Positions 1 through 64,000 of a DNA stretch of 64,000 bases are shown here, in pieces. Made by a program: the position numbers and the translations under genes. The first letter of the stretch is position 1; every line of letters starts with the position of its first letter. Under the pieces are notes generated by a model, which was not told the origin of the DNA, made no database searches, and saw only the letters and a program-made list of their open reading frames with translations. Origin of the DNA: a virus; IMG/VR virus record IMGVR_UViG_3300042691_005581, positions 1-64,000 of that record; one strand, given 5' to 3'.

Positions 1-3000
1 AAGAAGAATGGGCATTTAGAATAGGAACTTTTGGAGCTTACTCATCATTAGATGAAATTGAGTTCCCGTTGCAAGAGTTTAAAATGGTTGACAATAGTCA
101 ATTGATCAATTTTGTAAATGAAGATCCTGTAATTGAATATGATTCTACAAATTATATTACCCCTGCTGATTTAACTATAACACCAATCGACTATTCTGTT
201 GATACTACATTTGATACTGTTAAAGAAGCAAATAATTTAAATCCATTTATCTTGCCTGTGGCCGGTTATATTAGGCTAGACGATGTTGATTATACTGTTA
301 AAACTAAAGAAGATTTATTTAATTTTGAACCAGGCAAAACAGTTAAACTAGGCGAAACTATTTGGGTAGGATTTGACAACAACAATGACTGGAATGCCTA
401 TAGATATGCAAGATTAAATTCAGCAGTTACTGCGGCATTTGATGTAGTTGCAGGCAAACAAATTGGCTTTTTAACAGACAAATATCACGGCCTTGCAGTT
501 GGTGATATTGTTGCCGTTACTAGATTTAATACCGAAGTTAACGGAATTTATAGAATTTCAGAAGTTCCTACGTTGGATCAATTTGTCGTTGAAACAGATA
601 AGTTTGCACCATCTGATACAAATATGTTCGGTGTGTTGTTTAAATTTTTACCTGCAAGATTTAATAAATTTGATGACCTTGCAGAACAACCATTTATTGC
701 AGATTTTAAAATTGGTAAGAAAATTTGGATTGACGAGAACGCTGACGGATTTTGGGAAGTTTATGAAAAGATTGACAACTATAATCCCTACAGAGTAACG
801 TATCCTTATATTATCGATCAGACAAAATTTGGATTTAAGATTGTATCTAAGGAAGAATCAGACATATTATTGACGTCTGCTCCGGCAGATTCTCAAGACG
901 CTAACAATGATGGTAGAATATATGTATATACTCATCGCAATGGCGTTATTAGAAAATTAGGAGATTATGCAGTCAACGCCGCCGCAAATCAGTACTATGA
1001 CAATGTAACCAATAGTGCAGAAATTGGCCGAAGTTTAGACTTTGACGGCATTAATCAAGTTATTGCAATTGGTGCTCCTTTTGCTAATGATGTTCGAGCA
1101 CCAATCGGGTCTTTGACTACTTATATTTCGGATACAGTTCCGGGAAGAAGTATGCCTAATGAGGGTTTAGTAATAATTTCAACAGCTAGTGAAGAAAAGG
1201 GAATTCAACATCATGTTAGACTAGCATGTCAAGAACCTGAAGCTGGTTTGAATTTTGGCTATGGCATATTTTTAGCAACAACTTCATCTACTAAAACATT
1301 GTTAGTCGGTGCCCCTGGCAAAGATGCAAATGCCGGTGCTGTATATTCTTATGATGTTGCGTATTCTGTGTCATTTGATGGTGCAACAACTCAGGTGGCT
1401 GCAACTGCTACAACTCAAATTAAATTACCTACAGACGGTATAGAATCTGGTTATCGATTCGGCGAAATTATTGCAGGCGACAAAACAGGTGCTCGGATAG
1501 CAGTAACTGCACCAGGATATGACAACAGTAAAGGTGCAGTTTACGTCTACAAAAACACTAGTACTTCGGTAGTAAATTATGTCAAGGTCCAAGAATTAAA
1601 ATGGAATGATGCAGCATTAGGCGGCAAAATATTAGATGACGGACAGTTTGGTTATGATATTGACATGGATGATTCTGGTAACTGGTTGTTTATTTCTGCA
1701 TATAATGCCAAAGACAGAGTTTTAGAAACAGGTAAAGTGGCAATATATAAATGGACAGGCGAAGAATTTGAGTTTACTCAAATATTAGATAATCCTTCTT
1801 CTGCTCCTGGCATGAAGTTCGGCCACAGTATTGAAACAGATGCCAGCGGTAACATTTTAACAATTTCTTCCTTGGGATCTAATTATTTTGATGCATTAAC
1901 TTTTGACGAAGCAACTACTACTTTTGATTCAGAATCTACTAAATTAGGAACACTGATAAGAAATTCTGGATCAGCTTACGTTTATAATAGATACGGTGAC
2001 AAATTTATTTTTGCTGACGAGTTGTTTAATTCTGATGTTAAAGAAAACAGTGACTACGGATATGCAGTATCGGTCAATAGGAACTCTATATATGTCAGCG
2101 CTCCTACTTATAGATTAGGCAACGAAACTATACAACGTGGAAACATTCATGTGTGGGATACAATTGATCCATCTATTAACAGTTGGAAATTATTGAGATC
2201 TCAAGAAGCACTAGTTGACATATCTAAATTTAAACAGATTAAAACAATAGACACGTTTAACCAATCAGTGATTGATTATCTCGAAATTATAGATCCTGTT
2301 AAGGGAAGGATTCCTCAGTTAGCTGATCAAGAAATTCGATATAAAACACCTTTCGATCCTGCGGTATATAATACAGGGACGAATGAAACTACAAATATTG
2401 AACCTATCAGTGCATGGTTTGACAACAATGTTGGCGAACTATGGTGGGATTTATCTTCTGTAAAATATGTATGGTATGAACAGGGCGAAGACGATTACAA
2501 AAAAAATGCATGGGGAACTTTGTTCCCGGGATGCACAATAGATGTATATGAATGGGTAAAATCTGAATACCTACCTGATAGATGGTCAATTGAAGCAGAC
2601 ACCACGGCCGGCCTTGCAGCAGGAATTAGTGGACAGCCAAAATATATTGATAACAGTGCATACAGTACTAGACTGATATATTCATCAGTTAGTGATTTAT
2701 TCACTAATGTTTATTATTTCTGGGTCAAAAATACTGTTATTATTCCAAACAGACAAGGTAGAATCATGTCAGCATATGATGTGTCTCTATTGATATCCGA
2801 TCCAAAATTATATGGATTAAAATATATACAACCATTGTCTAATAAATCTTTGTCTGTAGTTAACGTTAAAGAAAACTTAATTAATAATAGGGTGTCGTTA
2901 AACATACAAATAGATGAAATTGATAATCAAAGGAACAAACATACAGAATGGTTGTTATTAGAAGAAGGTTCTCATAGAAGTCTTCCTAACTTCATGCTAG

Positions 3001-6000
3001 AAAAGAAAATGATAGACAGTTTATTGGGACGCGATTCTCTAGGAAATGTAGTTCCTGATCCTAATCTTTCAGATCGATTAAAATATGGAATTGAGATTAG
3101 ACCGCGTCAGTCTATGTTTAAAAATAGAATAGCGGCCTTGCGAAATTTCATTGAATTTACAAATAATGTTTTTAAAGAAAATTTAATTATTGATTATTTC
3201 AGTTTAAAAACGTTAAACTCTAAGGAAGAAATTCCTAATATTACATTAGCAGAATACGATATTGTAGTAGACGACTTAGACCAATTAAACGAATTGGTTA
3301 CAACTTTTAAAAAGACTGCTCAGCTCGATTGTGAAATAACAGCTGGTAAGATTTCTAACGTAATAATTTTAGATTCTGGATTTGGTTATGGCAAGTTGGA
3401 ACCTAAACAGTACAATGCAGACGGTGAAGTTATTACATGGAGAGGCCCAAAAGTTGAAATACTTGGTGAGTCTAATACTGGATTAATTGAAACAGAAATT
3501 AACAACACAGGTGAAATAATTGCCGCTAATATAGTAGACGGGGGCAATAGTTATATTACTGTTCCTGAACTAACAGTTAGACCCTACTCTGTTCTGGTTA
3601 AATCAGATATAGAATCTAGAGGTCTTTGGTCTAAATATATATTAGTAGAAAATGAATTTATTAAGGTCCAAACACAGAGTTATAATACTTCCTTGTATTG
3701 GGATGTAGTAGATTGGGTATCACCTGAGTATAATCAATTTAGAAAAATAACAGCTACATATGAGCTGCCGTATGAAATATCTGAACTAGAACTTTCACCG
3801 GGCGACTATGTAAAAATTAATAATAATGGTCGCGGCCGATTCTTAATTTTAAAGAAATTAGCTCCTGGAGAAGTGGGCAAGTTTAACGAAAACTTTGATA
3901 TTGTTTATAGCGAAAAGGGCACTATTAAGATAAAGGACACTATTTGGAAGATTGATCAATCGCAGTTTGGATGGGATCAAACAGCACCGTATGACAACAC
4001 TTTCTGGGACCAAACACCGGATGTTGAAATTTCTAAAATTATTGAAGCACTGAAGAATGATATATTTGTTGGCAATCTAAAAATCTATTGGAACAAAACA
4101 TTTTTTGCCTGTGTAAAATATGCATTGACTGAACAAAAATTTGTTGATTGGGCATTTAAGACTAGTTTTATTTCTGTAGAAAATAAAGCAGGAGGATTAA
4201 CTCAACGTCCTGTTTACAAATTTCAAGATACACAATGGTATGAATCTTACTTAAAAGAGATAAAACCTTATCATACAAACATAAGAAATTATGTATTAAA
4301 TTACACAGTAGACGAACCTACTAGAACATTTACAACTGATTTTGATTTACCAGCAGTATATAACAGCACAACTGACTCATACGATCCGTTGACAGAGACT
4401 AATCCGTTAGTACTTCAATATCCTTATAGAGGATGGTATGACAATAGAAAATTATTTGTTGAAAAAATAGTCATTGATCATCCTGGATTAGAATATGTAG
4501 AACAGCCTATAGTTCAAATTATTGCAGCACCTGAAGATACAATTGTTCGTCCTGCAACGGCCGTTGCCTATGTATCTGCAGGCGGAATATATGCAGTTGA
4601 AGTAACTGATCCTGGTGAAGGTTATTCTGTAAACCCAACAGTAATTTTAACTGGCGGAGTATCAGAATCTGGCACACCTGCCAAACTTACCGCTCATATG
4701 TCTAATAAAAAAGTTAGGTCCAATCTTGTTGGAATTAAATTTGATAGAATTTCTTCTTCAAAAGAAATTGGAAATATGACAGCAACTGATACATTTGTCT
4801 CGTCTGGAGCAGTAACTGAATTTGAACTTTCGTGGCCTGCTAACCCTGATAAGAATGATGTCGACTTAACCATTGCTGGTATTAGTGTACCGTTTTCTGA
4901 CTATGATTTAGAAGACTTTGTCAAGGGCGAAGAGTATAAAAAAACATATACGAAATTAATTTTAAGAAATTCTCCAGCTGCTGATGTTATTATAAAAATA
5001 ACTTATAAAAAGAGTTTTGATATATACTCAGCATATGATAGAATTGAAGATTATTTTTCAACAGTACCTAAAGACTCTCCAGGAAAAAATAATCAAGAAA
5101 ATCATGCTCAATTGATGACAGGAATGGAATATCCTGGTACAACAATTTTAACAGAACCATTACAATCAAATTATACTTGGGATGCTGTGCCGTTTGATTC
5201 TATTTCTTGGAACAAATTGAACTTTGGCATTGACGATTTAGATGCATTGATTGATGGTGGAAATTTAACAACAGCAACAACTGGTCGATTTGCTACAGCG
5301 GCTGGAATAGATCCGGCAGATATTATTTTAGATGGCGACACATTTATATCTCCGTATAGAAGTTACGGCCCGGAAGAATTAGTACCCGGTGAAGTAAAAG
5401 AAACTTTGGGTATCAGCGTATTTGCTAGAGAATCTTCTGGCAGTCCTATGATATATACTCAATTTTCTAAAGCAGTTGCTGGAATAGAAACTACAATTCC
5501 TTTGAAAATTACTCCACCGTCGGTAGGATCTGTTCGACTAACATATAATCAAACAGTGTTAAAAGGTGTCACAGGGGACGAGTACTTAATTGCTGACAAT
5601 GTTTACAGAATAGATTTTGACGAAAAAACAATTTATGTAAAAGCACAAACTGCCGACGGTGACATTGCAGTTACATATATGGATGTGGGCGGCAGTAATT
5701 TTATTAGTATGAATCATTCATATAGTGAAGGATCTACTACCGCTGCGGTATTAGGTGATTGCCAACTTGATCAAGTTGGTAGTGTTTATGTTACTCTTGA
5801 TGGTAAAAGAGTTACAGCAACTGTAAGCACCAATACCTTCTATTACCAGTTAACTGAATCAGTTCCTGGTGTTGATAGACGTGCAAAAGTAACAATTTAT
5901 GGGTTAGGTGTAACAGGTAAGAAGACACTAACTGCGGCATTTTTTGTAGCTGCTTATAAAGGATTTAGTGAAGTTTATGAACAACTGCTTGATAATGTAT

Positions 6001-7523
6001 TTGCAGGATTTCGTTTAATTACTCTAACACAGCCGCCCGGCTCACTAGGTCCTATTACTGCCAATTCTATAGTAGAAGTAAATGGACAGCGAATTATACC
6101 TCCAAATACTACATATTACGAAATTACCAATGTAAATCAATTGTCGTTTGATATCAGTACAAAAGAAGTATATCCTTCTAATACTTTTGACAAAACAAGA
6201 ATTGAAGTTTACAAGAACGGAGAGTTAATTATTCCTGTTGATTATTATCTTGACGATAACAATAACAAGATAATGTTTCCTGCAGGGTTCTTTGAAGTGG
6301 GCGATGTATTAGCTATTACTGCATTCATTGATTGCGATTATTTTATTAGAGGAAATATTTTAGAAATTACTGAACGAATTCCGCTAACATTCCCTAACTA
6401 TGTTAGAATTTTAACGTTCACTAATCATGATGCAAGTTTCATTAGAACAGAAGTGTTTAATGCAACTAGTACAAAATTATATAAAATTTCTAGAAAAATT
6501 ATAAATGATAATTTTGTTTGGGTAACAGTTGGTAATAAAACATTAACTAGCGGAATTGATTTTAAAATTACAGATGATGGATTTACAGTTCAATTGGATT
6601 CTACCATTCCTTACATTGAAGGCGAGGATGTTATAATTACTTCTTTCGGTGATAGACAAGCAGGCCGCACAGTGGGATACAGAATTTTTAAAGATCCATT
6701 AAACAGACAACATTTTAAAAGATTGGCAAAACCGTTTACTACCTATTTGACCCAACCGTTGATGTTAACTGATACTGAAATTCATGTTGCAAATGCAGCA
6801 GTACTACCAGATCCTGATCTACGATTTAACGTTCCTGGGATAATTTTAATTGCAGGCGAGAGAGTAGAATATCTTGAAAAGAATAATAATGTTCTTTCTA
6901 AAATAAAGCGTGCAACATTGGGTACAGGTGCCAAAGAATATCTTGCACAAGGTACTTGGGTAATTGATCAGGGAAAGAAACAAACAGTTCCTTTTAAAGA
7001 AACTATTGCTGTTCAAACAATTAATACAAGCACATTTTCTACAACAATTAACACATCTACAATTAAATTTAGTACATTAGCAGCAATGCATGACCAGATT
7101 GAAGTATATTATGGTGGTAAACTTTTAGAAAAACCTACAGCTGAAGGCGTATTTAGATATGTTCATGATGCAACTTCGTACTACGATCCTGTAAATATGA
7201 CAGTGAAGAATCCAGAATTCATTGTTACAGGCACCATAGTTACTGCAACGTTAGTATTATCATTTACGCCTAACAAAGACGTAAGTATTTCAATAGTACA
7301 ACGTCGAACTACAAACTGGTATGACGGATCTTCTTCTACACTATTTGAATCTAAACCTGATGAATCGGTATTGCTGATTACAACTACACCGCCGGTTATG
7401 TTTATTAAACAAACTGAAGCAGTTAGTGTTGATCAATTATACTACGGTGGAGATACAACATTGCGATTAGACGACGGAACAGCTCTACTATTAGACGATG
7501 GAAGAGAAATTAAAGGATATTAA
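1..7523 (+). CDS. Giant tail structural protein with FG-GAP-like repeats (5' end outside window)
   Basis: The reading frame is open from the left edge, so the start lies outside the window; at least about 2,500 residues are present. A region roughly 300-720 residues in carries five or six repeats of the FG-GAP/integrin beta-propeller type, with cores such as AIGAPFAN, LLVGAPGKD and VTAPGYDNSKGAVYVY, each following an FG or YGxxI element. The rest is beta-rich and aromatic, with YHTNIRNYVLNY-like motifs typical of very long structural proteins of aquatic T4-like phages. It leads a plus-strand tail-fibre operon; the next gene starts 11 bases on. Likely role: baseplate or tail adhesin. The exact T4 counterpart cannot be assigned. 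Confidence 0.7.
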   Translation, partial: EEWAFRIGTFGAYSSLDEIEFPLQEFKMVDNSQLINFVNEDPVIEYDSTNYITPADLTITPIDYSVDTTFDTVKEANNLNPFILPVAGYIRLDDVDYTVKTKEDLFNFEPGKTVKLGETIWVGFDNNNDWNAYRYARLNSAVTAAFDVVAGKQIGFLTDKYHGLAVGDIVAVTRFNTEVNGIYRISEVPTLDQFVVETDKFAPSDTNMFGVLFKFLPARFNKFDDLAEQPFIADFKIGKKIWIDENADGFWEVYEKIDNYNPYRVTYPYIIDQTKFGFKIVSKEESDILLTSAPADSQDANNDGRIYVYTHRNGVIRKLGDYAVNAAANQYYDNVTNSAEIGRSLDFDGINQVIAIGAPFANDVRAPIGSLTTYISDTVPGRSMPNEGLVIISTASEEKGIQHHVRLACQEPEAGLNFGYGIFLATTSSTKTLLVGAPGKDANAGAVYSYDVAYSVSFDGATTQVAATATTQIKLPTDGIESGYRFGEIIAGDKTGARIAVTAPGYDNSKGAVYVYKNTSTSVVNYVKVQELKWNDAALGGKILDDGQFGYDIDMDDSGNWLFISAYNAKDRVLETGKVAIYKWTGEEFEFTQILDNPSSAPGMKFGHSIETDASGNILTISSLGSNYFDALTFDEATTTFDSESTKLGTLIRNSGSAYVYNRYGDKFIFADELFNSDVKENSDYGYAVSVNRNSIYVSAPTYRLGNETIQRGNIHVWDTIDPSINSWKLLRSQEALVDISKFKQIKTIDTFNQSVIDYLEIIDPVKGRIPQLADQEIRYKTPFDPAVYNTGTNETTNIEPISAWFDNNVGELWWDLSSVKYVWYEQGEDDYKKNAWGTLFPGCTIDVYEWVKSEYLPDRWSIEADTTAGLAAGISGQPKYIDNSAYSTRLIYSSVSDLFTNVYYFWVKNTVIIPNRQGRIMSAYDVSLLISDPKLYGLKYIQPLSNKSLSVVNVKENLINNRVSLNIQIDEIDNQRNKHTEWLLLEEGSHRSLPNFMLEKKMIDSLLGRDSLGNVVPDPNLSDRLKYGIEIRPRQSMFKNRIAALRNFIEFTNNVFKENLIIDYFSLKTLNSKEEIPNITLAEYDIVVDDLDQLNELVTTFKKTAQLDCEITAGKISNVIILDSGFGYGKLEPKQYNADGEVITWRGPKVEILGESNTGLIETEINNTGEIIAANIVDGGNSYITVPELTVRPYSVLVKSDIESRGLWSKYILVENEFIKVQTQSYNTSLYWDVVDWVSPEYNQFRKITATYELPYEISELELSPGDYVKINNNGRGRFLILKKLAPGEVGKFNENFDIVYSEKGTIKIKDTIWKIDQSQFGWDQTAPYDNTFWDQTPDVEISKIIEALKNDIFVGNLKIYWNKTFFACVKYALTEQKFVDWAFKTSFISVENKAGGLTQRPVYKFQDTQWYESYLKEIKPYHTNIRNYVLNYTVDEPTRTFTTDFDLPAVYNSTTDSYDPLTETNPLVLQYPYRGWYDNRKLFVEKIVIDHPGLEYVEQPIVQIIAAPEDTIVRPATAVAYVSAGGIYAVEVTDPGEGYSVNPTVILTGGVSESGTPAKLTAHMSNKKVRSNLVGIKFDRISSSKEIGNMTATDTFVSSGAVTEFELSWPANPDKNDVDLTIAGISVPFSDYDLEDFVKGEEYKKTYTKLILRNSPAADVIIKITYKKSFDIYSAYDRIEDYFSTVPKDSPGKNNQENHAQLMTGMEYPGTTILTEPLQSNYTWDAVPFDSISWNKLNFGIDDLDALIDGGNLTTATTGRFATAAGIDPADIILDGDTFISPYRSYGPEELVPGEVKETLGISVFARESSGSPMIYTQFSKAVAGIETTIPLKITPPSVGSVRLTYNQTVLKGVTGDEYLIADNVYRIDFDEKTIYVKAQTADGDIAVTYMDVGGSNFISMNHSYSEGSTTAAVLGDCQLDQVGSVYVTLDGKRVTATVSTNTFYYQLTESVPGVDRRAKVTIYGLGVTGKKTLTAAFFVAAYKGFSEVYEQLLDNVFAGFRLITLTQPPGSLGPITANSIVEVNGQRIIPPNTTYYEITNVNQLSFDISTKEVYPSNTFDKTRIEVYKNGELIIPVDYYLDDNNNKIMFPAGFFEVGDVLAITAFIDCDYFIRGNILEITERIPLTFPNYVRILTFTNHDASFIRTEVFNATSTKLYKISRKIINDNFVWVTVGNKTLTSGIDFKITDDGFTVQLDSTIPYIEGEDVIITSFGDRQAGRTVGYRIFKDPLNRQHFKRLAKPFTTYLTQPLMLTDTEIHVANAAVLPDPDLRFNVPGIILIAGERVEYLEKNNNVLSKIKRATLGTGAKEYLAQGTWVIDQGKKQTVPFKETIAVQTINTSTFSTTINTSTIKFSTLAAMHDQIEVYYGGKLLEKPTAEGVFRYVHDATSYYDPVNMTVKNPEFIVTGTIVTATLVLSFTPNKDVSISIVQRRTTNWYDGSSSTLFESKPDESVLLITTTPPVMFIKQTEAVSVDQLYYGGDTTLRLDDGTALLLDDGREIKGY

Positions 7524-7534
7524 AAGGAATAAAA

Positions 7535-8551
7535 ATGACAACAATTTCAAATTTACCAAGAGTTACGAGTATAGGAAGTAATAGTTTATTTCTTGTTGTC
7601 GAAAACGGCATCTCTAAAGTAGTAACCTGGTCTTTTATAGAAAATAATATTAAGGGAGCTCAGGGTTTTAGAGGATCTTCGGGTTTCCAAGGCAGTCGCG
7701 GACCAATCGGTTTTACGGGAAGCTCTTCGGGATTTGTCGGTAGTCGAGGCGAAAAGGGCGATATAGGAAGTCCTGGGGGATTTATAGGTAGTCGTGGTTA
7801 TACAGGCAGTCAAGGTTTTACAGGTAGTCGAGGCGTTGTAGGCAGTCAAGGTTTTACAGGTAGTCAGGGAGCTGGATTTGTAGGTAGTCAAGGGCTAGGG
7901 GCAACTGGATTTGTCGGCAGTGTAGGATTTGTTGGTAGTGTTGGTGTTGGATTTGTTGGTAGTCGAGGCGAAAAAGGTGATCCAGGAAATCCTGGAGGTT
8001 ATACTGGTAGTTCTGGCTCAGTAGCAGCACAAGGTTATACTGGTAGCAGTGGCTCTGGTTCTGGTTCTGGATTCTTAGGTAGCCGAGGTTTTGTGGGCAG
8101 CGTAGGTTTTGCGGGCAGCGGAGGAATTGTTGGATTTACTGGCAGTTCTGGTACAGGAGGAGGCTCGGGACTAAGCACTAGAATTGCAGCATCATCTACT
8201 ACAGGATCTTTGACTGCAAATCAGTCTGCAAATTTAACTATTACAGGTTATAAATCGTATGCATTATTAAAAGTGCAAACCAGCAGTGCAGCATGGGTGA
8301 GAATTTATACAAACGCTGCATACCGAACTGCTGACGCCAGTAGAACACAAGGAACCGACCCTGCCCCAGGAAGCGGAGTTATAGCTGAAATTATCACAAT
8401 TGGTGCTACTACTCAAATAATTACACCGGGTGCTATAGGATGGAATGATGATTCTCCTGCATCCTCGTCAGTGTATGTTGCCGTGACAAACTTGAGTGGA
8501 GTTACTCAAACTATAACAGTTACATTAACAATGTTGCAGTTGGAGGTATAA
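7535..8551 (+). CDS. Collagen-like tail fibre protein
   Basis: 338 aa. A short N-terminal domain of about 45 residues is followed by some 35-40 Gly-X-Y-type triplets to about residue 210, dominated by GS(R/Q)G, GFTGS and GFVGS units with charged GEKGD insertions. A beta-rich C-terminal domain of about 125 residues, rich in Ser, Thr and Ala, probably trimerises the fibre. Phage collagen-like repeats form trimeric stalks, so this is probably a thin fibre or connector. AAGGA lies just ahead of the ATG. It sits between the giant tail protein and a protease gene, spaced for co-transcription. Confidence 0.75.
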   Translation: MTTISNLPRVTSIGSNSLFLVVENGISKVVTWSFIENNIKGAQGFRGSSGFQGSRGPIGFTGSSSGFVGSRGEKGDIGSPGGFIGSRGYTGSQGFTGSRGVVGSQGFTGSQGAGFVGSQGLGATGFVGSVGFVGSVGVGFVGSRGEKGDPGNPGGYTGSSGSVAAQGYTGSSGSGSGSGFLGSRGFVGSVGFAGSGGIVGFTGSSGTGGGSGLSTRIAASSTTGSLTANQSANLTITGYKSYALLKVQTSSAAWVRIYTNAAYRTADASRTQGTDPAPGSGVIAEIITIGATTQIITPGAIGWNDDSPASSSVYVAVTNLSGVTQTITVTLTMLQLEV

Positions 8552-8553
8552 TC

Positions 8554-10218
8554 ATGTCTATTAAAGAGTATGTAGTAACATTGAAAAATCATAGCGATTT
8601 AGAAAATTTTTATATCGATATGGAAACTGAGGGCGGCAACCTCTTTATTCCTAACAGGCCAGTATCAGTTGCAAATCGACGGCCTGTAAGTCGAAACACG
8701 CACTACATGCTTACTGACGAGGAAGCGGCAATATTGAGAAATGATCCTAGGGTACTTGGAGTAGAACTAACTCCGGAGGAGTTAGGAATTGAGCCGGTGC
8801 CGCTATATACACAATCTTCAGTTACCTGGAATAGAAGCAGCACGACTAGTGTAAATTCTCATAGAAATTGGGGATTATATAGATGCACACTAGCCTCTAA
8901 TGTTCCCAATTGGGGTGATCGGAAATCTGCCACTGACTCAACTCCTGCTACACAATCAGCATCAGGATCTATCAATATTACAGCCAGCGGAAAACACGTT
9001 GACGTAATAATTGTAGATGGACACATGGATCCAACACATCCTGAATATGCCGTTAATCCAGACGGCACTGGCGGATCAAGAGTGCAGCAATACAATTGGT
9101 TTACGCACAATCCTGATGTAACAGGGGGTGCAGTATCCACTTATGCATATCCTCCATATGTTGACGAAAACGACCCTCAAAGAACTAATGATAATGATCA
9201 TGGTGCTCACGTTGCAGGAACCGCTTGCGGTAATAGTCAGGGATGGGCAAGAGATTGTAACATATACAATATTAGTCCGTATAGTACCAATGTTAACCCA
9301 CTTAGTAGTTTGAATCTTTTTGACTACATAAAGATATTTCATAGAAACAAACCAGTCAACCCACTAACTGGTAGAAAAAATCCTACAGTAGTTAACAACA
9401 GTTGGGGGTATAGAACGTCCATTATTGTATCAGACATTACTTTGATATTTTATAGGGGTCAACAATACAACGGTCCTTTTACGTCTACCCAATTATTATC
9501 AGACTACGGAATTCGAAGCAGTGGTGGTAGAGCAATCATACCTTATAGATATCTTGCATTAGAAGCTGATATTCAAGATTGTATAAATGAGGGAATAATT
9601 TTTATAGGCGCGGCTGGTAATGATTCTTACAAAATTGACTCAGTTAACGGCACCGACTACGAAAATTATTTAAGAACAAGTTCAAATTACTACTATCATA
9701 GGGGAATGAGTCCAGCTAGTGACTCTACGTCCTTGTGTGTAGGTGCAGTAAATGCCAATGCAAGTGAAGAAAAGGCTAGTTTTAGTAATTGTGGTCCTCG
9801 AATCGATGTTTATGCTCCTGGTTCTTTTATCATGAGTTCAGTTAACAGTGCATATGGAACATACGATTTTAGAGATGAATTTAAATATATTGATAAATTT
9901 AGCGGAACCAGTATGGCCAGTCCGCAAGTTTGTGGTATTGTTGCATGTCTTTTAGAAATATATCCAAATTGGAATCAACTAAATGTCAATAGCTACATAC
10001 ATCAAATTTCAAAAGTTGGGAAATTAACAGATACTTTTGGAGGTTATGCTGACTTATTCTCGTTACAAGGTTCGACAAATAGATTTTTATTTTATAAAAA
10101 CGAAAGACCGATTGAAGGGCAAATTTTACCAAAAGCAGCAGTTGGCTTACGGGCAACTTCGGGTCAAGTATATCCGAGACCCCGAATATACTCTTATGGA
10201 CTACAGGTAGCAAACTGA
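8554..10218 (+). CDS. Subtilisin-like serine protease (S8 family) in the tail operon
   Basis: 554 aa. The complete S8 signature is present: Asp155 in VIIVDG, His216 in NDHGAHVAGT, oxyanion Asn356 in GAAGND, and Ser453 in FSGTSMASP. The first 110 or so residues resemble a pro- or docking domain and there is no signal peptide, so the protein is likely virion-assembled and not secreted. GGAGG precedes the ATG. It starts 2 bases after the collagen-like gene and precedes structural genes, so it is probably a tail-associated protease that acts on fibre maturation or on host surface protein or capsule. The catalytic call is firm; the target is inferred. Confidence 0.85.
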   Translation: MSIKEYVVTLKNHSDLENFYIDMETEGGNLFIPNRPVSVANRRPVSRNTHYMLTDEEAAILRNDPRVLGVELTPEELGIEPVPLYTQSSVTWNRSSTTSVNSHRNWGLYRCTLASNVPNWGDRKSATDSTPATQSASGSINITASGKHVDVIIVDGHMDPTHPEYAVNPDGTGGSRVQQYNWFTHNPDVTGGAVSTYAYPPYVDENDPQRTNDNDHGAHVAGTACGNSQGWARDCNIYNISPYSTNVNPLSSLNLFDYIKIFHRNKPVNPLTGRKNPTVVNNSWGYRTSIIVSDITLIFYRGQQYNGPFTSTQLLSDYGIRSSGGRAIIPYRYLALEADIQDCINEGIIFIGAAGNDSYKIDSVNGTDYENYLRTSSNYYYHRGMSPASDSTSLCVGAVNANASEEKASFSNCGPRIDVYAPGSFIMSSVNSAYGTYDFRDEFKYIDKFSGTSMASPQVCGIVACLLEIYPNWNQLNVNSYIHQISKVGKLTDTFGGYADLFSLQGSTNRFLFYKNERPIEGQILPKAAVGLRATSGQVYPRPRIYSYGLQVAN

Positions 10219-10224
10219 GCTAAG

Positions 10225-10232
10225 GATAAATA
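10225..10232 (+). promoter_or_regulatory. Possible T4-type late promoter (GATAAATA)
   Basis: GATAAATA matches the T4 late box TATAAATA in seven of eight positions and lies five bases before the ATG at 10238. In AT-rich DNA this can be chance, and the overlapping AAGGA offers an ordinary ribosome site. Confidence 0.3.
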
Positions 10233-10237
10233 TCACT

Positions 10238-10891
10238 ATGGACAATAAAGAAACTGAAAATATGCAAAATCAGCAACCACAATCACAGCCTAACGAAAAT
10301 GGTCAAATTCGCCTGCAAGGCCACATTAAAATTTTTGATCCCAAAACAAATGAAGTATTTGTTGACAAAAGAAATGCAATTCATTACGAGAATTTCTCTA
10401 TTGCATTAGCTAGCGGTGTGAGCAATCAAGAAACTGGTGTTATTGCAGAAATGGTATTTGGCAATGGTGGTAGTAGAATCGATCCTACAGGTATTATCAC
10501 ATACTTAACTCCAAATACATCAGGTGGCGCAGCATCGTTGTACAACCAAACGTACTATAAAACAGTTGACGGTAGGAATCCTAATTCTAAAGATCCTACA
10601 AGAAATTACATGGAAGTAAGGCACATTACTGGAACTTATTATAGTGATATATTGATCAGTTGCTTACTTGACTACGGCGAGCCATCTGGGCAATCTGCAT
10701 TTGACACCGCAAGTGATCAAAACAGTCAATTCGTATTTGATGAATTAGGACTAAAAAGTTATAGTACAGATGGGCCTAATGCAGGTCTATTATTAACTCA
10801 TGTAATTTTTCACCCTGTTCAAAAATCTTTAAACAGACTAATTCAGGTAGATTATACCATCAGAGTGCAGAGTCTAACTAGTGGAATTTAA
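10238..10891 (+). CDS. Conserved phage structural protein
   Basis: 217 aa. It starts with a Gln/Asn-rich leader of about 20 residues and then an all-beta, soluble sequence without membrane segments or a catalytic motif. Its style (GNGGSRIDPTG, FHPVQKSL) and position between the protease and the paralogous fibres suggest a virion or baseplate component of T4-like phages. AAGGA lies 12 bases before the ATG, and a GATAAATA box ends 5 bases before it, so a late promoter may feed this gene with little or no leader. No specific function is recognised. Confidence 0.6.
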   Translation: MDNKETENMQNQQPQSQPNENGQIRLQGHIKIFDPKTNEVFVDKRNAIHYENFSIALASGVSNQETGVIAEMVFGNGGSRIDPTGIITYLTPNTSGGAASLYNQTYYKTVDGRNPNSKDPTRNYMEVRHITGTYYSDILISCLLDYGEPSGQSAFDTASDQNSQFVFDELGLKSYSTDGPNAGLLLTHVIFHPVQKSLNRLIQVDYTIRVQSLTSGI

Positions 10892-10893
10892 CA

Positions 10894-12222
10894 ATGTCTA
10901 ATTATTCTGTTCCGTTTTCAAATTCATCTAAGCTGCCGCTAACGATCACTGATAACACTATTAATCAGAGTACTAGTCTTAAATTGGTTGGACGATTTAT
11001 TTCTAATTATTCTCAGCCCATATCAGAAAATTTTGTCAAACTTCTTGAAAATTTTTCAAATACTACATCACCTGCAAATCCAGTTGAAGGACAACTTTGG
11101 TATAATACCAATGCATCGACTGCAAAAAGTTTAAAAATTTATGACGGTTCTTCCTGGGTACCTACAAATAATTTACACAAAGTAGTAGGCGGCCTAAGCG
11201 GCCCACCATTTGTTCCTAATTTTGCATTAGCCGGTGATATTCTAGTAACAACACAAACAGGACAATTGTGGATATTTAATGGGACTACTACAATTTTAGT
11301 TGGCCCAGCAACGGCTACTACTGCATTAAGAAACGGTGTTTACGTTGAACCTATCAAAGATGATACTGATGCATTCCATTCAGTTGTGCAAACATATGTA
11401 GATGGCGAAGTTATATCTATATACTCAAAAGATAGATTTTTTCCAAATCCTGTGATTGCTGGATTTACCGAAATTAGACCTGGACTAAATGTTACTACTA
11501 GGTCTTTTGGCGACGAAGAATCTTTTATTGAAGGAAATTCTAGGGTTGCACTTTCTTTAAAACTATCTAATATCAGTTTTCCTATACCTGCTGATAATTT
11601 TTTAAGAAACGACGAATCTGGAACTATTCAAGGTTCCCTCAGCATCAATAGCAACTCTGGACTGCGAATTGGATCACCTAATCAATCAGTATATTTGGAA
11701 AGATTAGGCAACACAGCTTTGTTGTCAAACAGAACAAACGGCGGCGATATAGGGTTATCCGTTATTAAAAATAATGTGTTAAATCAGATAGTAACAGTTG
11801 ATGGTGACAATTTAAGAGTGGGTATAAACAATGTCAATCCGGCAGCAAACCTTCATGTAGTCGGAACTTCAATTTTTACAGGTAAAGTAACATTAGGCAC
11901 AACATTATCTACCGGTGCTGTTATAGAACCTGCTGCATTTAATGCAGTTGATATTGGATCAATAGGAAAACCTTTCAAAACAGTTTTTGCAGAACAATTC
12001 AGTTTTACTTCTACCACAACAAATTATTCACATGTTGCTACTGGTGGCATAATATTACATGCGGCTGCAACACCGCCGGATGGTTGGTTGGAATGTAACG
12101 GTGCAACACTTGATAAAGTTGCAAATCCTGAATATGCAAAATTATTCGATCTATTAGTTGGTGCACCATTACCGACCTTGGCTGGCCCGGCAGCTGGGCT
12201 AATTTATATTATAAAGTACTAA
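10894..12222 (+). CDS. Tail fibre paralogue 1 with C-terminal tail-collar-like domain
   Basis: 442 aa, first of four tandem paralogues. Residues 1-90 carry the shared module: a short beta strand, LVGR, an N-x-N-like VKLLENFSN helix and a GQLWYNT turn. The middle part has fibre-shaft repeats (SLSINSNSGLRIG). The C-terminus contains a collar-like segment with PDGWLECNGATL, as in phage tail-collar domains of the receptor-binding type. The start lies 2 bases after the previous stop. Likely a structural tail or short-fibre protein. Confidence 0.7.
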   Translation: MSNYSVPFSNSSKLPLTITDNTINQSTSLKLVGRFISNYSQPISENFVKLLENFSNTTSPANPVEGQLWYNTNASTAKSLKIYDGSSWVPTNNLHKVVGGLSGPPFVPNFALAGDILVTTQTGQLWIFNGTTTILVGPATATTALRNGVYVEPIKDDTDAFHSVVQTYVDGEVISIYSKDRFFPNPVIAGFTEIRPGLNVTTRSFGDEESFIEGNSRVALSLKLSNISFPIPADNFLRNDESGTIQGSLSINSNSGLRIGSPNQSVYLERLGNTALLSNRTNGGDIGLSVIKNNVLNQIVTVDGDNLRVGINNVNPAANLHVVGTSIFTGKVTLGTTLSTGAVIEPAAFNAVDIGSIGKPFKTVFAEQFSFTSTTTNYSHVATGGIILHAAATPPDGWLECNGATLDKVANPEYAKLFDLLVGAPLPTLAGPAAGLIYIIKY

Positions 12223-12226
12223 CACT

Positions 12227-14413
12227 ATGGCGTATACAATAAGAAATGCAGATGGGACAGTTTTAGTTAATATTGTAGATGGTACTATAGATACTAGAAC
12301 TACAAGTATAAGTCTTGTCGGAAAAAACAAAGAAGATTACGGTACAGCATTAAACACTAATCTTGTCAATATCCTTCAAAATTTTGCCAGTAATAGTCAA
12401 CCAAGGTCACCTTTGGTAGGACAATTATGGTACAGCAGAACTGATGGTAGATTAAAAGTTTTCACCGTTGAAGGTGTGTTCAGTAACGTGTCGGCAGCTT
12501 TGTTGTCTGATACAAAACCTTTAATTTTAAAACAAGGTGATCTTTGGATTGATTCTGCAAACAACCAACTCTATTTTACAAAAGACGGAACTAACACTGT
12601 ATTAGCCGGTCCTATATATTCAGAAAACAATGGAAAATCTGGATTTTTATCTGAGTACCTATTAGATGATGAGGGCAATAGTAGGCCTGTTACTAAAATG
12701 TTTAGTAACGGTACAATGTTAGGAATCCTTAGCACCTGTTCGTTTAGGGTTGCTCCAGCCTCTGCAATATTACAAGATAACCAGGGTATGTTTGAAATTG
12801 CTCCTGGGTTGAATTTAAATAATTCAATACCAGATGTAAAATTTGTAGGTCTCGCTACTACTGCTACTAATATCGGCGCCGGATTTACTCTAACAAATAT
12901 ATTTTTAAAACTTGACAATGGCAATGTTAACCAATCAATTACTGGCACAGGGGCATTAATTCTAGAAACAGATTCTGGTATTTCATTAGGAACATACACT
13001 GATGCAACGTTGTATATAGAAGGTGGAATTTCTGCTAGACGCACTATATTAAGAAATAATATTGCAGATGGTAGGACTGAATTAGTATCTAAAACTACAT
13101 TAATTTCTCCACCTGATAACGAAAAAACAATATTAACAGCCTATAGAGATAGAGTGGGAATAAACTTAGGACCTTCTCTTCCAACGCATAATTTTCACGT
13201 TGAGGGTAATTCATTTTTTAACGGCAATGCAACAATTACAGGTAATTTAACTGTAGAAGGAACACAAACTGTTATATCGACAGTGATATTGCAAATAGAA
13301 GATAAAAATATTGAGTTAGCAACTAGCGGAACTTGGTATACAGATGCTCTCATAGATGGGGGTGGCCTCACACTGCACGGCACAACTGACAAAACATTAA
13401 CTTATAACAACTCTGCTACAGCATGGACTTCAAACATCAATTATAATATTGCTGGTACCGGAACTTATAAAATTAATGCCGTTAATGTGTTGTCGTCGAG
13501 TACATTAGGCACCGGAGTTACTCAAACATCAATTACTAGAGTAGGAGTTCTAGAAGAACTAACAGTTACTAATGTATTGATTAAAGGCAATGCTATTTCT
13601 AGCACACGGGCACAATATGCTATTACTTCAATTGGTGCTACTACTGCAACCAGTATAACTACTGGATCGTCAATTACTGTAAATGTAAGTGGAGTAATAC
13701 CGTTCTTGAGTACAGGCTCTACAATTACAGTTGATGGTATTATTCAAACTGAATTTAATCAAGTATATCTAGTTAATACAGTTACTAATGTAACAGCTTC
13801 GACTACTCAATTTACAGTTAGTGCAACAACAAATCTAACAACATCGTCTACAGCCAATCTTGGTGCAAATCCTATTGTTATTATGGATGATTTGATGTTA
13901 CATGCAAGGACTGGCGCAGATATAGATGTAACTGGGCAACGAGTTAAAAATCTAGCGTATTCTTTAGTACCTTCAGATGCGGCTACTGTACAATTAGTCT
14001 ATGACACTCAGGCCATTAACTTATTAAAAGGATTTTCTGTCACGTTGGACATTACTTATATGACCAACCCGGATAACATAGAAATTCCTAACATATTAGA
14101 AAAATTGTTACCACCTACAAATGCAAACATTGCTCCTTATTCTAACGAATCGGCATACGATTTAGCATTAGGAACCCGAGCAAGAGTATTGTGTGTAACT
14201 AATCAAGTAACGGTAAGAAATGTTCCTATTAACGTAGTCACTACTTCTACTACAGTTTCAGATTGGCCTGCTGGTGCACCAACAGATGTATTGCAATATA
14301 TTTCAGTAACATCGGGTGTATTAACAACTGCTACTGTTTCAACTTATACAGTAAAAGAATTTAGAGTAACTGGTAGTCCCAAAATATGGACTTGGTTTAG
14401 AAATATACCCTAA
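12227..14413 (+). CDS. Tail fibre paralogue 2 (long shaft)
   Basis: 728 aa, longest of the four paralogues. Residues 1-85 hold the shared module (SLVGKNKEDYG, then GQLWYSRTDGRLKV). About 250 residues of fibre-type sequence follow, including the intramolecular repeat style NGNATITGNLTVEG, and then a Thr/Val/Ser-rich beta region from about residue 430. No collar or enzyme motif is seen at the C-terminus. Probably a trimeric tail fibre; receptor specificity would lie in the distal part. Confidence 0.65.
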   Translation: MAYTIRNADGTVLVNIVDGTIDTRTTSISLVGKNKEDYGTALNTNLVNILQNFASNSQPRSPLVGQLWYSRTDGRLKVFTVEGVFSNVSAALLSDTKPLILKQGDLWIDSANNQLYFTKDGTNTVLAGPIYSENNGKSGFLSEYLLDDEGNSRPVTKMFSNGTMLGILSTCSFRVAPASAILQDNQGMFEIAPGLNLNNSIPDVKFVGLATTATNIGAGFTLTNIFLKLDNGNVNQSITGTGALILETDSGISLGTYTDATLYIEGGISARRTILRNNIADGRTELVSKTTLISPPDNEKTILTAYRDRVGINLGPSLPTHNFHVEGNSFFNGNATITGNLTVEGTQTVISTVILQIEDKNIELATSGTWYTDALIDGGGLTLHGTTDKTLTYNNSATAWTSNINYNIAGTGTYKINAVNVLSSSTLGTGVTQTSITRVGVLEELTVTNVLIKGNAISSTRAQYAITSIGATTATSITTGSSITVNVSGVIPFLSTGSTITVDGIIQTEFNQVYLVNTVTNVTASTTQFTVSATTNLTTSSTANLGANPIVIMDDLMLHARTGADIDVTGQRVKNLAYSLVPSDAATVQLVYDTQAINLLKGFSVTLDITYMTNPDNIEIPNILEKLLPPTNANIAPYSNESAYDLALGTRARVLCVTNQVTVRNVPINVVTTSTTVSDWPAGAPTDVLQYISVTSGVLTTATVSTYTVKEFRVTGSPKIWTWFRNIP

Positions 14414-14426
14414 TTAAGGATTTAGA

Positions 14427-15341
14427 ATGACATATCAAATTAGAAAAACTGACGGAACTTTGGTGTTATCTCTAGCGCCTGGCCTAACCGATAAAACTAA
14501 AACAAGTATTGCTCTAATTGGAAAAAATGTTCCCGAATTTGGTAAGGATCAAAATGAAAATTTTGTAAAACTCCTTGAAAATTTTTCAAATAATTCGGAA
14601 CCAGGTAATTCTATAAAGGGTCAATTGTGGTTCAACACTGCACAAGATCAAATTTATGTTAAAACTTCAACAGGATTTAAATCTATTGGACCTTTTGCAG
14701 ATATTTCCACACCTAATTTAACTAATATAGGTGAAACTCCGGCTACTACTGCATATGTTCATAGTGTGTTGCCTAAAGGTTCTATAATAATGTGGAGCGG
14801 CATATTAGAGACTATCCCTGCTGGATGGGCATTATGCGATGGTAATTCGGGGGCGTCTATAAATGGTCAACCTATACCCGATTTACGAGACAGATTTGTT
14901 ATGGGTGCAGGAAACACCTACGACGTATTGATAGCAGGAGGCACTAGGACGCTAACTGAAATACCATTACACTCTCATGGAATTTCTGGATCAACAACAG
15001 CTAACGATAGAGGACATACTCACGGCGGCATCACTACCAATGCAGGACTTCATCATCATGTGTTTCCTGGAGATGATCAATTGTTTAATGCAGATAACCA
15101 AGGTGGATGGACTGCTATTCCTGTTGCTCCTTTTAATTATGATGCTAGATCTGTATTAGGTGGCGGTGGCCAAATTTGGCAGACGTCCCAGGCTGGTACG
15201 CACAATCATACATTTACCACAGCCGGAGAATCAACTAATCATATACATTCTTTTACTGGGAATACTTCTAATGCAGGTAGTAGTTCTGTAGATATTACAA
15301 ATCCATATGTTGCATTGGCCTTCATCATAAAAGTAATCTAA
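14427..15341 (+). CDS. Tail fibre paralogue 3 with tail-collar domain
   Basis: 304 aa. The N-terminal module (IALIGKNVPEFG, VKLLENFSNN, GQLWFNT) is nearly the same as in paralogue 1. From about residue 115 a full tail-collar domain follows: PKGSIIMWSG, IPAGWALCDG and PDLRDRFVMGAG, then a His-rich distal part (HSHGISG, HTHGG, HHHVF, HNHTF, HIHSF), as in T4 gp12-like fibres where histidines bind metal along the trimer axis. TAAGGA precedes the ATG. Confidence 0.75.
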   Translation: MTYQIRKTDGTLVLSLAPGLTDKTKTSIALIGKNVPEFGKDQNENFVKLLENFSNNSEPGNSIKGQLWFNTAQDQIYVKTSTGFKSIGPFADISTPNLTNIGETPATTAYVHSVLPKGSIIMWSGILETIPAGWALCDGNSGASINGQPIPDLRDRFVMGAGNTYDVLIAGGTRTLTEIPLHSHGISGSTTANDRGHTHGGITTNAGLHHHVFPGDDQLFNADNQGGWTAIPVAPFNYDARSVLGGGGQIWQTSQAGTHNHTFTTAGESTNHIHSFTGNTSNAGSSSVDITNPYVALAFIIKVI

Positions 15342-15373
15342 TCAGTAAATATTTTAAAATTTGGGGAACATGA

Positions 15374-16579
15374 ATGCCATATACAATATATAAAACAAAC
15401 GGTGTGCGATTAACTACTATTGAAGATGGTAAATTAAATTTAGCAACCGATTTACAATTAGTAGGTAAAAACTATGCTGGATATGGACAGATAGTAAATG
15501 ATAACTTAGTTAAGTTGTTAGAAAATTTTGCTAATGGAACTGCACCCTCAAAGGCATTGACTGGTCAAATATGGTATGATACTCTTAACAAAAAATTAAA
15601 AGTTTATAACGGATCTAAATGGAGTCAAGTTTTACCTACCACTATTTCGGCAATTCGTCCAGTTGATTTATCTGATAATGAATTTTGGTTTGATTCTGTA
15701 AACTTTAAATTATATTTAAAACATGGTGATACTTTTAGATTAATAGGTCCTAGCACTACAACGTCTGGCCCAGGCTCGGGATCTACACTAACTACTACAG
15801 AAGTAGTATCTAGCACAGAAGTTACTTACGACATTATTAAATTAGTAATTGGTGAAGCAACAGTTGCAATTATTTCTGATCAAACTTTTGATGTTAAAAC
15901 AACTGATCCTACTTATGCAGAAACTACTAAAATAGTTAAGGGGATAACGTTAATAGGAGCAGATCCGTTAACTGGAGTTTCTTCAGACAGCGAATCATTT
16001 TTTTGGGGAACTGCTGCCGATTCTGAAAAGTTAGCCGGGCGCCCCTCTACTGATTTTTTATTAGCTTCTGCAATTAACGATATTGCAAGTGAGATCACTC
16101 AACTAACTGATATTACATTTATAAGTTCGGGATCACCTTCTACACCTGGCATTATTGAAGGTGCTTGGTCATTAAGTTCTGGATCTACATTAAACGCAAC
16201 CTATGCCGACTTGGCAGAAAGATACGAAGCAGATGCAGTATACGAACCTGGCACTGTTTTGGTATTAGGTGGCAATAAGGAAGTAACAATTAGTCAATCT
16301 TTAGGTGATACTGCTGTTGCTGGAGTTGTTAGCACTGCACCTGCATTCAAACTGAATTCTTCTGCAGGCAATGACGAAACGCATCCCTATATTGCATTGA
16401 CTGGTAGAATACCTTGTAAGGTAATCGGCGAAATTAAAAAGGGAGACCTGCTTATTACCAGTAATACTCCGGGAGTTGCTACATCAGGTAAGAAGCAGGC
16501 TGATCCAAACTCTGTAATTGGAAGAGCAATGCAAGATTACTCATCCAATGAAATTGGACTAATAGAAATTAAAGTTTAA
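15374..16579 (+). CDS. Tail fibre paralogue 4 with autoproteolysis-like C-terminal domain
   Basis: 401 aa. The shared N-terminal module is present (LVGKNYAGYG, VKLLENFANG, GQIWYDT). The C-terminal 140 residues, from YADLAERYEADAVYEPG through GDLLITSNTPGVA, resemble the IMC/peptidase-G2-type autoproteolytic chaperone domain seen at the end of many phage fibres. The ATG follows TTGGGGAAC. Its TAA overlaps the stop codon of the convergent thyA gene. Confidence 0.65.
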   Translation: MPYTIYKTNGVRLTTIEDGKLNLATDLQLVGKNYAGYGQIVNDNLVKLLENFANGTAPSKALTGQIWYDTLNKKLKVYNGSKWSQVLPTTISAIRPVDLSDNEFWFDSVNFKLYLKHGDTFRLIGPSTTTSGPGSGSTLTTTEVVSSTEVTYDIIKLVIGEATVAIISDQTFDVKTTDPTYAETTKIVKGITLIGADPLTGVSSDSESFFWGTAADSEKLAGRPSTDFLLASAINDIASEITQLTDITFISSGSPSTPGIIEGAWSLSSGSTLNATYADLAERYEADAVYEPGTVLVLGGNKEVTISQSLGDTAVAGVVSTAPAFKLNSSAGNDETHPYIALTGRIPCKVIGEIKKGDLLITSNTPGVATSGKKQADPNSVIGRAMQDYSSNEIGLIEIKV

Positions 16580-17460
16580 ACAGCCATGTCTGCCTTAATT
16601 GGCTCGTGACTTTGATAATTTTCTAATGTAATATCGGACATTTCGAAGTGTGTGATAACATCGATATCGTCAGTTAATTTAAGTTCGGCCAACGGCAAGG
16701 GCTTTCTAGATAGTTGCTCTTTTACTTGCTCTACGTGATTTTCGTAGATGTGCGCATCTCCAACAGCAATAATTAATTCACCAACTTCTAAATTGCATAC
16801 TTGTGCAACCATATGAGTGAATAATGCATAAGATGCAATATTAAAAGGCATGCCAAGAAACATATCTGCACTACGCTGATACATTTGGCAACTTAGTTTA
16901 CCGTTGCTAACATAAAATTGAGCCATCATATGACAGGGCGGCAAAGCCATCATGTCTAGTTCTCCGGGATTCCATGCTGAAATAATATGTCTTCGGCTGT
17001 AAGGATCTTCCTTAATTCCGTTAATTAATTCAATCAACTGATCGTGATTTTGTAATACAACTTTGTTAATACGTACCAAAGGTTTACGCCATTTGCGCCA
17101 TTGAACTCCATAAATTCTACCTAGATCGCCGGCGTGTCGCTGAAGTCGTTTTTCTACCCAATAAGGTGCAGTTGCATTGTCTGACCAAATTGTTTTCTTG
17201 TCAGTGTAACGTTCACCGTGTAAAATTTCTCTCAAACGATTCTCATCACCACTGCCTTCGATGAACCAAAGTAATTCAGATACTACTGCCTTCCATGCGA
17301 GTTTTTTAGTAGTAACGGCCGGAAATCCAGCCGCTAAATCAAAACGCATTTGCACTCCAAATTTACTGATAGTTCCTACACCTGTACGATCTGGCCGGTG
17401 CTCTCCGGATTCTAAAATATCTTTTAGTGCATTTAGATAAGCGTGTTCTGGATGTTTCAT
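16576..17460 (-). CDS. thyA: Thymidylate synthase
   Basis: 294 aa, a standard ThyA length. It methylates dUMP to dTMP with methylene-tetrahydrofolate. Visible signatures: the nucleotide-binding Arg in HRPDRTGVGT, KAVVSELLWFI, the catalytic Cys176 in LPPCHMMAQF, then SADMFLGMPFNIASYA and GDAHIYENH. Its first codons overlap the DHFR stop (ATGA), so the two folate-cycle enzymes are translationally coupled. It supplies dTMP for phage replication. Confidence 0.96.
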   Translation of the reverse strand: MKHPEHAYLNALKDILESGEHRPDRTGVGTISKFGVQMRFDLAAGFPAVTTKKLAWKAVVSELLWFIEGSGDENRLREILHGERYTDKKTIWSDNATAPYWVEKRLQRHAGDLGRIYGVQWRKWRKPLVRINKVVLQNHDQLIELINGIKEDPYSRRHIISAWNPGELDMMALPPCHMMAQFYVSNGKLSCQMYQRSADMFLGMPFNIASYALFTHMVAQVCNLEVGELIIAVGDAHIYENHVEQVKEQLSRKPLPLAELKLTDDIDVITHFEMSDITLENYQSHEPIKADMAV

Positions 17461-17933
17461 ATGTTATATTCTTTCATTGTATATCTTACTGGATCAGTAA
17501 CTGTAGCATGTTCTTTGACTTTTGTAAAGTTTTCTTTTACATAAGAAAGATCAAAAAACTTATCACACTCATAGTCGGCATCAATTTCTGTTACATAAAA
17601 TCTATCAATAATATCTAAGTATTGCTGATAAACGGCACTTCCGCCAATGATGAATATATCCTTATCGGGGTACTCTACTGAACAAAAATCTAATGCTTCT
17701 CCGCAGTCGCTAAACGTATGATCGCCTAATTCACGTTTTCTACTGATTACTACGTTGACACGATTGGGTAACGATTTACCTAAACTGTCATATGTAGTTG
17801 ATCCCATGATAACAACATTACCAGTAGTTAGTTGTCTAAACCATTGCATATCACCTTTAAGGTGAGGCCAGGGCATTTGACCATTAAATCCAATACCCTG
17901 ACTACGCTCTACTGCCACAATACAGTTGATCAT
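17457..17933 (-). CDS. folA: Dihydrofolate reductase
   Basis: 158 aa. It regenerates tetrahydrofolate from the dihydrofolate that ThyA makes. Signatures: IVAVERSQGIGFNGQMPW at the N-terminus (Met20-loop region), FRQLTTGNVVIMGSTTYDSLGK for cofactor binding, and IFIIGGSAVYQQYL. It lies in an overlapping operon with thyA downstream and the 197-aa hypothetical gene upstream. Confidence 0.95.
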   Translation of the reverse strand: MINCIVAVERSQGIGFNGQMPWPHLKGDMQWFRQLTTGNVVIMGSTTYDSLGKSLPNRVNVVISRKRELGDHTFSDCGEALDFCSVEYPDKDIFIIGGSAVYQQYLDIIDRFYVTEIDADYECDKFFDLSYVKENFTKVKEHATVTDPVRYTMKEYNI

Positions 17934-18523
17934 TCTGCAACGACTTTTTCTACTTTCTCTTTTTTCTTGGGAGGATCGATTTCGTCTGCTTTCTTTCGAA
18001 GTTGTTGAGCTTGCTTAAACAATGCATCAGCCTTACTTCTCAATTCTGCGGGACTTAGGTCTAGACTCTGACCAGTATCGTCTGTAATAACAATAGAGGA
18101 CTCTTCTTTAGCAACAGATTTCTTTTCTGCTTTTTTCTGAGCACCATCTGACACTGCAAGATCTTCTAGAGAAATTCCTTTTTGATCTGCAATGATTGCA
18201 TTTAGCTCGTCTAACGGAATTTGTGTTTGTGCATCCGGAGTCATCATCACCATACTTGTTTTTACTTTAATAAGGTGCTTGTTCGAGTGAAGATAACCTA
18301 ACATGTTAGATCCATCTGGAAATCTTCTAGCCGAAAGAATATCGGCTAATTCGTTTGCTTGTTGCCCGCTGTCGCCTTCGATTACATTCATCAACGTATC
18401 GTGATAACTGTCGCCGAGTCCGTGAGTTCCTACAACAAGACAACTAGTATGATCTCCAGGTAGTGTTCTGTACACTACTGCAACTCTTGCAGAGTTATTT
18501 TTCATTTTACCAACATGTTTCAT
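17930..18523 (-). CDS. Hypothetical phage protein with charged C-terminal tail
   Basis: 197 aa, family not recognised. The first 115 residues are a compact mixed domain (ARVAVVYRTLPGDHTSCLVVG, then residues that look like a helical cap). The C-terminus, from about residue 135, is Lys/Glu-rich with a predicted coiled helix (ELRSKADALFKQAQQLRKKA). AAGGAA precedes the ATG. It overlaps folA by 4 bases and is likely co-expressed with the nucleotide genes. Confidence 0.6.
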   Translation of the reverse strand: MKHVGKMKNNSARVAVVYRTLPGDHTSCLVVGTHGLGDSYHDTLMNVIEGDSGQQANELADILSARRFPDGSNMLGYLHSNKHLIKVKTSMVMMTPDAQTQIPLDELNAIIADQKGISLEDLAVSDGAQKKAEKKSVAKEESSIVITDDTGQSLDLSPAELRSKADALFKQAQQLRKKADEIDPPKKKEKVEKVVAE

Positions 18524-18540
18524 GTTATTTCCTTTTTAAT

Positions 18541-18750
18541 TTATTCTGTAGGTGCTTGTTCAGCCGGTGCCACAGCATTTAAAAATGCATCTAGACGATT
18601 GAACGTATTACCCACAGCGGCCATTTCACCGGCATTAAAAGCACCACGACGACTTGCGGCGTCAATAATAGCTCTAATATTTTGAAGATCTGTAATTGTA
18701 AGATCTGGGCCTTGCGGCTGTTGGGTTTCTTGAGTTTCTTGATTTTCCAT
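18541..18750 (-). CDS. Small hypothetical protein
   Basis: 69 aa. It has a Gln/Glu-rich start and one helical domain with the core LTITDLQNIRAIIDAASRR and AGEMAAVGNTFNRLDAFL. The sequence type recurs in aquatic T4-like phages, but no function is known to me. AAGGAGAT precedes the ATG. Soluble, acidic, no cysteines. Confidence 0.6.
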   Translation of the reverse strand: MENQETQETQQPQGPDLTITDLQNIRAIIDAASRRGAFNAGEMAAVGNTFNRLDAFLNAVAPAEQAPTE

Positions 18751-18759
18751 AATATCTCC

Positions 18760-19041
18760 TTAATTTTTATATAGGAACGGGCATCCTAAACTTAACATAG
18801 TAAGCTCTTTAGGATCCTCGACCCCAATTTCGCATACTTCTGCTATTTTACTATTTTTATCTAACATATGAGATTTTTTGACACAGTATCGACTGTTTAA
18901 ATTAACATAAATCCATTGGTCGATCTCTGCCATATATCTCGTATTTTCGGTATACGTTTTTGCAAAATGAAAAGGTATGTGCGTAACAATACGCACCCCT
19001 AGAACATTTAACGGATTAACTGTTCCTCTTATTAATGCCAT
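18760..19041 (-). CDS. Small hypothetical protein
   Basis: 93 aa with no recognised domain. Three cysteines (CVKK, EVCEIG, LGCPF) are too scattered for a clear zinc site. It follows the VWA gene by 23 bases, and a perfect TATAAATA late-type box overlaps that gene's stop codon upstream. Confidence 0.5.
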   Translation of the reverse strand: MALIRGTVNPLNVLGVRIVTHIPFHFAKTYTENTRYMAEIDQWIYVNLNSRYCVKKSHMLDKNSKIAEVCEIGVEDPKELTMLSLGCPFLYKN

Positions 19042-19064
19042 AATATACCTACTTTATACGTCTT

Positions 19065-20321
19065 TTATTTATAGTGCGCGGTCTGGCCGAATGGTGCAAT
19101 TATGGAATCATTTCCGTGAATAATGAACAATGATTCGCAATAATTTTCGTCACCCCAACTGCCGCAAGGATACCCGTCTGTAAACATAATAAAACGTTTT
19201 GGTTCAATGCCTTCATGTTTCATAAAATCGTAGTTGGCATCAAAATCTGTTCCACCGCCACCTTTGCATTCGTATTCCATAATTTCATCGGCAGTGTCGC
19301 CTGTGAACTGTTTATATCCGTACACTTCTGTATCGAAGCACCAAAGATCTAGTTTAAAATCTTGATACTCATCCATAATACCTTTGACTTCGCTCAAGAA
19401 ATCCATAGCCTGTTGATTTGAGATAGACCCTGACATGTCAATTGCTACAGATACATCGATAGTTTCTTCATTCATCATGCCTGGCAAGATGGCTCCGCAA
19501 TGTTGGCTCTTGCGGTTAGGACGACTGAAGCTAAAATTGCTCTTCATAATACTTTGAATATTCATTCGAAGCATCTGTCTCCAGTCCATTTTAGGTTCTG
19601 TAAAATCTGTAATAAGTCTTTGAAGGGAAGCAGGTACTCGGCCAGCGCCTGCACTTTGTGCCGCCGCAATCATAGCCTCTTTGATCTCGTCACGGATCTG
19701 TTTCTTTTCTTCGGCAGTCAATGTAGGACGACCCTTGCCTTGTTTATCTCCATCTTCTCCTTCGCTATCACCATCGCCTTCACCGTCCAGGTGCTCGTCG
19801 AGCAATTCGCCAAGTTGACTCAAATCAATCTTTTCAGCTTTTTCGTACAGCTCATTATAAATCTGTTCGTAGCTCCAGCCTCGGTATTTGTTGTCTTGAT
19901 AGATCTTGATGAAATTAGGCACTTCGCCAATCTTCTCATCTTTAAGAATTTGGTTAGCCGCATAGTCAGCCGCAATATTAGACAGTTGGGGATCACGGCC
20001 TTCGCGGCGTCCCATGTGATCAAACACATTGTGAAGAACTTCGTGTGCAAAGCCAAACTCTGCTTCTTTGGGTTTGAGTTTGTCAACAAATTCGTTGTTG
20101 TAATAAAAATTGCGACCATCTGTAGCCAGTGTTGAGCACCAGTCAGATGCATCAATCAGTTGCATTCGAGTGGCAAGATTGCCAAAGAAAGGATGACGCA
20201 ACAGCAGACCTACTCGTGCTGTAATTAGCTTATCCAGAATTTTATTTTTTTCTGCTGGAGAAAATTCTTTTGGCGCGGCAGACTTTTTAACTTTTTCCTG
20301 TTTCATTACAGTGTTAGACAT
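19065..20321 (-). CDS. VWA-domain, metallopeptidase-like protein (MoxR partner)
   Basis: 418 aa. The N-terminal half carries an HExxH zinc motif (FAHEVLHNVFDH, near residue 93) of the DUF2201-type putative metallopeptidase. A central acidic linker (GEGDGDSEGEDGD) follows. The C-terminal half is a von Willebrand A-like domain with the MIDAS element VAIDMSGSIS and a downstream FTDGYP. Such proteins pair with MoxR-type AAA+ ATPases, and one lies directly upstream here. It has its own sigma70-type promoter and a normal ribosome site (AAAGGA). Role inferred: remodelling or proteolysis of a host or phage target. Confidence 0.8.
   Translation of the reverse strand: MSNTVMKQEKVKKSAAPKEFSPAEKNKILDKLITARVGLLLRHPFFGNLATRMQLIDASDWCSTLATDGRNFYYNNEFVDKLKPKEAEFGFAHEVLHNVFDHMGRREGRDPQLSNIAADYAANQILKDEKIGEVPNFIKIYQDNKYRGWSYEQIYNELYEKAEKIDLSQLGELLDEHLDGEGDGDSEGEDGDKQGKGRPTLTAEEKKQIRDEIKEAMIAAAQSAGAGRVPASLQRLITDFTEPKMDWRQMLRMNIQSIMKSNFSFSRPNRKSQHCGAILPGMMNEETIDVSVAIDMSGSISNQQAMDFLSEVKGIMDEYQDFKLDLWCFDTEVYGYKQFTGDTADEIMEYECKGGGGTDFDANYDFMKHEGIEPKRFIMFTDGYPCGSWGDENYCESLFIIHGNDSIIAPFGQTAHYK
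19066..19073 (-). promoter_or_regulatory. TATAAATA late-type box
   Basis: A perfect match to the T4 late promoter core on the minus strand, 24 bases before the ATG at 19041. It overlaps the end of the VWA gene (His-Tyr-Lys-stop), so it may be coding chance. Confidence 0.3.
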
Positions 20322-20348
20322 GATATATTCCTTTACAAAGCAATAACA

Positions 20349-20377
20349 ATTATATACTCAAAATGAAAAAATAGCAA
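20349..20377 (-). promoter_or_regulatory. sigma70-type promoter for the VWA gene
   Basis: Minus-strand TTGCTA, a 17-base spacer and a perfect TATAAT. Predicted start near 20342 gives a leader of about 21 bases with an AAAGGA ribosome site. It directly follows the UUCG terminator of the moxR gene. Confidence 0.7.
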
Positions 20378-20379
20378 GT

Positions 20380-20402
20380 AAAAAGGGCCCCGAAGGGCCC
20401 AA
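20380..20402 (-). terminator. Rho-independent terminator after moxR
   Basis: On the minus strand, GGGCCC, a TTCG tetraloop, GGGCCC and then TTTTT. It is a very stable UUCG-capped hairpin located 2 bases past the moxR stop. Confidence 0.9.
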
Positions 20403-20404
20403 TT

Positions 20405-21487
20405 TTATCCTTCCATTGCTTGGATAATGTATTTTCCATACTTGTCATGGAACTTATCAAAATGCTTCAACTTTGAGGCATCAAATGGCAAGTTGTAATT
20501 AGTCAATGCAACCTTAGCACCCATAACAACCAATTCAGTTGGGAAATTATCCATCATGAATTTGAAGAAGCAGTCTGCCATTTCGTCCCAGTTCTTGGCC
20601 TTCTTGCGGTCAGCCTCTTGAAGCTCGTAGCACAGACTAATGGTCAAAGAGTACATTGCAGAGATTTCTTTGATATCGCATTTGGCTACCTTACCCGACA
20701 AAATGTCTTCGGGCTTAGGCATTTGTTTAGCAACCTTACGGTGAGCCATAAACTTAACAGCAAGGCCCTCACCGATAGCACCAGCTACTAGATCTGTCAA
20801 TGTGCCTTCATCTAGATCGTCATCTGTCAACAACTCGCTAACAAATGACCAGCTACGTGGAGTGGCAAATGCACGGCTTGAACTCTTTGGATCAAAGTCG
20901 TAAAGATCTTGTTTTGCAAAACCAACATAACCAACAACCTGTTCGTGAACACGATTGTTAGTAGCCCATTGCATCCAATCTTCGTAATCAGTTTTAAGTT
21001 CCAAGTGGACGAAACGATTAGCCAACGGAGCAGGCATACGATAAGTTACACCCTTGTCAGTTTCACGGTTACCTGCGGCAACAATTGCAACACCTTTGGG
21101 CAGTACATAAGTACCTACACGACGATTAAGCACCAACTGGAATGCCGCCGCCTGTGTAGCAGGAGCCGCAGAATTTAACTCGTCCAAGAACAAGATTGCA
21201 GTAGATTCCGGATCAGTGGGCAGTTCTGCTGGAGGGGCCCAAGTCATTGTATTAGAATTGGAATTGTAATATGGAATACCTTTGATATCGGTAGGTTCCC
21301 ACAATGACAGTCGAACGTCAATAACTTCGCGATCAGATTCGTCACCGATTTGTTTAACAATATCAGACTTACCGATACCTGGGGGACCCCACATAAACAC
21401 GGGACGTTGGATTTTAACACATTTACGAAGACTACGTTTTGCTTCGTTTGGGGTAACGGTGCGATTAGCACTCATTTTTTCAGCCAT
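20405..21487 (-). CDS. MoxR-type AAA+ ATPase
   Basis: 360 aa. Walker A GPPGIGKSDIVKQIG is near residue 36 and Walker B ILFLDELNSA near residue 94, followed by a sensor (VAIVAAGNRETD) and an arginine-bearing ANRFVHLEL segment, the usual MoxR order. It hydrolyses ATP to remodel targets with a VWA partner, whose gene follows at 20321. The gene is a single-gene transcription unit: promoter at 21540-21568, UUCG hairpin right after the stop. The cyanophage CobS-like ATPase is a related alternative. Confidence 0.85.
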   Translation of the reverse strand: MAEKMSANRTVTPNEAKRSLRKCVKIQRPVFMWGPPGIGKSDIVKQIGDESDREVIDVRLSLWEPTDIKGIPYYNSNSNTMTWAPPAELPTDPESTAILFLDELNSAAPATQAAAFQLVLNRRVGTYVLPKGVAIVAAGNRETDKGVTYRMPAPLANRFVHLELKTDYEDWMQWATNNRVHEQVVGYVGFAKQDLYDFDPKSSSRAFATPRSWSFVSELLTDDDLDEGTLTDLVAGAIGEGLAVKFMAHRKVAKQMPKPEDILSGKVAKCDIKEISAMYSLTISLCYELQEADRKKAKNWDEMADCFFKFMMDNFPTELVVMGAKVALTNYNLPFDASKLKHFDKFHDKYGKYIIQAMEG

Positions 21488-21539
21488 TTTATACCTTTCA
21501 AAAATTAAACAGCGGACGGAAACTTGTTAAGTTGTTACT

Positions 21540-21568
21540 ATTGTAGCTGAAATATTGAAAGTTGTCAA
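21540..21568 (-). promoter_or_regulatory. sigma70-type promoter for moxR
   Basis: Minus-strand TTGACA (consensus), 17-base spacer, TACAAT (five of six). Predicted start near 21533 leaves a leader of about 46 bases before the ATG. The -35 lies in the last codons of the upstream gene. Confidence 0.8.
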
Positions 21569-21963
21569 GAGTTAGAACTGTTGTTTTTTTGCGACATTGT
21601 TTTAGCTAGTGTGTACTTTTGGAGATCTCCGCTAAAAAGTACCAATTGGATAGCCATTTTTTCCGTAAACACTTTGATATAATTTCTGGAAACAAAATAC
21701 GGACCGTCTATAAATCTTTCTAGATCTAAAATAAATTGATTTGTAACAGTTTCTAAAGGTGTTGGGAATATAATTTTATATGTTTTTAATTTTAATTTCT
21801 CTTCAAAATCCTCACACCCTCTATCAGTTAGGCGCATACTTTGAAAATTATTAGGCCTTGGGTTTACCCACCAAAGTCTGTACCAATCTTTTAATGATTT
21901 TTGGTCAGTTGAAATCTCTAGTTGTTCAAGAAGAGTCTTAGTTAATTGAGTCTTTTGATCCAT
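21565..21963 (-). CDS. Hypothetical phage protein
   Basis: 132 aa. No known domain. Recognisable blocks are WYRLWWVNPRPNNFQSMRLT, an FPTPLET turn and FIDGPYFVSRNYIKVF, which suggest a conserved folded phage protein, possibly nucleic-acid-related given its place in the RNase H region. The C-terminus is a short Ser/Asn tail. It overlaps the upstream gene by 26 bases. Confidence 0.55.
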   Translation of the reverse strand: MDQKTQLTKTLLEQLEISTDQKSLKDWYRLWWVNPRPNNFQSMRLTDRGCEDFEEKLKLKTYKIIFPTPLETVTNQFILDLERFIDGPYFVSRNYIKVFTEKMAIQLVLFSGDLQKYTLAKTMSQKNNSSNS

Positions 21964-22249
21964 TTAAATCTACCTGTTCTCCGGTAGTCAACTTAACCAC
22001 TGCAAAGTCTTTGCAATTGAATAATTTATTAAGTTTTTCAGCAAGATTAAATGCATGTCCGCTATTTGAAAAACTTACTTTTTTATATTTAGGACCCAAT
22101 TGTTGGGCAATAATACTGGTTGTTTTTAAGTTTACAGGTTTTAGTTTATAGAATACAGCCCAGATAGCATCAGCCTCTAAAACCTGTTCTGTTTTATAGG
22201 TTTTTTTATTTGTAACTTCTAATAATACCTTTGGCTTAGGCCTAGACAT
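21938..22249 (-). CDS. Hypothetical phage protein
   Basis: 103 aa, basic and soluble. Mixed alpha/beta sequence (KPVNLKTTSIIAQQLGPKYKKVSF, split by a helix with HAFNLAEKLNKLF). The family is not recognised. A GGAGAT site precedes the ATG, and it is translationally close to the 132-aa gene downstream. Confidence 0.55.
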   Translation of the reverse strand: MSRPKPKVLLEVTNKKTYKTEQVLEADAIWAVFYKLKPVNLKTTSIIAQQLGPKYKKVSFSNSGHAFNLAEKLNKLFNCKDFAVVKLTTGEQVDLNGSKDSIN

Positions 22250-22294
22250 ATGCGTATCTCCGATTTTATACGCATATATTTATTAGAAGTTTGA

Positions 22295-22519
22295 TTAAAG
22301 TTGACCGCCGTCCATTTTAATAGAAATGTTTCCGTCAATTTGTTGTACAGTTTGTCCAATTTGGCTAGTATTGGCTAACCGTGTCATAGTTACCGCAAGA
22401 CAATCATACAATGCTTCTACATCTTTTATGTCTAAATTTAGACTCTTTTGATTAGTTTTTAAGGCAATTCTGGCCTTTTCTAAAAAGATTTCTATTGGAA
22501 ATGTGTTTAAATTATTCAT
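22295..22519 (-). CDS. Small hypothetical protein
   Basis: 74 aa, mostly helical (FLEKARIALKTNQKSLNLDI, DVEALYDCLAVTMTRLA) with a short beta tail (GNISIKMDGGQL). It may be a small regulatory or structural subunit. It overlaps the 162-aa gene upstream by 4 bases. Confidence 0.55.
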   Translation of the reverse strand: MNNLNTFPIEIFLEKARIALKTNQKSLNLDIKDVEALYDCLAVTMTRLANTSQIGQTVQQIDGNISIKMDGGQL

Positions 22520-23004
22520 TTATCTTTGCTCAACTGCACTAGTGCTTGTTTCATATCTTCTTCTGTTTTAAAAGGGCCTTTAAATGCATACCGTTCTAAT
22601 GTAATCAGTTTAGGACAGAAACTTTTAACCCAACCTTTTCGAAACTGTATAACATAATATCCTGCACAATATAAACTTTTACTTTTGCCGCTCTTAGAAT
22701 AGATTGGAAGTTTTTTCTTAATATTATATACAGGATTATGTGGTTTGCTACTACATAAAAATTCGTAAACACTATTTTCGGTAGTAGTTTTAGTCTTAGA
22801 TACTTTGACGATTTTTTCAACTTCCTTAGTTACATCGTCACCAAATTGATTTTTAATATCTTCTTTTGATACTAGATCTATCTTTTCTCCGCGTCGATAA
22901 AAACTAAAACCTTTCTTTTCTTTATTCAAAGTTCCTAGTTTCTTTCCACCGTCTTCGACTATCCAAATTTTATTTGGGACTAATACTTTAGCAACTGCAT
23001 TCAT
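22516..23004 (-). CDS. Hypothetical phage protein
   Basis: 162 aa, Lys-rich (about one residue in six). It opens with a small beta domain (KIWIVEDGGKKLGTLNKE), and the second half has four cysteines (LCSSKPH, LYCAGYY, SFCPKL) with YVIQFRKGWVKSFCP. ATGA coupling to the RNase H gene upstream suggests a replication-linked role, but no function is recognised. Confidence 0.55.
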   Translation of the reverse strand: MNAVAKVLVPNKIWIVEDGGKKLGTLNKEKKGFSFYRRGEKIDLVSKEDIKNQFGDDVTKEVEKIVKVSKTKTTTENSVYEFLCSSKPHNPVYNIKKKLPIYSKSGKSKSLYCAGYYVIQFRKGWVKSFCPKLITLERYAFKGPFKTEEDMKQALVQLSKDK

Positions 23005-23987
23005 TTTGTATACCTTGCATTTAGTGCATCTGCATATGCCTGCACATTATCACTAACTCGTTGTAAATCATATTCTGCACAAAATTTTAACAATCTAATT
23101 CCTACTTGTGAGATATTTTTCTCTTTGTTTAATTCTGTAGTGATAGTTTCGTTAATAATTTTTCGAATTTCTTCGGGCTGTGCAGCCAAATCGCACAGCA
23201 ATTTATTGCGTTCGTAGCACTCTTTAACTCGCTGTTCGACACCTTCGTGGTCAGTCCAACGTTGTAACATCATGTTGTTCCAATTGTAGCCTTTGTTGTC
23301 ACGATCGGAAAATGCTTCGCGCAAACCTATTTTATTCTTTGTGCCCTTTTCTCTTACACCTGGGTATGCACTAAAGATGTTGTCGCTTGTATCACCGCGC
23401 ATACACTTCTCAAAAAGCATCCATTCTGGTTCAGGAGCAGGCTTAACTGTTTTAGTTTTTTTGTCAATAACAGGTTTATTTTTTTCGTCAAAATATCCTT
23501 CGTGTGTTATTGTGACACCCGATACTCCGTTATATTGTTTCACATTAGGAGCAATTAGTTGTGCAAAATCTCCGTCTGTTGAAATAATTACATGATTGTC
23601 ATTCGGGTGACTTTGAATAAAACCTGCAATGAGATCGTCTGCTTCTAGTTGTGCATGTCTAAGAACTGTGCAATTAGTTTTAGTTTCAATGAAGTCTTTA
23701 AATTGATCAAATGTTTCCCAAAACAGTTTTTCTTCTTCTGCTTCTCTAGGGCTGTGTGCTGCTCTAGCTTCGGCTCGTTGTCTTTTGTAAGGTGCATAGT
23801 GATCCTTTCGCCAGCTACGCCCCTCCAATGCAAAGATAACATGAGTTCCGTTAAAGTCCTTCCATGCTTTCTTAACCGAGTTAAGAATAATATGCATAGC
23901 CATGCCGACTTTTTCGTCGGCATTGCCTCGAACTACGTGTCTTGCACGAAAGAATGTATTTGCTGTATCTACTAGAATATATGTCAT
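23001..23987 (-). CDS. rnh: RNase H / 5'-3' exonuclease (T4 rnh-like)
   Basis: 328 aa, near the T4 RNase H length of 305. It is a flap-nuclease-family enzyme that removes RNA primers and adjacent DNA from lagging-strand fragments. Metal-binding acidic residues are visible in ILVDTANTFFRA, LEADDLIAGF, ISTDGDFAQL and MRGDTSDNI, followed by a helix-hairpin-like GVREKGTKNKIGLREAF. It is in an overlapping gene string with small unknown genes on both sides. Confidence 0.88.
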   Translation of the reverse strand: MTYILVDTANTFFRARHVVRGNADEKVGMAMHIILNSVKKAWKDFNGTHVIFALEGRSWRKDHYAPYKRQRAEARAAHSPREAEEEKLFWETFDQFKDFIETKTNCTVLRHAQLEADDLIAGFIQSHPNDNHVIISTDGDFAQLIAPNVKQYNGVSGVTITHEGYFDEKNKPVIDKKTKTVKPAPEPEWMLFEKCMRGDTSDNIFSAYPGVREKGTKNKIGLREAFSDRDNKGYNWNNMMLQRWTDHEGVEQRVKECYERNKLLCDLAAQPEEIRKIINETITTELNKEKNISQVGIRLLKFCAEYDLQRVSDNVQAYADALNARYTK

Positions 23988-24427
23988 TAGCTGATCTCTG
24001 ATTTGCCTTGGCCTAAGTTGTTAACATTGATATAGCCCGAACCTCTCCGGTCCATATCAACTCCTGATTCAGCTCCGATATTCCGGCACAAATCTTGAAA
24101 CCATTTGTCGACAATTTCTTCATCTGTTTCACCGTAATAACCTGCTAGTCTTAATTCTACTATAAAAAGCTCGTTCCAGTCAAGTTCAAAAAATCCATTC
24201 TTAACATTGTCCTTATTGACTTTGGTATCCAATACAGCAATATAAGATTCATTGCGTTCGGTTGCTAACTCTTTTGGACTCAGTTTAGATAATCTTTCTG
24301 CTTCTGCGGCATCTGCAATTACTTTGGCAGCTCTTTCAGTAGCTTCCTGAAGTTTTTTTTCTGCTTCGACAGTAGCCTGCTCTAGTTTATCAATTCCGAA
24401 TATTTTTTTAATAAATTTTTTCATCAT
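23987..24427 (-). CDS. Hypothetical phage protein
   Basis: 146 aa using the ATG that overlaps the queE stop (ATGA); an upstream in-frame ATG at 24436 would add three residues. The N-terminus is a long Ala/Glu helix (ATVEAEKKLQEATERAAKV), probably a coiled coil. The C-terminal half holds a folded domain (FFELDWNELFIVELRLAGY, DEEIVDKWFQDLCRNIG). Family not recognised; known only as a recurring phage protein. Confidence 0.55.
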   Translation of the reverse strand: MMKKFIKKIFGIDKLEQATVEAEKKLQEATERAAKVIADAAEAERLSKLSPKELATERNESYIAVLDTKVNKDNVKNGFFELDWNELFIVELRLAGYYGETDEEIVDKWFQDLCRNIGAESGVDMDRRGSGYINVNNLGQGKSEIS

Positions 24428-25284
24428 GTACCCCACTCATTCTTAAACAATGGAACTTGTAAACGATCACTATATCGCAAGCCTGCTCGCATGGCCAAAT
24501 CTGCCACACGTCGATTGTTTAGGGAATAGACACTTTCTACTCCACCAACTGGCATTAGATATACATGACCTTTGAATCCGGCAGCACGATACGCACCGAT
24601 AGCACATTCAGCATCTGCAAAGTCTTGTTCAGTAGCAATAACAAATTTTAGATATACAGTGCCTACAGTTTCATAATTGCAAACAACATCTGGTTTGATA
24701 GCATCGTCCCACGGTTCTCCGGAACATGGAAGTTTGGCACTAACTGAGAATGTAACTTCTCTTTCTAGCTTATGGTCTTGATTTTGCCACATACCTAAAT
24801 ATGTTTTAAATTCTTTTGTTAGACGCATAGTGCCGTTGGTTTCAAATGTAATCTCTTTGAGACCTGCCATCTTTGGATTATTCAGAAGTTCTGGATAGGC
24901 TTTTTGCCAACCTAACAATGGCTCACCTCCAGTGATAACCAAGTGCTCATCCTTCCACTCACCGTGCGGAATAATTTCCATAATACGATCTGCAATAGCA
25001 TCAGTAGTCAGCATAGGACTTAGATCTTTAAATTCGGGCATCCAGCTGGCGTAGCTGTCACAACCTGTACTAACTAGTGGTAACATCTTGTAGTCTGCAT
25101 AGGGTGTAATCTTGTGAGCTTTTGCAATGTCTTCGGCTTCTGCACTCAATTCTCCGCGAGACATGCCAAACCCTTGACATTTAAAGTTACATCCAAATGT
25201 ACGTAAGAAGACGGAAGGTACTCCCATGTACCTTCCTTCACCTTGAATACTGTAAAAAAGTTCTGATATTTTAATTTTATTCAT
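24424..25284 (-). CDS. queE: QueE-like radical SAM enzyme (7-carboxy-7-deazaguanine synthase) with split cysteine motif
   Basis: 286 aa. QueE converts carboxytetrahydropterin to 7-carboxy-7-deazaguanine (CDG). The N-terminal signature ISELFYSIQGEGRYMG-VPSVFLR is clear, and GGEP at 119-122 binds SAM. The iron-sulfur cysteines are unusual: Cys32 and Cys36 form CxxxC, but the third Cys is not at +3. The best candidate is Cys75 in GCDSYASW, which fits the usual CDSxxTW block displaced by about 38 residues. It overlaps the MazG-like gene by 8 bases. It acts with the FolE-, QueD- and DpdA-like proteins nearby. Confidence 0.85.
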   Translation of the reverse strand: MNKIKISELFYSIQGEGRYMGVPSVFLRTFGCNFKCQGFGMSRGELSAEAEDIAKAHKITPYADYKMLPLVSTGCDSYASWMPEFKDLSPMLTTDAIADRIMEIIPHGEWKDEHLVITGGEPLLGWQKAYPELLNNPKMAGLKEITFETNGTMRLTKEFKTYLGMWQNQDHKLEREVTFSVSAKLPCSGEPWDDAIKPDVVCNYETVGTVYLKFVIATEQDFADAECAIGAYRAAGFKGHVYLMPVGGVESVYSLNNRRVADLAMRAGLRYSDRLQVPLFKNEWGT

Positions 25285-25549
25285 AAATTCCTGACCATTG
25301 TTTTAATTTTTCGATCTTAGCCTGCTTGGCAGTGTTAAGACCTTCTTCTGTTATAATACTATAAGATTTTAACAGATCTACCATAGCAAGTACATCCCCA
25401 ATTTCACCTTCTAAGTGCTGTGCATTAGTCAACGGCTTACCGGGTTTAAAATTGTTTAAACCAAATCGGTGACATTTACTTACTGCTTGAATTACTTCTG
25501 CACATTCCTCACTGAGGATGTTCATTACTTCGTGTAGTTTATTATCCAT
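25277..25549 (-). CDS. MazG-like NTP pyrophosphohydrolase
   Basis: 90 aa, a single-domain all-alpha NTP-PPase. The metal-binding helices read LSEECAEVIQAVSKCHRFG and LEGEIGDVLAMVDLL, giving the ExxE plus ExxD pattern. It would hydrolyse (d)NTPs or modified nucleotides to monophosphates. It lies between queE and a cupin gene, so nucleotide-pool control or clearance of aberrant dGTP analogues is plausible but unproven. Confidence 0.75.
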   Translation of the reverse strand: MDNKLHEVMNILSEECAEVIQAVSKCHRFGLNNFKPGKPLTNAQHLEGEIGDVLAMVDLLKSYSIITEEGLNTAKQAKIEKLKQWSGIYE

Positions 25550-26003
25550 TATTTGCTCTTTCTGTTAGGTACGTTTCATTGTGTACCCATTTGTTGTTTA
25601 CTAGGAAACCCCATTCTCTACGTTGTGGACCAGGCATGAACATTGTCCAGCAGTCTGTTCCTTCTTTAAGCTCAACACGGTGATAGCTATTAGCAGGGCA
25701 AATACGGAAGTGCCCAGGACCACGCCAATGCCGTGTTTCACTGATCTTGGCACCTTGTGAATCAAAGTTAGGAGTCCATTCATAATAACCACCTTTAAGT
25801 ATTAGAGTAGCGTAAGGCCATGGATGATCATGTACATCATCTGGATCTGACTTAAGAAACTTGTGTAAGAATACATTGAATGGAAATCGCTTCCTATCTT
25901 TAAGAAAGAGATAGTAACGTTCTAAGTAAGGTTCGCTGTTCACACGATCCATTACAATACGTTTCCGATCTAGCAGTTCTAGAAGTTTAAGCAGAACCTT
26001 CAT
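25542..26003 (-). CDS. Cupin-fold protein
   Basis: 153 aa. Cupin motif 1 is visible as VHDHPWPYATLILKGGYYEW and motif 2 as PGHFRICPANSYHRVEL, giving His, His, and His metal ligands. Substrate unknown; the family includes dioxygenases and sugar isomerases. A consensus promoter lies within the upstream gene (26063-26091). Overlap with both neighbours places it in the queE-folE operon. Confidence 0.65.
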   Translation of the reverse strand: MKVLLKLLELLDRKRIVMDRVNSEPYLERYYLFLKDRKRFPFNVFLHKFLKSDPDDVHDHPWPYATLILKGGYYEWTPNFDSQGAKISETRHWRGPGHFRICPANSYHRVELKEGTDCWTMFMPGPQRREWGFLVNNKWVHNETYLTERANNG

Positions 26004-26250
26004 CTTTGATTGCTTTCTTTTTACGAGTGGTAGTTTTTGCGGGAATTGCGCTTTCCGCTTTTAGTATAGCAGCTCTGACGTCTCTTGTCAATGCTTCGTC
26101 GTCCCATTCTAATTCAGTGCGACCGTCCGGGTATGTAGTCACAGTTAAATGACTGCCCTTTTCCACTTTGGGCAGAATAATTTTAGCAGAACCTGTAGTT
26201 CCGGGCATGTCCAAAATTGCACTGTCTGATTTCTTTTTACGTGTTGCCAT
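25987..26250 (-). CDS. Small basic-ended hypothetical protein
   Basis: 87 aa. Both ends are Lys/Arg-rich (ATRKKKSD and TTTRKKKAIKD) around a small beta domain (KIILPKVEKGSHLTVTTYPD). A possible nucleic-acid-binding protein. It carries an internal sigma70-type promoter for the cupin gene within its coding sequence. Confidence 0.5.
   Translation of the reverse strand: MATRKKKSDSAILDMPGTTGSAKIILPKVEKGSHLTVTTYPDGRTELEWDDEALTRDVRAAILKAESAIPAKTTTRKKKAIKDEGSA
26063..26091 (-). promoter_or_regulatory. Internal sigma70-type promoter
   Basis: Minus-strand TTGACA, 17-base spacer, TATACT (five of six), inside the 87-aa gene. Predicted start near 26056 gives a leader of about 53 bases to the cupin ATG at 26003. 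Confidence 0.6.
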
Positions 26251-26262
26251 TATTTTTCCTTT

Positions 26263-26766
26263 TTAAAAAGGCCATTGATTGCTAGGAGCAGGCCTTGATT
26301 TTAATTTAACATTTTCTTCGATTACAGTACCGTCGTCCTCACATAGATCTACTTGATACGGAGCATCGATTACTAGATATTCATCTTCGAGTTGCCAATC
26401 GTGCTCTGCATCAAATAACCAGGCAGCACCTGATCGTTCAAATTCTTCATTACCATCGCCTTCTAAATAACACCGCTTAATTTCTTCTTGTTCTTCTTCG
26501 CTAATGTCATCACTAAAATCGAACCAACAAGCATGTTGGTCATCTAATTCTGCACCCCAGCCGCAATCTGTTTTAGCATGGGCCTGCTCGTCTCCCTCGT
26601 AAGGCAAATTGCAGTCAAGTTCTTCTTCAACAAAGCCTTGTCCCCAACGATAGTGATCATCAATGTTAAACCAACTGATACTACCGTCCGCATTTTCGCG
26701 GAACATTTCAATGTGCCAGCAAATGCTTTTCTTATGTAACGGTTTAATTAGATAAACTTTAGACAT
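26263..26766 (-). CDS. Hyperacidic hypothetical protein A
   Basis: 167 aa with very many Asp and Glu residues, concentrated at 75-150 (SDDISEEEQEEIKRCYLEGD, GNEEFERSG). Aromatic Trp residues are frequent (ten or so). It resembles its upstream neighbour in composition, opening (IxLI/WIVK) and length, so the two may be diverged paralogues. Acidic, Trp-rich small phage proteins can be DNA mimics, but nothing here proves that. No catalytic motif is seen. Confidence 0.6.
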   Translation of the reverse strand: MSKVYLIKPLHKKSICWHIEMFRENADGSISWFNIDDHYRWGQGFVEEELDCNLPYEGDEQAHAKTDCGWGAELDDQHACWFDFSDDISEEEQEEIKRCYLEGDGNEEFERSGAAWLFDAEHDWQLEDEYLVIDAPYQVDLCEDDGTVIEENVKLKSRPAPSNQWPF

Positions 26767-27269
26767 TAGTCTTCCTTGAAATCACTTACATTGCCATCTT
26801 CGTCTGCAATGATAATACGAATATTAGTTTCGTCGTCTTCGTTGGTAACTTCAATTGGGCCCCAGATATAAACTTCGGTATCTTCCAAGTACCAATCACC
26901 TTCATCTTCTAACGCATAAGCACCGTTTTCGTCAATAAATTCTTGTAACTCTTCAATTTCGTTGTCATCTTCGATGCCTTCAATTTCTGTATCACCCCAG
27001 CAACCGCCATCGAACATATCGATCATTTCGGAACTGATAATGTTGTTAGCTTCGCATGAATACATATCTAAGCTGTCAGTTTTACCATCGCCGCCGGGTA
27101 CTTGAACAAACTCAAACTCTGGAAAATTATCGTCTTCAGTTTCTACTCTGAAAGTACAAAAACGGTATCCGTCTTTAACCGTAATTCGCCCTGTGCCGTT
27201 GCGTTGAACATAGTGTTCATGCTGTTCGCATGATTTTTTATAGTGTGTTTTAACAATCCAAAATGCCAT
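26766..27269 (-). CDS. Hyperacidic hypothetical protein B
   Basis: 167 aa from the ATG at 27269, which follows GAGGTAAT and 4 bases past the folE stop; an ATG 84 bases further up would overlap folE and lacks a ribosome site. The second half is extremely acidic (GIEDDNEIEELQEFIDENG, EVTNEDDETN). It starts MAFWIVKTHYKKS, similar to protein A (MSKVYLIKPLHKKS). Unknown function; a DNA-mimic or inhibitor role is only a guess. Confidence 0.6.
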   Translation of the reverse strand: MAFWIVKTHYKKSCEQHEHYVQRNGTGRITVKDGYRFCTFRVETEDDNFPEFEFVQVPGGDGKTDSLDMYSCEANNIISSEMIDMFDGGCWGDTEIEGIEDDNEIEELQEFIDENGAYALEDEGDWYLEDTEVYIWGPIEVTNEDDETNIRIIIADEDGNVSDFKED

Positions 27270-27273
27270 AATA

Positions 27274-27972
27274 TTACCTCGGAGCAAAGTCTTGTTGCAA
27301 TTTAATGTTATCAAAGAATTCTTTCTTTGTACTTTGATCGTCTTTAAATGCACCTTTTAACACAGTAGTCTGTGTCAATGAACTATGTGCCATGATGCCG
27401 CGATTCTCACAGCATCCATGAACAGCCTGTACATAAACGCCTACGTCTGTTGCGTCTGTTGCTTTTTGGATTTCCCTAGCAATATCATTACAAAGTTCCT
27501 CCTGGAGAGTCCCTCGTCTTGCACACCACTGGGCGATTCGTGTGTACTTTGATAATCCAATAAGTTTGTTAGCAGCCAAAATGCCAATATAAGCAACGCC
27601 ACTAACGGGTTGGTGATGATGACTACACATACTGCGAAGCTCACTACGAACAACCAGCATACCTTCGTAGCGGTCCTGCGAATCATTTGGAAATGCTGTT
27701 GCGTCTGGTGCTTGTTCATATCTACCTGCCATTATTTCGTTGAAATACATTTTAGCCAACCGGCGTGCTGTACCTTTTGAGTTAGGATCATTTTCACGAT
27801 CAATTAGCAATGTATCTAGCACTTGTTCAAATGCCGCAGTTGCTTCGTCAATTAGTTCTGGCAACACATTGTCATCAACATATTCGCTAATGTTGTCTCC
27901 TGCCCAGAAACGTTTGTTATCGCTACGCATTCTATTACGAATTACCTGCGATAGGTTCTTACTTGTATCCAT
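27274..27972 (-). CDS. folE: GTP cyclohydrolase I
   Basis: 232 aa, a full-length FolE. It converts GTP to dihydroneopterin triphosphate, the first step of 7-deazaguanine and folate synthesis. Zinc ligands are visible: Cys116 and His118/119 in MCSHHHQPV, and Cys187 after His185 in HGCCENRG; SKYTRIAQWCARR is the usual substrate-loop block. Together with QueD- and QueE-like proteins it defines a 7-deazaguanine route to CDG. GGAGAA precedes the ATG. Confidence 0.93.
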   Translation of the reverse strand: MDTSKNLSQVIRNRMRSDNKRFWAGDNISEYVDDNVLPELIDEATAAFEQVLDTLLIDRENDPNSKGTARRLAKMYFNEIMAGRYEQAPDATAFPNDSQDRYEGMLVVRSELRSMCSHHHQPVSGVAYIGILAANKLIGLSKYTRIAQWCARRGTLQEELCNDIAREIQKATDATDVGVYVQAVHGCCENRGIMAHSSLTQTTVLKGAFKDDQSTKKEFFDNIKLQQDFAPR

Positions 27973-28021
27973 TATAATTTCTCCGAGTTATTGTCGTGGA
28001 TGACTTTTGTACATTGTAACT

Positions 28022-28828
28022 TTATTTAGGCAAGTTGGTCAACCTCAGCAGTAAATTCTTTTTTACTGCGGAGTCTATTACGTTGAGATTTGCATCATGA
28101 CATTCTGCATATCTTATTAATGCAGACGTGTCTTTAGGAAAACACATACCGCCAAATCCTAATGCGCCATCTGGACCTGGGACTCTAAAATGGCTATTTC
28201 CTAGTCGAGGATCTAATTGCACTAATTCTGCAATTTTATTATAATCTTCTCCTGTGTTTTTGCACAATTGAAATATCTCATTCATAAACACAACTTTGGT
28301 AGCTAAGAAACAGTTAATTGTATATTTGGCAAAACTTGCCTGTGCCGGTGTGCAATATTTTATATCTGTTAATAGTTTTTGTCCCATTCTAATAAGACGT
28401 TCTGCTTCTCTAATCCAAGCAGGAATTGAACCACCGATGATGGCAAATTTGCCATGTGCATAATCTCTACTGGCATTTGCAGCCGTTAAAAATTCCGGAG
28501 CATGAACTAAATTTTTATGTTTTATTGATAAACGTTCGTATACGTTTGGAGGTGCAGTAGTTTTACTAATGATGACACCTGCAAAGTCTTTCAATTCTTC
28601 TAATACTGATTCGAGAATAGTAGTGTCGCAGCTTCCGTCATCTTTTGATGGGCTGGGTACACATACAAATACTCCCTCACAATCTTCTAAATCTTTATAG
28701 GTATTAGGCAGTCCTTTTGGAGGATCAACTAATACCAATTCGCAAAATAAATCATCTAAACTGTCACGAACAGCAGTACCTACAAATCCTAATCCTACGA
28801 TTCCTATTTTTGTTTTTTCTTTAAACAT
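28022..28828 (-). CDS. UDP-glucose/GDP-mannose 6-dehydrogenase-like protein, short form
   Basis: 268 aa. The N-terminal NAD-binding GIVGLGFVGTAV and the catalytic Cys229 in GFGGMCFPKDTSAL are both present, so the NAD domain and central helix are intact. Typical enzymes have 390-450 aa; the C-terminal UDP-binding domain is missing, so either a shortened enzyme or another substrate. It ends 49 bases before folE starts and abuts a glycosyltransferase gene, suggesting sugar nucleotide work on DNA or virion. Confidence 0.75.
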   Translation of the reverse strand: MFKEKTKIGIVGLGFVGTAVRDSLDDLFCELVLVDPPKGLPNTYKDLEDCEGVFVCVPSPSKDDGSCDTTILESVLEELKDFAGVIISKTTAPPNVYERLSIKHKNLVHAPEFLTAANASRDYAHGKFAIIGGSIPAWIREAERLIRMGQKLLTDIKYCTPAQASFAKYTINCFLATKVVFMNEIFQLCKNTGEDYNKIAELVQLDPRLGNSHFRVPGPDGALGFGGMCFPKDTSALIRYAECHDANLNVIDSAVKKNLLLRLTNLPK

Positions 28829-29904
28829 TATTTTAAATTCTCCAATAATTTATTTGCACTAAAGAATCGTTCAGTTAGATCGGCAACTTGTTTGCGAATA
28901 GTAGGAACCCTGCTATGATAATTGTCCATGTGTTGCATAATAGCAAAACATAGATTAGGCCTATGTTCTTCATATGCTGCAAACGATTCAGTCCATTTAC
29001 TAGGATACTTAAAAGTATCATAATACATTTCAGTATAACTTAGTCTGTCCGGCACCATAGGAATAGCATCTACTAACGCACCTTCGTAGCAACTAATGCC
29101 CAAAGTTTCTTGTAGATTAGCACTAAACACTAACTTAGCTTCGCCTAGCAAATTATGATATTCATTTTTAGTCAGTTGTTGATCCTGACAAACAACAAAT
29201 TCATACTGTGGCAAATGTTCTTTTAGATTGCGGAAGATCTCAACTTGTTTCTCTGGAGCAATACGATGCGGGAACAGAATAAGATCACGCTTAGGCATGT
29301 TCTTGTATGCTGTCAAAGTATTGTCCATATACTCCATAGGCCATCCTGTTCGTACAATATCACCATTAGCCATATAGCGAATACGACCTGTTCGAGCATC
29401 GACTTTTAATAAATTTTCTAGAAACAAATTGATATGAAAGTCTGTAGCAAAGTAGTTGTGATCAATAGCATGGAAGAAGCTAGCCTCGGCATTACGTACC
29501 CAAGGAGCATCCCCGATAAGACGTCCTAGGAAGTCTTGGGGATCATAACTGCCAGCATGCCAAAGAGCGTGGATAGTTACAGGAATTCCGAGAAGCCCGG
29601 CCATGTATTTGAGATTGATGATACCAGGGTGCCAAGCATCAGTGAATACAAAATGATCACCTGGGCAAACGGCTCCGTTGCAAAATAGCCTACCCATGTG
29701 TTCAACCTGTGCTGCCTTATATATGTTGGTACCGCCAAAATTAAGGAAAGCACCAGGCGTAGTGGCAGCAGGAATATCTGTAGGGCCAGAGATAATTTGA
29801 ACATTGTGTCCTGCCTTTTTAAGTAGAGAAGGAACGTGAAGTTTCCACTCACCTGTATAGCGAGTGGAAACAGCCTCTAAATCAATTAGAAAAACGTTCG
29901 CCAT
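28828..29904 (-). CDS. Glycosyltransferase (GT-B type)
   Basis: 358 aa from the ATG at 29904 (MANVFLIDLEA); a longer in-frame start at 29961 would overlap the upstream gene more. The C-terminal half has the GT4-like donor-binding arrangement: LILFPHRIAPEKQVEIF and then ETLGISCYEGALVDAIPMV. The acceptor is unknown. With a dehydrogenase next to it and 7-deazaguanine genes around it, a DNA-glycosylation or surface-sugar role is possible. It abuts the dehydrogenase (shared start/stop base). Confidence 0.7.
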   Translation of the reverse strand: MANVFLIDLEAVSTRYTGEWKLHVPSLLKKAGHNVQIISGPTDIPAATTPGAFLNFGGTNIYKAAQVEHMGRLFCNGAVCPGDHFVFTDAWHPGIINLKYMAGLLGIPVTIHALWHAGSYDPQDFLGRLIGDAPWVRNAEASFFHAIDHNYFATDFHINLFLENLLKVDARTGRIRYMANGDIVRTGWPMEYMDNTLTAYKNMPKRDLILFPHRIAPEKQVEIFRNLKEHLPQYEFVVCQDQQLTKNEYHNLLGEAKLVFSANLQETLGISCYEGALVDAIPMVPDRLSYTEMYYDTFKYPSKWTESFAAYEEHRPNLCFAIMQHMDNYHSRVPTIRKQVADLTERFFSANKLLENLK

Positions 29905-30124
29905 TGTTTCGATTTTCGTAGCGTGGGTTCTTACCCTTGTATCCTTCACGCGGCTTACCACGATTTGAAAAATACCGATACTCTTGAGAGCGATATAAGT
30001 CTGCAGGATTAAAATCTAATAGATTAAATCGGCAGTGGTCGAGCCATGCTTCTAAGTCGTCGAAGATTTTAGATACTTCGGGTTTCATGCGGAGAGTTTT
30101 TTGAATATAGGCAGGTTGTGCCAT
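29882..30124 (-). CDS. Small hypothetical protein
   Basis: 80 aa. Conserved-looking helix (EVSKIFDDLEAWLDHCRFNL) and a basic, Asn/Arg-rich tail from residue 55 that would bind nucleic acid. GGAAAA precedes the ATG. It overlaps the glycosyltransferase by 23 bases. No family assigned. Confidence 0.5.
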   Translation of the reverse strand: MAQPAYIQKTLRMKPEVSKIFDDLEAWLDHCRFNLLDFNPADLYRSQEYRYFSNRGKPREGYKGKNPRYENRNNGERFSN

Positions 30125-30133
30125 GTTTTTTCC

Positions 30134-30508
30134 TTAATTGGAAGTTGTTGATAAAGTTGGAATATACTCTACAATACCATCTGATTCGCCGTCTTCGGAG
30201 ACTACAATCTCGTAAGATCGATTAGTTCCGTATGAGGGAATTAAATGGTTCTGCAAAATATCTGTTGCTATCATTTCGCAGGATTTATGATTTTGATTAC
30301 CTGCTTTGATAAAATCTTGTAATGCCCACTTGACAAGGAAGAATTCTAATTCTCTATCAAGATGAGTGACTGAAATTTTTACTTCAACTTTGAACATGTG
30401 ACGATGTTCGTTTTCTAAAAACTGAATACGAGGATCAATTGATCCTGCGTTCGGATAAAAGTGAAATCCTTGAAATTCAGTACGAATTTTAATATATGTA
30501 TTTGTCAT
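30134..30508 (-). CDS. queD: QueD/PTPS-like protein, divergent
   Basis: 124 aa, the normal length for 6-pyruvoyltetrahydropterin synthase/6-carboxytetrahydropterin synthase. The T-fold zinc histidines are visible as FQGFHFYPNA (His16) and NEHRHMFKVEV (His35, His37). The catalytic Cys that normally sits just before the HxH pair is absent, as is a clear catalytic His-Asp pair, so activity may be changed. It lies between the glycosyltransferase and the DpdA-like gene, within reach of folE and queE. ATGA-type overlap with the next gene upstream. Confidence 0.55.
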   Translation of the reverse strand: MTNTYIKIRTEFQGFHFYPNAGSIDPRIQFLENEHRHMFKVEVKISVTHLDRELEFFLVKWALQDFIKAGNQNHKSCEMIATDILQNHLIPSYGTNRSYEIVVSEDGESDGIVEYIPTLSTTSN

Positions 30509-31023
30509 TTGATAATCTTATCGTTTTTATATTGTGACCAGTCTGTAAAATTTTTACGATCCATTAGTGTGTGCAAACTGTGACTCCACACACCAGGGTT
30601 AGTTGCATTAAAATCTTTGTCGTCAATTTTAATCATCGTATTATAATTCCAAAGTTTTACATATGGAATAGGCACACGAATTTGAGGAATAAAATTTGAA
30701 TGTTCGTTTAGACTGCCATCGTGAAATTCTTCCACTGCACTTAGTGGAATGTCAAGACTGCATAGATAACCTTTTTCTAGGAAGAATTCGATCATATCTT
30801 CCCAGGCCTTCCAACCGTCGTAATCATTGAAGGCAGGATTGAAGCTGTGATTTGCACCAAAGAAAATATGCTCGCAACCTTGCAAGTTTATAGCAATAGT
30901 TTCTACAGGTTGAACACCTACTACAAACAGAGTTTTGAGTCCGTATGCAGGAGTATGTTCAATTTCGGTGCCAGTAAAGAATATCACTTCTTCTTTAATA
31001 CCAGTATCATAATCTCGTTTCAT
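30505..31023 (-). CDS. Conserved phage protein of unknown function in the 7-deazaguanine block
   Basis: 172 aa. No known motif is recognised. Characteristic blocks are FFTGTEIEHTPAYGLKTLFVVG, HIFFGANHSFNPAFNDYDGW and IRVPIPYVKLWNYNTMIKID. It overlaps the QueD-like gene by 4 bases and has its own promoter (31030-31058), whose -10 ends six bases before the ATG; no Shine-Dalgarno is seen, so the message is predicted to be leaderless. A GTG at codon 13 has only a weak ribosome site. Confidence 0.65.
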   Translation of the reverse strand: MKRDYDTGIKEEVIFFTGTEIEHTPAYGLKTLFVVGVQPVETIAINLQGCEHIFFGANHSFNPAFNDYDGWKAWEDMIEFFLEKGYLCSLDIPLSAVEEFHDGSLNEHSNFIPQIRVPIPYVKLWNYNTMIKIDDKDFNATNPGVWSHSLHTLMDRKNFTDWSQYKNDKIIK

Positions 31024-31029
31024 ATGTTA

Positions 31030-31058
31030 ACTATAGCAGACTTTATATTAGATGTCAA
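31030..31058 (-). promoter_or_regulatory. sigma70-type promoter placing +1 at the ATG
   Basis: Minus-strand TTGACA, 17-base spacer, TATAGT, then six bases to the ATG at 31023. The usual distance from -10 to +1 puts the A of ATG at +1, hence a leaderless mRNA. The -35 lies inside the last codons of the DpdA-like gene. Confidence 0.75.
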
Positions 31059-32679
31059 TACTTTTTTCTAATGCACGTAGCTCGTCATCGTCCGGATTTT
31101 CTAAATCGATTTCTGCAGATTTGGTAACCGTTTCGATTTCAAACAGTCCATTGAAAGTATTTTGGGCAGGTCCACCTTGCAAACGAGATCCTTCCAAACT
31201 GCGTAAAAATGGGCCAGCATCGTCGATAATGGCAAATGCTTCTTCTTTGGATTTAGTATTAAATAGATCTTCGATAAAAGAACTAAAATACAAAATGTTA
31301 CGTGGAACCCAATCACTGTACTCGTCGCTCATATCGCTAGCTTTGACCTTCTTCCAATGTTTCCAAGTTAACTTATCTTTAGTCTTTGCAATTTCAATGT
31401 CCATTAACTGTTGAGCACGTTGTACAGCAACAATATGACATTCTACATTGTGACCCATCATTAATGCATAGGCAAAACTATCCCAAGATGTTTTATTAGG
31501 AATCTTACCTAGTTTATTAAGTCTAGGCACAACATGATAGTGTTCTGTATTCAAGTGATCAAACTTAGCACCATTTAACTCTGCATCAGTTTTGCGTTTG
31601 CCTAAATCATAATAGGCAATGTCTGCCATTGTTAAGCGTCTGCCGATTGACGATTCGAATGGGAATGGAATGTCGCTTCCTGCAAGTGCTTTGTTGTCTG
31701 GGGCCTTGTCCATAATAACACTCCACCTTTTTGGCGTGTGGACTGCGTTTGTGTAGACAAGTCCGTGCGCTGTTGCGATGAACGGTGAGGCGCAGTCAAA
31801 AGATATGGTAAGCTCTTCATTGATATGTTTCCTAATTTGTCTTTGAATTAACGTTAAGTAACAACTCCAGTCAAGTTGCGCTGTACCCAAGAAGTGGATC
31901 CAGTTTTTGCCCTTCAGCAAACCATCTTCTCTAAGCGTCATCATACGCTTGAGAGTAATATCCATCTTGCACATGTTAGCACCACCAAAGGCCCAACCTT
32001 CTGCTTCACGCCCTGCATACTTGCCTTTAGGGTCGCTAAATTCTTTTACACCTGCATACCACTTTTCAGCAGTGTCCCAATCACCGCCTTGAAGAACGTT
32101 AAGCCATTTAGTATGACCTAAACGATTCATTAGGAAGTAATCGTTATTGAATCGTGTCTTGTCTAGACAGTCTTCAAATGTTTTCAATCCAGTCTTAGGA
32201 CTGTGAATGTGATCACATGCCCAAGTAGGCACGTCTAGCATCATTGACCAATCAGCAGTTAGTTCTAACCACTCAAGAATCTTTTGACGAGTTTTAGTAG
32301 CTTCTTTGCCTTCAAAGTCGAGCCAGTCAAACTTAAGAACGCCCTTACCAATTTGGTATCCGCCGGAGTCTCCCAGAATCATTGTATTCCCGCGATCACG
32401 TTGTTGGATCATTGACTCCTGCGTCATACTCTTTTGTAAGTCTAACTGTGCGTGACCCGCAGAGTACAGACCATACTTATATGTGAAATATCCTTCTTCA
32501 GGATTTAGAAAGTTCATACCTTCAATGCCACGATCAAATCCTGCTGGAATTCGATCGTCAGAAATAAACTTTTCAAGCCTTTGTTTAGCGATGTATGTAC
32601 TATAGAAACTACTAATTGCTGGCAAATACACAGCATAGTCTTTCTGTAGTGGTGTTAGGTTAAGTTGTTGTTTGCTCAT
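31048..32679 (-). CDS. dpdA: DpdA-like DNA-guanine transglycosylase (TGT family)
   Basis: 543 aa. TGT fold motifs in order: ILGDSGGYQIG (Asp104, DSGG), LNVLQGGDWD, GWAFGGANM, HFLGTAQLDW, and SFDCASPF with Asp295 as the probable nucleophile. Canonical TGT has a CxCxxC zinc site; none is visible here, as in some DpdA proteins. It would swap guanine in DNA for a 7-deazaguanine base. Long C-terminal part without known motifs (from about residue 330). Neighbours QueD-like and folE/queE support the DNA-modification role over tRNA. Confidence 0.8.
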   Translation of the reverse strand: MSKQQLNLTPLQKDYAVYLPAISSFYSTYIAKQRLEKFISDDRIPAGFDRGIEGMNFLNPEEGYFTYKYGLYSAGHAQLDLQKSMTQESMIQQRDRGNTMILGDSGGYQIGKGVLKFDWLDFEGKEATKTRQKILEWLELTADWSMMLDVPTWACDHIHSPKTGLKTFEDCLDKTRFNNDYFLMNRLGHTKWLNVLQGGDWDTAEKWYAGVKEFSDPKGKYAGREAEGWAFGGANMCKMDITLKRMMTLREDGLLKGKNWIHFLGTAQLDWSCYLTLIQRQIRKHINEELTISFDCASPFIATAHGLVYTNAVHTPKRWSVIMDKAPDNKALAGSDIPFPFESSIGRRLTMADIAYYDLGKRKTDAELNGAKFDHLNTEHYHVVPRLNKLGKIPNKTSWDSFAYALMMGHNVECHIVAVQRAQQLMDIEIAKTKDKLTWKHWKKVKASDMSDEYSDWVPRNILYFSSFIEDLFNTKSKEEAFAIIDDAGPFLRSLEGSRLQGGPAQNTFNGLFEIETVTKSAEIDLENPDDDELRALEKSIDI

Positions 32680-33025
32680 CTTTACTCAATATTATTGTTG
32701 CTTTTAATTGTTCAGCGGCCCGTTTCATATTTTCATATGCTGCCTTAACAGCAGGATGACTTTCTGACAATTTTTCCAATGCCGCTTCTTCAGATATTTT
32801 ATTCATTGCCCATGATATTGCAGATTGGGCACTGCTGCTTAGACTTATAGTGGTATAGCTGGCAGCTATTTGCACCCAGTTACTTCCACTCCATACTTGC
32901 AAATCATTTCCATGAATACGGACCATACCCTGCATTGGATTATCTATGTTAGTAGGAATGTAAGGCATTGGTGATGTACCACCCCCTACCTCAATAAACG
33001 CACCACCGGCTATATCTTTTATCAT
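32660..33025 (-). CDS. Hypothetical phage protein
   Basis: 121 aa. Two parts: a Gly-rich beta start (GGAFIEVGGGTSPMPYI, QVWSGSNWVQIA), like a fibre-tip or baseplate-type fold, and a C-terminal helix (SHPAVKAAYENMKRAAEQL). It overlaps the clamp gene start by 4 bases upstream and the DpdA-like gene by 20 bases. Unassigned. Confidence 0.5.
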   Translation of the reverse strand: MIKDIAGGAFIEVGGGTSPMPYIPTNIDNPMQGMVRIHGNDLQVWSGSNWVQIAASYTTISLSSSAQSAISWAMNKISEEAALEKLSESHPAVKAAYENMKRAAEQLKATIILSKDEQTTT

Positions 33026-33756
33026 GCCTGTGCTGGAATAATATACTTGTAAGTTGCAATACCACTATCCATGGTGATCTGCATAGCACCTTCGTTTGAG
33101 AAACTAACTTTTGCATTATTAGAATCTGCAATCTTAAGGATGCTCAACACACTACTTACCGGCCATGTCCATGCTTTATTTAGGTTACCAGTAACTCCAC
33201 TTGCAAAAATAAATTCACCACCGTGTGTGCTTTGATCACCGAATACAAATTTCAAATTACCGTTATCTGTCTTGGCAAGGAATGTAGTGTGCTCATTATT
33301 TGCACTGGCTTGAAAGTTAAACCGTTGAACAGATTGCAGTGTAGGCACTACTTCTACATCCCATTTAACACCTTTAAACTTGATAGTTTTAAGTTTTTCA
33401 TTGATGATGTCAGTGTTCATAAAACGATAGTCGTTTTTAAAATCGCCAGTCTTATTTTCAAAATGCAGTCCTACTGGAATAGTGTCGCCGTTTCTATCAG
33501 CAGTAATAACTTCGATAGTTGCATCTTCTTTGTATTCTGGGCAATCCAAATGATACTTTAGTTTGTTAAGTTGTGGCATGCCGAATACACCAATCATATC
33601 TGGGTTTGGATTAGTAGTCTCTGCATACATGATAACGCTACGGTCATCGGCCATTGAATCGATCGCTGTTTTCTTTTCATCACCAGTAATCTTAACAATG
33701 TTAAGAAAACCTAAATTGTGTGTATGCGATACGATATCTTGTAAAATGTCTTTCAT
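33022..33756 (-). CDS. Sliding clamp (gp45-like)
   Basis: 244 aa, close to T4 gp45 (228). Beta-rich and acidic, with the PCNA-fold alternation and no catalytic motif; the assignment also rests on its position next to the polymerase and the presence of a clamp loader in the window. It encircles DNA and tethers the polymerase and, in T4, activates late transcription. Own promoter at 33775-33803 and AAAAGGA ribosome site. Confidence 0.75.
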   Translation of the reverse strand: MKDILQDIVSHTHNLGFLNIVKITGDEKKTAIDSMADDRSVIMYAETTNPNPDMIGVFGMPQLNKLKYHLDCPEYKEDATIEVITADRNGDTIPVGLHFENKTGDFKNDYRFMNTDIINEKLKTIKFKGVKWDVEVVPTLQSVQRFNFQASANNEHTTFLAKTDNGNLKFVFGDQSTHGGEFIFASGVTGNLNKAWTWPVSSVLSILKIADSNNAKVSFSNEGAMQITMDSGIATYKYIIPAQA

Positions 33757-33774
33757 GATTAATTCCTTTTGTTT

Positions 33775-33803
33775 AGTTTATTTAGATTTAGCAACAATGT
33801 CAA
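33775..33803 (-). promoter_or_regulatory. Possible promoter for the sliding clamp
   Basis: Minus-strand TTGACA, 17-base spacer, TAAACT (four of six). Predicted start near 33768 leaves a 12-base leader containing AAAAGGA. Weaker -10 than the others. Confidence 0.5.
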
Positions 33804-33833
33804 ATATTTTTTTGCCTAAAATTGCCATTTAGA

Positions 33834-36503
33834 TTATTCGAATGTAAAAAGAGAACCGAATGTGTTGGTCTGAGTTGTGGAATCTAAATCCCATTCTAAC
33901 ACACCGATTAAATTATCAATTTTGTTATTGATAATAGTTGCCTCCATCTCTGCGTGGTTAAATGGTAATTCTTGAAACCATTTAGGCAATCGTAATTCAT
34001 CGACTGGATATGCTACTGAAGTGTATCCTAACGGATTTTCTTTTACCTTACAAACAATAACTTTCATGCCGTCGACAATACCCATCGAGTATTTGTCACC
34101 ATTCATGCGTTTTAAGGTATTCCAGTTAATAGCTGCTCGAACGTGTCCGGGCATGTTTGCTTTGCCAGCTTTTACTTCCTTGGCTTGATATTCAGCAATG
34201 TTGTTGGCACGTTTTGGACTTCCTTTTTCCCATCCTGGCCGGGCCTTAAATTCAGTTCGGAATTCGCTAATACGGTCTAGAATTTCTTTTTCTTGAGCAC
34301 CATTAAGCACCTTAGTTAGAATTTCTGTTAAGAATTCTTGCATAAATTCTGGAGTATCTGAACGCTTCAAATCTAATCCCATAGCCTTGATCTTGCCCGG
34401 TTTGCCATCTAAGTCCTGACGTTTTCCTTCCTTGTCATAGTAAAGAATTGCGTATCTTTTCTTAGTCATGTAGATACCTTTGATTGCTACAAATTCTCTA
34501 CCAGCTTTGATAACTTCTCCTCGACTTTTAGGACAGTGAAATGAGTCCAACATAAATTGAGAAAATGTTCCGTTAACTTCATTAGCGATAGAGTCATATA
34601 GTTGAACAACGGTATCTTTGGTCCAAGGAATTTCTCCCTTATCGATTTCTTTCCTTAAGGAAGTATAAGCACTAAAATATGCAGAGTCAGTGTCACCGTA
34701 GATAATAGCCTTACCTACATGATCATATTCTCCAGTAATTACTTCGTTAATTTTTGAAGCCATGTGTCTAGCAATTGCACGACCGGTAAGAGTGGTAGAT
34801 TGACCAATACGGTTATCGAAGAAGCGGCATCCTGCATTAAGAATAGCACCATACAAACTGTTCAAGTTAATTTTCTTAACTAGCTGACGTTTGTCCCAGT
34901 ATTCTTCTTCAATTTTATTACCGGCAGTAATGGCTGCTTTAAGTTTTGCCTGCATCTCTTTACGCTCAGCATACCAACGTTTCAACAATCCTGGAATAAC
35001 ACCTTCGTGTTCGTGTGTGAAAATAGTACCGTTGGCACTGAGCATCCAGGGCTTGCCGCTGTTAAAAATTAACTCAAATATTTGAGCGCCACTCATTACA
35101 TCAGTTTCGCCGTTTTCCCAATCAATAATGATGTCGTGCGTCTTGTCTTGACTCATTACAAATTCATATTCGTTGGCTCCAAATTTGCCTTCCCATGCTG
35201 CTGCAAAACTATTTCCCTTGGCAATTTTAGTTTCAATTTCTGCTTTGGTATAGTCCTGACGCAACTGTCCAACAATAGTCTCTGGACCCATATTCAATGC
35301 ACGAATAACTGAAGGATACAAACTGTTAATGTCCATTGAGCCAATCCAATCATGCAGACCTTTTTTAGGATATGCAACATATGCACCTGCGGCTTGAGTA
35401 TCAACAAGGTCGTCCCTGTTCTTACGACTAGGAACAATCATTCCACGGTGATGTGCTTCATTTACAATGGCCTGCTCTGTAACTGCTACAGCACCCATAG
35501 TGGTCTGTAACAACACTGTACATTCATGTGCTAGTGTATTTGCTAGGTCAATAAATTTTAATTTATTATCTAGTTTATTCAGCAATGCAGTATCTTGTCT
35601 GTTGTATTCGATAAACTTTTTAAAATCATTGTTATACAATTGATCCAATGTGCCTTCGTAAACAGTTTTACTTTCGCCTACTTCCATTTCTCCAATGGCA
35701 TCCAATCGGTATGTGTGGCGTTCTTCATAGGTGTATTTGCGGTACAGCTCGAGACTGTCCAGATGAACACGACCAACCAAATCATAAGTAACAGCCGCTT
35801 TTCCATATTTTTCATACTCCCTTTTCTTAGGAAATTGATCCCATAGGCAAAATCTACGAGTATCTTCTTTGCTCAACACTTTAGTAACTCGATTGACAGT
35901 ATAAGGCATATCGAATCCTTCACTGTTCCAACCGCTTAAAATATCAGCATCTTGAATTAAGTTTAGAAATGTATCTAACATGTCTGCTTCGTTATCAAAC
36001 AGAATTGTGTTAGGAAAATCTTTAATTTGTTCCTGTGCCTGTTCCATAGTTAGTGTCTTGGGCGGAACTGCAAGACATACTAATGTGTCCAACCATTGTA
36101 GATGAACGGCAATGGCAGTAATTGGCATGAAGGCATCATCGGGTGATGCATATCCACGTTCTGGATCGAAGTCTACCTCAATATCCCAAAACGCTACGTT
36201 TAGTTTTGGAGGCTCTTTGCCTAGATAGTTTTCTTCTAATGTACGAAAGACTACGTTAATATCACTTTCGAACAGTCGTTGATTACTGTGGATTCTTTGT
36301 TCTTTTTGAAATTCTTTGTGGTTTTTACATACCACTTTTGACAGGCTTTCGCCGTGAATCGATCTATATTTTCCCTTAGGGTCAGGGTAGTAAAAAATAT
36401 ATCTTGCAGGGTACTCCTGATATATTCTTCCTTTTTTTGGATCCCGTTCGACAATCTTAATGACGTCGTTGTCTTTATTCCAAATGGCGTCGACATAACT
36501 CAT
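33834..36503 (-). CDS. Family B DNA polymerase (gp43-like)
   Basis: 889 aa, near T4 gp43 (898). Exonuclease: AFWDIEVDF (Asp107, Glu109) and LSGWNSEGFDMPY. Polymerase motif A SMDINSLYPSVIR, motif B KKINLNSLYGAIL, motif C YGDTDSAYF, and the thumb follows. Complete, with no interruption. TAAGGAG precedes the ATG. It is the phage replicase, acting with the clamp downstream and the loader at 54784. Confidence 0.97.
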   Translation of the reverse strand: MSYVDAIWNKDNDVIKIVERDPKKGRIYQEYPARYIFYYPDPKGKYRSIHGESLSKVVCKNHKEFQKEQRIHSNQRLFESDINVVFRTLEENYLGKEPPKLNVAFWDIEVDFDPERGYASPDDAFMPITAIAVHLQWLDTLVCLAVPPKTLTMEQAQEQIKDFPNTILFDNEADMLDTFLNLIQDADILSGWNSEGFDMPYTVNRVTKVLSKEDTRRFCLWDQFPKKREYEKYGKAAVTYDLVGRVHLDSLELYRKYTYEERHTYRLDAIGEMEVGESKTVYEGTLDQLYNNDFKKFIEYNRQDTALLNKLDNKLKFIDLANTLAHECTVLLQTTMGAVAVTEQAIVNEAHHRGMIVPSRKNRDDLVDTQAAGAYVAYPKKGLHDWIGSMDINSLYPSVIRALNMGPETIVGQLRQDYTKAEIETKIAKGNSFAAAWEGKFGANEYEFVMSQDKTHDIIIDWENGETDVMSGAQIFELIFNSGKPWMLSANGTIFTHEHEGVIPGLLKRWYAERKEMQAKLKAAITAGNKIEEEYWDKRQLVKKINLNSLYGAILNAGCRFFDNRIGQSTTLTGRAIARHMASKINEVITGEYDHVGKAIIYGDTDSAYFSAYTSLRKEIDKGEIPWTKDTVVQLYDSIANEVNGTFSQFMLDSFHCPKSRGEVIKAGREFVAIKGIYMTKKRYAILYYDKEGKRQDLDGKPGKIKAMGLDLKRSDTPEFMQEFLTEILTKVLNGAQEKEILDRISEFRTEFKARPGWEKGSPKRANNIAEYQAKEVKAGKANMPGHVRAAINWNTLKRMNGDKYSMGIVDGMKVIVCKVKENPLGYTSVAYPVDELRLPKWFQELPFNHAEMEATIINNKIDNLIGVLEWDLDSTTQTNTFGSLFTFE

Positions 36504-36583
36504 ATTTTTTTCTCCTTACCGTTTATGGCCGGCAAACCTTCATAATACGATTTGTGGCTCGTTAAACCTTTATTCTTATATAT

Positions 36584-36871
36584 TTACATCAACATTCGAA
36601 TTAAACCCACAGCATCGATTGTGGTAAGTAAAAGATAATTTGCGAGCATTCCGAAGGATCGACGAGTGTAAGCAGCCCAAGCGTACATAGCGCAGCCTGT
36701 AATCCAAAGAGGATATAGAATAAGTAGCGGCGGATTTGGGACTGTTGCTGCCATTGTAATTGAACAACCAATAGATATCGCCCAAGCAACCAACTCAATA
36801 GTGAAGCGAAAAGGATAAGACTTAAAGTCATCTCGAATCCAAGAAAAGATTCCTTGTAGTATATTGTTCAT
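36584..36871 (-). CDS. Small membrane protein
   Basis: 95 aa with three predicted membrane helices (about residues 25-45, 48-68 and 73-93). The conserved-looking core is FSWIRDDFKSYPFRFTIELV, then PNPPLLILYPLWITG. Similar proteins recur next to the polymerase of aquatic T4-like phages, function unknown. Its ATG overlaps the stop of the DsbA-like gene by a base. Confidence 0.65.
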   Translation of the reverse strand: MNNILQGIFSWIRDDFKSYPFRFTIELVAWAISIGCSITMAATVPNPPLLILYPLWITGCAMYAWAAYTRRSFGMLANYLLLTTIDAVGLIRMLM

Positions 36872-37140
36872 TAATCATCGCGTCGGTTAGCGTGACCTGC
36901 AATATCAACAATAGTTTCGAGATCGTCAAATTCGCGGAATACTTGATCCCATTGATCTTTTTGTGCGATTTTAATTGCTTTGCGAATGACACTAGGTTTT
37001 ACCTCTAGTTCTTCTGCTACTGCTTTGATAGTTTCGTTCAATCCTTCTGTAAGGTCTTGAATTTCCTGCATAACAGTCATTCCTTCCGAAACGATCTGTT
37101 TAATTTTTGCCTGCTCTGGGGCGCCGAATGCTTTGCTCAT
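36871..37140 (-). CDS. DsbA-like double-stranded DNA-binding protein
   Basis: 89 aa, the same length as T4 DsbA, a dsDNA-binding late-transcription helper (unrelated to the disulfide enzyme). Helical, with a winged or helix-turn-helix-like part: ETIKAVAEELEVKPSVIRKA, then a C-terminal EFDDLETIVD. It starts directly after a strong promoter with AAGGAG. The assignment is by size, pattern and context; motif support is moderate. Confidence 0.55.
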   Translation of the reverse strand: MSKAFGAPEQAKIKQIVSEGMTVMQEIQDLTEGLNETIKAVAEELEVKPSVIRKAIKIAQKDQWDQVFREFDDLETIVDIAGHANRRDD

Positions 37141-37159
37141 AGTAGTTCTCCTTGTTACT

Positions 37160-37188
37160 ATTGTAACGTGCTACTATTTAAATGTCAA
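37160..37188 (-). promoter_or_regulatory. Strong sigma70-type promoter for the dsbA-like/polymerase region
   Basis: Minus-strand TTGACA, 17-base spacer, TACAAT. Predicted start near 37153; leader of about 13 bases with AAGGAG before the ATG at 37140. Sits in a 49-base gap at the join to the head-protein cassette. Confidence 0.85.
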
Positions 37189-37189
37189 C

Positions 37190-37762
37190 TTATTTTATAC
37201 CTACTATCATGAAACGGTGATATTTTGTTTCAGGATCTTCCAATTGAACTGTATCTTTAAACAAAATTTCCGACATAGGAAAATCGTTTTCTAGATCGGA
37301 TAACTTTTCATGTGGTGTATTATTTGTTTCGTTTCTTGATTGTAACACAACAACAGTTCCTTTGGGGATGTTGTCCCACCAAGCAGAATCATCGATGTCC
37401 AATATACTGGTATTGATAACCATACTGTTTTGATCAATTTGTTGGTAATTTAACAAATTTACATCTTTTATCATGTGTTCTATAGGAATCTCAATGTTAG
37501 CATCGCTAACCATTTTCCTCCCTAATTCGACATGTTTTTTATTTTTGTCTACATTGATAATTTTATCAGCGGTTATGCCTAGCTTGCTTAATATAATAGA
37601 CATGTTACTGTACCAACTGCCTAAAATATATACAGTGCTGAAATTTGTCTTGTTAAGTTTTTTTAGAGTTTGAACAATCCAGATTTTACTATATAGTAGA
37701 TCGTCAGTTATACTGCCTTCTGGACTTACTGGACTGCTTTCTAACAGATCATTCACTTTCAT
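37190..37762 (-). CDS. SAM-methyltransferase-like protein with capsid-targeting-like N-terminus
   Basis: 190 aa. The N-terminus MKVNDLLE-SSP fits the T4 internal-protein targeting signal, with an LxE cleavage site at 6-8. After that comes a Rossmann-like region (VYILGSWYSNMSIILSKLG, then NVDKNKKHVELGRKM) as in class I methyltransferases, and VINTSILDIDDSAWWDNIP, where a catalytic site would sit. No clear GxGxG. Overlaps the next gene by 14 bases. Confidence 0.55.
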   Translation of the reverse strand: MKVNDLLESSPVSPEGSITDDLLYSKIWIVQTLKKLNKTNFSTVYILGSWYSNMSIILSKLGITADKIINVDKNKKHVELGRKMVSDANIEIPIEHMIKDVNLLNYQQIDQNSMVINTSILDIDDSAWWDNIPKGTVVVLQSRNETNNTPHEKLSDLENDFPMSEILFKDTVQLEDPETKYHRFMIVGIK

Positions 37763-38045
37763 GTTTGCGCTCTCCAGTAAGATAGGGCAAACTAAACCAT
37801 AGTTGGAACCATTCTGGTGTTCCCGGTCTTATGTTTTTCTCTCGCATTATTCTTGCATTTTCTGCTGCGGTGTGCGTTATATTGTTACCGACAGTTTCTT
37901 GAAGTTGGGGAGTATGACCTAGTCCCGCAAGATATTGCATTCTTGCTAATTCATATGCAGGATCGTTTGGCGGCAAAATACAATCATCATCTGAGGGTTT
38001 TATCAGATGGGATGCATTTATTTTAACTTGCCGCCATTCGCTCAT
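37749..38045 (-). CDS. Small hypothetical head-region protein
   Basis: 98 aa. Ends with PGTPEWFQLWFSLPYL, a PG(T/S)xEWF element also seen in the 291-aa protein at 43432 (PGSREWFRQMM), so the two probably share a short binding motif. Helical middle (YELARMQYLAGLG). Overlaps both neighbours slightly; likely head-associated by context. Confidence 0.5.
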   Translation of the reverse strand: MSEWRQVKINASHLIKPSDDDCILPPNDPAYELARMQYLAGLGHTPQLQETVGNNITHTAAENARIMREKNIRPGTPEWFQLWFSLPYLTGERKHESE

Positions 38046-38902
38046 TTCTTAAGAGTTTCGTTTAGCATTGTCTGCAATCTTAACTCGTACCAGTTAGATT
38101 CCATAGGCACACACTTATCTTTATAAGTACCATCGGCTTTCTTTACCTTACCGGCATAACGCTTACCTTTCCAACAAGCCTTTCCGTCCACACCTTTAAC
38201 TTTTTCTTCTGCCACACCTTGCTCTTTGTTTGATGTTGATTTCTTGACAGGGCCAAAACCATGTAAACGATTGTCAGCTTTAACTGCGCCACGAGCACGA
38301 TTTGCAATTTTTGGAGTAGTTGGTGCGTTATAGTTAGTTGCTCCAGGACTTGCTTGTACTTGGGCTCGTGCTTTATTTTTATATGAAGTTAATGTTGCCG
38401 GAGACAATTCGTTAACCTGTTTGGAGCTTTCTGACAAACTATCTTCTTCACTTTGCATATAATCCCAAACTGTAACTAACATGCTTTTAGCAACTGCAAT
38501 TTTTTCTTGACACCATTCAGGCAAATTATCGCCGGCATTGATTAATTCATCTAATCCTACTACTGCACGATGTAGAGTTTCTAAATTGTTGTCAGCCATG
38601 CCTGCTTCGTCGTTGTATTCTGCATCGTCGACGTTTTCATTTTTTTTATTGTTTGCTAATGCATTAGCTGCTATACCTCCAACAACTGCTCTACCTACTG
38701 CTCCGGCAATGGGAGCCAGTGCTGCAAATTCTGCAAGCTCTTTATTTTTATGTTTTTGCCCACGAACTTGATCAGCTGATCTCTTTTTATCCTTATGCTC
38801 GCCAGATCCTGATCCTACAGTTTGGTGAGCCTTGGCTACTGGATTTTTTGTTTTAAGAGTGTATTTTACAGCTTTTACACCTTTTTTATGTTCGTTGATC
38901 AT
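38042..38902 (-). CDS. Basic internal-head or scaffold-type protein
   Basis: 286 aa, Lys-rich ends with a central acidic section. Phage head-type short motifs are visible: GDNLPEWCQEKIAVAKSML, VNELSPATLTSYKNKARAQ and GKACWKGKRYAGKVKKADG, each familiar as a modular block in aquatic T4-like phage proteins. A hydrophobic stretch (LAPIAGAVGRAVVGGIAANAL) at about 60-85 could be a membrane or hinge segment. No enzyme motif. Likely packaged or processed with the head. Confidence 0.5.
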   Translation of the reverse strand: MINEHKKGVKAVKYTLKTKNPVAKAHQTVGSGSGEHKDKKRSADQVRGQKHKNKELAEFAALAPIAGAVGRAVVGGIAANALANNKKNENVDDAEYNDEAGMADNNLETLHRAVVGLDELINAGDNLPEWCQEKIAVAKSMLVTVWDYMQSEEDSLSESSKQVNELSPATLTSYKNKARAQVQASPGATNYNAPTTPKIANRARGAVKADNRLHGFGPVKKSTSNKEQGVAEEKVKGVDGKACWKGKRYAGKVKKADGTYKDKCVPMESNWYELRLQTMLNETLKK

Positions 38903-38912
38903 TTTAAATTCC

Positions 38913-39323
38913 TTAGACTATTAGATTATCTGAATTTCCTGGAGCCGATGCTACGGAACCAGAACCTGATGATCCGCCGCTTGCGCTTTCTTGAGATTTA
39001 GGTTGCCAAAATTTTCCTCGACCAAAGAACATATTTGCACGTTGATTTTCGAATGGACTATACCACTTGCCGCTTTTAGTTCTGAACAGTCCTGCTTTTT
39101 CAGCATCAGCTTCTTTCCCTGGCTGCACGTTGTAAAAATACACTCCATTGGCTGGTACTGATTTAAACTTTTTTTCAAAATTGGGTTGATCTTCGTGACC
39201 TAACTCGTGCTCCATTTCTCGACGTTTAAAATCACGTTTATTGGCGTCCATTTGATCCTGTTGATTACGTTCGTAATCTAAGGGGTTGTATCGATTTTCG
39301 CCTAATAGATCTATTATTTTCAT
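38913..39323 (-). CDS. Head-region protein with capsid-targeting-like N-terminus
   Basis: 136 aa. Starts MKIIDLLGE-NRY, the LxE cleavage pattern of T4 internal proteins. The mature part is Gln/Asp/Lys/Phe-rich (ERNQQDQMDANKRDFKR), with a folded middle (VYFYNVQPGKEADAEKAGL). The C-terminus is a Ser/Gly-rich linker. Function unknown; predicted virion-internal. Confidence 0.55.
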   Translation of the reverse strand: MKIIDLLGENRYNPLDYERNQQDQMDANKRDFKRREMEHELGHEDQPNFEKKFKSVPANGVYFYNVQPGKEADAEKAGLFRTKSGKWYSPFENQRANMFFGRGKFWQPKSQESASGGSSGSGSVASAPGNSDNLIV

Positions 39324-39688
39324 TTCTTTTTCATCCAGTTTGCAACAGGGCTTGTTGTATTTGTGCTCTTTAACTCTTGACTGTTTGAGTCGCCATGATT
39401 TAAATCTTGATAATTTGCACCTGCAACCTTATATGCAATTTTTAACATGTCTTCTTCTGCTTTACTATACGGTGCTGCTAATTTAGATTTTCCTATCCAG
39501 CTTTCAGTGTCCATGTCTGGTACTATTTCCCCGTCAGTGCCTGCAACTGCAAGTCCTAATCTATATAGTGTATAATCACCGTTCCATCGATCTGCATCTG
39601 AAAATTTGTGCAGGCCGCGAGTTGGCTGCTGTTGGCGACTAGTAAGTGTGCCCTTCTTGCCTTCATCGATGAATTCTTTTGCTCTCAT
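39320..39688 (-). CDS. Head-region protein with capsid-targeting-like N-terminus
   Basis: 122 aa. Starts MRAKEFIDE-GKK (IxE). Then a basic segment rich in Gln and Arg (TSRQQQPTRGLHKF) and a domain of about 75 residues with YRLGLAVAGTDG and LAAPYSKAEEDMLKIAYK. Ends in a Lys tail. No known fold; predicted packaged protein. Confidence 0.55.
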   Translation of the reverse strand: MRAKEFIDEGKKGTLTSRQQQPTRGLHKFSDADRWNGDYTLYRLGLAVAGTDGEIVPDMDTESWIGKSKLAAPYSKAEEDMLKIAYKVAGANYQDLNHGDSNSQELKSTNTTSPVANWMKKK

Positions 39689-40140
39689 TATACGCCCTTA
39701 CTGCTGGCTTTTAACATCCATCCATGCTTTCGATGTGCATCAATTCTGCTGGCTAGAAAATCGCTAAAACCTGCTTCCTTATATTTTTCAGATAATTCAA
39801 AGATAAGTTTGTAAATGTTAACTAGTTTTTCATTGTCTTCGATTAATTCCGCTAGCATTCTTTCTTTTGGTGCTACTTCGACTGCATCGTCAATTTGGCT
39901 CAACATGTTAAATCGTGAAAGACTACCCGGAACATATGTATCTAATGCTCTAATTTGTTCAGCATATACGTCGATACTTTCAAATACTTCTTCGTAGATG
40001 CCGCCGAATAAATCGTGATACTGCTTAAAATCACTGCCTTCTACGTTCCAGTGAAAGTAATGCGCCTTTAAGTAAAAACTAAAAGAACTAGCGAATCCTA
40101 CTTTAGCAGCTTGTTTTAAATCTTCCATTTTATAATCCAA
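39688..40140 (-). CDS. dps: Dps-like ferritin-fold protein
   Basis: 150 aa, a typical Dps length. The ferroxidase block HYFHWNVEGSDFKQYHDLF carries His30 and His42, then IDVYAEQIRAL carries Asp57 and Glu61. The ligand equivalent to E. coli Asp67 is Gly46, so iron binding may be weakened. Dps coats and protects DNA in starved or stressed bacteria. No capsid-targeting motif at its start. Sits inside the predicted injected-protein cassette. Confidence 0.75.
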   Translation of the reverse strand: MDYKMEDLKQAAKVGFASSFSFYLKAHYFHWNVEGSDFKQYHDLFGGIYEEVFESIDVYAEQIRALDTYVPGSLSRFNMLSQIDDAVEVAPKERMLAELIEDNEKLVNIYKLIFELSEKYKEAGFSDFLASRIDAHRKHGWMLKASSKGV

Positions 40141-40146
40141 TGTAGT

Positions 40147-42297
40147 TTATTTATTTTCTAAACGTTTAATAAGATTTTCCATTTGCGATTCTATAGATTC
40201 ATTTAATGGTAAAAATTTTGATTCGTTTAATGATACAATGGGTACTCTCTTAATCATAAACTTCTCAAGTAGATCAAAGTATTCATATCTTTTGTGTTCT
40301 GCAACAATTCTTTTATCCGGAGAAACTCCGCTAGATCGTTTAAACGCGGTTTTGTCTTTGTTGATCAATGCTTGTTTTAACTCTTTGTCATGTCTATAGT
40401 AAGGTGTTGCAACTTTTGTAACTTTATCAAAATTAAAATATCCGTGCTTACCGTCATGCCCGTTATTTTTAAGTATTTCTTTAAAAATGTGATCATGTCT
40501 TGTGCAAACTACTAGTTCTATATCTCCGTATTTCTTATAAGCCTTAACAGCCAACGCTAACCAATCATCTACTATTTCTAAATGTTCTTTTACCCTAGGC
40601 ATAGCAGTTTCAAGACATACTAATTTAACTTCGTGCGGTAGTGGATTCTTAGGATCTTTTTTGACTTTGTTAGTGCCAACCATCCAGTATTTTGTTTTTG
40701 CAGCAACTTTCCATCCATCTATACTGTCCTTATCAGGAGGATTGTATTTGTCGAATACAATAGATACTTTTGGATCTACACTTTCCGATATAGGCTGCAC
40801 TGCTGTTGGTAATCCAGGCTTAGGTGCAGAGTTAGTTTTTGCTGATGGTAAAAACTTTTTAATAGATTTTTTAGTTAATGGTCCGAGATAGCCATCGATG
40901 TCTAAATTAGCACCAAATTTATCGTTCAACATCTGTTGAATTTGTCGAACTATAGGATCGTTGGGTTTGTTGCGTTCTTCTACTTTATCGTGTATCTCAG
41001 GCTGTTCATGACCCCCACCGATCTCTTTATATCGCATTTTCAATCTATCTAATTTCTGCTTCAGCCCTATTAGTTCTTTCTTATCGTATGGAATTATTAC
41101 CATATCACTGTCACCTTGACCGTACTCATGTGGATCATCGGTGCCTAGTGTAGGATAATGCTGTCCTAACTTGTACCAATCTAAATCACCCGGGGTATCA
41201 ATGACTAATGAATTCTTAGGAGTTGTCAGTAGATCTTTCTGATATCCTTTTGGATCTGGCTCTACTGCTCTGCCTTCTGCTATCTTTTTTTCATCGTTAG
41301 CAAACTGCTTCTTAGTTGCCTTAATAATACCTGAAAATCGTTTATTACCTCGAGCATAGTCGCCTTCTGCATCTGCCTTCCTGGCATCGGCCCCTGCTGC
41401 TTTTTTATATCTTGCTAGTGTATCGTTAGACAACTCTGCAAGGTTAAATGCTTTTAGATTTTTTTCTACTTGTCCTGGTCGTACATCTTTAGTCAGGCTT
41501 GTGCTATAACGAGGATCCTTTGCTTGCTTTTTACTGGCAATAACACCAACACCGGCAGCCTCTTCACCTACGGCAGATTTCTTGCCTTTACTTGCAGGCA
41601 CAGCAGCCATACGTTGTTTAGCTTTAAGCATGAGGTCTTTAACTTCCTCATCACTTAAATTATCAGGCATATCTCTACGCCATACTGCAAATTGTTCTTC
41701 TTCACTCTTGCTAGGATCTAGCAACACTTGGCGCATCGGAGTAGCTCTAGGACCTTCTTGATATTCCGGCCCACCCTTTACACTGCTAGGTTCTGTTGTA
41801 TCTTGTCTAGAAATAATTTCTAAATCTGTTAATCCTGCTCGCTGATATGGAGGAACACCGGACTTATCAGGTCTAGTTAAAAAGCTAAAAGATGCCTTTT
41901 CTTGTTCTCCTACAATTAGGATAACCTTACTAAACCCTTCTCCAGCAATTTTAGCCAACACTTTATCTAATGTACTAGCATCTGGAGTGGCCACACTAAA
42001 CACTTCTGCATTTTGAGGAAATACCTTACGATATGTTGCTAGTTTTTCTTCGGGCGATAACGGATCATCTTTAGTCTTTGTAAATGTAGGTTTGTCGGTC
42101 CATGGTTGACCTGTTGCAGGATCTACAAGACTAGTCCTTGATACTACAAAAAACGGTTTAGCATTTTGTTGTTGTGCATGGTGTATGACAGCCTTAGCTA
42201 ATAACATATGACCTTTATGTCCCATCCCACGGCCCCATCCTAACACTGCGGTTTTACCGTTGACTGATATTTCTTCAAATAAATTCTTTAATAGCAT
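40147..42297 (-). CDS. Nucleotidylyltransferase with peptidoglycan-binding-like and C-terminal domains
   Basis: 716 aa from the ATG at 42297, which follows GAGGAAAG. It opens MLLKNLFEE-ISV, a capsid-targeting-like start. Residues about 15-200 form a cytidylyltransferase-like domain with WGRGMGHKGHMLLA (HxGH) and RATPMRQVL (the ISxTxxR element). A peptidoglycan-binding_1-like block lies near 500 (VRQIQQMLNDKFGANLDIDG). The C-terminal third is a separate alpha/beta domain without a known motif. Substrate unknown. Confidence 0.65.
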   Translation of the reverse strand: MLLKNLFEEISVNGKTAVLGWGRGMGHKGHMLLAKAVIHHAQQQNAKPFFVVSRTSLVDPATGQPWTDKPTFTKTKDDPLSPEEKLATYRKVFPQNAEVFSVATPDASTLDKVLAKIAGEGFSKVILIVGEQEKASFSFLTRPDKSGVPPYQRAGLTDLEIISRQDTTEPSSVKGGPEYQEGPRATPMRQVLLDPSKSEEEQFAVWRRDMPDNLSDEEVKDLMLKAKQRMAAVPASKGKKSAVGEEAAGVGVIASKKQAKDPRYSTSLTKDVRPGQVEKNLKAFNLAELSNDTLARYKKAAGADARKADAEGDYARGNKRFSGIIKATKKQFANDEKKIAEGRAVEPDPKGYQKDLLTTPKNSLVIDTPGDLDWYKLGQHYPTLGTDDPHEYGQGDSDMVIIPYDKKELIGLKQKLDRLKMRYKEIGGGHEQPEIHDKVEERNKPNDPIVRQIQQMLNDKFGANLDIDGYLGPLTKKSIKKFLPSAKTNSAPKPGLPTAVQPISESVDPKVSIVFDKYNPPDKDSIDGWKVAAKTKYWMVGTNKVKKDPKNPLPHEVKLVCLETAMPRVKEHLEIVDDWLALAVKAYKKYGDIELVVCTRHDHIFKEILKNNGHDGKHGYFNFDKVTKVATPYYRHDKELKQALINKDKTAFKRSSGVSPDKRIVAEHKRYEYFDLLEKFMIKRVPIVSLNESKFLPLNESIESQMENLIKRLENK

Positions 42298-42298
42298 G

Positions 42299-43435
42299 TT
42301 AGTCTTTCCTCGGTGCCCATGTTCCTTGATCAATTGCTTTTACAAATTGACCTGGCAAATCTTTCTTAAACTGCCCACCTGGATGTGCTTGCACATAACC
42401 TTCAGGTTTTGTTTGTCTAATACCACCGTGCGTTCCTGCACTTAATCGTTTAATCAGGTCACTCTTAGCTAAACTTAATTTTTCTACAGAAGTTAATATA
42501 GTGTCTAATGCAGGGTCGTTGATAATCTTAGCTGCTTGCCCGCTAGATAAATTTTGTGCTGCCCAATCTTTAAACTTTTCTTTAACTCCTGCAACTCTTA
42601 AGTTCTGATTAAAAAATTTGTAGAGAACATCGCCCGGCTTACTTAATCCTGGTTTAGGAGATAGAAAGTTATCAATTGCAGCAGCATTAGTTTCTATGTA
42701 TCCTTGTGCGTCGTCGATCAATCGATCATCGATTCCTGGTGCTTCACTTACGTGTGTAGTTCCCTGCACAATAACATCCGGAGTGCTGAGACTTTCAGCA
42801 TTAGGGTATCGACCTTCTTCACTACTGCCTAGTGTATCATAATAGCCTGTAACAGCTACCATTACTTTGGCCTTTGATATCTGTGTTCCTAATTCTGATT
42901 TTCTAGGTATGTGAAAACTAGTAATGTTTGGAGTGAAATCGTATTCACCTGTCTTTGGGTTTAATACTGCGGGTTTACTAGGATAAAATAATAATCCGCC
43001 TTCTACATATCCCTTACGAGGACTTACTTTTTCAAAATAGGGCCATAAATCCATCAGTTCCTGAGCATACGCTGTTCTTTGTGCAGCTTGCTCATCACTA
43101 CCTGGTTTACCTGTGCCTAAGATAAAGTTTTTAATATCTTCGGGACTATACATAACAGTCTTAACGCCGTTGTCTAATTCTGTTTTGCCTCGCTTGAGAT
43201 ATTCCCATGCATTCTTTGGAAACATACTGAATCGGCCCTGCTGATCTCGCCCCCAGTATACAACTGGACTTCCGTCCCATTTTAATTCAATAGTTCCGCC
43301 CTGTCCGGCCATACTTCGTAACCTCTCAGCGGCATGAACACCACCGTCACTACCATTAGTAAACACCAAGTCTTCGATATGCTGATACTTTCGACCTACT
43401 GCGGCTGCTTCTGATAATAGTTCACGTATTTTCAT
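42299..43435 (-). CDS. KxDG-motif protein (DUF6267-like) with capsid-targeting-like N-terminus
   Basis: 378 aa. Starts MKIRELLSE-AAA (LxE). Residues 49-60, TIELKWDGSPVVY, carry a KxDG element (Lys52) like motif I of covalent nucleotidyltransferases (ligases, capping enzymes), followed by GRDQQGRFSMFPKNAWE and YVEGGLLFYP. I recall similar phage proteins as DUF6267; ligase activity is inferred only from the motif. The middle (residues 200-250) is Ser/Pro-rich, the C-terminus helical. Confidence 0.6.
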   Translation of the reverse strand: MKIRELLSEAAAVGRKYQHIEDLVFTNGSDGGVHAAERLRSMAGQGGTIELKWDGSPVVYWGRDQQGRFSMFPKNAWEYLKRGKTELDNGVKTVMYSPEDIKNFILGTGKPGSDEQAAQRTAYAQELMDLWPYFEKVSPRKGYVEGGLLFYPSKPAVLNPKTGEYDFTPNITSFHIPRKSELGTQISKAKVMVAVTGYYDTLGSSEEGRYPNAESLSTPDVIVQGTTHVSEAPGIDDRLIDDAQGYIETNAAAIDNFLSPKPGLSKPGDVLYKFFNQNLRVAGVKEKFKDWAAQNLSSGQAAKIINDPALDTILTSVEKLSLAKSDLIKRLSAGTHGGIRQTKPEGYVQAHPGGQFKKDLPGQFVKAIDQGTWAPRKD

Positions 43436-44307
43436 TTAACTTGATCCATCATTTGTCTAAACCATTCACGTGAACCGGGTGTGTAACTTTCTTTTAGTCT
43501 ATACTGAGTTTTATATTTTACTAAACCGTCGTTGACTTTGGCAACAACATCATTGTACTTGTCGGGATGTGATTGTTTGAACTTAGCTAATATTGCATTG
43601 ATGTTGTCTAGATCAGATGCGCTTGCTTTACCGCCAAACAATGCTTTACTGATAGCATCTGGATCTTGCGGATTGCTATCCGGTATAACTGCTCCACCTG
43701 TACTTCTGCTTACCAATCCTGCTTTGTAACTCCACATCCAATCTGGATTGATAGCCTTTGCAATTTCAGTTTTTAGAATGTGTCTATACGCACCTTTGGC
43801 TCTTGCATCTTTAGGCATACCGGGTTCGTTTGGTTCTCCGCGCTTACTCCACTGAGTAAATTTGCCCTTACCTGGTTCCGCAATATCTAAATCAATTTGG
43901 AACCATTCTTCGCCGCCGGGTATTTGCACACATGCAGTTAGACCGTCACCGGATATTTTATAATATTTGTTAGGTTGCGATACAAATGATTTTTTAGGTA
44001 ACTCTTGATAACCTGCTTTTTGTAATTTTTGTGCTAGCCATGCACGTAATTGATTTTGTACTTCTTTGGGATCTTGTACTCTATTATCAACTTTGAGATA
44101 ATCAGTGGGATCCAATATAGTATCACCATCTCCAGTTTCTGCATTAGGATATATTGCAGATCCTGCAAGATGCTTCATAAGATCTATTCCTAATTCTCTG
44201 CCCAACGCTTGAACAGCAGATTGTACATCATCAGTAGATGCATTTTGTTTAGTAGCATTAGTACCATCTTGGTACTTAAATTCGTTGCCGCCTTCTAACA
44301 GTATCAT
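43432..44307 (-). CDS. Head-region protein, possible nucleotidyltransferase-like fold
   Basis: 291 aa. Opens MILLE-GGN, an LxE start. A segment LAGSAIYPNAETGDGDTIL with downstream IDLDIAEPG has the GS-(x)n-DxD then D layout of minimal nucleotidyltransferases, but this is weak. The C-terminus PGSREWFRQMM matches the PG(T/S)xEWF motif of the 98-aa protein at 37749. ATGA coupling at both ends. Confidence 0.5.
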   Translation of the reverse strand: MILLEGGNEFKYQDGTNATKQNASTDDVQSAVQALGRELGIDLMKHLAGSAIYPNAETGDGDTILDPTDYLKVDNRVQDPKEVQNQLRAWLAQKLQKAGYQELPKKSFVSQPNKYYKISGDGLTACVQIPGGEEWFQIDLDIAEPGKGKFTQWSKRGEPNEPGMPKDARAKGAYRHILKTEIAKAINPDWMWSYKAGLVSRSTGGAVIPDSNPQDPDAISKALFGGKASASDLDNINAILAKFKQSHPDKYNDVVAKVNDGLVKYKTQYRLKESYTPGSREWFRQMMDQVK

Positions 44308-44699
44308 ACCTTGTATTCCCCTACTTGATAGATGTTTTCTTGAAATTCTTCTATAAATTTGTCAGAAATTTGCTGGCACAGACCGTCTTTTAATTCTTGA
44401 TCAAATAACGATTTGGGATTATCTTTTAATTTTTCTTTTTTATGATATAAACTGCATCCTTTGGCTACCATAGGTGCCCACATTTTAGAAAATCTTTCTT
44501 TGTTAAAATCTGCAGATGTTATAGTATCTTTTAATTGCGCCACAAAAGGAAGAACAAATTCTTTGTGTAATGCATCATTGTCTAATATAAACCAAAATAC
44601 TTCGTCTGAAAGTTTTTGTTTATCAATATTAGACGTGCCTATTTTCTTAGGTTTGTTGTTTTTGTCTATAGGTACGTTAAAAAATTCAAATAGTTTCAT
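44304..44699 (-). CDS. Head-region hypothetical protein
   Basis: 131 aa. Starts MKLFEFFNVPIDK, a weaker capsid-targeting-like start with LFE at 3-5. Soluble and helical (FVLPFVAQLKDTITSADFN, CQQISDKFIEEFQENIYQ) with two cysteines. First full-size gene of the cassette in transcription order; overlaps the next gene by 4 bases. Confidence 0.5.
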   Translation of the reverse strand: MKLFEFFNVPIDKNNKPKKIGTSNIDKQKLSDEVFWFILDNDALHKEFVLPFVAQLKDTITSADFNKERFSKMWAPMVAKGCSLYHKKEKLKDNPKSLFDQELKDGLCQQISDKFIEEFQENIYQVGEYKV

Positions 44700-44714
44700 A
44701 GTATTACCAGGCGT

Positions 44715-44795
44715 TTATGACAAATATTTTGCCTTCAAATCCAATGTAACTCTGTAATAAATGTTTTTGTTATTCAACAGATCGTGGATCTTCAT
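44715..44795 (-). CDS. Putative 26-residue peptide gene with capsid-targeting-like start
   Basis: 26 aa. It begins MKIHDLLNN, strikingly like MKIRELLSE and MKIIDLLGE of the neighbours, then NIYYRVTLDLKAKYLS. No clear ribosome site. A hairpin and a CATAAATA box lie just upstream. It could be a small internal head peptide or a remnant of a lost cassette gene. Confidence 0.35.
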   Translation of the reverse strand: MKIHDLLNNKNIYYRVTLDLKAKYLS

Positions 44796-44819
44796 AAAAA
44801 TACTCTCCATGGAGTATTT
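44796..44819 (-). terminator. Weak hairpin after the small structural gene
   Basis: AAATACTC paired with GAGTATTT around a six-base loop, then TTTTT on the minus strand. The stem is AT-rich, so termination is uncertain; it overlaps the CATAAATA box. Confidence 0.4.
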
Positions 44820-44822
44820 ATG
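44815..44822 (-). promoter_or_regulatory. Possible late promoter (CATAAATACTCC)
   Basis: Minus-strand CATAAATA followed by CTCC resembles the extended T4 late consensus TATAAATACTCC. It would feed the head-protein cassette at 44795 and below. Confidence 0.45.
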
Positions 44823-44842
44823 TAGTTTTAATCAATTGATAA

Positions 44843-45262
44843 TTATCGGTTATAGTTGATAACCAGCACTACACCGTTTTGACCTATAGTAGGTCTTTCA
44901 ACAACAGCTCTAACCCATACAAAATTCCCCGTAAAATTTGCATAGCTGTTTATTGGTGTAGAAAGCAATTGTGAATAAGTGGCTGTAGTATTGACTATAT
45001 TAAACCAATCTTCACTGGTGGGTGTTGTTGCAAGACTGCCCTGCATATAAATTGAACCGGAAAAATTTTGGTCCACTGAATAGGTAACAGTATGAATGCC
45101 GTCTCCACTTCCGAAATATCCATCGCCCTTTTGTGGCAGACTGAGAAATACACCAGACGGAATAGGTCCAGTATTGGCAGTAGCGGTACTGGGAATTGAA
45201 ACACTGGTGCTAACAGTACCAGTGTTGATCACAAATAGAAATTGTTGGCTTAGATTGGGCAT
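44843..45262 (-). CDS. Small virion structural protein
   Basis: 139 aa, beta-rich with many Ser, Thr, Gly and Asn residues (IPSTATANTGPIPSG, SVDQNFSGSIYMQG). No charged clusters or cysteines. Looks like a head-decoration or fibre-type protein, by composition only. A GATAAATA box ends four bases before its ATG and no Shine-Dalgarno site is seen. Confidence 0.55.
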   Translation of the reverse strand: MPNLSQQFLFVINTGTVSTSVSIPSTATANTGPIPSGVFLSLPQKGDGYFGSGDGIHTVTYSVDQNFSGSIYMQGSLATTPTSEDWFNIVNTTATYSQLLSTPINSYANFTGNFVWVRAVVERPTIGQNGVVLVINYNR

Positions 45263-45933
45263 GAAGTATTTATCTTAGATCTAGGAATAAATTCTTCTAC
45301 TTTGCTAACATTGTTGCCTAAATATAAACCGCACATGCTAAGACTATGCTGATCTTTTGCATAAAAAAACGGATCTTGAATCCAATGTTTTTCGTGTTTT
45401 AACCATTTACTTGTATTATTTGCAATATCGTACCGGTCTCCGTACCTTAACAACCATTCTAAAAATCTCACACGATTGTCTATACTCATCTTGGTTTTAA
45501 GATAAACTTTGTATTGATACTGCCCTTTGGGTAACTGATTACAAATTACTTTCTTGTTATGACTAACTAGAAATTCTAATTCTTCTGTACTACTAGGCTC
45601 AGTAACAATAGTCACCCATTTTTTCATAGACTTAATGATCTTTTCAGAAAGTGCAGCATCTTTAACAAATATATTGAAGTGAGAACCTTCTCCTCTTACT
45701 CGAATTTCTTGATTTTCATAAGGTTGAAAAGCTAATGCAAATTCACCAATGTCAGATTTGTTAGCATCTCGCCAATACCAAGCGTTCCAACTTTTGTTAG
45801 ATTTGTCATCAGCCCATGCAAGAGTTTCGTTAACTCCTACTCTTGCAATGGACCCAGACTTTTTAAGAACACATTCTATTTTAATAGGCCATTTATTGTA
45901 AAATAGCTTACGTGTTTTCTGTCGCTGCATCAT
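45250..45933 (-). CDS. Hypothetical phage protein
   Basis: 227 aa, Trp- and Lys-rich. Opening KTRKLFYNKWPIKIECVLKK; C-terminal LRYGDRYDIANNTSKWL and a CGLYLGNNVSKVEEFIP end. No known domain; a nucleic-acid-handling or packaging role cannot be excluded. Its ATGATG start overlaps the ClpA-like stop by 26 bases. Confidence 0.55.
   Translation of the reverse strand: MMQRQKTRKLFYNKWPIKIECVLKKSGSIARVGVNETLAWADDKSNKSWNAWYWRDANKSDIGEFALAFQPYENQEIRVRGEGSHFNIFVKDAALSEKIIKSMKKWVTIVTEPSSTEELEFLVSHNKKVICNQLPKGQYQYKVYLKTKMSIDNRVRFLEWLLRYGDRYDIANNTSKWLKHEKHWIQDPFFYAKDQHSLSMCGLYLGNNVSKVEEFIPRSKINTSCPI
45267..45274 (-). promoter_or_regulatory. Possible late promoter (GATAAATACTTC)
   Basis: Minus-strand GATAAATA, then CTTC and the ATG at 45262. 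The spacing would give a nearly leaderless transcript for the structural gene. Confidence 0.4.
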
Positions 45934-48175
45934 TAATCTCTTTGATTGGCAATACTTCTATGTAGTTGAGTTTGAGGTTATTATTTTCCACAGTGATCTC
46001 AACTACTCCGCCATTGACTAATTTACCAAATAAGATTTCTTTACTGAGAGGTTTCTTAATATGTTCGTCAATGGTACGTTGCAACGGGCGAGCACCCATT
46101 TTCTTATCAAATCCTTTGGAAATTAAAAATTCAACAGCTTCGACAGATGGTTTAACTGCAACATTTTTATCTTTGAGAAGGCCGTTAAGTTCATCCACAA
46201 ATTTCTTAACAATTTTAATCATTGTCTGTTGATCAAGTTTTCCAAATCTAACAATGCCGTCCAAGCGATTGCGGAACTCAGGAGCAAAGAACTTGTTAAC
46301 AGCATCTTTAGGATCACCATCACGTTCCAAACTACCAAAACCTACACCATTCTTTTCAGCATCGGCGGCACCTAAGTTACTGGTCATGATGACAATAGCG
46401 TTACGACCGTCAGCTTTTTTACCATTGCTGCCAGTTACAAATCCATTGTCCATTAGCTGAAGCATCACGGTGAGCACACTAGGATGCGCTTTTTCTACTT
46501 CGTCTAACAATAGAACACAGTTAGGATGTTCTTGCAATTTAGTAATAAGTTGTCCAGCATTGTCGTCGAATCCCACATATCCTGGAGGACTTCCTAACAA
46601 TTTTGATACACTGTGCTGTTCTTGATATTCGCTCATATCAAATCTTACAAGCTCAACACTTAGTCCTACTGCAAGTTGTTTAGCAACTTCAGTTTTACCT
46701 ACACCAGTAGGTCCTACAAATAAGAAATTACCAATTGGTCTATTCAAAGATTTTAATCCTGCCTGTGCAATGAATATCTTATCAAGCAGCATTTCGATAG
46801 CATTTTCTTGACCATAAACTTTGCTTCTCAAATTCTTGTCTAAATCTTTTAAATTTTTACTTTCTTTTGATGCAATCTGATCTAATGGCAATCCTGTTGC
46901 TTTGCTAACTTCGAATAAAATTTCATCGTGGTCAACAATGCCGTTTTCCTCGTCTTTAATTTTAAAACGAGCACTTGCACAATCAATAAGATCGATTGCT
47001 TTGTCGGGCAATTTTTTATCAGTCATGTATTTGACACTGTATTTTACAGCATCTACTACAGCCTGCTTGGTGATTTTAACACCGTGATGTTTTTCGTAAT
47101 ATTTCTTTAGACCCATTAGGATTTTAATGGAAGTAGCTTCGTCTGGTTCTCCTATAACCACACGTTGGAATCGACGCATCAATGCGCGATCTTTTTCAAA
47201 GTGTTTGCGGAATTCTTCCCAGGTAGTTGATGCAATAACTTTAATAGTGCCCTTGCCTAACGCTGGCTTCAACATGTTACTCATGTCATTACTGCCGCCA
47301 CCTACTGCACCTGCACCACTCATCATATGAGCTTCATCGATGAATAAGATACAATTCTTTTTCTTTTCAAGAGCACTAACAACCATTTTTAGTCGCTCTT
47401 CAAAGTCTCCTCGATATTTACTACCGGCTAGCATAGCACTGATATCGAGATTGTAAACTGTATGCCCTTGAATAAATTTAGGCACATTGCCTTCTTCAAT
47501 TTTTCTAGCAATGCCTTCGGCGATAGCAGTTTTACCTACGCCCGGATCACCGATCAACATAACATTCGATTTGGTACGGCGAGCCAATACCAATGAGATA
47601 TCTTCAATTTCTTTTTCACGCCCAATAACTGGATCAATTTTCTTTGCCTTAACTTTTGCATTCAAGTTAGTGCAATATTGAACAATAATTTTCTCCAACT
47701 GTCGATTGACTACTTCGTCGGACTCTGCTTCGTCGATTGTATTTTCTTCTTTCGACAAGAAGTCTAAAAATTTATCTCTATCAATTTTGTGTTTTCTCAG
47801 GAAGTAAAATGCATAACTCTTTTTTTCACTAAACATACTGACAAAACAGTCTAACGGTTCAATCTTTGTACGTCCACTAAACAGCACCTGTGTAAATGCT
47901 CTGTTTAGCATACGCTCCATTGCGTGAGTTTTTTTAGGTTTATCTTCGAGATCTGGATTAATAATGTCGAGTAACTCGGTATCAATAAATTGCTTAACTT
48001 CTTTTTTTAGTGTCGACAAGTCGGTACCAAAGCTCTTTAAAATTTCTGAGAATTTTTCATCGTCCAACAAACTGTGAAGAAAGTGCTCTAGCGTTAAGTA
48101 TTCGTGATTTCGATCGGCAGCAGCCAACACAGCTTTTTCAAAAATAGCAGCTAGGCTCTTATCTGGTTCCAACAT
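45908..48175 (-). CDS. clpA: ClpA-like AAA+ unfoldase
   Basis: 755 aa, full ClpA size. N-terminal Clp_N-type domain; AAA1 with GDPGVGKTAIAEG (about 209-221) and FIDEAHMMSGAGAVGGGS; AAA2 with FVGPTGVGKTEVAK (about residue 485), LLLDEVEKAHPSV and an arginine finger in PEFRNRLDGIV. A loop NGVGFGSLERDGD sits where ClpA carries its ClpP-docking IGL/F loop, so docking on host ClpP is plausible. TAATG coupling to peptide deformylase upstream. Confidence 0.93.
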   Translation of the reverse strand: MLEPDKSLAAIFEKAVLAAADRNHEYLTLEHFLHSLLDDEKFSEILKSFGTDLSTLKKEVKQFIDTELLDIINPDLEDKPKKTHAMERMLNRAFTQVLFSGRTKIEPLDCFVSMFSEKKSYAFYFLRKHKIDRDKFLDFLSKEENTIDEAESDEVVNRQLEKIIVQYCTNLNAKVKAKKIDPVIGREKEIEDISLVLARRTKSNVMLIGDPGVGKTAIAEGIARKIEEGNVPKFIQGHTVYNLDISAMLAGSKYRGDFEERLKMVVSALEKKKNCILFIDEAHMMSGAGAVGGGSNDMSNMLKPALGKGTIKVIASTTWEEFRKHFEKDRALMRRFQRVVIGEPDEATSIKILMGLKKYYEKHHGVKITKQAVVDAVKYSVKYMTDKKLPDKAIDLIDCASARFKIKDEENGIVDHDEILFEVSKATGLPLDQIASKESKNLKDLDKNLRSKVYGQENAIEMLLDKIFIAQAGLKSLNRPIGNFLFVGPTGVGKTEVAKQLAVGLSVELVRFDMSEYQEQHSVSKLLGSPPGYVGFDDNAGQLITKLQEHPNCVLLLDEVEKAHPSVLTVMLQLMDNGFVTGSNGKKADGRNAIVIMTSNLGAADAEKNGVGFGSLERDGDPKDAVNKFFAPEFRNRLDGIVRFGKLDQQTMIKIVKKFVDELNGLLKDKNVAVKPSVEAVEFLISKGFDKKMGARPLQRTIDEHIKKPLSKEILFGKLVNGGVVEITVENNNLKLNYIEVLPIKEINDAATENT

Positions 48176-48666
48176 TAAAATTTCCTTTTTAGTTTATTTG
48201 ACTTTTTGACGGCCAGGGCCCATTTTAACGGACTTGTTCTATCTTGATAAACTATTCCTTCTAAATGATCTAATTCGTGTAGAAAGCATCTAGCAGTAAG
48301 TCCGTCAAATTCGGCACGTTCCCATTCTCCACTACTGTTTTGCCATCTTGCACTAACAGTAGTAGGTCTCTTAATTTTAGCATAGATTCCAGGAAAACTC
48401 AAGCATCCTTCTTCATCTTCTGTAAAATTTTTAGCCTCTTCAACAACGGGATTAAAAATTCCTATAGCATGACCTGCTTTACCCATAACAAACATTCTGG
48501 CTTTTACGCCGACTTGGTTGGCAGATAATCCAATTCCGTTGTTATTGACCATAACATCGATCATGTCTTGCTCTAATTGTTTTGGATCCACTACAGGATT
48601 GCCGAAATCAAATTCTGGCATTTGTTCTCTAAGGATAGTATTGGGAAATTTTGTAATAGATAACAT
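48175..48666 (-). CDS. def: Peptide deformylase
   Basis: 163 aa, a normal length. The three signatures are intact: GIGLSANQVG (Gln51), EGCLSFPG (Cys88) and FLHELDHLEG (His130, His134, Glu131). It removes formyl groups from new proteins. Phage versions are known from aquatic phages and may support heavy protein synthesis. Confidence 0.95.
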   Translation of the reverse strand: MLSITKFPNTILREQMPEFDFGNPVVDPKQLEQDMIDVMVNNNGIGLSANQVGVKARMFVMGKAGHAIGIFNPVVEEAKNFTEDEEGCLSFPGIYAKIKRPTTVSARWQNSSGEWERAEFDGLTARCFLHELDHLEGIVYQDRTSPLKWALAVKKSNKLKRKF

Positions 48667-48669
48667 AGT

Positions 48670-49497
48670 TTAATTTTGATTAAAATTTAATAAAATATTT
48701 TTTTGATGTTCTGTAAGATTTGTTGGAATTGAAATTTTTATAGGCATTAACATTCTTCCACGAAATCGTTGATCGTGTATGTTAGGCATACCGTAGCCTA
48801 CAGCACTTAAAATTTGATCATGCTGGATGCCTGGCGGGATGTTTACTTCTAAACTTTTCCCGTCAATAGATGCTATTGTTTTTTTGCAACCTAGCATAGC
48901 ATCGACACAACTTAGTGTTATTTCTTTTATAAGATCATCACCTTGTCTGCCAAATTCTGGGTGAGGTTTAATGGAAACTGTGACGTTTAAATCTCCTCTT
49001 TGTGAGTTTGGAATTGTATCGTCGCCGAGACCTGCTAACCTAAGAGTGGTACCATCATTAATTCCTGCTGGTATTTTTACGTTAACAGTTTGAGGCCTGC
49101 CACTAGGTAGAGAAATATTAAACATCATTTCTTTGCCATAGAATGCATCTTCTAACGACACTTCTATATGCATGTTCAAAGTTTTATTTCTCTGTTGTCT
49201 ATTATGGGAAAATGGATCAAACGGATTCCTGCCCCCAAAAAATTGTCCAAATATATCGTTCATATCTACTGGACCGTGTCCGCTATGAAAAAACGACTCT
49301 GTTTGGGGATGATCGTATTGATTCTTTTTTTGAGGATCACTGAGGGTATCGTATGCTAGCTGAACTTCTTTGAACTTTTCTGCATCCCCGCCTCGATCAG
49401 GATGATGTTTTGCAGCCAATTTTCGATATGCTTGTTTTACCTCTTCGGGCGATGCGTTTCTTTGAACGCCGAGGGTTTGATAATGATCTGTATTCAT
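48670..49497 (-). CDS. dnaJ: DnaJ-family co-chaperone (type II, CbpA-like)
   Basis: 275 aa. N-terminal J domain with [20 protein letters not shown] and the HPD motif in KHHPDRGG (about 32-38). A Gly/Phe linker follows ([10 protein letters not shown]), then two beta-sandwich domains ([17 protein letters not shown]). No CxxCxGxG zinc finger, so type II. It would stimulate host DnaK. The start is 60 bases after a terminator hairpin, and no clear ribosome site precedes the ATG. Confidence 0.9.
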
Positions 49498-49502
49498 AAA
49501 TT

Positions 49503-49539
49503 AAAAAAAGGTATAGTACTTATATAATACTATACCTTT
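49503..49539 (-). terminator. Rho-independent terminator upstream of dnaJ
   Basis: On the minus strand, AAAGGTATAGTA pairs with TACTATACCTTT (12 bp) around a nine-base loop, followed by TTTTTTT. It ends the unit of the 76-aa signal-peptide gene at 49558. Confidence 0.85.
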
Positions 49540-49553
49540 CGGATACTTGTCAA
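49524..49553 (-). promoter_or_regulatory. Promoter overlapping the hairpin, for dnaJ
   Basis: Minus-strand TTGACA, 18-base spacer, TATTAT. The -10 is in the hairpin loop, so initiation here starts inside the terminator's distal arm. Predicted leader to the ATG at 49497 is about 20 bases. Confidence 0.55.
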
Positions 49554-49557
49554 GAAT

Positions 49558-49788
49558 TTATTTCTTTTCTGGAACTTTATCACCTTCTACTTTTTTACGG
49601 ACTTTAATTTTCTTACACTCTTGCACAGGTTTACCGTCTTTGCCGTTTACTACTTTACCAGCTTTGTCTTTCTTGTCTGTGCATACTTCTTTCATTTCCC
49701 CTTTTCCTGGGCCTTCTTTATCATCGGCAGCATATACATTACCCATAAGTGCTAATGCAAGTCCTGCTACAAAAATAATATTCTTCAT
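49558..49788 (-). CDS. Small exported Lys-rich protein
   Basis: 76 aa. N-terminal signal peptide MKNIIFVAGLALALMGNVYA with an Ala-x-Ala cleavage site, then a mature Lys- and Glu-rich region (DKKDKAGKVVNGKDGKPV) with two cysteines (EVCTDK, QECKKI) that could form a disulfide in the periplasm. No family known. AAGGAAA precedes the ATG. Confidence 0.6.
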   Translation of the reverse strand: MKNIIFVAGLALALMGNVYAADDKEGPGKGEMKEVCTDKKDKAGKVVNGKDGKPVQECKKIKVRKKVEGDKVPEKK

Positions 49789-49799
49789 TTTAATTTCCT

Positions 49800-50204
49800 T
49801 TAAATTAATGGTTGCGATTCTTGTGGTACTATTAATTTACCACTTGTGGTTGTTGCATACGGAGATGCACTGGTACTGCCTGTCGAAGGTACGCCAAATG
49901 TTGGAGACCTGCTAGATAGTATGTCGGTTGTTGAGTTGCCATTTATAACTCCTCCTAATTTTTCCTGTCCTCTGCTCCATGCAGTAACTCCCACTATAGC
50001 ACCCATTGCCATATGAAATAGTCCTGCGCCTTGTAGCGTTAGGGGTTGCCATTGAGATGTTACACTGCCATGGTTTACTGCTTGTAACATACTCCATAAA
50101 ATTGGAAATATGATAAAATCAGTTACGCACACTAACATATACATCCATCCCATAGCTGGACGCCATTTACTATTCATCCAATTTTCTTTGCTATGGGTTG
50201 TCAT
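49800..50204 (-). CDS. Holin-like membrane protein
   Basis: 134 aa. Three hydrophobic segments (about 17-38, 55-72 and possibly 72-80) with WRPAMGWMYMLVCVTDF and LTLQGAGLFHMAMGAIVG, the style of 3TM phage holins. The C-terminal tail ends SGKLIVPQESQP, shared with the 184-aa neighbour. Near the endolysin and spanins, so holin is likely but not proved. Confidence 0.6.
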   Translation of the reverse strand: MTTHSKENWMNSKWRPAMGWMYMLVCVTDFIIFPILWSMLQAVNHGSVTSQWQPLTLQGAGLFHMAMGAIVGVTAWSRGQEKLGGVINGNSTTDILSSRSPTFGVPSTGSTSASPYATTTSGKLIVPQESQPLI

Positions 50205-50210
50205 AATATA

Positions 50211-50765
50211 TTATAGTTCAGGTTGTGGCTCTTCCGGTACGATCTTCTTACCACTTGCAGTCATTGCAAATGTTTGATTGAATCCAGTGGGTGCTCCAAA
50301 GCCTGTTGATACATTATTTCCAAAACTGCTAGATGGTGTTGCTCCGAACGCTGGCCCTGCTCCGAATCCAGATGATACAGATCCAAATCCACCGGTGTTT
50401 GTTGAAGAAATAGTCTGAGCACCGAACGGTCCACTAATTGTTGTCGATGAACTTTTTGGTGCTCTATCCCATCCAGAATTTGCCGCCTTTAATGCTTCTT
50501 TCTGTGCTTCTTTGTCACCCGGACTGGCTAACATGATACCACTTAGTGTACCCGTCAAGAATGTAGCAATTGGGATGATCAGTTCAAAGAACTTTTGATC
50601 AATTGGACTAATGGCGTTAAGTGGTTGTGTAACAAATATTAAAGAATATAGTACAACAAATACAATACCAAATAATGTTAACGATAGACAAATGCCGATG
50701 AAAAATTTCAATCGGGCCATTAATTCTTCTTCAGTATAAATGTGTTCAGGTTGGTTATTTTCCAC
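50211..50765 (-). CDS. Membrane protein with Gly/Phe-rich tail (lysis region)
   Basis: 184 aa from the GTG at 50765, which follows AAGGAG at a good distance; the ATG further up would overlap the next gene by 74 bases. Two membrane helices (about 14-38 and 52-77), then a low-complexity tail with FGAG, GFGSV, GFGAP and SSFGNN units. The C-terminus TASGKKIVPEEPQP matches that of the holin-like neighbour. Function unknown; perhaps an accessory holin. Confidence 0.6.
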   Translation of the reverse strand: MENNQPEHIYTEEELMARLKFFIGICLSLTLFGIVFVVLYSLIFVTQPLNAISPIDQKFFELIIPIATFLTGTLSGIMLASPGDKEAQKEALKAANSGWDRAPKSSSTTISGPFGAQTISSTNTGGFGSVSSGFGAGPAFGATPSSSFGNNVSTGFGAPTGFNQTFAMTASGKKIVPEEPQPEL

Positions 50766-51045
50766 AACTAACTCCTTGTGTGTTGGGCGCCCCAGCAGCC
50801 GGAGCAGAAATTGTTTTAGTCGGTTCATCTTTTGGTGGTCCTAATCTCGGGTCACGTTGACCTTTAAAAATATGTTCGGGACATGTGCGAGTTACGTCAC
50901 ACGTTGGTAACTTGCATATTTGCTTATCCCAGTTTTCTGGATTTTGACAAGGGTAACGAAAACTGTCACCATTGCTAAAATATGCTAACGCAAGAGGTGC
51001 TAATAGTAATACAAACACCCACTTGAGTAATTTTTTATCTTGCAT
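50755..51045 (-). CDS. Small membrane-anchored, Cys-rich protein
   Basis: 96 aa. One N-terminal hydrophobic segment (LLKWVFVLLLAPLALAYF), then a periplasmic part with six cysteines (YPCQNPENWDKQICKLPTC, RTCPEHIF, VSCGK). May be disulfide-bonded, an anchor or inhibitor of the lysis system. AAGGAG precedes the ATG; it overlaps the next gene by 11 bases. Confidence 0.55.
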   Translation of the reverse strand: MQDKKLLKWVFVLLLAPLALAYFSNGDSFRYPCQNPENWDKQICKLPTCDVTRTCPEHIFKGQRDPRLGPPKDEPTKTISAPAAGAPNTQGVSCGK

Positions 51046-51067
51046 TACTCGGCTCCTTTATATACTA

Positions 51068-51340
51068 TTATTTAACGCTTTCAAAGATTTTTCTTTGCTT
51101 GTCATACCACTCGTTCCAGCCATCTACTTTATTAGCACACTCGTAGTATGCGCCATAGTTCTTAACTACGGTTTTAAGCAAGTCAGTAATAGACACTGCG
51201 TTACCAGTATTTTCTATTAGAGATAATTCTGGGCACTTTTCCTGTAGAGCAGGAACAGCATCCGGAAAGTTTCTTTTAACTGGAGCAGTTATTGAACAAC
51301 CCGCTAATAATGCAGCAAACGCTAGAATGATTATTTTCAT
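51068..51340 (-). CDS. o-spanin-like outer-membrane lipoprotein
   Basis: 90 aa. Signal sequence MKIIILAFAALLAGC with a lipobox (LLAGC). The mature chain has a conserved-looking NAVSITDLLKTVVKNYGAYY and CANKVDGWNEWYDKQRKIF. It fits a Rz1-type partner of the inner-membrane spanin next to it, which fuses the membranes after endolysin attack. ATGA overlap with the i-spanin gene. Confidence 0.75.
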   Translation of the reverse strand: MKIIILAFAALLAGCSITAPVKRNFPDAVPALQEKCPELSLIENTGNAVSITDLLKTVVKNYGAYYECANKVDGWNEWYDKQRKIFESVK

Positions 51341-51870
51341 TTTCTAGGATCCTTTGCTGCTTTGTTTAGTATTGCAGCGTCATTGTGTACATTGATTAAT
51401 TCTTTAGGAACTGGACAACTTTCAATATACTTTATAACTTCTTCTATGCGAACTCTTTCGGGCCCCTGTACTTCTTTGATAACTTCTTTGGTTTCTAATT
51501 TGTCAATATACTTTGTTATATATTCTGTTTTGCCTTTGATAAACTCTTTTTGTTTTACAATTTTTTCTTGTATAACAACGTTTTCTTTCTTAGACTCAGC
51601 TTCTGCTGCTGCTACTTTGGCTTCTAATTCTTTGACTCGATCACGCCACATCATTTCTGTAGTGTAGCCACCCTTGAAATAAATTCCTGCAGTTAGCAAT
51701 ACAGCGCTGACAATTTGAATTATCGTTACATATTTTGACAGACTAGGAATTTTGTTTAAGATTTTGTGCAGTACAAAAAATGCCAAGATGAAACTAATAA
51801 TCCCTGCAAATAACACTATGTTGACAATGTACATCAACAAGGTATCAGGTAAGAATGACAGAAGCCACAT
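51337..51870 (-). CDS. i-spanin-like inner-membrane protein
   Basis: 177 aa. Two N-terminal hydrophobic segments (about 10-34 and 45-62), then a long periplasmic coiled coil (VKELEAKVAAAEAESKKENV, EKIVKQKEFIKGK) as in Rz. Located between endolysin and o-spanin, the classical order. The presence of two membrane segments is unlike most Rz, which have one. Confidence 0.7.
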   Translation of the reverse strand: MWLLSFLPDTLLMYIVNIVLFAGIISFILAFFVLHKILNKIPSLSKYVTIIQIVSAVLLTAGIYFKGGYTTEMMWRDRVKELEAKVAAAEAESKKENVVIQEKIVKQKEFIKGKTEYITKYIDKLETKEVIKEVQGPERVRIEEVIKYIESCPVPKELINVHNDAAILNKAAKDPRK

Positions 51871-51871
51871 A

Positions 51872-52507
51872 TTAATGACCTAGAACGTGTAATGCGTGAT
51901 TATAATGTTTGATACGATCTTCCAACCCAATTGTACCACCATTGATACGCTTAGTTAGTGTAAGGATGTCGCCCTTGTCTGCCCATTGATTTAAGTTGTT
52001 AGCTTCCCAGAACCATGCGGCACTTTGTACACAACCTTCAAACGTTGTTAGATGTTCACCAGCTTCTTCGACTGAGATTTCTAAACTTTGTGCATATCGT
52101 GTATAGTTGTCTTTTCCAGTTAGCTGGATAAGACCACGACCGCAATATCGAAAACCGTCTCCCGACGCTTCTGGACCATTGCCCATACGTCCACCGTAGA
52201 CCTTATTGGCAATCATTTCTGGCTTGCCTGCATATTGGGCAGCAATAGCATCGTCGGGAAAATACTTAGGAAAAATCTTGCGTAATGTTACGGCACGATA
52301 GTTTAAGTTTTCTTTAATAGCACGATAACCACCTGACTCGTGTGCAGTCTGTGCTAAAAATGCAGCAACACGTGGTGCTGTTTCGATATCGTAATCTGGA
52401 AGAATTTGGCATATTGCCTCATACCAGTGTTCTGCGTGTGGAGGATTTCCGCCCACACACTCTTTAAACTTTGCCAATGTAAATTCAAATTTAAATCCGT
52501 TACTCAT
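51872..52507 (-). CDS. GH19 endolysin (chitinase-type muramidase)
   Basis: 211 aa. GH19 catalytic elements: LAQTAHESGGYRAIKENLNY (Glu57 acid, Glu66), then GRGLIQLTGKDNYTRYA and FEANNLN-like sequence. It degrades peptidoglycan. No signal peptide, so holin-dependent. Followed by the spanin pair, so the lysis cassette runs 52507 to 49800. Confidence 0.92.
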   Translation of the reverse strand: MSNGFKFEFTLAKFKECVGGNPPHAEHWYEAICQILPDYDIETAPRVAAFLAQTAHESGGYRAIKENLNYRAVTLRKIFPKYFPDDAIAAQYAGKPEMIANKVYGGRMGNGPEASGDGFRYCGRGLIQLTGKDNYTRYAQSLEISVEEAGEHLTTFEGCVQSAAWFWEANNLNQWADKGDILTLTKRINGGTIGLEDRIKHYNHALHVLGH

Positions 52508-52529
52508 TTTTTATCCTTTTTAAATTTTT

Positions 52530-53306
52530 TTACCAACTGTCTTTTTCTATAATGATAGCAGTATCCCCGTTTCTAATTAAAAACTTATCTGCTATTTTTT
52601 CAATATCATAATTTCCCAAAAATTTAGTTAAGAACACTACCTGACTTTGGCTAGTTTCATCTAAACTTATTTTTCCCTTGACCTTGTTTTTTATTTCTTC
52701 GTACGGTCCGATGGCTAATAATTTTGCATCAATTGGTCCAGAATAAGGTCTTGTAAACGTTAACATATTGCTTTCGCTAATAGCTACATCTACAGATCCT
52801 TGATCAAAGAAATTTGTAACTTTGTCTTGTTTTAGTGTTTGCATTTTACTAGTATACAATTGTTCGTCTAATGGAATAAATTGCGATAAATTTTCTACAG
52901 TAGTTTCATACAAGTTAGAATCTTTAAAATATCTAAAACTCCAATCTTTACAATTAGCTAACTGTCCAATGCCGCTTAACATTTCTAAAATCTGTTTAGG
53001 AACTTCTGAAGTTCTTTCAAGTTCAACAAATACGCTGTATCGGCCATCTCGTTCTTCGCCGGTACTCATGTCAGCATCAAGAACAAACTTGTAGCCCTTT
53101 TCAATGAATTCCATTAAATCGATAGCAGGCATTTTTTCTTTTGTTTTGAATGACACTACTACAACGTTTTTATCTTCACCCATCTTACTTTTAAATTGAT
53201 CGATGGAGAGGATAGGGGAAATCATGTCCTGCAGATCTCCGGCCCGTAGTCCTTCAAATAATTTAGGCTTGTGGCGGTGTTGCTGGTTGTTCTGCTGCGA
53301 CTTCAT
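52530..53306 (-). CDS. Hypothetical phage protein
   Basis: 258 aa from the ATG at 53306 (AGGAG ten bases ahead); an ATG at 53339 would add 11 residues and overlap further. Two similar halves of alpha/beta type are suggested (NVVVVSFKTKEKMPAIDLM, IFxKGYKFVLDADMSTG). No enzyme motif. Its neighbour at 53263 is also a phage-conserved unknown. Confidence 0.5.
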   Translation of the reverse strand: MKSQQNNQQHRHKPKLFEGLRAGDLQDMISPILSIDQFKSKMGEDKNVVVVSFKTKEKMPAIDLMEFIEKGYKFVLDADMSTGEERDGRYSVFVELERTSEVPKQILEMLSGIGQLANCKDWSFRYFKDSNLYETTVENLSQFIPLDEQLYTSKMQTLKQDKVTNFFDQGSVDVAISESNMLTFTRPYSGPIDAKLLAIGPYEEIKNKVKGKISLDETSQSQVVFLTKFLGNYDIEKIADKFLIRNGDTAIIIEKDSW

Positions 53307-53811
53307 CTGTCGGAATCTCCTGTGCTGCTGAATTTTCATCTAATCCCGTGTTGAGATTATATCTCATCAAATCGGCGTTAGCTGCATTTTCTTTGTCAAT
53401 ATATCCTTGATAGATATCTTGCATTAATTTTTTAGGCATTGCTACGGTTACAATCCATACTGGATGTGCGTCAATTTTACCCTTTTTAGTACCTGGTCTA
53501 AAATCATCAGGCGAATATATTTTTCTAGGAATTAACACATGATCTTTTTTGTAACCAATTTTACATCCGTAATCAGTTAATCTTGCGCCACCTTCCGGAT
53601 CTGGCATGTTTTCATAAGGCCACATAAATTTACAGGTTACTGTGTATCTGTCTACATCGGGACCTGTAACTAGTTCGCCGTCTTCCCAATTTTTAAAAAC
53701 ATAGACGTCTAGTTCGTCGATTACACGTTCAAAGTCTTTTAATACTTTAAACGCACTATCGTTACTAGTTAAAGTTTCTAAATTTTTAATAACGTCGATA
53801 ATGTCGTGCAT
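53263..53811 (-). CDS. Hypothetical phage protein
   Basis: 182 aa. Central folded domain (LDVYVFKNWEDGELVTGPDV, TCKFMWPYENMPDPEGG, ARLTDYGCKIGYKKDH) followed by a Pro/Gln/Glu tail. Its style recurs in aquatic T4-like phages near structural genes. First gene of the minus unit diverging from phoH. Confidence 0.55.
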   Translation of the reverse strand: MHDIIDVIKNLETLTSNDSAFKVLKDFERVIDELDVYVFKNWEDGELVTGPDVDRYTVTCKFMWPYENMPDPEGGARLTDYGCKIGYKKDHVLIPRKIYSPDDFRPGTKKGKIDAHPVWIVTVAMPKKLMQDIYQGYIDKENAANADLMRYNLNTGLDENSAAQEIPTDEVAAEQPATPPQA

Positions 53812-53831
53812 GGTTTTCTCTCTACTGCTAT

Positions 53832-53839
53832 TATTTATG
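53832..53839 (-). promoter_or_regulatory. Possible late promoter box (CATAAATA)
   Basis: In the 133-base divergent gap between phoH and the minus unit, 20 bases before the ATG at 53811. Followed by GAGAGAAAA before the start, so a normal leader. Confidence 0.4.
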
Positions 53840-53944
53840 TCCTGTTAACACACTCTGCCCTAACTAAAAATACCGCATTTCAAGCCCGTTTTTTAGTCTC
53901 GGTCTTAAATATCTATGCAGGTCGTTCTATAAAGGGGTTAAAAA

Positions 53945-54700
53945 TTGCCTAGAGCACGACGAAAAGAACGTGAACAACGTACAGAACGCGATCCGCGTTT
54001 CCAATCAACTGGAGCCAACTTGATCGAAATTAAACAATTTCAAAAAAGAAAGCCGCAAGTCCAGATAGTTCCGAGAAATCTCGCACAAGAGACGTATCTT
54101 GAACTACTTAAAAATCCTAAAAAGTTTATTATATTTGCCATCGGTCCAGCCGGCACGGGTAAAACCATGCTGGGCGTACAAATGGCCATTAAACTTTATC
54201 AAGAGGGAGTTATTAATAAAATTATTGTAACTCGACCGGCTGTGTCAGTTGATGAAGAACACGGATTTTTACCAGGAGATTTGAATGCCAAAATGGCGCC
54301 TTGGACAAGGCCAATTATGGATGTATTTGAAGAATATTATCATCCGAAAGATATTACTGCCATGTTAGAAGATGGAGTGATAGAAATATCACCATTAGCT
54401 TATATGCGCGGCCGTACTTTTAAAAATGCTTTCATCGTTGCAGATGAAATGCAAAACACTACACCCTCACAGATGAAAATGCTGTTGACACGTATCGGCA
54501 ATGGTAGCCGAATGGTTGTTACAGGAGACCTTAATCAAGCCGATCGCCCTGATGCGAACGGCCTGCTAGAATTTTGCAATTTATACGGCCAAGGAGGTGA
54601 GTATCGTATGATCGCTATGGCACATTTTGAGTCTCGAGACATTGAACGTCATCCAGTTGTTAAAGAAATTTTAAGTATCTACAAGGAGAGCGATGATTAA
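53945..54700 (+). CDS. phoH: PhoH-like ATPase
   Basis: 251 aa, starting at TTG (AAGGGG eight bases ahead). P-loop FAIGPAGTGKTMLGVQMA at about 62-80; then RPAVSVDEEHGFLPGDLNAK, FIVADEMQNTTPSQM (Walker B) and VVTGDLNQADRPDANGL. Phage PhoH is common in aquatic phages, perhaps linked to phosphate or RNA turnover. It is the only plus-strand gene in the right half and stands alone between a divergent promoter region and a terminator. Confidence 0.92.
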   Translation: MPRARRKEREQRTERDPRFQSTGANLIEIKQFQKRKPQVQIVPRNLAQETYLELLKNPKKFIIFAIGPAGTGKTMLGVQMAIKLYQEGVINKIIVTRPAVSVDEEHGFLPGDLNAKMAPWTRPIMDVFEEYYHPKDITAMLEDGVIEISPLAYMRGRTFKNAFIVADEMQNTTPSQMKMLLTRIGNGSRMVVTGDLNQADRPDANGLLEFCNLYGQGGEYRMIAMAHFESRDIERHPVVKEILSIYKESDD

Positions 54701-54724
54701 CTAGTATAGATAACTAACTCGTAG

Positions 54725-54773
54725 AAAACCGCGTAACAATCCCGACCTGCATCTGAAATTGTTACGCGGTTTT
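54725..54773. terminator. Bidirectional terminator between phoH and the clamp loader
   Basis: A perfect 16-bp inverted repeat (AAAACCGCGTAACAAT and its complement) around a 17-base loop, with A/T ends. It lies between two convergent genes and would stop both. Confidence 0.93.
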
Positions 54774-54783
54774 AGTTTGAGTG

Positions 54784-55707
54784 TTAATTTTGCAGCCTAG
54801 CCAGTTTGACTAAGGTTGCAGCCAGATTAATTTCTGGATCAGCAATTAACGAATGATCGACTAGACCTTGCTTGATAATGAGCAATGCGCTGTCTTTCTT
54901 TTCTTCAGTATCACCAAACAAATTTAAATTGTCGTAGCACCAACGATAGATACTTTCCATTTCGTCTGGCCTTGCTTTTCCGCATAACAATTTACGTGCT
55001 GCCTGAATATTACCTTGTTTAAAAAGCTCAACCATTTCGATCTTATAATCACTAACACCACTGTCTTCCATGCGCGGATCATTTAACACACCGTTAATAC
55101 TGTTAGATTGCAACATTTTGATGCAACTACGCAAATCTGGATAGGCTACCTTAACATATGTATCGAGGCGATCTAAATCAAAATCGATACCCTCTTCAAC
55201 TAAAATAGTTGCAGCTCGGGCAGTAAATTCAGTTTGATCAACACTGGCAAAATGCATCTGTTGCAATCGACTATGTAATGGCGGCAACACTCTGCTTGGT
55301 GTATTACAAGTTAGAATAAATCTAGCATATGCAGAATACTCTTCAATAATGCCTTTTAGCGAATCTTGAGCCTGCTGACTCAACCGATCTGCTTCGTCTA
55401 GAATAACAACCTTAAAAGGACCAAACGGTATCATTGAGATAAACGGAACAATCTTATCACGAATGAAATCAATACCTGTTTCACGACTGGCGTTGACTTC
55501 TAAAACATCATAATCGGAAATTTCCAATTCGTTTACTAAAATCTTTGCCAGCGTAGTTTTACCAATACCCGGAGCACCGCTTAACAGCAGATGAGGAATA
55601 GTTCCTTCTTTAACCCATGCATTGATTTGTTTTCGATGAGCGTCATCTTTAAAAACATAACCGTCTACTGTTTTAGGACGATATTTTTCTACCCATAATT
55701 CTTTCAT
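54784..55707 (-). CDS. Clamp loader large subunit (gp44-like)
   Basis: 307 aa, near T4 gp44 (319). Walker A LLSGAPGIGKTTLAKIL at about 40-56, Walker B VVILDEADRLSQQAQD, sensor 1 FILTCNTPSRV and the SRC-type arginine in PPLHSRLQQM. With gp62 it loads the sliding clamp at primer ends. No gp62 homologue is recognised in the window. Overlaps the next gene by four bases. Confidence 0.93.
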   Translation of the reverse strand: MKELWVEKYRPKTVDGYVFKDDAHRKQINAWVKEGTIPHLLLSGAPGIGKTTLAKILVNELEISDYDVLEVNASRETGIDFIRDKIVPFISMIPFGPFKVVILDEADRLSQQAQDSLKGIIEEYSAYARFILTCNTPSRVLPPLHSRLQQMHFASVDQTEFTARAATILVEEGIDFDLDRLDTYVKVAYPDLRSCIKMLQSNSINGVLNDPRMEDSGVSDYKIEMVELFKQGNIQAARKLLCGKARPDEMESIYRWCYDNLNLFGDTEEKKDSALLIIKQGLVDHSLIADPEINLAATLVKLARLQN

Positions 55708-55955
55708 TTGTTAACCCTGCATATTTTCTTAATTTCAAAATGATTGTACAGTTGATCTGATGCCTTTTCTATTGTGCATTTTACTGTACCTAAATCGTGA
55801 GTTGTAAATGCGCAATGTGTTGGAGTTGATTCTACAACGTCAATGCATTCCCTAACTACTCTTTCAACTAAATTTTCTAAGTTATCGATACCCACCCATT
55901 TTCCGCTAATGTCTGTCTTAGTTGACTGTATTAGGTTGTTAATTTTTTCATTCAC
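55704..55955 (-). CDS. Small hypothetical protein
   Basis: 83 aa. Helix-rich with VERVVRECIDVVESTP and a C-terminal LYNHFEIKKIC; four cysteines in total. A conserved-looking small phage protein; sits between loader and another unknown, coupled at both ends. Possibly the missing small partner of replication, but that is a guess. Confidence 0.5.
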   Translation of the reverse strand: MNEKINNLIQSTKTDISGKWVGIDNLENLVERVVRECIDVVESTPTHCAFTTHDLGTVKCTIEKASDQLYNHFEIKKICRVNK

Positions 55956-56359
55956 TTTAACGCTTCCATTGTTATAATTTTATCAATTTCTTTACCAAAA
56001 TCTTGATCATTGGTAATAACATAAAGACCGGTACTGCTTCGATCCTTGTGGCGATCGTATCGTCTAGTTTCTACAACTCTGCCACCATTAGCAACATAGA
56101 CTGTAAATTGTAAGGCACGTTCTGGTTGATCAATGCTCGGAGGACCAACACTTAAAGAACTAGATAACCGATTTATCGATATTGCTGTGTCCCGTTCTTT
56201 GTCTTGTCGTCTTGCATCTTCCCATACTTCACGACTCATTTTTGCAAACCAGCGTTTAATAAATCCTGGTTTCTTAACTTTCTTCTTTTGTAGTGCAGAT
56301 TCAATTCTGTGTTCTACAGTTGACTCTTCTACTGCATATGCTTGTCCATAATTATTCAT
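55952..56359 (-). CDS. Hypothetical phage protein
   Basis: 135 aa. Basic middle (KKKVKKPGFIKRWFAKMSREVW, split at residue 32) and a conserved C-terminal domain (ALQFTVYVANGGRVVETRRY, TGLYVITNDQDFGKEI). No function known. ATGA-type coupling to neighbours. Confidence 0.55.
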   Translation of the reverse strand: MNNYGQAYAVEESTVEHRIESALQKKKVKKPGFIKRWFAKMSREVWEDARRQDKERDTAISINRLSSSLSVGPPSIDQPERALQFTVYVANGGRVVETRRYDRHKDRSSTGLYVITNDQDFGKEIDKIITMEALK

Positions 56360-56820
56360 TTTTTATTCCTTTCTGCTTCCGCTACACGTTTGCGTAGGCT
56401 TGACGAACTAAATGAATGATCTCGTCCGTTAAAGATAAGTTCAATTCCTCGCTTCTTGCAAATTTCTTTGCCTGTAAATTCTTTATCTGCGTACTCTACA
56501 CCTAATATTCTAACATCAACAGGAAGAATAAGCAATAGATCCTCGAGGTCTTTTTCGGTTTGATATACAACAACTTCGTCCACATTACGATTTGTACTGA
56601 CTTGAATTTGGCGTTCAACAATACTTTGAATAGGAGGATTTTTTGTATCCGGTCGATCAATCGTTGGATCAGTTTGAATGGCTGCAATTAGATAATCACA
56701 ATGATTCTTTGCTTCGGCTAACATTGCAATATGCCCTGCGTGTAACAGATCAAACGTGCTAAATGTTATACCTACTTTTAGTCCGTCTTCTTTAAGTTGT
56801 TTAATCTTGTTGAAGATCAT
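56356..56820 (-). CDS. Cytidylyltransferase-like protein (TagD/RfaE type)
   Basis: 154 aa. The HxGH motif is FSTFDLLHAGHIAML (about 20-34), and RDHSFSSSSLRKRV supplies the ISSTxxR-like element. It would transfer CMP or AMP to a sugar phosphate or glycerol phosphate. Single-domain, about the TagD length. A TGA/ATG overlap with the 57-aa membrane peptide upstream. Confidence 0.85.
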   Translation of the reverse strand: MIFNKIKQLKEDGLKVGITFSTFDLLHAGHIAMLAEAKNHCDYLIAAIQTDPTIDRPDTKNPPIQSIVERQIQVSTNRNVDEVVVYQTEKDLEDLLLILPVDVRILGVEYADKEFTGKEICKKRGIELIFNGRDHSFSSSSLRKRVAEAERNKK

Positions 56821-56990
56821 ACCAGTTCCTCAACAATGCCTAGAATTTCTGCTAGAATAAGCAAAGCACCGCACACAACTAATGAACCCATAATAAGTGA
56901 GGCACCGGCGGCAATGCGAATAGCACTCTTAGCAAGGCTAACATAAAAATGTCCCTTGCTTGTATCTTTTGGTTGTACTTCAATTTCCAC
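56817..56990 (-). CDS. Small membrane protein, GTG start
   Basis: 57 aa. One long membrane segment (about 22-50; AGASLIMGSLVVCGALLILA). It starts at GTG and its TGA overlaps the cytidylyltransferase start (ATGA), which supports translation. Too short for routine ORF calls. Function unknown. Confidence 0.6.
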   Translation of the reverse strand: MEIEVQPKDTSKGHFYVSLAKSAIRIAAGASLIMGSLVVCGALLILAEILGIVEELV

Positions 56991-57132
56991 GTTTGAAAAA
57001 TCCTTTTATTGTTTGAAATAGATTATAAAATCTAAAATGATAATTTGTCAGCATAGGAGGATGCATCGGGCATCGACCTTGTTTATAGTCACATTCTGTA
57101 CTGTATTCTTTATTACATGTATTACATTTCAT
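56980..57132 (-). CDS. Small Cys-rich protein, zinc-ribbon-like
   Basis: 50 aa. Starts MKCNTCNKEYSTECDYKQGR, then CPMHPP, giving CxxC, C and CPxH ligands like a small zinc-knuckle. The basic tail (FQTIKGFFKRGN) could bind nucleic acid. Overlaps the genes on both sides by four and eleven bases, typical for a real small phage gene. Confidence 0.6.
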   Translation of the reverse strand: MKCNTCNKEYSTECDYKQGRCPMHPPMLTNYHFRFYNLFQTIKGFFKRGN

Positions 57133-57401
57133 TCTTCATTCTCCGGTAGTATTAATTCCACAATAACATCCTCTCCTGGAAACGTTGTCACGTGATATTC
57201 TGTTTCGCCTATCATATAGTACTCTGTAAAACTGTGCTGATTGTTAGTGGCCTTAAATGGTTCCATTAATGCTAACAGCAGCAGAACATGCTCTCTTTCT
57301 TTACCCTCCAGCTTTTTAGTAGGAGGACCCATAACACTTCTTAGGAATGCCTTAAGTCGCACTGGATCTTGCTGCAATTCTTCTAAAAAATCTTTATTCA
57401 T
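57129..57401 (-). CDS. Small hypothetical protein
   Basis: 90 aa. N-terminal helices, one reading LLLLALMEPFKATNNQHSF, then a beta tail (YYMIGETEYHVTTFPGED). No known domain. The ATG overlaps the stop of the 79-aa gene (AAGGATGAATAA). Confidence 0.5.
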   Translation of the reverse strand: MNKDFLEELQQDPVRLKAFLRSVMGPPTKKLEGKEREHVLLLLALMEPFKATNNQHSFTEYYMIGETEYHVTTFPGEDVIVELILPENEE

Positions 57402-57633
57402 CCTTAAGGTATCTTAAAATCTTTTTTTGCTCTTGTTCTTTAAGCCACTCAGCTTCGGGGCTAAAAGTCGGGCAATCTTTAAGTAAATCGTCGAGCATCC
57501 ATTTGACTTGATATAGGTCTTGCTTTATGCCCCATGCAACAAATCCGTCAGTCCGGCTATTGCCGCATTCGTAAGCTGCTGCTCGAATTTCGTTTAATGC
57601 TCGAACTATGTCGTATGAATAATTATATCCCAT
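57394..57633 (-). CDS. Small helical protein, predicted leaderless mRNA
   Basis: 79 aa. Two to three helices (DIVRALNEIRAAAYECGN, LYQVKWMLDDLLKD, EAEWLKEQEQKKILRYL). No Shine-Dalgarno before the ATG; the TATAAT of a consensus promoter ends five bases upstream, so the transcript should begin at the start codon. Confidence 0.55.
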   Translation of the reverse strand: MGYNYSYDIVRALNEIRAAAYECGNSRTDGFVAWGIKQDLYQVKWMLDDLLKDCPTFSPEAEWLKEQEQKKILRYLKDE

Positions 57634-57638
57634 AGTAT

Positions 57639-57667
57639 ATTATAGTCGTAAAAAAAGGGTCTGTCAA
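57639..57667 (-). promoter_or_regulatory. Consensus sigma70 promoter at a leaderless start
   Basis: Minus-strand TTGACA, 17-base spacer, TATAAT (both perfect), five bases to ATG 57633. The -35 lies in the loop of the upstream terminator hairpin. Confidence 0.85.
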
Positions 57668-57676
57668 GACCCTTTT
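57650..57676 (-). terminator. Terminator after the BAX-inhibitor-like gene
   Basis: On the minus strand, AAAAGGGTCT pairs with AGACCCTTTT around a four-base loop, followed by six or seven T. It overlaps the next promoter. Confidence 0.88.
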
Positions 57677-57693
57677 GTAGCAAGTGAATAATA

Positions 57694-58380
57694 TTAATCT
57701 TTCTTTTCGCCGAACAATTGCAATAGGCTTAAGAACAAATTAATGAAGTTTAGATACAGACTCAATGCTCCGCGAACTTCAGCAACACCATCATTTTCAA
57801 TCGAAACTTCTTGTCTAATTCTTTGTGTATCATAAGCAGTTAGGCCAAGGAATACTAAGATAGCAATGGCTGAAATTACCATTTGAAATACTGTGCTACC
57901 AACAAAAATATTGATAACGCTGGCAATGATAATTGCAATTAATCCTACCAACAAGAGTGATCCAAATTCACTTAGGTCCTTCTTTGTGAAGTATCCGTAG
58001 CCACTCATTACACCAAACAATACTGCTCCGCCCATAAACGCCGATACAATACTGCCCATGTTGTAAATTACAAAGATTGTAGCAAAGCTCAATCCCATTA
58101 GTGCTGAAAAGATATACAAAAATACCTGAGAACCTGTTTTACCAAACTTTTCGCTGGCAACACTAAATGCCAAGATTAACAAAAGAGGTGCAAAAATTAC
58201 AACCCATTTCATAATGCCAGTAAAAAAGAAAGCCATCAGTGCTGCATTAGCACCAACTTGATAGCTAGTAAACATCGATATTAACACTGCAAGAGCCATA
58301 TGTCCGTAGACTCGACCCATTGCAGAATTAACCTGCTCTGCGGTTCTATAGAAACTATTTTCATAAGTTGTTGTATTCAT
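57694..58380 (-). CDS. BAX inhibitor-1/YccA-family membrane protein
   Basis: 228 aa from the ATG at 58380 (GGAGTAAT upstream); an earlier in-frame ATG would overlap the MazG-like gene. Seven membrane helices; the family signature is seen in FSALMGLSFATIFVIY and GLTAYDTQRIRQEV (the Asp pair of the calcium/proton channel). In bacteria YccA modulates FtsH and membrane stress. A phage copy might protect the host membrane until lysis. Own terminator follows. Confidence 0.85.
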   Translation of the reverse strand: MNTTTYENSFYRTAEQVNSAMGRVYGHMALAVLISMFTSYQVGANAALMAFFFTGIMKWVVIFAPLLLILAFSVASEKFGKTGSQVFLYIFSALMGLSFATIFVIYNMGSIVSAFMGGAVLFGVMSGYGYFTKKDLSEFGSLLLVGLIAIIIASVINIFVGSTVFQMVISAIAILVFLGLTAYDTQRIRQEVSIENDGVAEVRGALSLYLNFINLFLSLLQLFGEKKD

Positions 58381-58384
58381 AATA

Positions 58385-58777
58385 TTACTCCTTAACAAAT
58401 GGTTTGAGATCAGGCGGTGTCCAGCCCACAGGCTTGAGTACTTTGCCATCTTCACGCTTGCGTACCTTGCCTGTTTCTTTGTCGATCTTGGCAAAGTTAG
58501 TACGCATGACTTCTTTCCAGGCACCTTCTGCATCGTAGCCTGCTGAATGAATAGCACCGATTGTGACCACAATGATATCAATTAGTGCATCGAGTGTTTC
58601 AACTGGATCTGCTTCTTTTACGCGGTTGTGATTGTCGTCGAGCCCTTGTGCTACTAACAACTCCTTATATTCTTCCCTAATTAGGTCTAAATACATATCA
58701 AATTGTTTTTCGTCACCGGCGACACTCTGATCGCAAGCCCGCATAAATTTTTCTTGATCACGAAATGGATTTGTCAT
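58385..58777 (-). CDS. MazG/HisE-like NTP pyrophosphohydrolase
   Basis: 130 aa. The NTP-PPase helices are LIREEYKELLVAQ and ETLDALIDIIVVTIGA (ExxE, ExxD), then the usual phage C-terminus NFAKIDKETGKVRKREDG. Second MazG-type gene in the window. No clear Shine-Dalgarno; it follows the GroES-like gene by one base, so translation is probably coupled. Confidence 0.8.
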   Translation of the reverse strand: MTNPFRDQEKFMRACDQSVAGDEKQFDMYLDLIREEYKELLVAQGLDDNHNRVKEADPVETLDALIDIIVVTIGAIHSAGYDAEGAWKEVMRTNFAKIDKETGKVRKREDGKVLKPVGWTPPDLKPFVKE

Positions 58778-58778
58778 A

Positions 58779-59156
58779 TTAAGTTGGTGTTTGATTAGGC
58801 ACGTTGAGATTAAATGTTCCGGGTGTTACTCGCATAGCATCATTGGGTTCATCGTCACTGACTAACAGTATAGCATCTAAATCTGCAAGCCGTATATCAA
58901 ACGTTTCACCATTTTCGGATTCGTATTTGTGCCCGCGACTCCATCTACCGTGCTCTAATAAAATCCACTGTCCTACATTTACTTCTCTTTGTTCGGGACC
59001 TGTGGCAAATACTTTGCCCCATCTGGGATGTATACCTGAACTTTTTGCGTCATCACTAGGTAAAACAATTCCACCAGCAGTCTTTTCCATACCGAAATTC
59101 ATATGTGATATCAGTACTTTATTACCCAATGGGGTCAATTTACCTTTTACGGTCAT
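58779..59156 (-). CDS. GroES/gp31-like co-chaperonin
   Basis: 125 aa. GroES fold: LTPLGNKVLISHMNFG, a mobile-loop stretch KTAGGIVLPSDDAKS, then GKVFATGPEQREVNVGQW. A tail of about 25 residues follows the usual end. T4 gp31 replaces GroES so that the host GroEL can fold the capsid protein; this gene likely does the same. Overlaps the 101-aa gene by four bases. Confidence 0.85.
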   Translation of the reverse strand: MTVKGKLTPLGNKVLISHMNFGMEKTAGGIVLPSDDAKSSGIHPRWGKVFATGPEQREVNVGQWILLEHGRWSRGHKYESENGETFDIRLADLDAILLVSDDEPNDAMRVTPGTFNLNVPNQTPT

Positions 59157-59458
59157 TTTGAATCCTTGATTTTTGGTTTGGTAACGTTTGTTGGAACTTC
59201 TTCTTGTTCCTTTAGTTGACGTCTTGAAGAAATTTTTACTTTGCCTAAAACTTCTTCATCAACAATAGGATTTGGCGAAGTGTCGTAATATTCAGACAAT
59301 ACTGATTCGCGTGTTCTGATAATTCGTCCATCCGGACCTAACTCGTCGCCTCTTGCGTTAACTCTAACGTTACCTACAGCAGGCATAGTCTCATTTTGTT
59401 GGAGCAATCGATCCATGTCGATTTGTTTTCCTTGAAATGTTGTGTAAATTCTTCCCAT
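59153..59458 (-). CDS. Conserved small phage protein
   Basis: 101 aa. Central conserved-looking block MPAVGNVRVNARGDELGPDG; basic tail (VTKPKIKDSK). Known to me only as a recurring hypothetical in T4-like phages, usually near gp31-type and DnaE-like genes, as here. GGGGAAGA precedes the ATG. Confidence 0.6.
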   Translation of the reverse strand: MGRIYTTFQGKQIDMDRLLQQNETMPAVGNVRVNARGDELGPDGRIIRTRESVLSEYYDTSPNPIVDEEVLGKVKISSRRQLKEQEEVPTNVTKPKIKDSK

Positions 59459-59459
59459 A

Positions 59460-59987
59460 TTATTCTTCCCCTTTGAGAAACTCTCGTATATCTAAATTGT
59501 ATTTTAGACTGTTTATTTTGTGTATACCAATGAGATACAGCGCATAGCTGGCTACAGAACTTCCTCGTCCTACACCCCAAACTATTTTGTTTGCTCTCAT
59601 TGTGTCTACTAAGTATTTAAGATAAAACAATACATCAAACGCTCCATGCTGGATAAAAAGCGTTAGTTCTTGATCTATTCTATTCTTTTCCTCTATAGTG
59701 TTACATTGGTCATACAACCAATCAACTATGGGAAATTCTTGATATTCTTTGGGCATAAACCAACTGCATCGATTGGCTTCGTCAAATAAATCTAAATCTT
59801 CGTCATTTACATATTCGGGCAACAATGCCATGTTATCAGCATTTGATTTTACTGACATATTGAACTGATCTACCTCTTGAGTATTTTCTAAAAATACACA
59901 AGATAGATCTTTGATTTTACCAGAATACAATGCAGCAACTGCATCATCTTCGGAAACAATCACTCTACCAAAATTATCAATTTTCAT
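59460..59987 (-). CDS. DnaE-like fragment (PolIII alpha-type GRGSS motif)
   Basis: 175 aa. The last 50 residues match the DNA polymerase III alpha palm around GVGRGSSVASYALYLIGIHK and SLKYNLDIREFL. The metal-binding Asp block that follows in real DnaE is absent, so catalysis is not expected. N-terminal part: KIDNFGRVIVSEDDAVAALY. Predicted leaderless: its promoter -10 ends six bases before the ATG. Possibly a decoy or regulator of a polymerase. Confidence 0.65.
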   Translation of the reverse strand: MKIDNFGRVIVSEDDAVAALYSGKIKDLSCVFLENTQEVDQFNMSVKSNADNMALLPEYVNDEDLDLFDEANRCSWFMPKEYQEFPIVDWLYDQCNTIEEKNRIDQELTLFIQHGAFDVLFYLKYLVDTMRANKIVWGVGRGSSVASYALYLIGIHKINSLKYNLDIREFLKGEE

Positions 59988-59993
59988 TAAGTA

Positions 59994-60022
59994 ATTTTAA
60001 TATCAGCAGATTGTAAAGTCAA
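59994..60022 (-). promoter_or_regulatory. sigma70-type promoter at a leaderless start
   Basis: Minus-strand TTGACT, 17-base spacer, TAAAAT, then six bases to ATG 59987, placing +1 on the start codon. The -35 overlaps the stop of the 80-aa gene. Confidence 0.65.
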
Positions 60023-60261
60023 CTCACTTTGATTAGATCATCTAAATTTTTATCTTGACTGCTTTGAGTCTTTTTCAACATTTCTCTGCCTCTTCGAAGT
60101 TGTTCGTCCTTCAAAGATTCTAGTATGGTAACAATTTGACTGCATACTGCTCCTTGACCCATTCTTGCAGCAATGTGATATTTTTTAGTTAAATCTAAAA
60201 TTTTATTTTCTAAATCTGCATCTTTTAGACTTAGAGGATTTTCTAATAACGGGTTGTACAT
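60019..60261 (-). CDS. Small helical protein
   Basis: 80 aa. Helices DLENKILDLTKKYHIAARMG and CSQIVTILESLKDEQLRRGR. No domain known; tail-region context suggests a chaperone or small baseplate protein. Its start overlaps the fibre gene's stop by a base. Confidence 0.5.
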   Translation of the reverse strand: MYNPLLENPLSLKDADLENKILDLTKKYHIAARMGQGAVCSQIVTILESLKDEQLRRGREMLKKTQSSQDKNLDDLIKVS

Positions 60262-61604
60262 TATAATCCTAAATGTGCCTTAATAATAGATATTTCTTGT
60301 CTTAACTTGTCGTTTTCATCAGCAAGCTCGTGTATACTCTTAATTAACGGACTTATAAATTCTGTATAAATTAAGTGCAATTTTCCGTCATCGGCGACTA
60401 CTAATCCTCCAAATGCAGCATTAAATTCATTTAACACAGACTGTACTTGTTGAGAAATTAATCCCCAATGATTTCTGGACCCAGATTTTAAATCATAAGA
60501 TACTGGTTCTAATTTTCTAACAAAATCTAGACCTAACGCTAATGGTTTAATGTTTTCTTTTAATGTAATATCAGAAGTTTGAATAGTACCGCTGTTTGCA
60601 AATACTGCCGACCACGGATGACCAGAACCCCCTAACGCTAAAACACCACTAGCACCACCTGGTCTAAGTGCTGTTGCAGTTGCTACAACTACGTCACCAG
60701 TCAAATAGGATCCGATTATTACCTGCTCAGTTGCAACAAAAGCTGCTACAGGATTTTCGGCCAAAACTCCATAATAAGTTCCTGGGCTTGTTCCTCCAAG
60801 AGTAATTTGTCCAACTCCTAATTTAATATTGGCTGTATCAAATTCGGTTTGATCAATTGCACCGATCCATACCGTTGAATCAGCGAATCTAATATTTTTT
60901 CCCGTACCAAGTATAATATTATCATTAAATGTCGATGTTCCTGCATGGTGTATCGAATTGTTGTAGTATTTTACAGTTCCGACATTGGTAACTGAACCGC
61001 CAGTTCCAATTTCGTATTGAATAAAACTATAATTTTCACCGGCAGCATTACCGCCATGCGAATTTCTCAATTTAATAGCAGTTGTTTGTGATAACGATCC
61101 TACAAAATGTCCAGCAGTTTGATTAGTTGCTGTGGTTGTTACATATAGGTGAGTGCTGGTAGATCCCGATGCCTGTGCGATAGAAATTTTTCCAGTAAAC
61201 AAATGATCGTTTGCAATAGTAGGAGCTATGGTATATATAGGAGCACCAAATGTGCCGGTAACAATTACTTCAGTATTAGTTGAATTAACAACAGTTGAAG
61301 TAGTAATGCCACTACTTCCTCCTACATTTAATTGACCACCGACAAACAAGTCTTTTCCTATACCGACCCCACCGGCTACTACTATTGCACCTGTTTGGGT
61401 GGTAGTTGCTGGAGTAGAATTGCTAAAAAAGTTTTGTGTTATGAGATCGGCTTTTTGAGCCTGTAACAAACTGATTTCCCCGGCGGCAGTTTCGAGACCA
61501 GTTTTAATGGCTCCAAAATTTGTACGGAATGCCTGGCTGTCGTTGTCACGGCCCGGAATTGGAAAAGCAGCATTGATATTGGTGGTCGAAATAGCACTAG
61601 TCAT
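60261..61604 (-). CDS. Tail fibre with C-terminal S74 chaperone
   Basis: 447 aa. N-terminal AFPIPGRDNDSQAFRTNF with a helix, then a fibre shaft (NFFSNSTPATTTQTGAIVV, GGVGIGKDLFVGGQLNVGG). The last 100 residues are the S74 intramolecular chaperone: SDITLKENIKPLALGLDFV, EPVSYDL, HWGLISQQVQSVL and the C-terminal coiled coil. It trimerises the fibre and is normally cut off by itself. Confidence 0.88.
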   Translation of the reverse strand: MTSAISTTNINAAFPIPGRDNDSQAFRTNFGAIKTGLETAAGEISLLQAQKADLITQNFFSNSTPATTTQTGAIVVAGGVGIGKDLFVGGQLNVGGSSGITTSTVVNSTNTEVIVTGTFGAPIYTIAPTIANDHLFTGKISIAQASGSTSTHLYVTTTATNQTAGHFVGSLSQTTAIKLRNSHGGNAAGENYSFIQYEIGTGGSVTNVGTVKYYNNSIHHAGTSTFNDNIILGTGKNIRFADSTVWIGAIDQTEFDTANIKLGVGQITLGGTSPGTYYGVLAENPVAAFVATEQVIIGSYLTGDVVVATATALRPGGASGVLALGGSGHPWSAVFANSGTIQTSDITLKENIKPLALGLDFVRKLEPVSYDLKSGSRNHWGLISQQVQSVLNEFNAAFGGLVVADDGKLHLIYTEFISPLIKSIHELADENDKLRQEISIIKAHLGL

Positions 61605-61609
61605 TTAGG

Positions 61610-64000
61610 TTAAACCTCTCGTTTGGGGAACAGTAAATATTTAGCAGTGCTGTCATCCAGAGTACTTTGAACAATCAGTCTGTCTATATCAAAATGTATT
61701 TTCTTAAAATCAAACTCTGACGAATTTATCTTGTTAATAACTGATTTACTCATTCCTGGTAAACAGTAGCACAGTGGCATGCATAAAATTCTACCTAATG
61801 TAATACCTGACGAATCTTGTACAGTTTTCATAAATTTAGGTTGTAAATAATTATTTGTTTTAAATTTAGATGCAAGTACAGCTCGCATGTTGTCTATACT
61901 GTTGGGATACATTGTTCCTTCAGGAGTATCTATAGTAAAACTGACAGATTTTCCTGTTTCTAAATTAACAAGATTGTCTATTAATTCCACATAGATTACT
62001 TCGTATAATTTGTTATGATTTTCGTCTAGTGCAAACGCAGATTTTACATCACCAAATTGTAGTTTTTTTCTGTAAAAATAATTTTGCATTTCGTTGACAT
62101 ATTCCGCAACAAACTTTTCTTCAATTGCATGTTCCAACACAAATTCAACATTTTTTCTAATATTAAATTCGGGGTCCAAAGATCTATACATTATTGTAGA
62201 ATCGAATATATTTTGATTGCTAATAAAATTATCAAATAACTGTCTTGTTTCTAATGACAACAATGGTTTCATTAATATCTTTGTAAACTGTTTGCCTTCG
62301 TATGGATTAATTGCAATTTGAAAATTTCCTAGTACACTAGTTAGTGCTGAATCGGTTGCTCTAATTACACAGTTATAATTTACAATACTAGTTTGTATAG
62401 AATTGTAATCGACTTGACCTTGTATTGCGCCGTCGGATGCTAACGATAATCCTGGAGGTAAATTGCCAGATTGTAGTGAATACACAATATTTGAAGTACT
62501 GTCCTTTTGTACAGCAAGAACTTGTAATTCACTTTGTTCTCCTTGATACAACGTTCCTAATAGATAATTTGATTCAAATGTAATACCGCTACGTACTGTG
62601 CCTAACACTGTTAAATTGAATGTTCTTTCTCTAAATTTTAATGTATCTGTTATAATGTTATTTTTATAAACACGAATTTTAAAAGAATATGTTGTAGTGT
62701 GTACAGGTGTATACCCTATATTACCGTGTATTATACCAGTAGTTAAATCTAGTGTCAAGCCTGGTGGCAACACTCTAGTGTCTCCACCGTTAGCATCAGA
62801 CCAGTCATATGTAACATCACCTCCGCCCTGATCACAATCGTATGTTTCTAAATTATAGATAAAAGATGAATTTGAAATTACAGTTCCTAAATTACCAGAA
62901 CTGATCCATTGCGGAGGAACAGGATATTGATCGGTATCAACTAAAGATGCAGGATCTCTAACATCTATAACATATTCAACTTTTCTTGAAGCTGGGCCAT
63001 TAGATGCACTTAAGAAAAATCTATAAGTTTTATTAATGTATCTTCCTCTGATGCCAAATTCTTGTTGACTGTCATGTTCGTATGGTGCAGTATTATAATT
63101 TTCAGAATCATATCTTCCGTCACTTCCAGCTTGGTAGGGCAATGCTAAGTCGTCTAACACTTGACCATATAATCTTCCATTGGCCGTTAATGTAAGTCCT
63201 GGAGGTAAAATTCCATCATTGTCTTCTATATAAAAGAAAACACTTCGGCCTTCTGGAACTATGTCTGCAAATGCAGTAAATTGAAAATCTACATATTGAC
63301 CATTTACAATATAATTTTCTCCACTTGGACCTATAGTAAATCGTGGACCAGGCGTAACAATGACAGGTGGTGTTGCACCTCTTACATCAATTCTAAAAGT
63401 TCTATCAGTAACGCCATATTGATTCTGTGCTCTTACTACAAATTCAGATTCTGTAGTTTGCCAAACTAAACTAGGAGTACCTGACACGATACCAGTGCTG
63501 GTATTCAATCGCAAACCTTCTGGCAAATCACCACTGATTAATTTATAAGACACTGATGGACCAATTGCCAACAGACTTCTCGAAAATGCTATGTTTTCTG
63601 TAGCAGTAGTTATAAATCCTGCATTAGTAGTCCATCTTGGTATAGCCTTGACACCAGGCAATTCATTTGACAGTGCTCCATAGAACGAATTGCCTATAAT
63701 ATAGGGATATGTCTCAGTGGCAATTCCTGTTGCAAAATATGCATAAGTGCCAAACGGATATTCAGGAGTAACGCAATATCTTCCGTTGTGTCGATCTAAT
63801 GTTGCTGTTTTTGACACATCATAAAAGTTGTCTTCAATAAATGCACCTGGAGGATATACTGCAACTAGATTGTATGCAAACGGACCTAAAGATACTGGTT
63901 GATTTAATGTTATATAAAAATCAGTAGTGCTGACAGATTTTACAATATAGTTAGTTAACGTGCTAAGAGCCTCGCCTCTAATATGCATTCCTACTTTGAC
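61610..64000 (-). CDS. Large tail structural protein with Ig-like repeats (5' end outside window)
   Basis: The frame is open to the right edge; at least 796 residues are visible and the start is probably beyond it. At least four He_PIG/Ig-like repeats carry the signature LPxGLxL..G.(I/L).G (LPEGLRLNTSTG, LPPGLTLTANG, LPPGLTLDLTTG, LPPGLSLASDG). The C-terminal 200 residues are alpha/beta with LMKPLLSLETRQLFDNFIS. Likely an extended baseplate or tail adhesin, adjacent to the S74 fibre. Confidence 0.7.
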   Translation of the reverse strand, partial: VKVGMHIRGEALSTLTNYIVKSVSTTDFYITLNQPVSLGPFAYNLVAVYPPGAFIEDNFYDVSKTATLDRHNGRYCVTPEYPFGTYAYFATGIATETYPYIIGNSFYGALSNELPGVKAIPRWTTNAGFITTATENIAFSRSLLAIGPSVSYKLISGDLPEGLRLNTSTGIVSGTPSLVWQTTESEFVVRAQNQYGVTDRTFRIDVRGATPPVIVTPGPRFTIGPSGENYIVNGQYVDFQFTAFADIVPEGRSVFFYIEDNDGILPPGLTLTANGRLYGQVLDDLALPYQAGSDGRYDSENYNTAPYEHDSQQEFGIRGRYINKTYRFFLSASNGPASRKVEYVIDVRDPASLVDTDQYPVPPQWISSGNLGTVISNSSFIYNLETYDCDQGGGDVTYDWSDANGGDTRVLPPGLTLDLTTGIIHGNIGYTPVHTTTYSFKIRVYKNNIITDTLKFRERTFNLTVLGTVRSGITFESNYLLGTLYQGEQSELQVLAVQKDSTSNIVYSLQSGNLPPGLSLASDGAIQGQVDYNSIQTSIVNYNCVIRATDSALTSVLGNFQIAINPYEGKQFTKILMKPLLSLETRQLFDNFISNQNIFDSTIMYRSLDPEFNIRKNVEFVLEHAIEEKFVAEYVNEMQNYFYRKKLQFGDVKSAFALDENHNKLYEVIYVELIDNLVNLETGKSVSFTIDTPEGTMYPNSIDNMRAVLASKFKTNNYLQPKFMKTVQDSSGITLGRILCMPLCYCLPGMSKSVINKINSSEFDFKKIHFDIDRLIVQSTLDDSTAKYLLFPKREV

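Follow-up and report, generated by a model that had tools for sequence, protein, structure and literature searches.

Leader-tagged enzymes and basic proteins encoded in a gene cassette of a freshwater T4-like phage as probable capsid cargo

The internal proteins of phage T4 carry a ten-residue capsid-targeting sequence (CTS), MKTYQEFIAE, which is cut off by the prohead protease gp21 after (L/I)xE, and the Dar proteins of P1 and the ejection proteins of SPN3US and phiKZ are likewise packaged in myovirus heads and ejected. In the T4 CTS, targeting has been mapped to residues 4 and 7 and processing to residues 8 and 10 (PMC9026906). A comparison of the T4 system with a gene cassette found in a 64,000-nucleotide window, the whole stretch of DNA analyzed here, from a freshwater T4-like phage suggests that the cassette is a variant of the T4 internal-protein system. 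Like T4 IPI-IPIII and Alt, the cassette genes are clustered and encode diverse, basic proteins with leaders in the same register ending in (L/I)xE, and a gp21-type protease is present, here in relatives. Unlike in T4, the leader is usually one residue shorter, the probable cargo includes predicted enzymes with Pol X-like, ligase-like, and nucleotidylyltransferase folds, a deaminase, and an endolysin rather than only small restriction inhibitors, and fused and multi-module proteins occur. The propeptide of T4 gp24, MAKINELLRE, is nearly the same peptide as the cassette leaders MKINELVQE and MKIRELLSE, but gp24 is a shell protein and no cassette protein resembles a shell protein by sequence. P1 and SPN3US/phiKZ are different phages with different propeptides, and their systems serve as an analogy to the cassette.

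The cassette is one tightly packed minus-strand run of 10 genes at positions 37190-44699 (Table 1), adjoining a DNA polymerase gene. The original prediction of capsid-targeted, injected proteins was built on seven N-termini, all of which are real ORF starts within this single run. The start of gene 4 is an ATG at 42297, the listed ORF opening at an upstream TTG at 42333. The MINE start of gene 8 also fits the leader pattern, homologues of gene 1 begin with MRIQDLLE/G, MLIKELLE/N, or MLLKE/FFG, and gene 9 carries the motifs ELARM..LAG and GTPEWF, which are common to other cassette and head proteins. No T4-type late promoter (TATAAATA) was found near the cassette; the window holds one match, far off, which is below chance expectation.

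Table 1. Positions of the cassette genes, their leaders, and the joint DNA in the window.
Feature	Position	Strand	Description
Gene 1	44304..44699	-	131 aa, unknown function, MKLFE/FFN... start
Gene 1 short N-terminus	44685..44699	-	MKLFE
Gene 2 (F)	43432..44307	-	Leader MILLE/GGN; DNA-polymerase-X-like nucleotidyltransferase (predicted)
Gene 2 leader	44293..44307	-	MILLE
Gene 3 (E)	42299..43435	-	Leader MKIRELLSE/AAA; DUF6267, putative ligase-like covalent nucleotidyltransferase
Gene 3 leader	43409..43435	-	MKIRELLSE
Gene 4 (D)	40147..42297	-	Leader MLLKNLFEE; HxGH-type nucleotidylyltransferase and long modular tail
Gene 4 leader	42271..42297	-	MLLKNLFEE
Gene 5	39688..40140	-	Dps/ferritin, without leader
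Gene 6 (C)	39320..39688	-	Leader MRAKEFIDE/G; basic, unknown function
Gene 6 leader	39662..39688	-	MRAKEFIDE
Gene 7 (B)	38913..39323	-	Leader MKIIDLLGE/N; basic, unknown function
Gene 7 leader	39297..39323	-	MKIIDLLGE
Gene 8	38042..38902	-	MINE/HKK... start; basic string protein
Joint DNA GGTGTGGCAGAA	38207..38218	-	Codes for GVAE in gene 8
Gene 9	37749..38045	-	Without leader
Gene 10 (A)	37190..37762	-	Leader MKVNDLLE/SS; possibly methyltransferase-like
Gene 10 leader	37739..37762	-	MKVNDLLE

A search of 80 related loci for the same leader on different downstream domains, as the original prediction had proposed, found the leader atop unrelated proteins: NTases, ligase-like proteins, nucleotidylyltransferases, dCMP deaminase, an endolysin (phrog_181, E = 7.5e-41), and basic DUF6321 proteins. 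The leaders are conserved apart from the domains, and the targeting idea survived this comparison. Fusions of genes 2 and 3 (G001 and G005) have a leader at the N-terminus only and none internally, and where gene 4 carries the gene 6 domain as a fusion (G001) the gene 6 leader is gone. Among the 21 distinct leaders of the gene 6 family E9 is invariant, P3 is I, L, or V, and P2 is free; a strict leader is found in 42 of 43 gene 6 relatives. Within the LxE site of the leaders in general, the x alone is free. The gene 2 family keeps [LI]xE/GGN at distances from residue 5 to about residue 18 from the start.

The cassette leaders share their residue register with both the T4 CTS and the gp24 propeptide; in the T4 record (NC_000866) the former stands on IPII and IPIII, and the gp23 site reads FLTE/AE. 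A D in place of the last residue of the T4 leader still permits targeting but prevents cutting. In relatives of the phage, the presumed cleavage segment of the major capsid protein (MCP) is LAE/SATAGATSAGN, and its pattern, YL(M/A)E/S.T.GATSAGN, recurs in cassette proteins, as in MKIKELLE/TATAGATSAG. The prohead protease expected outside the window was located in relatives: three of them (G001, G004, and G005) encode a gp21-type Peptidase_S77 (E about 1e-26 or better) in a gp20-gp21-gp22-gp23 module, and the Pfam Peptidase_S77 profile had no match in the 77-kb record, which is itself a fragment without head genes.

A gene 4 homologue, SSM1_190 (T4-GC190), was detected by mass spectrometry (MS) in purified virions of cyanophage S-SM1, and this S-SM1 enzyme was not detected in S-PM2 virions (PMC3037559). 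The N-terminus of SSM1_190, MKKFSAFLNE, matches the T4 CTS at the residues shown to matter, and in 80 relatives F4, F7, L8, and E10 are identical in 80/80, while residue 9 varies more than any other among the first 18. This locus, with DUF6267 upstream, holds homologous neighbors of genes 3-4, but it differs in that its DUF6267 protein lacks a leader and the gene further upstream showed no sequence similarity when compared with gene 2. In the literature searched, "capsid targeting" and "cyanophage" occur together in one paper only, a T4 review whose link to cyanophages is a single citation. The reading of the leader as a capsid-targeting signal is well supported, because it recurs on unrelated domains, a gp21-type protease is encoded in relatives, the MCP segment reappears in cassette proteins, and the S-SM1 virion homologue has a CTS-like start; the shared T4 register and the LxE site with its free x agree with it.

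Gene 2 is predicted to be an enzyme with a Pol X fold and the GS and Asp-triad motif. Its AF2 model (pLDDT 74.7) matched pol beta/mu in Foldseek (prob 1.00, E = 5e-4), VIA gave a Z of about 10 over about 180 aa with all 50 matches listed being Pol X, and GS...DxD...D (G49, S50, D60, D62, and D139) is invariant in the alignment; a profile search against PDB sequences returned nothing significant (best E 0.024). Gene 3, described initially as a KxDG-motif protein, is indeed one: it matches DUF6267 (PF19782, E = 2e-16, 60.7 bits against a 27 cut-off), a family on which the literature search found no paper, and K52-W-D54-G55 (KWDG, the KxDG of motif I) is invariant, with E145, E345-G346, and K366 conserved in order. 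In its AF2 model (pLDDT 86) residues 1-13, the leader region, fall below 50, and the PDB alignments begin past the leader at about residue 16. Among the PDB matches listed, almost all are RNA/DNA ligases, with Z up to 5.8; taken alone this match is weak (best Foldseek E 0.02, Z below 6), and no PDB sequence was matched in a profile search with gene 3. The homologue in Pelagibacter phage HTVC008M has the leader MYNDLLVE. The two predicted folds recall the repair pair of Pol X and ligase in African swine fever virus, whose AsfvPolX is matched by gene 2 (Z about 10) and whose AsfvLIG is matched weakly by gene 3, but there is no sequence relationship and the cassette belongs to a phage with a bacterial host.

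The nucleotidylyltransferase assignment of gene 4 is borne out by the HxGH-type motif GWGRGMGHKGH and a match to PHROG 395 cytidyltransferase (E = 5e-7), and an HMM of its D family retrieves S-SM1 T4-GC190. Dps, which had been counted in the kit, is confirmed in identity (PF00210 ferritin, E = 3e-15, 56.9 bits against a 24.5 cut-off) but has no leader, and the class I methyltransferase call for gene 10 is weak, the best NCBIfam match (E 0.008) scoring 15.5 bits against a cut-off of 335. A tblastn search with gene 6 against annotated phages found no match.

We consider it likely that the operon encodes T4-type prohead cargo. The leader, a helix-like N-terminus of 8-10 residues (hydrophobic-x-x-[EDNQ]-[LFI]-[LIV]-x-E), would attach each protein to the scaffold core while the head is being assembled, and the activated gp21-type protease would cut off the leader after (L/I)xE, freeing the mature protein to lie among the DNA. 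The cargo would then exit with the genome at infection, and incoming nucleic acid would be repaired or end-processed before phage gene expression. Such a role is suggested by the conserved cargo, since genes 2, 3, and 4 encode a Pol-X-like NTase, a ligase-like protein, and an HxGH-type nucleotidylyltransferase, while the basic cassette proteins probably bind packaged DNA. We infer leader cleavage, injection into the host, and a repair role; the phage probably packs an enzyme kit of its own alongside the genome and may inject it. If this is true, environmental T4-like phages would use capsid cargo as a general strategy, and that cargo would extend beyond restriction inhibitors to nucleic-acid repair-type enzymes. 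The leaders would be new targeting peptides, would explain the cytidylyltransferase in cyanophage virions, and would give a simple sequence rule for spotting injected proteins among unannotated aquatic phage genes.

The leader proteins could instead be parts of the core or scaffold, like gp22, gp67, and gp68, that are targeted to the prohead and cut there but mostly degraded and expelled before packaging, so that little or nothing is injected. In relatives, many cassette proteins are long basic strings of low complexity in which (V/L/I)xE sites repeat, and an LAG-type motif of the gp22 C-terminus recurs in a cassette protein, but genes 2-4 retain catalytic motifs that a disposable scaffold would not need and the gene 4 homologue is found in mature S-SM1 virions; we regard this alternative as unlikely. 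It is more improbable still that the leader has nothing to do with the capsid and serves as an interaction tag, docking for example to nearby replication machinery. The neighboring DNA polymerase, the position of the cyanophage homologues downstream of gp41 helicase/primase and mazG, and the leaderless gene 3 homologues of cyanophages DSL-LC02, S-SM1, and S-CAM9 would fit such a tag, but the LxE site with its free x, the register identity with the T4 CTS, the MCP site in cassette proteins, and the leader-bearing homologue in virions argue against it.

An [LI]xE site lies within the first residues of 8/10 cassette genes, compared with 11/75 among the remaining ORFs of the 77-kb record (Fisher p = 5e-5). 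Across the 80 related loci and 4 longer records, 267 of 605 cassette proteins and 54 of 1181 others have the leader core M-x(2-4)-[EDNQ]-[LFI]-[LIFVM], shuffled N-termini giving an expectation of 31 +/- 5. The leaders might also be put down to chance, if hydrophobic-acidic starts of this length were simply frequent, or to a start-codon artefact, and about 15% of the record's other genes do have some [LI]xE near the start; but this reading is refuted to the point of being negligible by held-out cassette families that do not occur in the window (21/59 against 19/212 elsewhere, p = 3e-6) and by loci retrieved independently through the joint DNA alone, described below (29/101 against 52/1077, p = 6e-13). 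Leaders with a residue other than Glu at the usual site exist, such as MLLRELFVN and MKLLEFFNK. For CBB, a cultured relative, an LxE start was seen in 6 of 36 proteins on the MS list, three of them gp22, MCP, and core, with no clear enrichment in a check that covered genes in bases 1-200,000 and a detected set made up mostly of tail proteins.

In relatives, shuffled modules with QGVAE at their joints make up many of the cassette proteins, and the conservation of the joint DNA (AAGGTGTGGCGGAAG) extends even to rare codons. A reading of the joint as purely a protease site was rejected because its codons are constrained at the DNA level, and this conservation poses a separate question about the way modules are shuffled in phage proteins. 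We tentatively raise the possibility, which is somewhat doubtful, that the cargo is recombination-ready: leader-tagged polyproteins of small shuffled modules, with a DNA-conserved joint of about this sequence whose QGVAE would be a VxE site cut inside the head by the prohead protease, so that modules could be both swapped and released as separate packaged proteins. In the cassette itself, gene 8 contains an HKDKK module, an EQGVAE joint at residue 230, and a KACWKG module.

The window covers bases 1-64000 of a 77,359-base record, a fragment of a T4-like phage in which genes for a DNA polymerase, a clamp loader and a Clp ATPase lie close to the cassette. Eight cassette genes have N-termini bearing the leader, a short peptide ending in (L/I)xE (MKLFE, MILLE, MKIRELLSE, MLLKNLFEE, MRAKEFIDE, MKIIDLLGE, MINE and MKVNDLLE). 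The original prediction of six or seven leader genes in one unit stands as regards the leaders, but Dps itself, along with gene 9, lacks an (L/I)xE start among the ten genes examined. The enrichment of leaders in the cassette exceeds chance: compared with 8/10 cassette genes, 11/75 remaining ORFs of the record start in this way (p = 5e-5). A scan for gene 3 yielded 80 related loci. Across these and 4 longer records, 267/605 cassette proteins have the leader core versus 54/1181 others, and after grouping of the proteins by family the figures are 25/78 versus 20/355; when families with a member in the window's record are excluded, (L/I)xE starts occur in 21/59 cassette versus 19/212 other families (p = 3e-6). 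Some leaders have no Glu at the expected position, and the mass spectrometry list of CBB, a cultured relative, compared for genes in bases 1-200,000, gives no clear support for leader proteins in virions. Outside the gene 1, 3 and 4 families, leader-bearing proteins are basic (median pI 9.3, versus 5.9 for the record's other genes), which would suit proteins lying within the packaged genome.

Coordinates of the cassette, its genes and the QGVAE joint in the window
Feature	Position	Strand	Remark
Cassette	44699 to 37190	minus	ten genes, head to tail
Gene 1	44304-44699	minus	
Gene 2	43432-44307	minus	
Gene 3	42299-43435	minus	
Gene 4	40147-42297	minus	
Gene 5	39688-40140	minus	Dps
Gene 6	39320-39688	minus	
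Gene 7	38913-39323	minus	
Gene 8	38042-38902	minus	
Gene 9	37749-38045	minus	
Gene 10	37190-37762	minus	
Joint	38207-38218	minus	single copy, gene 8

The leader is a part separate from the protein attached to it. As anticipated, relatives carry it on different downstream domains (a dCMP-deaminase-like protein, an endolysin-like protein and basic DUF6321 proteins), and it is lost on fusion: genes 2 and 3 are fused in the longer related records G001 and G005, where gene 3's own leader is gone, and in G001 gene 4 ends in a fused gene 6 domain that lacks the gene 6 leader. The gene 3 structure model has confidence below 50 for residues 1-13 and a fold from about residue 16, and the gene 2 family has a conserved site 5 to ~18 residues after the start. 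The endolysin-like protein (phrog_181), with the capsid leader MRLRELLSEAK, is located outside the cassette (L036 189-1079, L063 372-1253).

Judged by sequence, the leader end looks like a protease site. The T4 protease gp21 cleaves behind L/I-x-E; targeting by the T4 leader depends on residues 4 and 7, and its processing on residues 8 and 10 (PMC9026906). T4 records give MKTYQEFIAE (IPII, IPIII), MAKINELLRE (gp24) and FLTE-AE (gp23). Across 21 distinct gene 6 family leaders Glu9 is invariant, residue 7 is I, L or V and residue 8 is free. In 80 cyanophage gene 4 homologues, residues 4, 7, 8 and 10 never change, and variation within the first 18 residues peaks at residue 9. A prohead protease was expected outside the window, and a gp21-type protease is indeed encoded in relatives G001, G004 and G005 (E about 1e-26 or better), adjoining the portal, scaffold and major capsid genes. 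The capsid protein of these relatives contains YL(M/A)E-S(P/A)TxGATSAGNVATLN, a segment repeated in cassette proteins (MKIKELLE-TATAGATSAG, MRLWEILQE-EATAGSTSAG, YVLE-TATSGATSAG, VAE-SATAGATSAA); among 1786 proteins, a stricter pattern was found only in cassette proteins and the capsid protein. We infer that the leaders are cleaved in this phage and that the leader-bearing proteins may be injected.

Copies of this capsid N-terminal segment (ATAGATSAGN) occur at L004 11883-12065, L063 10909-11148 and G004 65734-68226, and the small cyanophage S-SM1 gene SSM1_197, annotated "major head protein", comparably resembles its own capsid protein (SADATGPNAGYDPVL versus SDTATGATAGFDPVL). The closest cultured matches to the capsid proteins (G001 16474-17646, G004 4159-5337) are Rak2-like jumbo phages, PA5oct and Sinorhizobium phage Phosso (66-73% identity), not cyanophages.

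The cyanophage cytidylyltransferase T4-GC190 was detected in purified S-SM1 virions (Sullivan et al., PMC3037559). This protein is SSM1_190 in GenBank; it is matched by the gene 4 family HMM, begins MKKFSAFLNE and neighbours a DUF6267 gene (E 2e-91). Gene 4 is an HxGH-type nucleotidylyltransferase. Gene 3 is a DUF6267 protein in which KWDG is invariant and other motifs of the ligase type follow in the expected succession; among the PDB structures listed as matches, nearly all are RNA/DNA ligases, every match being weak, and the cyanophage homologues of gene 3 lack the leader. The predicted fold of gene 2 resembles family X DNA polymerases (Foldseek probability 1.00; Z ~10 over ~180 residues), a likeness not apparent from sequence searches alone, and its GS, DxD and D are invariant. 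Genes 2-4 would form a nucleic-acid repair or end-processing set.

Many cassette proteins of relatives are strings of modules of ~40-160 residues, each ending in (E/K)(Q/E/K)GVAE, and different proteins have modules in common. The 173,000 residues of cassette proteins contain GVAE 80 times, versus 3 times in the 292,000 residues of other proteins. This joint is conserved at the DNA level, rare codons included: GTG and GCG are used in 36/45 distinct sites, versus frequencies of 13% and 6% in cassette genes, and the flanking sequence is random. The joint may be where the protein is cleaved, where modules recombine, or both. Homology breaks within 5 residues of it are ~4x commoner than at random points (about 20% versus 5%), a figure the common joint itself may inflate. 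The joint DNA, AAGGTGTGGCGGAAG, encodes QGVAE (e.g., L013 11016-13643, L032 13349-15841, L197-L276). It is very widespread, with at least 120 stretches in a scan of viral contigs, and in the 80 loci kept from that scan each of the 216 copies counted lies in frame. In these loci 29/101 joint-bearing proteins begin with the leader core versus 52/1077 in the background (p = 6e-13). Of 14 joint-bearing records checked, most of them fragments, 3 have a gp21-type as well as a gp23-type gene.

Other motifs are also shared. G(S/T)xEWF, present in gene 9 and at the C-terminus of gene 2, has 94 matches in cassette proteins versus 2 elsewhere. Gene 9 also carries a LARM/LARL..LAG-type motif similar to IRRLAGLKF at the C-terminus of the G001 gp22-like scaffold (17659-18756), which may be a core-binding peptide. 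Leader-like sequences (MRKFLQVVQEAELNQP, MRNLLQIVKEAEINQP) recur inside large cassette proteins (L080 17531-19291; G001 104142-105902), which are perhaps polyproteins.
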